From a virus, in the IMG/VR virus record IMGVR_UViG_3300028045_000105, positions 1-23,424 of that record: a stretch of DNA of 23,424 nt; one strand, given 5' to 3'. Positions 1 through 23,424 of the stretch are shown piece by piece (positions within the stretch are counted from its first letter, which is position 1; each line of letters opens with the position of its first letter). Under the pieces are notes generated by a model. The model made no database searches. It saw only the letters and a program-made list of their open reading frames with translations, and was not told the DNA's origin. The position numbers and the translations under genes are program-made.

Positions 1-345
1 CTGGCGACCTGTCTGGTGCGCCGATACTTCGACGACGACGAAGTTGCGGAGGCTGTGATCGGTAGCGCCCGCCTCGAAATTCTCGAGACCTTCGCAGATG
101 ATGCGGCGATGTCTGACCTGATCAGACAGTTCGATGGCGATCTCCAGGGTCGCCCGCCGTGGTTGGTCACTGTCGAGGGTTCCCTGTCCCTGATCGAATC
201 CATGTCGATCGACTTCCTGGTCGAATGCCTGGTCGTCACCCTACACGCTGAGGTTCTGCGTGGTGGCTGGAAGAATGAAATGGCGAGGGCATTGGTTGGC
301 CTCGTGCAGACAATCATAGAGCGAGCGGAGGATGGAAATGAGTAG
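1..345 (+). CDS. Hypothetical protein, 5' end probably outside window
   Basis: The frame is open from the first base of the window to a TAG at 343-345. The first in-window start candidate is GTG at 16, but no Shine-Dalgarno precedes it, so the gene probably begins to the left. The visible product of about 110-114 residues is acidic and looks mostly helical, with a hydrophobic stretch near the middle (FLVECLVV). I recognise no family. Its end overlaps the next gene by 8 bases, so the two are likely cotranscribed and translationally coupled. It reads opposite to the structural operon and belongs to a separate short plus-strand unit that ends at the terminator at 718-760. Confidence 0.55.
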   Translation: MATCLVRRYFDDDEVAEAVIGSARLEILETFADDAAMSDLIRQFDGDLQGRPPWLVTVEGSLSLIESMSIDFLVECLVVTLHAEVLRGGWKNEMARALVGLVQTIIERAEDGNE

Positions 346-607
346 GTCCGACTGGTCGAGAGCGAAGAAGCGGAGGAAGGAAATGACAAGCCAGAGGCGG
401 GTATCAATCGATGAGGCGGCGGCGGAGAACGATACTCCTCGCAACATCGTAATCTTCAATGATACCTGTGTGCAGAAGGGTCGGCGATGGTCTTCACCAG
501 ACGGTGATTCCGACTGGCCAGTCGAGTGGGAAGTCGAGACTTTTCTAGATGCCTACGGGGATCGTTTCCCGAGCGGCGATGTCGATGTAGTCACGGTGGG
601 GAGGTAG
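338..607 (+). CDS. Small hypothetical protein
   Basis: This encodes about 89 residues of unknown function. The first 15 residues are strongly basic (RAKKRRK); the rest is acidic with several Trp residues (SDWPVEWEVETF) and looks like a small compact domain. I chose ATG 338 because GGAGG lies at a good distance upstream, overlapping the end of the preceding gene. ATG 332 is too close to that site. ATG 383 is a real alternative because GGAGG at 372-376 sits 6 bases before it, and it would give a protein without the basic head. The stop at 605-607 is 2 bases before the next start. No function can be assigned. Confidence 0.55.
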   Translation: MSRSDWSRAKKRRKEMTSQRRVSIDEAAAENDTPRNIVIFNDTCVQKGRRWSSPDGDSDWPVEWEVETFLDAYGDRFPSGDVDVVTVGR

Positions 608-609
608 CC

Positions 610-705
610 ATGGCAACCAATCGACCCACTGTCCAGGAGATCGCCCTCGCTGGCGTGCTGGCCGTCTGGTTCACCGTATGGCTGGCCGTCTGGTTTCTAA
701 CTTAG
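610..705 (+). CDS. 31-residue single-pass membrane peptide
   Basis: ATG at 610 follows a GAGG at 601-604 that overlaps the stop of the upstream gene, and the frame runs 31 codons to TAG at 703-705. After about 10 polar residues the product is one hydrophobic stretch (LAGVLAVWFTVWLAVW) with an imperfect internal repeat of the type LAVWF/LAVWF, typical of a membrane-spanning helix. It is the last gene of the plus-strand unit and lies 12 bases before the terminator hairpin. Its position near the phage lysis genes makes a holin or regulator role possible, but that is inference from size and hydrophobicity only. Confidence 0.5.
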   Translation: MATNRPTVQEIALAGVLAVWFTVWLAVWFLT

Positions 706-717
706 CCTTTTGTGTCG

Positions 718-760
718 GCCCGGAGGGATCCACATCGGTGGGCCTCCGGGCTATTTTTTC
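718..760 (+). terminator. Intrinsic terminator of the plus-strand unit
   Basis: A perfect 9-base-pair stem (GCCCGGAGG at 718-726 with CCTCCGGGC at 743-751) encloses an inner 4-bp stem (730-733 with 738-741) and is followed by TATTTTTTC. This is a strong rho-independent terminator for the plus-strand genes. Read from the minus strand the hairpin has no U-run, so it would be a weak terminator for the late operon that converges on it from the right. The remaining bases, 706-717 and 761-783, show nothing else. Confidence 0.9.
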
Positions 761-783
761 GCTCGCCTGTTCTGCTATTATCC

Positions 784-966
784 CTAGATTTTCGCAAGTC
801 CATTATCATGGATCGCTCTTCCGAGGATGTAAGCCATGATGCCGTTGGCACTCAGATCGACTTGACCTGAAGACAGACCTACAGACTCACCGAAAACCAC
901 GATCCCGACGAGTAGCAACAATGCTTGCGCTTTCCTCGACACCAGGAAATCCTTTAGAAACTGCAT
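784..966 (-). CDS. Small membrane protein, holin-like candidate
   Basis: This is a 60-residue protein starting at ATG 966, immediately after the upstream stop with no gap. It has a charged N-terminus (FLVSRKAQ), a clear hydrophobic segment at about residues 14-26 (ALLLLVGIVVFG), and a C-terminal part ending AYILGRAIHDNG that fits a second amphipathic or membrane helix. Small proteins of this layout, with an ILG.AI.D.G ending, occur among phage lysis-region and membrane genes. As the last gene of the late operon, following two other membrane proteins, it may be a holin or antiholin. No enzymatic motif is present, so the function is inferred from context. Confidence 0.6.
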   Translation of the reverse strand: MQFLKDFLVSRKAQALLLLVGIVVFGESVGLSSGQVDLSANGIMAYILGRAIHDNGLAKI

Positions 967-1206
967 TCAGCGCACCTTTCTCTTCTTCGCACTCGCCACC
1001 CATCCGGTGATCCCTGCGAGACATCCGACAATGATTTCCCGCCACGGTGACGGGAGTAGTGGAACCGAATCTCGAACGACCGCACCAGTATATTCGCCAG
1101 CGGTTTCCAGGTTCGCATCATCGGAGATTGCACGGGTGAAGCCATCCCAGAACGCACATCCGGAGACCGCAGCGAGCAGCACCACGATCAAAATCAATCC
1201 ACGCAT
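967..1206 (-). CDS. Small lipoprotein with C-terminal membrane segment
   Basis: This encodes 79 residues. ATG 1206 was chosen because it overlaps the preceding stop as TGATG and gives a perfect lipoprotein signal (RGLILIVVLLAAVSGC, lipobox VSGC), whereas longer frames would bury the signal. The mature part is short and acidic and ends with a second hydrophobic stretch (REIIVGCLAGITGWVAS) followed by a basic tail (KKRKVR). The lipobox implies sorting to the outer membrane or periplasmic face. Such a protein next to a single-TM coiled-coil protein resembles a spanin pair, this one being the outer-membrane partner, although classical o-spanins lack a C-terminal membrane helix. The spanin role is inference; the lipoprotein signal is plain in the sequence. 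Confidence 0.65.
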   Translation of the reverse strand: MRGLILIVVLLAAVSGCAFWDGFTRAISDDANLETAGEYTGAVVRDSVPLLPSPWREIIVGCLAGITGWVASAKKRKVR

Positions 1207-1505
1207 CACAGCCTCCCTTTCATTTCTTCGATGTCCTTGCGGCATTCTTTCACCTCGGATCTGGTCGTCCTGACCTCGTGCGTCAGGTTGCTCAGTACCT
1301 GGGAAAGGTTGTGGATCGAATGATTCAACTTCCGCATCTCATTTTCCAACTGCGTGATGGCCTTCGTTGACTCGATCAGCCAGGCCGCCTTGCTTCCGTT
1401 TTCTTTGAACTTCATCCCGCCGAGAAATGCGAAGACCTCACGCACCAACAGGAGGGCGAACACGCCAACGATCCCGATCGATGCCCAGGGTGGATCCTCC
1501 ATCAT
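1206..1505 (-). CDS. Single-TM coiled-coil membrane protein, candidate i-spanin or holin-associated protein
   Basis: This is a 99-residue protein. ATG 1505 overlaps the upstream TAA as TAATG; a second ATG follows at once. Residues about 8-30 form one membrane helix (WASIGIVGVFALLLVREV), and residues about 45-99 are a charged helical coiled coil with heptad-like Leu/Ile spacing (LENEMRKLNHSIHNLSQVL). An N-terminal anchor plus coiled coil is the layout of inner-membrane spanins, and the next gene encodes a lipoprotein, as expected of a spanin pair. The alternative is a generic phage membrane protein of the tail-lysis boundary. No endolysin motif is present. Confidence 0.6.
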   Translation of the reverse strand: MMEDPPWASIGIVGVFALLLVREVFAFLGGMKFKENGSKAAWLIESTKAITQLENEMRKLNHSIHNLSQVLSNLTHEVRTTRSEVKECRKDIEEMKGRL

Positions 1506-1900
1506 TACGGGCCAGTTGCCGAGAAGGTCACGGTGCCCGCTGAATCCACCAGCAGATATCGAGTGCCGCTGCCTGGGAGTTCGGTGGAGTTCGGGAGCGT
1601 CAAGGTGTACGAAGCGGTCAGGCTCGCCGGGCCGATGATCTTCACCGTGTTGGTTCCATCGCTGGCAACCGGGCCGCTCTGACCCTCGAGCCAGTGCATC
1701 GGGATCCATCCACTGTTCGCAGCGTTCCGGATTTTCAATGTGTTGGCGCTGGTCGTAGTGTCGAGCCAGGGCTGCCACGGTTCCGGTGCAGTCGGCGCAG
1801 TCGCTGCGTGTGACATCCCGAGGAGTAGATCGAATGCGGTGTTCAACTTCGCCACGGAATCGGCGAGCGTGTCACTGCTGATGACGGGTGAGTAAGCCAT
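1505..1900 (-). CDS. Tail-tip accessory or fibre-adaptor protein
   Basis: This 131-residue protein starts at ATG 1900, overlapping the stop of the J-like gene by one base. The N-terminal about 30 residues look helical (SSDTLADSVAKLNTAFDLLLG). A segment follows that resembles the common phage-fibre pattern in which a Pro-rich region leads to W-x-D-T-T and an LKIRN strand. The C-terminus (TLTLPNSTELPGSG, LLVDSAGTVTF) is a beta-rich motif seen in many tail-fibre and tail-spike proteins. Its place directly after the tail tip gene and before the lysis genes fits a receptor-binding accessory or a fibre anchor. The exact role is not proven. Confidence 0.6.
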   Translation of the reverse strand: MAYSPVISSDTLADSVAKLNTAFDLLLGMSHAATAPTAPEPWQPWLDTTTSANTLKIRNAANSGWIPMHWLEGQSGPVASDGTNTVKIIGPASLTASYTLTLPNSTELPGSGTRYLLVDSAGTVTFSATGP

Positions 1901-4900
1901 TAGCCTTCGACCACCAGAACCAATTGCGACAATGTGATTACCTGATCCGCATTGCTAGGATTGAAGATCACGATCACCTGAATCTCCTTGAAGGTCGTGG
2001 CGACTTTGCGAGCGGTCAGTGGCCGCCAAGCGGACCACGATGCAATACTACTTGTTCGTGTACTAAACTGGATCGACACCGCTGTGTTCCACTGACTCGG
2101 ATCAGCGTATCCGCTCCAGGTGTTCCCCACCGCTGTCGTACTCTGCCAGGATGAAGGAAACGATTCCCATGTGTAGTCCTCGAATTGAGCGTGGACGATT
2201 GCCCCGATTCGGTAGGTCGCCAGTGCCCCCGTGTCGAATGCTCCGGTCTGTAGTTTCGCCTGTGTCCCCGGCGTGGTTATCTCGTATGTCCGAACCGCTG
2301 TCAGTGTCATGTTGCTCGGTGTGGAGCCGCTCCAGTTGCTGGCGCTGAAGTTTTTTATCTGAGTAGTGCCACCAGTCCAGGCCGCCAGCGAGTTCGCCTC
2401 AGTGGCGATGGCTACGCTTCCGCAATACCCCGCACTCGTAACCCCTCGCACCATGTACTTCTCGGTCAGCCCGCTCGAGAGTGTCGGACACCATTCCCCG
2501 GTTACCAGTTTCCGATCATTGGTGGTTCCCACTGCCTGGCTCCCCACCCAATCGAGACCACGCCGCACCTCGAACCTGTCCACGGTCTGGCTCGGCGAGT
2601 CCCATGAGATCTCGAGCAGGTCATCGTCCTGTGTGAGCGTCACGCCTGTAGGTGCATCTGGGATTGTTCGCATCCCTGAAGCCACGAAGGTGATCGGCGT
2701 GGTCGCTGTCGGCTGGAGTTGTGCGCCAGTTGGCGACACCGCTGTAACTGCGATCTGCTGCGAGACTCCAGCGGCGAATGGCAATGTCACCTGGCTGGCG
2801 GGCCAGGCCACCGTCATCTGCAATGAATACCTCGCCGCAGAGTTCGCTCGAGTCCAGACCAGGGCACTGCCGATCGCCGTGTCATCGGGATACTGCCAGG
2901 AGATGGCCGCCTGGATCTCCTCGGTGCGTAACTCCACGGCGGTCAGGTACAGGACTTCCCCCGGAGTGCTATCAGGGTCGAGGATGTCCACGAAGGTCGA
3001 GGCCGCCGCCACGATGCCATCATCGTGAATGTCGGGCGAGTAAACCATCCCCTCGATCTTCCGGCTGAGATCCCCGGTCGTGGTGATGGTCGAGATCACG
3101 ATCTCCTTGCTGTGCGTTTCGTATGGCCCGAGCGTGTACAGATCTCCGGCTGCGGGCTGCACGGTCCAGGGCGCACTCACGGACAGCGATGCCCCGGCGG
3201 CATACGCCCCTGCGGCGCTGGAGATCGTCCTGGTCTCCCTCGAATCATCCCCACCACTGCGAACCAGGATGGTGTAGTCCGTGCCCGCCTCGAGGACCAC
3301 AGCCCTGTCCAGGGTGATGGCTGAAGAACCGCCGCCAGTGGCCCGGCCACCTTCTCCCCACCTCGGGATGTCGTGCTGGATTTGCACGAGGTCGCCAGGC
3401 TCGCAAGCCACCGCATCGATGTCTGCATCGAAGGTCACCACCTCGCCGAGTTTCTCGATGTTCATTCTGAATCTCGCCTCCCTGAGGGCTTGCGATTCCC
3501 TGGTCACCCCTGGTAGCTCGAGCCGAATGACTCGCTGCGGGAGGAGCGCCGCCACCGCATCCGGGTCATCGATCCCGACCACATCGACCTGATAATTGTT
3601 CGAGGCGTTCAGGAACTGCACATCGACTCGGGTGGGCCGCTCGAGGCGGCTCGTATATGACTGGCTCCAGGATCCGCTGATGATGTTTCCCATGTTGAAC
3701 ATCTGCGAGGGTGTCCGGCTCCGCTCGAATTTCACCTTGATCAACTCGCCGACAGTGAAGAGCGTGGCCCGAGCAGTGGCGCACACGGTCAGGGCGGCTT
3801 CCCAGGCCGACACGCTGCCGTCGAATACGCCATCCCAGATCGCTCGCTTCTCGCTTCCACCTTGCCCATCGTCCACCAGTTCATCGCACCAATCGGCCCA
3901 GTCCTTGAATGACTGTAGATCGATGTTCGTGGAGTCCACCCAGTTCCCGATGCCGTATCGATTGTTCGTCAGTAGGTCGTACACGATCCAGGCCGGATTG
4001 TCGTAGGGTGACGCATCGATGAAGAATGGCGTGGTCAGGCTTATCCCATCCCACTTGGTGAATTTGCGCCCTGTCACCTTCGTGATGACATTTGGAACTG
4101 CCGAGCCGTTGATGCTGCTGTCGCTGTCGATCTGCAATCGCACGATTGCCATGTTCGGGTAGGTGTAGACCTGATTCTGGATCTCCACCACGCTGTCCAG
4201 GCGTGTCCGGTATCCGTCGATGTCCTCGTCCACGCTTTCATGGTTCAACTCGAAGAGGTAGGTGCCCCTGTCGGCGAGTAATCCCGGAGCAGTCATGGCG
4301 ACATCGATGCTGTAAAGGAATGGCCCCACCTGCTCGGCGGTGATGACCACTGGAGTCGTCACGCTCCACACGATGATCGGGTTCTCGTCGATGTCCACCT
4401 CGCTGGTGTTTCTGTATCTGTACCCGAGCGTCACGGTGCGAGCGACCACGCCGCTGGTGCCTGAGGTGTACAGCCCTTCAGGGAATAGAACATTGATCCG
4501 CACCTTGTCCACATCCGTGGTGGTCGTGTACGAAATCGGAGCGCCAGGTGATTCCCCACCGTCAACATCTCCGCCGCTTACCCCGGACGATGTGCAATTC
4601 GTCATCGTCAGTACAGCCGTCCCTGTTCCCCATCTGGTGGTGATGGTTCCACTCGTCAGAACCTCATCCAGATTTGAATCCGCTGATACCGAGTGAACAC
4701 GAATCCACCCGCCTGACCAACTCCCCTGGAGGACCACCGCTGTGCCTGTGATGCCATTCGATCCCGTGACCAATGCGCCGACTTGTGCATTTGATTGTGG
4801 CGACAATGTGCCAGAGATCTCGTACCAGGGCGATGTGATGAACCCCCCAGGCGGCAGGTCAATGCCCACCGTCTGCGTGGTGCGTGTGCCGTCACTCGCC

Positions 4901-5541
4901 AGGGCTGTCTGCGTGTTTGTTCCCAGGTTGCTGGTAACAGTGGCGAGACCAGCCGCATCATTCCCATTGATCGTGATGCTGTTGATCGCTGAGATCTCGC
5001 CCTCGCAAAGTCCGATGGTCAGGTCGAGCGATGACCCGTATGGATTCCCTGACGATGCCGGGTTGTTCCCGATCAGGTCCATCTCCAGAACATTCCCAGC
5101 GATCGGATGCGTGCCGTATGCGATCTTGATTGGTAGTCCTGCTGCGGCTGTCTGCTGTAGATTCTGGAATGTATAAGTGCTTGATGATGGACTCTCGAAT
5201 CCCTGGACCTCGGGCACGCCGAGGATCTTGCTGGCGACATAGTTAGTGCCCATCGAGATGGCGATCCACTTGACGGCTTTCAGGAACCATTCCCCGATTT
5301 GTACCCAGTTCTCAGGTAGCGGAGTGAAGATCGCCTGGCTGCCATCTTTAACTTCATGGGCTGACCAGTCCGCCGGGCGGATGGTCTTCCCGTTATGGAT
5401 ACACGCCCAGGATGCACCATCGGCGGTGTCGCTCGGAGCGATCTGCTCGATGGTGGTGCCAACCTCCACCAGTTCTGCCTGGCGGCTGGCCCATCGCAGC
5501 GGGAACAATGAATCGAGGCGGCAGACTTCTATTCGATCCAT
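1900..5541 (-). CDS. Tail tip / host-specificity protein (lambda J-like) with fused gpI-like N-terminus
   Basis: This 1213-residue protein forms the central tail hub and probably carries receptor specificity. Residues 1-78 resemble the beta-grasp (ubiquitin/ThiS-like) domain of lambda gpI (HNGKTIRPADW, KDGSQAIFTPLP), followed by a hydrophobic segment at about 85-106. From about residue 118 the sequence follows the J family (TFQNLQQTAAAGLPIKIAYG). A probable extra beta domain interrupts it at about 240-330. A fibronectin type III-like domain starts near residue 955 (PDAPTGVTLTQ), and the last about 150 residues are beta-rich and likely surface exposed. ATG 5541 overlaps the NlpC/P60 gene by 13 bases. 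Lambda encodes I and J separately, so this is a fused version. Host range would be expected to map to the C-terminal third. Confidence 0.88.
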   Translation of the reverse strand: MDRIEVCRLDSLFPLRWASRQAELVEVGTTIEQIAPSDTADGASWACIHNGKTIRPADWSAHEVKDGSQAIFTPLPENWVQIGEWFLKAVKWIAISMGTNYVASKILGVPEVQGFESPSSSTYTFQNLQQTAAAGLPIKIAYGTHPIAGNVLEMDLIGNNPASSGNPYGSSLDLTIGLCEGEISAINSITINGNDAAGLATVTSNLGTNTQTALASDGTRTTQTVGIDLPPGGFITSPWYEISGTLSPQSNAQVGALVTGSNGITGTAVVLQGSWSGGWIRVHSVSADSNLDEVLTSGTITTRWGTGTAVLTMTNCTSSGVSGGDVDGGESPGAPISYTTTTDVDKVRINVLFPEGLYTSGTSGVVARTVTLGYRYRNTSEVDIDENPIIVWSVTTPVVITAEQVGPFLYSIDVAMTAPGLLADRGTYLFELNHESVDEDIDGYRTRLDSVVEIQNQVYTYPNMAIVRLQIDSDSSINGSAVPNVITKVTGRKFTKWDGISLTTPFFIDASPYDNPAWIVYDLLTNNRYGIGNWVDSTNIDLQSFKDWADWCDELVDDGQGGSEKRAIWDGVFDGSVSAWEAALTVCATARATLFTVGELIKVKFERSRTPSQMFNMGNIISGSWSQSYTSRLERPTRVDVQFLNASNNYQVDVVGIDDPDAVAALLPQRVIRLELPGVTRESQALREARFRMNIEKLGEVVTFDADIDAVACEPGDLVQIQHDIPRWGEGGRATGGGSSAITLDRAVVLEAGTDYTILVRSGGDDSRETRTISSAAGAYAAGASLSVSAPWTVQPAAGDLYTLGPYETHSKEIVISTITTTGDLSRKIEGMVYSPDIHDDGIVAAASTFVDILDPDSTPGEVLYLTAVELRTEEIQAAISWQYPDDTAIGSALVWTRANSAARYSLQMTVAWPASQVTLPFAAGVSQQIAVTAVSPTGAQLQPTATTPITFVASGMRTIPDAPTGVTLTQDDDLLEISWDSPSQTVDRFEVRRGLDWVGSQAVGTTNDRKLVTGEWCPTLSSGLTEKYMVRGVTSAGYCGSVAIATEANSLAAWTGGTTQIKNFSASNWSGSTPSNMTLTAVRTYEITTPGTQAKLQTGAFDTGALATYRIGAIVHAQFEDYTWESFPSSWQSTTAVGNTWSGYADPSQWNTAVSIQFSTRTSSIASWSAWRPLTARKVATTFKEIQVIVIFNPSNADQVITLSQLVLVVEG

Positions 5542-5933
5542 GTGATCACCTCCACGGTCTGCTGCGCAACTTTCTGATAGGGCAACACATGAACACCGAT
5601 GGCTCGAGTGGATTGAATGATGATGTTCTTCCCGATGTGTACGGCGACATGCGTGGCTCGAGGATTATCGCTGTGGGGATTCCGCATGATCAACAGGTCG
5701 CCCGGCTTCCGTGGTGCATCTTCAACATGGCATTCGTACTGACTGAGGATGCTCGGATCCACTTCCCCCGGCGTGTACTTCCGCATCCACTGACTGGCGA
5801 TGTCGAAATCCAATGGGAACTCCAGACGGGTCAGCACCTCGAGCGCCAGGCCGAAACAATCGTATGTCTCCGGTCCGACTCCGCCGAGTTCGTAGGGCTT
5901 GCCGATCAGGTCATCCCATGATCCAGGTCCCAT
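5529..5933 (-). CDS. NlpC/P60 family tail-tip peptidase (lambda K-like, peptidase domain only)
   Basis: This is a 134-residue protein. ATG 5933 overlaps the preceding stop as TGATG, and longer in-frame starts would run through the end of the L-like gene. It shows the NlpC/P60 cysteine peptidase signature: the nucleophile Cys26 in YDCFGLALEV and catalytic His95 in ATHVAVHIG, with a polar third position later (possibly Gln107). The family cleaves peptidoglycan stem peptides, and in phages it sits at the tail tip and helps DNA entry or tail assembly. Lambda gpK carries an extra N-terminal JAMM/Mov34 domain, which is missing here. Context (L-like upstream, J-like downstream) fully supports the assignment. 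Confidence 0.92.
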   Translation of the reverse strand: MGPGSWDDLIGKPYELGGVGPETYDCFGLALEVLTRLEFPLDFDIASQWMRKYTPGEVDPSILSQYECHVEDAPRKPGDLLIMRNPHSDNPRATHVAVHIGKNIIIQSTRAIGVHVLPYQKVAQQTVEVITWIE

Positions 5934-6565
5934 CAGATTCTCCTCCTCGGTATTCCAGGGAAGCCGCCGAACCGGGCGGCGTTGTTGTGGACTTCGCAGC
6001 CGTTCGAGCCTTCGAGGGTCTTGTCGCAAGCCGTGCCTGATCCTGTTCCACCAGTGGCAATGACCCATCCGCACTCGCCGGATGCAAATGCCCATCGGCA
6101 TCGGTGCCTGTAGTATGTCTGATGTGGGAGGTCCACCTCGAAGAATGGATGATGGCTCAGTCGGAAATTGACGGCCTCCTCGGTGACGCTTACTTCCCTG
6201 ATCATCAGGGTGGATTCGATGGTGGCGCTGCTTGATGCCAGGTTCGACTGGTGAACGATTCGCATGACCACTTTTCTGTCGAGTAGACCGCCGTGGCTTT
6301 CCAGGTAGGCCGAGATCATCCGGTCCTGGTTGCTCACCACGACATTGATGTATGGAAGGTCTCCGGCGCTGGTCTCCTCGATCTGCTCGAACCCGATGGG
6401 AAATGGCGAGTACACATTGCTGGCGAAGGTGATGGCCTGTTCATTGTTGACCAGGCGGAACACCTCTGTGTCGGTGACATGGACCTCGAACAGGACCAGC
6501 CACGCCTCATCATCGTTGATGGCGTTCTTCGCTGTTTTGAGATCTGGATGGAGATCACGCACCAC
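5933..6565 (-). CDS. Minor tail protein L-like, Fe-S cluster tail-tip protein
   Basis: This 210-residue protein matches lambda gpL over its whole length. The C-terminal half has the family signature RHRCRWAF...GECGW...CDKTL...C..HNN..RFGGFPGIP. Cysteines 156, 165, 180 and 190 correspond to the four ligands of the [4Fe-4S] cluster known for lambda gpL. Start codons are GTG 6565 or GTG 6562, with GGAGG six bases before the first; the gene overlaps the upstream M-like gene by 11 bases. The protein sits between the distal tail protein and the J hub in the tail tip. Recognition is strong; cluster binding is inferred from the conserved cysteines. Confidence 0.93.
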   Translation of the reverse strand: MVRDLHPDLKTAKNAINDDEAWLVLFEVHVTDTEVFRLVNNEQAITFASNVYSPFPIGFEQIEETSAGDLPYINVVVSNQDRMISAYLESHGGLLDRKVVMRIVHQSNLASSSATIESTLMIREVSVTEEAVNFRLSHHPFFEVDLPHQTYYRHRCRWAFASGECGWVIATGGTGSGTACDKTLEGSNGCEVHNNAARFGGFPGIPRRRI

Positions 6566-8108
6566 TGAGAACCTCCATCAACTGGCATCGGATCTCGAAT
6601 GCCCCAGGAGCCAGCATCTCGATCTCGAGCGGGCTGACCAGGGCGGCGATCGATGTGGCTGCATCCCCTGGCGCTGTCCAGGTGAACGCCTCCTCACCGC
6701 CATCCCTGTCCTCGAAGAACTGCACGAGGGTGTCCCGCTCCGCCTCGGTGAGTACCCATCGCACATCGTAGGATCGACGGGCGGCTGTACCGAGCGGCCT
6801 CGAGTGCGTGTACGGGAACTCGAAATCTGCCCGGTGGACCCGCAATGTGTGGCTTGTTTTCGTAGTCCGCTCAACTGTGAATGGAAGAGTTCCCTGGCTC
6901 GACCCTTCGCCCGCAACTGTCAGCGGCACCAGTGCCACACCCTGGGCTGCTGGGAAGTGGGTGACGGCTCCGAACTCGTTCGTGTCTCGAGTGAGATGGA
7001 CGGTCCCCATCCCGAGCGGCCAGTCTGTTCCAGGCTCGTACCTCCACTCGATGGCAAGGTATCGACCTTGTGGATCGCTGAGTAGTTCCGGAACATTTTG
7101 GACGGGAAAGTACACGCCGGAGAATAGCGCAGATGTTGATCCACTCGGTGCGGTGTTCGTGGCTGCCACTCGAGCCTTCACGCTTCCGCCGCCATTATTT
7201 AGAAGCCCTGTGAATGCTCCGCCCTGAGTGATTCCGAACTGATGCCAGTATTGATCATCCGCTCCGCTGTCGGCTGTCGAAGACAAGCCATCTGAGTAGT
7301 ACGAGATCGTGCTGTTCAGGTTCGGCGATGCCCAGTAGGTAGAGGCCAGCGTGCCAGGTGTGACGAATGAATCAGAGGCGAGGGAGCGGTGCCACCACAT
7401 CTCGATCGTAGGGTCAGCGATCCCGGAGGAGTTCAGCCGACCGAACTGATACGAGTTGGTGGCGATCGTGTCGTCGTGCCGTGCCACCCCTGTCACCGTC
7501 TGCACCTGCGTGGTGGTTCCATCGTCGATGACAAGATTGATGGCACCCGTGCCCGTGGCATTGAACTCCCGAAGCAGCCTACAGTAGAACGGAGACGGGA
7601 CAGCGCCAGGCGCACCTGTTTGGCTGATCGGCACGGCCACCTGATCGAATGTGACGGTGGTGGTGGAGGACTGCACGAACTGGAATCGCCAGGCTCCGCC
7701 CGTGTATGCGATCTGGAAGATCCCCCTCGAGGGTGTCTGGTTGTCGTTGCCGAGGTACTTGACCCTGGAGATGTCCACGGTATCGGTGAGCAGCCCGATG
7801 AACTCTTCCCAATGGGTTCCATGTCCGATCTTATGGCTGGCGGCGAGGTATCCGTCCTGGACCCTGACCCCTCGATTGCCGATGGAGTTGTTGAATGATC
7901 CGGTGAACCCGCCGGAGGTGATCCCCTGTGCCAGGTTATGGAATGGCGTGGAAATCGAGACCGCCCCGGAAACTGTCGGCAGTGCTGGCGGCTCGTCAAC
8001 TCGCTGATTCAGTAGCAGGTATGCGCCCGCTGTTGCCAGCACCGGAGAGTCTCCTGCGGAGTCCTGGAGGGACTCGAAGAATGCCGAGGGTAATGAGACC
8101 GAAGCCAT
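6555..8108 (-). CDS. Distal tail protein: N-terminal beta-rich module plus C-terminal gpM-like domain
   Basis: This is a 517-residue protein with ATG 8108 overlapping the tape measure stop as TGATG. The C-terminal about 140 residues look like the minor tail protein M/DUF2460-type domain (SYDVRWVLTEAERDTLVQFF, FTWTAPGD, then a final Glu-Val), which attaches below the tail tube. The upstream about 300 residues are beta-rich with a possible concanavalin/LamG-like fold (residues about 45-260) and contain no enzymatic motif. A lambda gpM of about 109 residues would match only the C-terminus, so this version carries a large extra display module. The position between tape measure and L supports tail-tip membership. 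The N-terminal fold call is tentative. Confidence 0.75.
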   Translation of the reverse strand: MASVSLPSAFFESLQDSAGDSPVLATAGAYLLLNQRVDEPPALPTVSGAVSISTPFHNLAQGITSGGFTGSFNNSIGNRGVRVQDGYLAASHKIGHGTHWEEFIGLLTDTVDISRVKYLGNDNQTPSRGIFQIAYTGGAWRFQFVQSSTTTVTFDQVAVPISQTGAPGAVPSPFYCRLLREFNATGTGAINLVIDDGTTTQVQTVTGVARHDDTIATNSYQFGRLNSSGIADPTIEMWWHRSLASDSFVTPGTLASTYWASPNLNSTISYYSDGLSSTADSGADDQYWHQFGITQGGAFTGLLNNGGGSVKARVAATNTAPSGSTSALFSGVYFPVQNVPELLSDPQGRYLAIEWRYEPGTDWPLGMGTVHLTRDTNEFGAVTHFPAAQGVALVPLTVAGEGSSQGTLPFTVERTTKTSHTLRVHRADFEFPYTHSRPLGTAARRSYDVRWVLTEAERDTLVQFFEDRDGGEEAFTWTAPGDAATSIAALVSPLEIEMLAPGAFEIRCQLMEVLSGA

Positions 8109-10750
8109 CAGCGCATGTCCCTACGGGTGGCTCTGGCGTTCCTCACTGCTCCCTCGATCGCTCGGCGACCAGCGGCACTGGTGAGCATTCGCTCGACGCT
8201 CGGGCCATCGACGGCGCTGATGTTGATGTTGATGGTTTCCGATCCCCGGCCAGAGCCTCGGAAGTCCACCGGGATGGATCGGCCATTCGGTAGCGGGACA
8301 ACGGCCTCGCTCTGACCGCCCTCACCAATCATCGCCAGTGTTGGATTGTTGACGATCCCGCCGTGTGCGAACTTTTCTGGCCCGGCCCCATGTCCCCAGT
8401 CAACCCAGCCGCCGCCACCGCCGCCGCCAGAGCCACCACCGCCACCGGAGAAGCCAGCAGAGAGGAGGAGTTCGGCGAACTGTTGGACAACTTTCTTCGA
8501 CATCAGCCTGTTGATCTCGCTGAGTACCGAGCGCAGGAATGATTTGAATGCCTCCTCGCCTTGATCGGTTCCCGCTGCGACACTATCGAAGAATCTGGCG
8601 AGCGAGTCCTCGGCGATTTTCACCACCCGCTCCCCGAGGGCCTTGAATGTTTGCTCCAGTGTTTTCACGGGCTTGATGGCACCTTCGATCCCGCCCTTGA
8701 AACTCGCCCAGGCCACCTTTGAATTCTCCCAGAACACCACCAGCGAATCGTACCATCGCTCGGTTTCTACGGTGCCCCCTTCGAGATTCTCGAGGGTCTT
8801 CCCGGTCTGCTCGACCAGGGCGACCAGCGCCTCTGGTGCCTTTTCGCCGAGGGCTGCGAGTTCCTTTTCCAGTTTCTTCAGTTCCCTGGATGCGCTCGCA
8901 ATCTCATCTGCATTCCAGTCGATGTCTGTCACTCCAAGGGCTGCGGACTGTATGCCCTCCACGATTTCAACGATCCTCACCGATTGCTTTTCCCAGTCCA
9001 TCCGCTCGCTGAGATCCCTGAGTAGTTCATGCGATGTCGGCCCGGCGATCAGTGGCGTGTCCTTATCCCCCTCGGATAACCTGGTCGCTCCAGTGGTCCG
9101 GATGAGGTTTTCACGCTCCGTCTCGATTGCCATTCGCTCCTTCTTCAGCATGGCTCTGGTCTTGAACAGCACCCGCAATTCGACCTGTAACGCATCGATC
9201 TCTGATTGCGGCAACATCCGCTCGACTAGGCCAGGAACCAATGATGGATCATCTCGATCCGCTCCTGTCCTCCTGGCGCTTTCGATCAGACTATCGAGAT
9301 CAAGGTTCCTTGCAATCGCACCCTGGACCACTAGCAACCTGTTCGCCATCTCTTCACGAGATGCCATGAGTTTGTCCAGGCGGGTGTTCGACTTATCCAC
9401 CTCGGTCTCGATGAACATCCCCACGCCAGGGATATCGGAGAACGCATCGATCCAATTCTGCACACCGCTGGCGAGTTGTCCCCACACGAATCGTATGCCC
9501 TCGACAGCCAGCAGGAATGAGTTCAGCATGAACATGAATCCATTGGTCAGTGTTTGTAACACTGGCAGCACCAGCAGGAATGCCTTCCGGAACTCCAGCC
9601 CGGCGATCCCCGCCCTGATTCTGAGTTCATCCATCCTGGCGATGAGGCCATCGAGGTGGTTTCCGAGGCCATCGAATGCTGTATCGGCGAAGTCCATCGC
9701 CAGTATTTTCATCAGGCTCGTGAACTTGTCGAGCGTGACGGCGAGCGTGCCCTGCATTAGTTCATAGGATGTATCGAGTTCGTCGAGCAGCCCCCGCTGT
9801 TCGGTCAGCATCTCATTAAAGATCCGGCCCTCGTCGCTTGAGAGTTTCAATGCCCCACGATAGCCTCGCTGGTCTGCGAACACCTGGGAAAATGGAACAC
9901 CGATGCGGAGTGCTTCCTCTCGGATGTCCACGATAGTCTGGCCGAAGTTTCTGCCCGCCAGCATACTCTCGGAGAACTCGATCCCCAGCGAGCGAAGCAC
10001 CTTCTGCATTCCCTCGGTCGGCTTGATGAATGCTTTCATCGTGCCAGCCAACTCGGTCGTCGCCTCTTCAGTACTGCCAGCCGTTCTTGTGATCAACGAC
10101 AGCGACACCAGCATCTGGTCAACATCGACATGGGCCGCCTCGAAGGATGCCCCGACCTTGCCAACATTGTTGGCGATCTCCTCGAGGGTCGTTTTCCCCT
10201 GGACCTGTGCAGCGAACAATGACTGCGCCAGAGCGTTGATGCCATCTGCACCACTGACTCCGAATGAGTTGGCGACCACCGCCAGGCCGCTGACAGTTGC
10301 CGATAGGTCTGCTGATCCAGCGACTGCGAGCCGGGTGGCGATGTTCAAGGTTTCCATCGCATCGCTGGCCTTCGTTCCAGCACTGATGACATTGAACAAG
10401 CCATCGGCCAGTTTCTCGGGAGCGATGCCGGATTCGACTGACAACTGCTGGACCTGTTCGGTGAACCCCTCGAGGCTATCCCGTGCCTCTTTCCCGAGCG
10501 TGCCGACCTTCGCCATCTCCCTGTTGAACTCTGCCGGACCACGGACCAGCGCCTGGAACCCGCCGAGGACTGCGAGCAGCGCCACCGCCTGAGTTCTGGC
10601 ACCAGCCATCATGCTTCGCATCGCACGCCCGGCTCGGATGGTCTGCGTCCTGATCGTGGCGAGACTCCTGCGGACCGCAGTGAATGCGGGTTTCGTCAGG
10701 TTCTTCGCCATGAGTCGGATGTTTAGCAGTGCGGAACTAGCCATCGGCAT
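8108..10750 (-). CDS. Tail tape measure protein
   Basis: This is an 880-residue protein from ATG 10750; TTG 10756 and ATG 10744 are alternatives, and the gene overlaps the end of the chaperone frame. Residues about 60-260 match the TP901-type tape measure core (FNREMAKVGTLGKEARD, SAGTKASDAMETLNIATRL). Hydrophobic segments follow at about 390-425, with long helical stretches. A Gly-rich linker of about 15 residues precedes a typical C-terminal end (FAHGGIVNNPTLAMIGEGG, EAVVPLPNGR). The protein sets tail length and is ejected with DNA. Using the usual rule of about 0.15 nm per residue, the tail would be near 130 nm. Family assignment is secure from sequence and from position after the G/GT frames. 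Confidence 0.95.
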   Translation of the reverse strand: MPMASSALLNIRLMAKNLTKPAFTAVRRSLATIRTQTIRAGRAMRSMMAGARTQAVALLAVLGGFQALVRGPAEFNREMAKVGTLGKEARDSLEGFTEQVQQLSVESGIAPEKLADGLFNVISAGTKASDAMETLNIATRLAVAGSADLSATVSGLAVVANSFGVSGADGINALAQSLFAAQVQGKTTLEEIANNVGKVGASFEAAHVDVDQMLVSLSLITRTAGSTEEATTELAGTMKAFIKPTEGMQKVLRSLGIEFSESMLAGRNFGQTIVDIREEALRIGVPFSQVFADQRGYRGALKLSSDEGRIFNEMLTEQRGLLDELDTSYELMQGTLAVTLDKFTSLMKILAMDFADTAFDGLGNHLDGLIARMDELRIRAGIAGLEFRKAFLLVLPVLQTLTNGFMFMLNSFLLAVEGIRFVWGQLASGVQNWIDAFSDIPGVGMFIETEVDKSNTRLDKLMASREEMANRLLVVQGAIARNLDLDSLIESARRTGADRDDPSLVPGLVERMLPQSEIDALQVELRVLFKTRAMLKKERMAIETERENLIRTTGATRLSEGDKDTPLIAGPTSHELLRDLSERMDWEKQSVRIVEIVEGIQSAALGVTDIDWNADEIASASRELKKLEKELAALGEKAPEALVALVEQTGKTLENLEGGTVETERWYDSLVVFWENSKVAWASFKGGIEGAIKPVKTLEQTFKALGERVVKIAEDSLARFFDSVAAGTDQGEEAFKSFLRSVLSEINRLMSKKVVQQFAELLLSAGFSGGGGGSGGGGGGGWVDWGHGAGPEKFAHGGIVNNPTLAMIGEGGQSEAVVPLPNGRSIPVDFRGSGRGSETININISAVDGPSVERMLTSAAGRRAIEGAVRNARATRRDMR

Positions 10751-11117
10751 TCTCAATCGTCTGGATCTCGCCGACCACTACAGCATGAGCATCAAGGAAT
10801 GATTGCGACTGGTCGAGGATGCCACCAGCCACGGGCCAATGGCCATCCCTGGCGTGAGCCACATACCTGATGACGGTCGAGATGTATGGGTCGATGAATT
10901 TACGAGGGCATCGCTTCAGGCCGATCGTGCCTGTGCCATTGCATCTGGTGCAGTCCGGCCAGCGGCCACACCCGCAGGGATACCGATCGAGATCGTGCGG
11001 CGTGTCGGTGTCGCATCCCCAGTCGGCTCGGAACCGCTCGGCGGATTCCGTCCCCTGGGAACATATCGAACAGTCCATCGGGTAGATTCCCATCGCCATC
11101 CTGGTTCCTATGATCAG
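10737..11117 (-). CDS. Tail assembly chaperone extension (gpT-like), made by -1 frameshift
   Basis: This frame has no good independent start. It is entered by a -1 slip at GGGAAAC (11117-11123), after which translation continues CTG-ATC-ATA and through an ATG at 11099 to the stop at 10737-10739. It adds about 126 residues to the G-like protein, for a fusion of about 230. The extension is cysteine-rich: CSIC near its start, then YPCGCGRWPDC and CTRCNGTG, the last matching the CxxCxGxG pattern of DnaJ-type zinc fingers, then a further Cys (KRCPRK). This suggests one or two zinc knuckles that may bind the tube protein or tape measure. By analogy with lambda gpGT, the low-abundance fusion would recruit tube protein onto the tape measure. 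An independent start at ATG 11099 is possible but would lack the known coupling. Confidence 0.85.
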   Translation of the reverse strand: MIIGTRMAMGIYPMDCSICSQGTESAERFRADWGCDTDTPHDLDRYPCGCGRWPDCTRCNGTGTIGLKRCPRKFIDPYISTVIRYVAHARDGHWPVAGGILDQSQSFLDAHAVVVGEIQTIENADG

Positions 11118-11428
11118 TTTCCCTGGTCGCCGCCAGTCAACCCCGACAGCGAGGCGATGAACTCAAAGACCTTCACCGCTACATCGACAGGTAACGCATC
11201 GAGGTTCTCGCCACTACATGGAAGGGCTGCGCCTTCGCCAGTGGTCACGCCGTCCCAACTCTTTACACACTTATGCAGAACCTGATACACGCCATCGGCA
11301 TTGGTCTCGACATTCGATAGCGTCTGTGACAGGCCCAAGACTTGCCGACCAGTAAGCGACACCACCGAGAATGTAGCACCCTCCACATCGACGGTATGCT
11401 GCTGGGTCGGGTCGATTACAATCCCCAC
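11114..11428 (-). CDS. Tail assembly chaperone, G-like
   Basis: This is a 104-residue protein from GTG 11428, which overlaps the tail tube stop as TAGTG; GTG 11437 is an alternative adding three residues. It has the usual chaperone layout: a short beta segment (HTVDVEGATFSVVSL), then helices (GRQVLGLSQTLSNVET, VAVKVFEFIASLSGL). It lies between the tube and tape measure genes, as in almost all long-tailed phages. It ends at a slippery heptamer immediately before its TGA, so a fraction of ribosomes extend it. Its role is to keep the tape measure soluble and help polymerise the tube; it is absent from finished virions in known cases. Confidence 0.88.
   Translation of the reverse strand: MGIVIDPTQQHTVDVEGATFSVVSLTGRQVLGLSQTLSNVETNADGVYQVLHKCVKSWDGVTTGEGAALPCSGENLDALPVDVAVKVFEFIASLSGLTGGDQGN
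11117..11123 (-). other. Programmed -1 ribosomal frameshift site
   Basis: On the minus strand the sequence is G GGA AAC followed at once by TGA. This fits X XXY YYZ exactly in the zero frame (GGG, AAA, C) and is nearly the lambda G/T site (GGGAAAG). The -1 frame is open from here to the stop at 10737. The register change needed, from the frame ending at 11114 to that ending at 10737, is exactly -1. A weak stem of GGAAC with GUUCC further downstream could act as a stimulator, but I cannot fold it reliably. Confidence 0.92.
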
Positions 11429-12585
11429 TACAGGCACACAATCTGTAGGTCGTCATCGCCCAGGGTGGACTCATTCATCGCCAGGTCGATCGACACTGTA
11501 GCGATGCCATTGCGGTCGCCTGGGCTGACTCCCGTGTACTGCGCTTGCGGTGCCATGATCTTGAAACTGTTCCCGACATCCGATCCCACTGTGAACTTCA
11601 TCATTCCCTCAGTGTTCGCATCGAGTCGCCCGAACCAGTCATGATTGCCCGTTCCCGTCACCACTGTCATCTCGGGATCAATGGATCCTTGCACCTGTCG
11701 ATTGACGATCTGCGTGGACACCACGCCGCTGGCGGTGTTCATGCTGCGCCTGACTTGTAGATCGTTGTTCGTGTTCACTTCGATGTTATCCACCACTGCG
11801 GCGAATCCGCCACCGACTGAGAACAATGCGCTGAGTAGCGGCTCCGGTGTCGTCGTCGGGTAGGCTACGCCATTCAGCAATGGGCCATTCGCCGTGGCGA
11901 CTTTCGGGCCAGTGAATTCGAACATGGCTTGCACGGGCTGCCCGGTGGATGCCCTGAGCGTGACATTCCCACGGGCACCGATGATCCTGTGGCGCACGCC
12001 GTCATTCAGTAGATCGACCGAAGAGGATGGTGCCGAGGTAGTGGAGTATGTGCTGGTGGTGGAGTAAACGAATCCCACTGGCCCCGTGATGGTTCGTCCC
12101 GACTGTGCCATCGTCGCCGTGGATGTGCCCCCCACGATATCCCCTGTGCCTGGATTCGATCCCCCTGATGAGATGTAGATGTTGTCGCCATCAACGGCCA
12201 GAACCGTCTCCTCGAATGTTCCCGTTCCCGTGATGGTTTCGCCGACCACGAATGTCCCGGTGACAGTGCCGCCAGCCAACAGGTCGCAAGTCGCCTTGGC
12301 GAAGCCGCAAGACTGGAGCGCCGGGCCGAACGGTGGAGCCACTGTGGCGGAGCCACTGCCCGCCAGTTCAGTCGTGTATGTGATGCTCCCTGTTTTCACA
12401 CCTGCGATGCTGGCTCGAGATCCTACCGAAGCCCGGAAAGGGTTCCGCTCGAACTGCTCGATGTCTGCGGTGAATCCAGTTTCAAAGATATTGAATGCAG
12501 CATCGCCAGCGACTGGAGCATTTAGTTGTCCTTCGGTGCTTTCATTCTTGATCGCTACTTGCGTCTTCCTGGTAAGTAATGGCAC
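11428..12585 (-). CDS. Major tail tube protein
   Basis: This is a 385-residue protein from GTG 12585, preceded by a strong GGAGGAG and overlapping the upstream TAG as TAGTG. It follows the tail-tube family from the start (LLTRKTQVAIKNESTEG, FETGFTADIEQFERNPFR) to the end (GDRNGIATVSIDLAMNES). An extra beta segment lies at about residues 106-165 (GTFVVGETITGTG... GDIVGGTSTATMA) and probably projects from the tube surface. The gene sits directly before the tail assembly chaperone. At 385 residues it is longer than lambda V (246), consistent with inserted display segments. The role call is secure; the insertion boundaries are approximate. Confidence 0.88.
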   Translation of the reverse strand: MPLLTRKTQVAIKNESTEGQLNAPVAGDAAFNIFETGFTADIEQFERNPFRASVGSRASIAGVKTGSITYTTELAGSGSATVAPPFGPALQSCGFAKATCDLLAGGTVTGTFVVGETITGTGTFEETVLAVDGDNIYISSGGSNPGTGDIVGGTSTATMAQSGRTITGPVGFVYSTTSTYSTTSAPSSSVDLLNDGVRHRIIGARGNVTLRASTGQPVQAMFEFTGPKVATANGPLLNGVAYPTTTPEPLLSALFSVGGGFAAVVDNIEVNTNNDLQVRRSMNTASGVVSTQIVNRQVQGSIDPEMTVVTGTGNHDWFGRLDANTEGMMKFTVGSDVGNSFKIMAPQAQYTGVSPGDRNGIATVSIDLAMNESTLGDDDLQIVCL

Positions 12586-12917
12586 TAGATCTCCTCCAAT
12601 GTAATCCCCACGGAACTCTGCCCGCCAGATTGATGTGTGATCGTCAGGCTGTCCTGCGTGATCATGTAACTTCCAGCCGAGCCGCCCGGCGGTGTCCAGG
12701 TGAGCGTGCCGCCACCATTGACCTGCCCGAACACCACGACCAATCCATCTACTTCCTCCTGCGTCAAACTGCGCCAGCCGATCTCGTAGCCCGTGCGATG
12801 TTTCTTCCCTGACGGATTACGATTCCGCCGGATCAACACGCCCGCCCCGTAACTCGCAGCCATCCCGTACTGGTGGACCTCTCGAATGCTCTGCGGGTCA
12901 AGCGTCAATGTCGGCAT
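12585..12917 (-). CDS. Small gpM/DUF2460-like tail protein
   Basis: This is a 110-residue protein; ATG 12917 overlaps the terminator gene stop as TGATG. It carries a short version of the pattern seen at the C-terminus of the distal tail protein at 6555-8108: a Trp-containing strand, LTQEEVDGLVVVFGQV, GG, TLTWTPPGG, and a final Leu-Glu-Glu. In lambda no gene lies between U and V, so this is an addition to the standard order. A beta-sandwich tail component, perhaps acting at the proximal end of the tube, is likely. The family link rests on my alignment by eye and would be settled by a profile search. Confidence 0.6.
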   Translation of the reverse strand: MPTLTLDPQSIREVHQYGMAASYGAGVLIRRNRNPSGKKHRTGYEIGWRSLTQEEVDGLVVVFGQVNGGGTLTWTPPGGSAGSYMITQDSLTITHQSGGQSSVGITLEEI

Positions 12918-13387
12918 CAGTTCCTCGCCGTGTATGGATCCGTGATCGAATGCTGGTATCGGATTCTGACGGAAACCGTGGCCCCGACATAGGGCTGAGA
13001 TTCAGCCAGGCGGAATGGATGAATGGATTCAATCTCGCAAGTCCGGGCCAATCCGCCCCTTGTCGGATCCACCATGACGGCCTTCTCGACATCTGCGGCG
13101 AGGCTGTCCACCACCGTGGCGGTGGAGCCACTGACGACATCCTGGTCATGGACAGCGAACAGGTCGATCGTTATCGCCAATTCGCAGTCAGCCCGCTCGG
13201 TCGGTCCCTGGCTCTTCCGCTCGTCCTCGAAGTTGACCACGGCGGTCGGCACCTGCGCCACAGTCAACCCGCCCTGCATGAATCGTTGCACGCTCACCAG
13301 GGTATTCTCGTAACCATTGCCCGTGGTGATATCGCCCAGCGCCGTGGCGATGTTTGCGATGATCTGCTCCCTGACACTCGCTGGCAT
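12917..13387 (-). CDS. Tail terminator protein (U-like)
   Basis: This is a 156-residue protein with ATG 13387 behind a GGAG; the upstream stop lies right before it. The layout fits phage tail terminators: an N-terminal helix (REQIIANIATALGDI), GNGYENTLVSVQR, a Pro-Thr-Ala-Val strand, a run of alternating strand residues (CELAITIDLFAV), a helix (ADVEKAVMVDP), and a C-terminal strand ending VRIRYQHSITDPY. Terminators cap the tail tube and join it to the neck. Position after the Z-like gene and two genes before the tube agrees with the lambda order Z-U-V. Confidence 0.8.
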   Translation of the reverse strand: MPASVREQIIANIATALGDITTGNGYENTLVSVQRFMQGGLTVAQVPTAVVNFEDERKSQGPTERADCELAITIDLFAVHDQDVVSGSTATVVDSLAADVEKAVMVDPTRGGLARTCEIESIHPFRLAESQPYVGATVSVRIRYQHSITDPYTARN

Positions 13388-14143
13388 TTATTTACTCCTC
13401 TTATTGATTCCCCATACCATGCTTTTCAGGGCTTTGGTAATTTCCTTGTCGTACCGCTCGAGGGTCTCACTCTTCATGGCTTTCCAGAGTTTGTAATATC
13501 GCAGCCCATCCTTTTTCATCTGTACTCGCTTGATCAGTAGCATCACCGGGAATGGCTTGGCTCCCGATTTCTTGTGCCTGGCCCAGAGGATCGTATACGA
13601 CCCTTTGACCTGCCATTGGAAGTTGTAGGCGGTGCGCAATCCGCCCGGCTTCAGGATCTCGCCAACGGTTCGCCATGACGGCTTCGCCCTGGGCTGGACT
13701 TCGCCCGCTCGGCGTTTCCTGGCATTGACATTCCCGGACAGCACGATGGGTATTCCCAGGTATGGCCCCTTCGCCTGGATCTTCTTCCCCTCCTCCATCG
13801 ACTCTGCGGCCTCGCTCCGTGTTCCGATGTTGCCGCTGATCTGCTTCACTGATTTGACATGGCTGCTGCTGTGCCGCCGGGCTTTCGGCGGTGTCGGCGG
13901 GTGAACTTGCCAGATGAATGATCGGCCTATCGGTGGCATTTTCCCTGCGCTGGCAGCGCCTCGAGGGTTCGCCGATTTCTTCCCCCGGATGTTCGCTGGC
14001 GTTTTCTTCAAGAACTCCTTGCGGAATCCGCCGAGCGCCCTGGAGGTGCCATGCCACAATCCTCGAGCCATCACGGTCTCGCCAGTGGCCATCGCCTCCT
14101 GGAAGGATTTCAGGTTCTGTAGGTCTGGGAAGATGTCGATCAT
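13388..14143 (-). CDS. Neck or tail completion protein (Z-like position), strongly basic
   Basis: This is a 251-residue protein. ATG 14143 overlaps the FII-like stop as ATGA, which decides the start against longer frames. It is very rich in Lys and Arg and mostly helical at the N-terminus (FPDLQNLKSFQEAMATGETVM). The middle contains KARRHSSSHVKSVKQI, and the C-terminus is KALKSMVWGINKRSK. It holds the place of lambda Z or HK97 gp10-type proteins between the head-tail connector and the tail terminator. It might belong to the DUF6441-type minor tail group, but I cannot confirm that from motifs. The role is assigned mainly by synteny. Confidence 0.6.
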   Translation of the reverse strand: MIDIFPDLQNLKSFQEAMATGETVMARGLWHGTSRALGGFRKEFLKKTPANIRGKKSANPRGAASAGKMPPIGRSFIWQVHPPTPPKARRHSSSHVKSVKQISGNIGTRSEAAESMEEGKKIQAKGPYLGIPIVLSGNVNARKRRAGEVQPRAKPSWRTVGEILKPGGLRTAYNFQWQVKGSYTILWARHKKSGAKPFPVMLLIKRVQMKKDGLRYYKLWKAMKSETLERYDKEITKALKSMVWGINKRSK

Positions 14144-14451
14144 TCCATCGCCCTGACTGTCCAGAGATTGGCATCGCTGTTCAGGAGCCGAACCACCCGG
14201 CATCGCACCTCGCCCTTGTATGGCTCGACCTTCACCAGCACCTCGTCGGTGCCAACATCCACGATTGCGATCTTCCCCGATTCGCTCCCTCGAGGCAGGT
14301 AAATGTCCACAGGCTTCACGAGATTGTCCTGGAGGATCTTGGAAGTGGAGCGCACCACGACAGCGGTGATCACGACAGCATCGGCGGTGACTCCGCCAGG
14401 GTAGTAGGTGACCTGTTCCATCGCCTGATAGTTGAAGAAGTCCAATGGCAT
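14140..14451 (-). CDS. Head-tail connector / head completion protein (FII-like)
   Basis: This is a 103-residue protein from ATG 14451, with GAGGT five bases before it. The sequence is all-beta with a pattern close to lambda FII: VTYYPGG, an ITAVVVR strand, a variable loop, VDIYL, then GTDEVLVKVEPYKGEVRCRVVRLL. The family closes the filled head and joins it to the tail. It lies 3 bases after the repeat-fibre gene, whose last about 104 residues are a diverged copy of the same domain (shared YYPGG and strand order), so the two are probably paralogues of one connector fold. Confidence 0.75.
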   Translation of the reverse strand: MPLDFFNYQAMEQVTYYPGGVTADAVVITAVVVRSTSKILQDNLVKPVDIYLPRGSESGKIAIVDVGTDEVLVKVEPYKGEVRCRVVRLLNSDANLWTVRAME

Positions 14452-14454
14452 CGA

Positions 14455-14769
14455 TTACCTCACAGCCAACAGGTGAACCATGCCAGGGTCGTGGTCGATG
14501 ATTTCGACGACACGCACCCGCTCTGCTGCTTTCCCATCGGTCACGACTATATCGGCGAGATCTTGCCCGGCGTTAACGGTGGACACCCCGAGAACTGCAT
14601 CGGTAACAATCCAGAGTTCGACATCAACGGTCAGCGATCCAGCCTCCATCGTATAGGCGATGATCTCCGGCTCGGTGCGCTGTACGATTGCCCGGATGGA
14701 TTTCCCTGCGGCCAGGTCTCCGCCTGGGTAGTAGGTGATCGCCTCGGTCAACACCTCGATCGCCATCAT
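14455..14769 (-). CDS. Possible nested connector protein from internal start
   Basis: Inside the repeat-fibre gene, tandem ATG codons at 14769 and 14766 lie 8 bases downstream of GGAG (14778-14781), exactly where the repeats end and the connector-like domain begins. Initiation here would give a 104-residue protein almost the same length as the FII-like neighbour (103 residues). It may supply free connector subunits mixed with a few fibre-bearing ones. The domain boundary and Shine-Dalgarno are visible; use of the start is inference. Confidence 0.35.
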   Translation of the reverse strand: MMAIEVLTEAITYYPGGDLAAGKSIRAIVQRTEPEIIAYTMEAGSLTVDVELWIVTDAVLGVSTVNAGQDLADIVVTDGKAAERVRVVEIIDHDPGMVHLLAVR

Positions 14770-17454
14770 CGCTTTCGCTCCGGCCTTGATGAATGGTTCA
14801 GATTCCGTGATCGACACGGCGGTGGTGGCTGTTCCGGATCCTGTCCCCGAGACCGTCACGAGCAGCCCGATGACCATCGACGAAGTAGCGGCGGCGGAAC
14901 CGACTGGAGCGAGGCGCAGGGATGCCGACCTCGAGACCGCTGACGAAGCCAGGCCGCTCGCTGCGACTGTCACTGACAAATTACGGGTGACCGTGGCGGT
15001 CGCCGCCGCTGTTCCAGATCCAGCAGATGCCGCCGATAGGGTCGCCTCTTGCCCGGTCGAGATGCTGATGGTGGCGGTCCCGGCTGCTGCTGCTGCTGCG
15101 AGCAGTGTGGCCGCTCGAGTGGCTGCGCCTGTGGCGGTAGCGAGTCCTGTGGCGGTCGCTGACAGCGTGACCTGGCTGGTGGACTCGAGGGCGGCGGTCG
15201 AGGTTCCCGAGCCTGTGGCGGCGATGGCGAGCGTGACATCAGTGGTCGTGGATATCGCAGCGGTCGATGCCCCTGATCCTGTGGCTGTCGCCGACAGCGT
15301 GCGAGTCGTAGCGGCTGCAATGGCGGCGGTCGATCCCGCTGCGCCTGTGGCTGTCACCGCCAATGTGACATCAGTGGTCGTGGATATCGCAGCGGTCGAT
15401 GCCCCTGATCCTGTGGCGGATGCGGTCAGTCCTCGATCAGCAGTGGATGCGATGGATGTAGCCGTCGAACCGGATCCAGTGGAGGCGGCGAGGAGCGAGG
15501 CGGAGCGGGCCAGGATTGTCGTGGCGATCGATGCGCCTGTGGCGGCTGCGGCGAGCGGGACATCCGTGGTCGTGACGATGGCGGCGGTCGACGATCCAGA
15601 GCCTGTGGCATTAGCGGCCAGGGCGACATCGGTGGATGCCGTAATCGATACAGTCGATGATCCCGCTCCCGTGGCGGTGGCGGCCAGGGTTCGATCCGCA
15701 ATGGCTGCGATGGCCGTGGTCGACGATCCCGAACCTGCTGCGGCTGCGGCGAGTGTGACATCGGTGGTCGTAACGATGGCGGCGCTGGTAGCTCCGGAGC
15801 CTGTGGCGACTGCTGCAAGCGTTCGAGGTTGTCCGGCGGCGATGGCAGTGGTCGACGATCCCGAACCTGTGACAGCGCAAGCCAGGGCGACATCGGTGGA
15901 GGCGGCGATGGCCGTGGTCGAGGATCCTGCACCTGTGGCAGCGATGGCGAGCGTGACATCCGTGGTGGTGACGATGGCGGTGGTCGAGGATCCTGCACCT
16001 GTGGCAGTCGCTGCGAGGGCAACATCTGCGGCGGCGGCGATAGCGGTAGTCGAGGATGCCGAGCCTGTGGCTGTAGCGGCGAGCGTGACATCCGCAGCGG
16101 CTGCGATGGCCGTGGTCGAGGATCCCGAACCTGTGGCACTGGCGGCCAGTGCGACATCCGCAGTGGCGGCGATGGATACGGTCGATTCGCCCGAACCCGT
16201 GGCGGATGCGGCGAGATCCTGAACTGCCGAGGCCGTGTGCGCCACCGTAGCGCCGCCGGAGCCTGTGGCCTGACCCGATACACTCACGGATTGCGCTGCT
16301 GTCAGGGCGGCAGTGGTGGCCCCGGATCCAGTGGCTTCGGAAGCGATTGCCCTGTCCTGCACGGCTGCGATGGCAGTGGTCGAGGAGGCCGAGCCAGTGG
16401 CGGTGGCGGCCAGGGTGACCGTGGTGGCGGCGGCGAGGGCGGCAGTCGATTCCCCTGCACCTGCGGCGGCGGCGGCCAGGGTGACAGTGGTGGCGGCGGC
16501 GATCGCCGTGGTCGAGGTTGCTGCGCCCGTGGCTGTAGCGGCGAGCGTGACATCCGCAGCGGCTGCGATGGCCGTGGTCGAGGATCCTGCGCCAGTGGCG
16601 GTGGCGGCCAGGGTTCGATTGGTTCCCGTCGATGCTTCCTTAAGGGCGATCCATAACGCCGCCATTCGGTCATTGCTGCCAGTGCCATCGTGTGCCCAGG
16701 TCAATGCGGTATTGTCTATCGCAGTATCGGCTGCGGAGAAATTCGCAAACTCCTGATAAACGGATGAGATGGATGCCCTGTTACCAATCAGATTGTCAAC
16801 GAGCGAACCGTTTTCATGGAGACACTGTGACCATCCCGATGGCCGGGTAGCCATTGTATCCCAGTCGTTTACGAAGGCGTGGCCATACGCTAAGACGCTG
16901 ACGGCTCCATCGTAGATCGTTGATGACCAGTTTGTGGAACTGGCTCCGGTGCCCCATACGATCTGGTCGCTGCCGTCGATGAAGTTTGCGGTGTCGTTGG
17001 CGACTGCCATCCCTGTTACGAGTGCAGTGGTGTCGATACCAGTGCTACCCCGGAGCAAGTAGGCATACATGCTGATTCGGTCGTTGCCGCCATTTTGGAA
17101 GGTGACACCGATCTGGACTTCGCCTGACCCATTCAACTCTGTTGAAGTGATCGGGAGATAATAGAGGTACAGGTATCTGCGATTCTGCGGCTTATAAACG
17201 CCATCGACTGGATCACCATTATCATCGACGGCTCCGCCGGGTAGCGGTACACCAGTGGGATCGCTGGCTGATGCATTGCTATCTGTCGTCACGATAATCG
17301 TTCCTGCCTCAGCAGGTCTTCCTCCACGGTTTGACCCGAACAAGACCAGCAGATCTCCCGCAGTTGCGGCCCGGATTAACGCTGGCAGCGTGTTCGTTCT
17401 CAGAGAATGGAATGGAACATCCCCGGCGGCAGGAGCGATGATCGAGATTGCCAT
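14455..17454 (-). CDS. Neck/capsid fibre with about 28 Ala-Thr-Gly-Ser repeats and C-terminal connector domain
   Basis: This is a 999-residue protein with ATG 17454 overlapping the LamG gene stop as TGATG. Residues 1-275 form a beta-rich globular head (GDLLVLFGSNRGG, YLYLYYLPITSTELNGSGEV) of the kind found in phage display proteins. Residues about 281-883 are about 28 tandem copies of a 22-residue unit with consensus near LAATATGSGSSTTAIAA, then two variable residues and DV. Residues 896-999 repeat the FII-like connector fold (EAITYYPGGDLAAG). No catalytic motif is visible. I infer an extended fibre tethered at the head-tail junction by its C-terminus. An internal ATG at 14769 could also give the connector domain alone. 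Repeats with this Ala/Gly/Thr/Ser bias occur in other phage proteins, but the fusion is unusual to me. Confidence 0.8.
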   Translation of the reverse strand: MAISIIAPAAGDVPFHSLRTNTLPALIRAATAGDLLVLFGSNRGGRPAEAGTIIVTTDSNASASDPTGVPLPGGAVDDNGDPVDGVYKPQNRRYLYLYYLPITSTELNGSGEVQIGVTFQNGGNDRISMYAYLLRGSTGIDTTALVTGMAVANDTANFIDGSDQIVWGTGASSTNWSSTIYDGAVSVLAYGHAFVNDWDTMATRPSGWSQCLHENGSLVDNLIGNRASISSVYQEFANFSAADTAIDNTALTWAHDGTGSNDRMAALWIALKEASTGTNRTLAATATGAGSSTTAIAAAADVTLAATATGAATSTTAIAAATTVTLAAAAAGAGESTAALAAATTVTLAATATGSASSTTAIAAVQDRAIASEATGSGATTAALTAAQSVSVSGQATGSGGATVAHTASAVQDLAASATGSGESTVSIAATADVALAASATGSGSSTTAIAAAADVTLAATATGSASSTTAIAAAADVALAATATGAGSSTTAIVTTTDVTLAIAATGAGSSTTAIAASTDVALACAVTGSGSSTTAIAAGQPRTLAAVATGSGATSAAIVTTTDVTLAAAAAGSGSSTTAIAAIADRTLAATATGAGSSTVSITASTDVALAANATGSGSSTAAIVTTTDVPLAAAATGASIATTILARSASLLAASTGSGSTATSIASTADRGLTASATGSGASTAAISTTTDVTLAVTATGAAGSTAAIAAATTRTLSATATGSGASTAAISTTTDVTLAIAATGSGTSTAALESTSQVTLSATATGLATATGAATRAATLLAAAAAAGTATISISTGQEATLSAASAGSGTAAATATVTRNLSVTVAASGLASSAVSRSASLRLAPVGSAAATSSMVIGLLVTVSGTGSGTATTAVSITESEPFIKAGAKAMMAIEVLTEAITYYPGGDLAAGKSIRAIVQRTEPEIIAYTMEAGSLTVDVELWIVTDAVLGVSTVNAGQDLADIVVTDGKAAERVRVVEIIDHDPGMVHLLAVR
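14806..16614 (-). repeat. Tandem 66-bp coding repeats, about 28 copies
   Basis: The DNA encoding residues 281-883 of the fibre protein is a tandem array with a 66-base period. Units are diverged but some stretches are identical: about 53 bases at 15233 recur 132 bases later at 15365. The protein pattern IVTTTDV recurs every third unit near 15558, 15756 and 15957 (about 198 bases). Units toward the C-terminus are shorter and more degenerate. The array can change copy number by recombination or slippage in multiples of 66 without breaking the frame. Confidence 0.93.
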
Positions 17455-18524
17455 CAGTATGTGATTTCTAGTTCAATGGTGATGGTCCCGGCCTTGTATG
17501 CGTGAGCGACGAAGATGTCCACCGATCCGCTGATGGCCCCGGAAGAAGGAGTCACCCAAGATGTGAAGGTGTCGGCAATAGCACTGTCGAGATTGATGTC
17601 GGATGTGAATGCCTTTGATTTCGACACTCGTGGATCAGTCGAGACATATGGATGCCCTGTCGGCAAACTGGATTCAATGCCCATCGAATGGGCCAGCCAC
17701 CCCTCGATCTTCTGCCGTTGCGAGGTACTCCACACCCTGTCAGCGATGATGATCCGAGAGATCGAATGCGAGTCAGTGTTCCATGAGTCGTTCTTCCGCT
17801 CTGCACACAGGTAGTCGAATGAGATGTTGTTGTTCGGTGCGCCGCTGATTGATTCCGATGTGCCGTCAATCCACAGCAGAACAGCATCGGATGTGGACTT
17901 CGTGAGCGTCACGATTTCACCATTCCCGACAGCGGTGCTTGAGCGGGCGGAATCTTGAAGGTCATCCCGGATCCTGAATCCTCCGGCTTGATTCCCTAGT
18001 CGAGTGCATTTGGTTCCAGATCCAGAATCGCCGCCAATGATGGGGCCATTCGATGAACTGAATCCATCGACGGCAATGGCAACCGAGAACGGATCACCGC
18101 TGGCAAAGTCGAGAGGATCGCCGAGGGCAACTCGGTCTTCATCGGCTGCTCTGAATTGAACTGCAGGATACCCGGTGATGTTCGCCCCAGCATCTTCCCA
18201 CACTGGAGTTGCTCCTGAAGGTGCAGTGCCGTCATTCCCTTCGCCGGAGGAGTCCTGCCAGAACGAGAACGCTGTACCGTCTGCGAGACCTTTGATGGAA
18301 GCAGCATCGTAGTCGGCGACGACTCCCATCGTCGGGATGTACTTACTATCCTTGGATGACGCAGCGTCGATGTTGAAGGCGAAATACCCGGCAGCCACGG
18401 ACTTCTTCGCTCGTACCTTGCTGATTGTCGTAGACGGACCGAAACCCATTCGAGCCGCCGGACTCATCCCACCTTCGGCGATAGAATCACCCGGAAGTAT
18501 GATGGAGATTGTACGCCGTGCCAT
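17454..18524 (-). CDS. LamG-like (concanavalin fold) virion display protein
   Basis: This is a 356-residue protein from ATG 18524, with AGGTGG five bases upstream. Residues about 68-285 fit a LamG/concanavalin-like beta-sandwich: YDAASIKG, FWQDSSGEGNDG, a Pro-Ala-Val-Gln-Phe strand, and the typical ending with EGWLAHSMGI followed by LPTGHPY at 274-293. Such domains bind carbohydrates or glycoproteins, and this ending is frequent in environmental bacteria and their phages. No glycosidase residues can be pointed to. The N-terminal about 60 residues may anchor it to the capsid or neck. It lies between a small beta protein and the repeat fibre, downstream of the major capsid gene. Confidence 0.72.
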   Translation of the reverse strand: MARRTISIILPGDSIAEGGMSPAARMGFGPSTTISKVRAKKSVAAGYFAFNIDAASSKDSKYIPTMGVVADYDAASIKGLADGTAFSFWQDSSGEGNDGTAPSGATPVWEDAGANITGYPAVQFRAADEDRVALGDPLDFASGDPFSVAIAVDGFSSSNGPIIGGDSGSGTKCTRLGNQAGGFRIRDDLQDSARSSTAVGNGEIVTLTKSTSDAVLLWIDGTSESISGAPNNNISFDYLCAERKNDSWNTDSHSISRIIIADRVWSTSQRQKIEGWLAHSMGIESSLPTGHPYVSTDPRVSKSKAFTSDINLDSAIADTFTSWVTPSSGAISGSVDIFVAHAYKAGTITIELEITY

Positions 18525-18546
18525 GTCGCCACCTAACTATAATCGA

Positions 18547-18579
18547 GGGCCGCTCCATCGACATTGGATGAAGCGACCC
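18547..18579 (-). promoter_or_regulatory. Strong intergenic RNA hairpin without U-tract
   Basis: In the 81-base gap between the 168-residue protein gene and the LamG gene, the minus-strand transcript can form a 13-bp stem. Right arm 18567-18579 pairs with left arm 18547-18559 (two G-U pairs), with a 7-base loop at 18560-18566. The following bases are mixed A/U, not a U-run, so it is not a classic terminator. Possible roles are partial termination, RNase processing or 3' protection of the capsid part of the mRNA. It is in the only sizeable gap of the operon. Confidence 0.7.
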
Positions 18580-18605
18580 CCGGAAGCACGAAGATGGATG
18601 GCTAG

Positions 18606-19112
18606 TTACTTCAGCGTAATGTCAATGTCTGCTGCTGCGATCGTTACCGTGTCGCCGTTCGTCACTGGCTTCGCAACGGTCAGCGCCCCGTACATGAACA
18701 TCGTATTACTGACAACTGGCGGGCCAGCGGAATATCCGCTTCCAAAGTGAAGACCGAAGTGGGTGATGTTGCTCGACCCGTTCCAATCCCCCGTGGCTGT
18801 CCATGAGATCTGTGCGCTGTTCGACATCACTGTGCCGAGTGCAGTATCGGTCGAGGTGGATTCCGTCCCGGCGGTGAATGCCACGAGTTTCCTCGAGTAC
18901 CCGGTGCCGCTCGTCGACACCTCATTGGTCAGCACTCCATTCTCGCCTGGCGATGCGGTGTGATGCAGGGAGATGTACACGCCCTGGTTCGCTCCGCCAG
19001 TATCGGATGGAGTGAATGCCGTGGATCCACCGAACCCATCAGCCTTGAGCGTTACGCCCTTCAGCACATAGGACAGGAGTTGGACCTCGCCCTCATTCGT
19101 GAACTGAGACAA
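18606..19112 (-). CDS. Virion structural protein, probable decoration or adhesin subunit
   Basis: This is a 168-residue all-beta protein. The start is TTG 19112, supported by an AGGGGGTGA Shine-Dalgarno six bases upstream; no suitable ATG exists nearby. It resembles a phage structural type seen in many genomes, with an N-terminal helix (GEVQLLSYVLKG), a VYISLHHTASPGENGV strand-loop, and the pattern NEVSTSGTGYSRKLV, in which a Gly-Tyr-x-Arg motif follows an asymmetric Gly/Thr loop. It lies 12 bases after the major capsid gene, so it is likely produced in quantity and placed on the capsid or neck. The family's precise role is not known to me. Confidence 0.65.
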   Translation of the reverse strand: MSQFTNEGEVQLLSYVLKGVTLKADGFGGSTAFTPSDTGGANQGVYISLHHTASPGENGVLTNEVSTSGTGYSRKLVAFTAGTESTSTDTALGTVMSNSAQISWTATGDWNGSSNITHFGLHFGSGYSAGPPVVSNTMFMYGALTVAKPVTNGDTVTIAAADIDITLK

Positions 19113-19124
19113 CGATCACCCCCT

Positions 19125-20045
19125 TTATGCGAATGTGTTTTTCACTGCGTACTGCCACACGCCGTTACCGACAGCGCACGATTTGCTGATCCCGTACTGG
19201 TGTGCATCGTTCTGGAATGCGAAGTCGGAACCCTCCGCCAGGGCTTCGATCTGCGGTGCGTTCTCCTCCTGGAGGATGTACGGCTTGATCGAGGAATCGC
19301 TGCGGTAAGCGTAGTAGGTCGAGGATCCTGCGAGGCGTGGATTGACAGCCAGGCGCATCTGATATCCCGACAGGTTCGCCACGCTGTTCGTGCGTGTTCC
19401 GCCACCATCGGTGATGATCTGATCATTCAATGCCCGCTGTGCCACGCCGTACAGGCCAGTCGGCACCACCACGGTCAGCGCCTCGAGTCCGTCATTCATC
19501 GGCTCGCCTCCGGCATCTTTGAATCCCAGCATCGCCTCGAGAGTACCGAAGATGGATGACTCAAATTCTGCGGTGGTCGGCGCTGCTGGCGAGGCTGCCG
19601 CTGGTGCCAGGGCGTTGTCATTCGACGCTACCCCATCATGGTTCAAGCCATAGAAGGCCACCCCATCATAGGTGTCGGAGTTCGCCACGATGGTGTCGGT
19701 CAGGAGTTTCGCCCAGTGCTGTTGACTGCGTGCGGCGAGTTCGTTGATGCGCAATTGAATCTGACCAGTGGAGTCCCTGCGGAGTTCCGCACGGCTCACC
19801 TCGAGGCTCGCCTCGAAGCGCTGATTGCGGACAACCTGAGAACGCACATCCAGGCGATTCGCCTGGCGGCCACCCAACCATTCCCGCATGGCTGGCAGTT
19901 CGGCCAACCATCGATAGGTCTCGGATTCTTGGTCTGAAGAAATCGACATTCCGATGTCAGAAACCCATGCTGGCGGCTGCGCCTCCTCGAGGGCCAGAAA
20001 CAGGCGACCGATGATCGATCGTGAAGAGAGATCTGCGAGTCCCAT
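19125..20045 (-). CDS. Major capsid protein, Mu gpT-like
   Basis: This is a 306-residue protein from ATG 20045, with a GGGG eight bases upstream. It matches the Mu gpT major head subunit pattern: WLAELPAMREWLGGRQ, then VRNQRFEASLEVSRAELRRDSTGQ, a helix with ARSQQHWAKLLTD, and FYGLNHDG. A central domain includes MNDGLEALTVVVPTGLYG and the C-terminal part IEALAEGSDFAFQNDAHQYG. It would form the HK97-fold shell lattice. No N-terminal delta domain is attached; the scaffold is carried by the protease gene instead. Its partner genes (portal, tail) are lambda-like, so the head is mosaic. Confidence 0.88.
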   Translation of the reverse strand: MGLADLSSRSIIGRLFLALEEAQPPAWVSDIGMSISSDQESETYRWLAELPAMREWLGGRQANRLDVRSQVVRNQRFEASLEVSRAELRRDSTGQIQLRINELAARSQQHWAKLLTDTIVANSDTYDGVAFYGLNHDGVASNDNALAPAAASPAAPTTAEFESSIFGTLEAMLGFKDAGGEPMNDGLEALTVVVPTGLYGVAQRALNDQIITDGGGTRTNSVANLSGYQMRLAVNPRLAGSSTYYAYRSDSSIKPYILQEENAPQIEALAEGSDFAFQNDAHQYGISKSCAVGNGVWQYAVKNTFA

Positions 20046-20055
20046 GAATAACCCC

Positions 20056-20487
20056 TTACGCTAATGATCTCAGGCTAGCAGCCTGGAAGTGGACGATGAC
20101 CACAGCGGTGGATGCTGTTTCGCTTTCAATTCGATGGACACGGCCCACGGCCAGCCCACCCGTTGACACATCATCGAATGTGTTGTTGTCAGATGCGTAC
20201 ACGGTATCGCCGACATCAACGGATGCGGCGATGGCCATCGTCAACTTGATCGCACCCTGCGCTCTGACATGAGCGTGAGTGGCTCCATCCGCCTGGACCG
20301 CTTTGGTCATGGCGAAACCTGCGAAGGTGTCGGTGTTCACGAATGTTCCGGCGGTGTTCGTGGTCGCTCCGAGCGTCACCACTTGGCCCTCGTAGATCGT
20401 AGCGCTGGCGGTCAGCGCATGATCGTTGAAGACTGGCTCCACTCCCGACTCGAACGCCCTAGCGACATCCTTGGTTGCTGCTGCCAT
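20056..20487 (-). CDS. Capsid decoration/cement protein (DUF2190-like)
   Basis: This is a 143-residue protein; ATG 20487 overlaps the protease stop as TGATG. The sequence is beta-rich and follows the DUF2190 / capsid cement pattern: ATIYEGQVVTLGATT, a middle region with AQGAIKLTMAIAASVDVGDTVYAS and GGLAVGRVHRI, ending in a final beta strand (ASTAVVIVHFQA). These proteins bind the capsid surface after expansion and stabilise it, and often precede the major capsid gene as here. It occupies the place of lambda gpD. Confidence 0.75.
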   Translation of the reverse strand: MAAATKDVARAFESGVEPVFNDHALTASATIYEGQVVTLGATTNTAGTFVNTDTFAGFAMTKAVQADGATHAHVRAQGAIKLTMAIAASVDVGDTVYASDNNTFDDVSTGGLAVGRVHRIESETASTAVVIVHFQAASLRSLA

Positions 20488-20924
20488 CAGTTGGCCTTCC
20501 CACGGACGATGCGCCCGTTCTCGATTGCTTTGGTGTAGGCTTCCCAGACCTCAAAAGTGCCGAACTCTGCGGAGAGTTCAGTATCAGCCTCGAAGGTGGA
20601 TCGAGGATCCGATGGGCTGGCATCAAGCGGGCCGACTGGCTCCGGCGTGCTACTCAACTTGTGGGCGAGGCGCTCCTCGATCCCTTCTTTAACATCTGCC
20701 ATCAGTCTTTTGACTCCCTCTTCCTGGGTGACTCCCTGCTCGACGATCTCCGTCACGATGGACAGTTGATCCGGCAGACAGTGCCCGATGATGCCGTTGA
20801 CTCGCTCCCGCTCCCTGCGGATGCCGTCCTCGACTCCTGAGTCATACCGCTCGGCGAACTGTTCATCAGTAGCGCTCTCATCCTGGTCAGAAACTGCTGG
20901 CGCTTCCGGCTTCTCAGGTTCCAT
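20487..20924 (-). CDS. Nested scaffolding protein from internal start
   Basis: Within the protease gene, ATG 20924 is preceded at six bases by GAGGAG, one of the best Shine-Dalgarno sites in the window. It starts exactly at the boundary between the protease domain and the acidic helical C-terminus. The 145-residue product begins EPEKPEAPAVSDQDE and contains helices such as GVEDGIRRERERVNG. This mirrors lambda C/Nu3, where the scaffold is made alone from an internal start inside the protease gene. The signal is seen directly; use in vivo is inference from the precedent. Confidence 0.7.
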   Translation of the reverse strand: MEPEKPEAPAVSDQDESATDEQFAERYDSGVEDGIRRERERVNGIIGHCLPDQLSIVTEIVEQGVTQEEGVKRLMADVKEGIEERLAHKLSSTPEPVGPLDASPSDPRSTFEADTELSAEFGTFEVWEAYTKAIENGRIVRGKAN

Positions 20925-21506
20925 GATTTTCTCCTCTTTTGGCGCAGCCGTGAAGACTGCATTGATTTTGATTTCTGACAGGGATGCCGCTCCGGTGTTC
21001 TCGTCGGCTCCGAGGCTGGTGAATGTCACCTCCCGGAGAGATGCCTGGCGGAACACATGGGCTGGCCCGTGAATCTCTCGACCATTCACCGTGGAACTTT
21101 CGCCCTCCTCCAGACGCTCGATCGACTTCGGCGGGACATACACGCTGGCTTGCCACGGAAATCCGGAAGCCATCATGCTCTGCACTTCCAGGCCATCTTT
21201 TGTGTCCAGGAATGTACCCTCGGCCACCAGGCCATCGTCCGTCACTTCAATCTTAAAGGTATGCCCCACGATCCGCTGCGGGTCGTGGTCACGCAGGGCG
21301 GGCTTGCGTTGTCTGCCGATCTTCAAGCCATCAAAATCGATGGCGAAGTTGCCCCAATGCGGATGGTTCTCAATGACATCACCCGAGTTCGCAACCATCC
21401 GAAACTGCGCTCGATCTTTCTCATCGCTGCGTAGATCGAAGGTGGAATGCTCTGGATCCACAATCATCAATGCTGACCTCGGCACGGTCATCTCGTCATT
21501 CGTCAT
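20487..21506 (-). CDS. Prohead protease with C-terminal scaffold
   Basis: This is a 339-residue protein from ATG 21506, overlapping the portal gene by 11 bases. Residues about 10-190 look like a herpesvirus/HK97-fold (S78/Mu gpI type) maturation protease. His74 in LRDHDPQ, Ser121 in FPWQASVYV and Glu159 in LREVTF have the order and spacing expected of the catalytic residues, and SLGADENTG follows, as in related phage proteases. Residues about 195-339 are acidic and helical and resemble the scaffold tail of Mu gpI. The protease would cut scaffold and itself during prohead maturation. Catalytic assignment is by pattern, not by alignment to a structure. Confidence 0.82.
   Translation of the reverse strand: MTNDEMTVPRSALMIVDPEHSTFDLRSDEKDRAQFRMVANSGDVIENHPHWGNFAIDFDGLKIGRQRKPALRDHDPQRIVGHTFKIEVTDDGLVAEGTFLDTKDGLEVQSMMASGFPWQASVYVPPKSIERLEEGESSTVNGREIHGPAHVFRQASLREVTFTSLGADENTGAASLSEIKINAVFTAAPKEEKIMEPEKPEAPAVSDQDESATDEQFAERYDSGVEDGIRRERERVNGIIGHCLPDQLSIVTEIVEQGVTQEEGVKRLMADVKEGIEERLAHKLSSTPEPVGPLDASPSDPRSTFEADTELSAEFGTFEVWEAYTKAIENGRIVRGKAN
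20931..20937 (-). promoter_or_regulatory. Shine-Dalgarno of nested scaffold
   Basis: AGAGGAG on the minus strand lies 6 bases before ATG 20924, inside the protease gene. Confidence 0.7.
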
Positions 21507-23019
21507 CCTTACCTTTCATCTGTAGTTCTTCCATGAATGCTTGCTCCCTGGCCCGCTGCTCGAGGACTTGCTCCCAGTCTCGGCCCTGGGCGGCGGCTTC
21601 AATTGCGAGGCTCGATAATCCTGCATCAATCGCCATCGTGGCCGACTCCACTTCCTTCTTCGGATCCACCCAGCCATAGGATGGCGGAACCCAGCGGCTG
21701 CGAACAATGTGATGCTTCAGTCGCTCGAAATCCTTCACCGGGATCTCGCCACGCATCCACGCTTCCTCCACCACCATCGAATACACTTGCGTGCAGAGGT
21801 GATCGGTGATGTACCGCTGCCAGCGTGTGAACACTCGGCGGGCTTCGAGTAGTGCGGCCCTGGCGCTCGAGTAGTTTGTCTGGCTGAAGTCTTTCGCCAC
21901 CAGTTCATACGGTAGGCCCATCGAAGCGCCGATCGATCTGAGGTGGCGCATTACGAATTGATCGTATCCTGTGCCATTCGCCGTGCCTGGATTCGAGAAG
22001 GTCACCTGCTCGCCCGGTGCCAGATACGAAATCATGCCTGGCTCGATTTCCTGGATGCGCTGCTGGCTGACAGTTTCATCGCTTCTGTTCACGGCTGCAT
22101 TGTATGGATCGTCACGCTGGACGAACATCGAGAAGCACGCCGATACCCGCTCCCTGACCAGTACGGCCTCAGAGAACGAACTCAGATCCTTAAACGACTG
22201 GAGCGCAGGAGCGAGCATCGGCTCGCCTCGTGTCTGCCCTGGTCTGGTGTTGTTCATCAAGTGGATCATCTGCGGCGTGCCATCGCTGTCGAGCGCACGG
22301 ATTCGCCTGTGCCTGGCATCCTTCCTGCGCTCGTAAATGCCATCGCCGGGATGCGAGACCCGCAGCCAGTAGGCCACCGGGTGCCCATACTTCCCGAGTT
22401 CGACACCGCTGCGCCGATTGAATTTCCCATTCACGCTGTCGAGATCTCCGGGCGACTCCAGCCTGTCAGGCTCGATGACTTCGAGCGCCAGATCGTAAGG
22501 CGAGGACACTCGGCTGATTCTAACGGGTAGCACCAGAGCCTCGCCATTAACGATGATGCTCCGCATCACTGCGGCCTGGAGGTCGTAGAATGTCATCCCT
22601 CGGGCGATGTCTGCGTGCGGTGCCCATCGCTCCCATGCGAACTCGCACGCTTTGCGAATCGCCGCCGCATCTTGATCGGATACACCGAGCGCAGAACCAT
22701 CGATCACTGACTGCGGGCGGATCCCTGTCCCGACTACATTGTCAACCAGGCTCCCCACCACGCTCGAGGCGTGTGGATCATTCCGCATCAACTCCCTGGA
22801 GCGTTCCCGCAGGAGGCTCAGGTCTGGGAGCAGATCGGAATCCGCTGATCCGGGAGTCACCGCCCAATTGTTGCTCAGGCGAGTTTCCCGTGCGCCTCGG
22901 AATGCTTGCGAGAAATGTTCCCCGGCGGTCCTGGCGGCTTGCCGCTCCAGTGCCCGTCCAGGTGCGAACACCTCGATGGCTCGATCGATGGCTGATGTTA
23001 GTGTTTGGCGTATGTTCAT
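21496..23019 (-). CDS. Portal protein, lambda B family
   Basis: This is a 507-residue protein from ATG 23019, overlapping the gpW-like stop as ATGA. It matches the lambda portal family throughout: LRERSRELMRNDPHASSVV, VDNVVGTGIRPQS, the middle region FYDLQAAVMRSIIVNGEALV, GQTRGEPMLAPALQSFKDLS, and the C-terminal YSSARAALLEARRVFTRWQ. The C-terminal extension is helical and charged. The portal dodecamer forms the DNA channel in the capsid and docks terminase. The terminase large subunit is not visible and would be expected to the right of the window. Confidence 0.96.
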   Translation of the reverse strand: MNIRQTLTSAIDRAIEVFAPGRALERQAARTAGEHFSQAFRGARETRLSNNWAVTPGSADSDLLPDLSLLRERSRELMRNDPHASSVVGSLVDNVVGTGIRPQSVIDGSALGVSDQDAAAIRKACEFAWERWAPHADIARGMTFYDLQAAVMRSIIVNGEALVLPVRISRVSSPYDLALEVIEPDRLESPGDLDSVNGKFNRRSGVELGKYGHPVAYWLRVSHPGDGIYERRKDARHRRIRALDSDGTPQMIHLMNNTRPGQTRGEPMLAPALQSFKDLSSFSEAVLVRERVSACFSMFVQRDDPYNAAVNRSDETVSQQRIQEIEPGMISYLAPGEQVTFSNPGTANGTGYDQFVMRHLRSIGASMGLPYELVAKDFSQTNYSSARAALLEARRVFTRWQRYITDHLCTQVYSMVVEEAWMRGEIPVKDFERLKHHIVRSRWVPPSYGWVDPKKEVESATMAIDAGLSSLAIEAAAQGRDWEQVLEQRAREQAFMEELQMKGKDDE

Positions 23020-23234
23020 TTCGGTCTCACGAACCGGACATAGTTTGTAGCGTTGTCGGTCTGCTCATTGGCAAGTTGCGAAATCAATCGACGCTCGAGA
23101 TCCATCAACTGGGCCAGCGAGTAATGCGAAAGTTGCCGCCCGTTGATCTCGTAGGACTGGACAGCGCCGCCATCCATAAGGGCATCAATTGCATCTCGCA
23201 CCTTTTGTAGTCGTGTAGCCGTGGAGTTCGCCAT
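23016..23234 (-). CDS. Head-tail joining protein (gpW-like)
   Basis: This is a 72-residue protein. ATG 23234 gives a gpW-sized product (lambda W has 68 residues) with a two-helix layout: TATRLQKVRDAIDALMDGGA, a short beta hairpin SYEINGRQLSHYS, and a second helix LAQLMDLERRLISQL. GTG 23279, which overlaps the stop of a tiny upstream ORF as TAGTG and has an AGGA nearby, is an alternative adding 15 residues. Location directly before the portal matches lambda W-B. In lambda this protein stabilises filled heads and binds the connector. Confidence 0.8.
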   Translation of the reverse strand: MANSTATRLQKVRDAIDALMDGGAVQSYEINGRQLSHYSLAQLMDLERRLISQLANEQTDNATNYVRFVRPK

Positions 23235-23278
23235 GCGTACAGTGTGACGATGAAGCGTGGAGGCCGTCCACTGGCTCA

Positions 23279-23362
23279 CTATTCCTGGATGAAGATCAGA
23301 CAACCGCCAACGCCAGCGAACAGGACCAATTCATTCTGCTGCACTCTTCGCCCTTGAGTCAT
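23279..23362 (-). CDS. Possible 27-residue small protein
   Basis: ATG 23362 opens a 27-codon frame ending TAG at 23279. The product has a polar head (MTQGRRVQQNE) and a hydrophobic tail (LVLFAGVGGCLIFIQE) that could insert in a membrane. It overlaps the end of the upstream frame and, by one base, the alternative GTG start of the gpW-like gene. No clear Shine-Dalgarno is seen, so it may be a chance frame. Confidence 0.3.
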   Translation of the reverse strand: MTQGRRVQQNELVLFAGVGGCLIFIQE

Positions 23363-23424
23363 CTTCCCATGATCGGTAGCGCAGGGCGCATTGCTTGCAC
23401 TTGTGATATCGCAGCCGCCCCTCT
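23331..23424 (-). CDS. C-terminal end of a zinc-ribbon-like protein, partial
   Basis: The minus-strand frame from the right edge is open for 30 codons to TGA at 23331-23333, and its beginning lies outside the window. The visible end reads RYHKCKQCALRYRSWEDD and then SRAKSAAE. A CxxC followed by aromatic and basic residues and W-E-D resembles the second half of small zinc ribbons (NrdR/Ogr style). The first cysteine pair would be to the right. It may be a small regulator or a terminase-linked gene; the call is tentative. Confidence 0.45.
   Translation of the reverse strand, partial: EGRLRYHKCKQCALRYRSWEDDSRAKSAAE

Follow-up and report, generated by a model that had tools for sequence, protein, structure and literature searches.

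Lambda gpFII is a hexamer whose N-terminal helices are seated on the gpW ring (PMC10721106). Stoppers without a long N-terminal extension have also been described (PMC10276861). Fibrous neck proteins are known from several phages. The lactococcal NPS proteins consist of an N-terminal BppU-like anchor, proposed to form an 18-mer collar, a coiled-coil stalk and a C-terminal carbohydrate-binding module (PMC6669499). The NPS gene of TP901-1 follows the baseplate genes (PMC4493119), and domain exchange in NPS proteins has been described (PMC10684548). The neck fibres of cyanophage A-1(L) are composed of gp82, gp81 and gp80, in which the trimeric N-terminal gp82 sits on a 15-mer gp5 ring and the beads are separate gp81 trimers (PMC10966104). 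The whiskers of T4, made of fibritin (wac), are trimeric coiled coils attached to the particle via their N-terminal region (PMC3004832), and phage Milano has a collar without fibres (PMC10491603).

A gene that may encode another type of neck fibre was found in a viral sequence of 23,424 nucleotides (IMG/VR record IMGVR_UViG_3300028045_000105), the whole of which is referred to here as the window. Gene order in the window follows that of lambda (W, B, C, D, E, FII, Z, U, V, G, T, H), and a lambda-type portal and a Mu gpT-like capsid protein are also encoded. Three extra genes occupy the place of lambda FI, coding for a GP4 gp80-like protein, a 356-aa protein and the fibre. The features of the region are the following.

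12917 to 13387, minus strand: tail terminator at the gpU position (phrog_4204, E = 1e-9)
14140 to 14451, minus strand: stand-alone FII-like head-closure (stopper) protein of 103 aa (place ahead of Z/U-like genes as in lambda; AlphaFold; fold matches)
14455 to 17454, minus strand: giant fibre gene of 999 aa, with a variable N-terminal head, a stalk of 22-residue repeats and a C-terminal connector domain (ORF and domain analysis)
14458 to 14769, minus strand: C-terminal connector domain of the fibre, about residues 896-999, YYPGG family, putative virion anchor (homology to the 14140-14451 product)
14800 to 16614, minus strand: repeat stalk of the fibre, residues 281-885, with 24 in-phase 22-aa units at 281-804 and degenerate units after them (position matrix and lag analysis)
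16630 to 17454, minus strand: N-terminal head of the fibre, residues 1-275, putative distal tip (no family match; swapped between close relatives)
17454 to 18524, minus strand: protein of 356 aa adjoining the fibre (the gene in relative L016 matches phrog_10356, virion structural protein, at E = 9e-9; synteny)
18606 to 19112, minus strand: 168-aa head/fibre protein of the podophage GP4 gp80 family (PF23140, E = 3e-14; phrog_240 head protein, E = 5e-11)
23016 to 23303, minus strand: gpW-like head-tail adaptor, the expected partner of an FII-like stopper (phrog_118, E = 4e-10)

All relatives that cover the region have a gene similar in size and place to that of the 356-aa protein. The relative of the GP4 fibre I protein gp80 (18606-19112) adjoins the capsid gene of a lambda-like phage. 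At the lambda T position, window 10737-11099 codes for a zinc-ribbon-like product with several cysteine pairs, and counterparts are present there in L009, L016, L020 and L026.

The fibre frame starts with ATG on the minus strand, and the plus-strand frame at 14455-17454 is riddled with stops. The 999-residue product reported in a first-pass annotation of this DNA, which gave no strand, is thereby borne out on the minus strand. Matches at a lag of 22 involve 48.6% of residues, versus a maximum of 23.2% in 1,000 shuffles, and the 24 in-phase units score 20-46 bits with a position matrix, against 16.7 for the best of 200 shuffles. The DNA of the repeat region has a corresponding period of 66. With degenerate units continuing to about residue 885, the earlier count of about 28 copies was a fair one. 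The stalk repeat, a unit of 22 residues, is of low complexity and rich in A/T/S/G. The protein thus has the make-up of a repeat-built fibre, with a tandem-repeat stalk, a variable tip and a conserved anchor. The whole fibre matched no family in Pfam, PHROGs or NCBIfam, and its N-terminal head had no match in Pfam, PHROG, NCBIfam, PDB or phage sequences. Long antisense frames cover the repeat region (window 14735-16222 and 15829-16656, both on the plus strand); they are plausibly a by-product of GC content and the 66-base period, and are not taken as genes.

Sequence comparison makes a solid case that the C-terminal domain of the fibre and the 103-aa protein, whose gene starts 3 nt past the fibre stop codon, are homologous. 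In BLASTP, 26 of 90 residues are identical (29%, E = 5e-8), and the 14140-14451 product is the only other match to the C-terminal domain in the whole record (E = 6.6e-6). A profile-profile comparison of the two domains, which the first-pass annotation had proposed together with a comparison to lambda FII and AlphaFold models of both, gave 99.0% (E = 3.7e-18) with two sequences against two, and 99.6% (E = 3.5e-24, 92 columns) with six against six. Profile searches in both directions, covering 4,406 frames from 38 sequences, retrieved at E ≤ 2.2e-4 only fused copies, free copies and the single-copy connectors of relatives L010, L026 and L027. The fused and free copies of L009 are 35% identical to each other (E = 5e-17). 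Both window domains carry a TYYPGG-type start and are of nearly equal length (about 104 residues fused, 103 free). AlphaFold models made from separate alignments have six strands in identical order and an HHH-HHH turn after YYPGG in each. The likeness in YYPGG, strand order and length described at first pass therefore stands in both sequences and models, with pLDDT values of 72.5 for the free copy and 52.4 (poor) for the fused domain, and with weak fold matches, all Foldseek matches of both models lying above E = 0.001.

The 103-aa gene has the capsid gene on one side and the Z/U/V tail genes on the other, with the tail terminator two genes on. Neither window connector domain matches a curated FII model in Pfam, PHROGs or NCBIfam, and a search of the PDB by sequence with the connector profile and the head returned nothing relevant. 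The single-copy connector of L010 matches both NCBIfam tail_join_FII (E = 1.3e-21) and Pfam Phage_attach (E = 4.7e-18). In the proposed comparison with FII, the fused domain reached 64% (E = 6e-5) against a six-member FII profile, but L010 is itself part of that profile, and the free copy reached a non-significant 3.7% (E = 0.012). Since only the homologous L010 protein reaches a curated FII model, the free copy is termed FII-like, not FII. Both AlphaFold models share weak PDB matches to neck proteins (Chi 8vhx, phiXa 9lbn, T4 9lu5/9lu7 and phiCD508). The fused-domain model also retrieves SPP1 gp16 (2kca), and the free-copy model A-1(L) gp7 (8kef) and an R4C stopper-terminator entry; head-to-tail stoppers and head-tail joining proteins are among the matches of the latter model in BFVD. 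Stopper-like barrels also occur in baseplate (hub) and other proteins among the fold matches, so the fold by itself does not fix a location. The N-terminal helix of ~20 residues for adaptor contact is absent from the free-copy model, in which the first strand begins after only some 10 residues. Gene position, the single-copy relative in L010 and the fold matches together support the earlier identification of the 14140-14451 product as an FII-like head-closure protein.

The arrangement is common to five lineages of uncultured phages (window-like, L009, L016/L019, L020 and L023/L030). The relatives are all metagenomic contigs, and the records include near-duplicates. Exactly two connector matches were found in all 11 fibre-bearing records (the window and ten more); a frame of 104-130 codons holds the free one, and a long frame ends in the fused one. 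L010, L026 and L027 have one copy each. In the tree, the free copies form a clade with support of 98/95 and the fused copies lie on the other side, which is weakly supported and has L010 beside it on a long branch. The simplest reading would be one duplication before the five lineages split. Fibre and connector genes abut in the window, L009, L020 and L023 (overlapping by up to 4 bases or separated by up to 3) and are about 120 bases apart in L016; the adjacency fits a tandem duplication of the connector gene, with the upstream copy fused to the fibre gene. Homology, the single duplication in the tree and the presence of two copies per fibre-bearing record against one in the outgroups strongly support the original suggestion that the fibre ends in a duplicated connector.

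Between close relatives, synonymous codon changes exceed nonsynonymous ones in both copies, on small counts. The window and L023 have a stalk unit of 22 residues, and L016, L020 and L009 one of 20 with the same type of anchor, while complete fibre genes encode 921-999 residues in total. The 20-residue units of L016 and L020 are paired as 40. Neither connector domain, nor any of three heads, had a tblastn match in 50,697 phage records. The fused arrangement was not found in a motif scan of one genome per species across 84,980 species, and 15 prophage-type loci found via the portal held no fused copy. A second case of a YYPGG connector domain at the C-terminus of another protein is encoded at L026 7626-8252, where a two-domain head-closure protein consists of Phage_H_T_join_3 (Pfam) followed by the connector domain.

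Which end of the fibre is free can be judged from exchanges between relatives. L016 and L020 are 25% identical in their heads, 30% in their repeats and 73% in their C-terminal domains. The head encoded in L006 1-2565 is a different one, closest to that of L020 (26%, E = 5e-6), whereas residues 351-999 keep 92-100% identity to the window, a single 22-residue unit being deleted; the L006 contig begins inside the head. L023 shares about 98.6% DNA identity with the window in the capsid gene, the two neighbours and the head. It changes over close to where head and stalk meet, and its stalk, anchor, connector and tail module are different ones. L023 2449-5214 is thus an apparent recombinant inside the fibre gene, with the reservation that the junction is spanned by one contig, for which a second was sought and none found, so that misassembly is possible. 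Because otherwise similar fibres exchange their heads and conservation is highest in the anchor, the free tip would be N-terminal. These patterns point to a fibre that is held by a conserved C-terminus and whose N-terminal tip can be exchanged, a polarity that would be the reverse of that usual in tail fibres.

The 999-residue protein probably serves as a long accessory fibre that is held at the head-tail junction by a domain paralogous to the FII-like stopper of the same phage. Most simply, the stopper gene would have been duplicated in tandem and its upstream copy fused to a fibre gene. The first-pass idea of a neck protein turned into a tethered fibre would thus be the best available interpretation. 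Via its C-terminal domain the fibre would be incorporated in the stopper layer or docked to it, with the gpW-like adaptor on one side and the gpU-like terminator on the other; it could share a mixed ring with the free stopper, form a second ring or dock from outside. Of the remaining parts, the 22-residue repeats would make up an elongated stalk and the variable N-terminal head its free end, where glycans of the host surface or the environment are probably bound. Glycan or receptor binding by the head is a putative function, suggested by its variability alone. The sequences themselves show the homology, a single old duplication, conserved synteny and a head more variable than the anchor; from them we infer presence in virions, neck position, stoichiometry and a role of the head in binding, with neck attachment following from the derivation of the anchor from a connector. 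Descent of the anchor from a stopper speaks strongly for its origin and less strongly for its present location. That the fused domain and the free stopper co-assemble into a mixed head-closure ring, making the fibre part of the DNA gate, is a tentative and rather improbable extension; if it were true, binding by the tip could be sensed at the neck and help to trigger genome release.

Other placements of the protein were weighed. It is unlikely that a co-opted stopper-like domain anchors the virion fibre at another site, either the tail tip or the capsid, where the protein would be a head fibre along with its gp80-like neighbour. The two upstream neighbours are indeed head or structural proteins, and the stopper-like barrel is seen in baseplate hub proteins too, but the domain stays close to the phage's own stopper, and in L023 (one contig) it changes with the stopper/tail module and not with the capsid module. 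A product that is not part of the virion at all, such as a secreted or superinfection-related surface protein from the late operon, would suit the low-complexity A/T/S/G repeats; it is nonetheless highly improbable for a gene that lies tightly spaced within a structural operon in five lineages and carries a conserved anchor of a structural family.

The identity of the 103-aa protein bears on the same question. One usual arrangement for a chaperone is a small gene that immediately follows the fibre gene and resembles its end, and Tfa-type proteins can resemble fibre C-termini. The 103-aa gene has just that place and likeness, and it is the fused copy, not the free one, that scores better against the FII profile; hence the protein might be a fibre assembly partner or chaperone, with another protein, or the C-terminal domain of the fibre itself, as stopper. 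This is nevertheless very unlikely, as the free copy fills the FII position just before the Z-like gene, where there is no other candidate, its model resembles stoppers, and the single-copy relatives in L010 and L026 are joining proteins without a fibre nearby. The first-pass annotation had also allowed that the resemblance is only a shared small beta fold. Such barrels are frequent in phage necks, tails and unrelated enzymes, the last of which also appear among the fold matches. Convergence without duplication is, however, hardly conceivable for domains related in sequence in both search directions, more strongly so in other lineages (L009), and only within the set of fused/free pairs and single-copy connectors. 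Fold convergence was rejected on this reciprocal sequence homology (profile-profile comparison and HMM searches).

If anchoring by a stopper paralogue is correct, a new virion appendage has arisen by duplication of a ring protein and fusion of one copy to a fibre, the duplicate supplying an anchor that already fitted the neck. It also makes testable the idea of a neck fibre as a component of the ring that retains the DNA.

Compared with lambda gpFII (PF05354 Phage_attach, NF049848 tail_join_FII, phrog_82 Hc1), the free copy is similar in its position before Z, its size, its six-stranded model and its homology via L010. In contrast to lambda, with one copy and a plain hexamer, a second copy here ends the 999-aa fibre, and there is little or no N-terminal helix. 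The NPS proteins of TP901-1 and the 936 phages resemble the putative neck fibre in having a variable distal domain, and a non-essential accessory role is plausible here as well, but the anchor of this fibre is C-terminal and stopper-derived and its gene lies between capsid and stopper. In place of the NPS hallmarks (BppU-like N-terminal anchor, coiled-coil stalk and C-terminal carbohydrate-binding module), the fibre has an A/T/S/G-rich repeat stalk, a conserved end that is C-terminal and no family matches in Pfam, PHROGs or NCBIfam. A-1(L) likewise bears long beaded fibres on a neck ring, and its hexameric neck protein gp7 (8kef) matches the free-copy fold; the repeats here, unlike its beads, lie in one chain and not in separate trimers. 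T4 fibritin is also a fibrous protein of the neck, the position postulated here, but no connector homology has been described for it. The statement in the first-pass annotation that no described neck fibre is built in this way fits the freely accessible literature, in which no stopper-paralogue anchor was found among described neck fibres, although neck fibres in general are well documented (PMC10966104, PMC6669499, PMC3004832). Neck fibres attached through unrelated N-terminal domains are already known, and on the best reading what would be new is a C-terminal anchor derived from the stopper.
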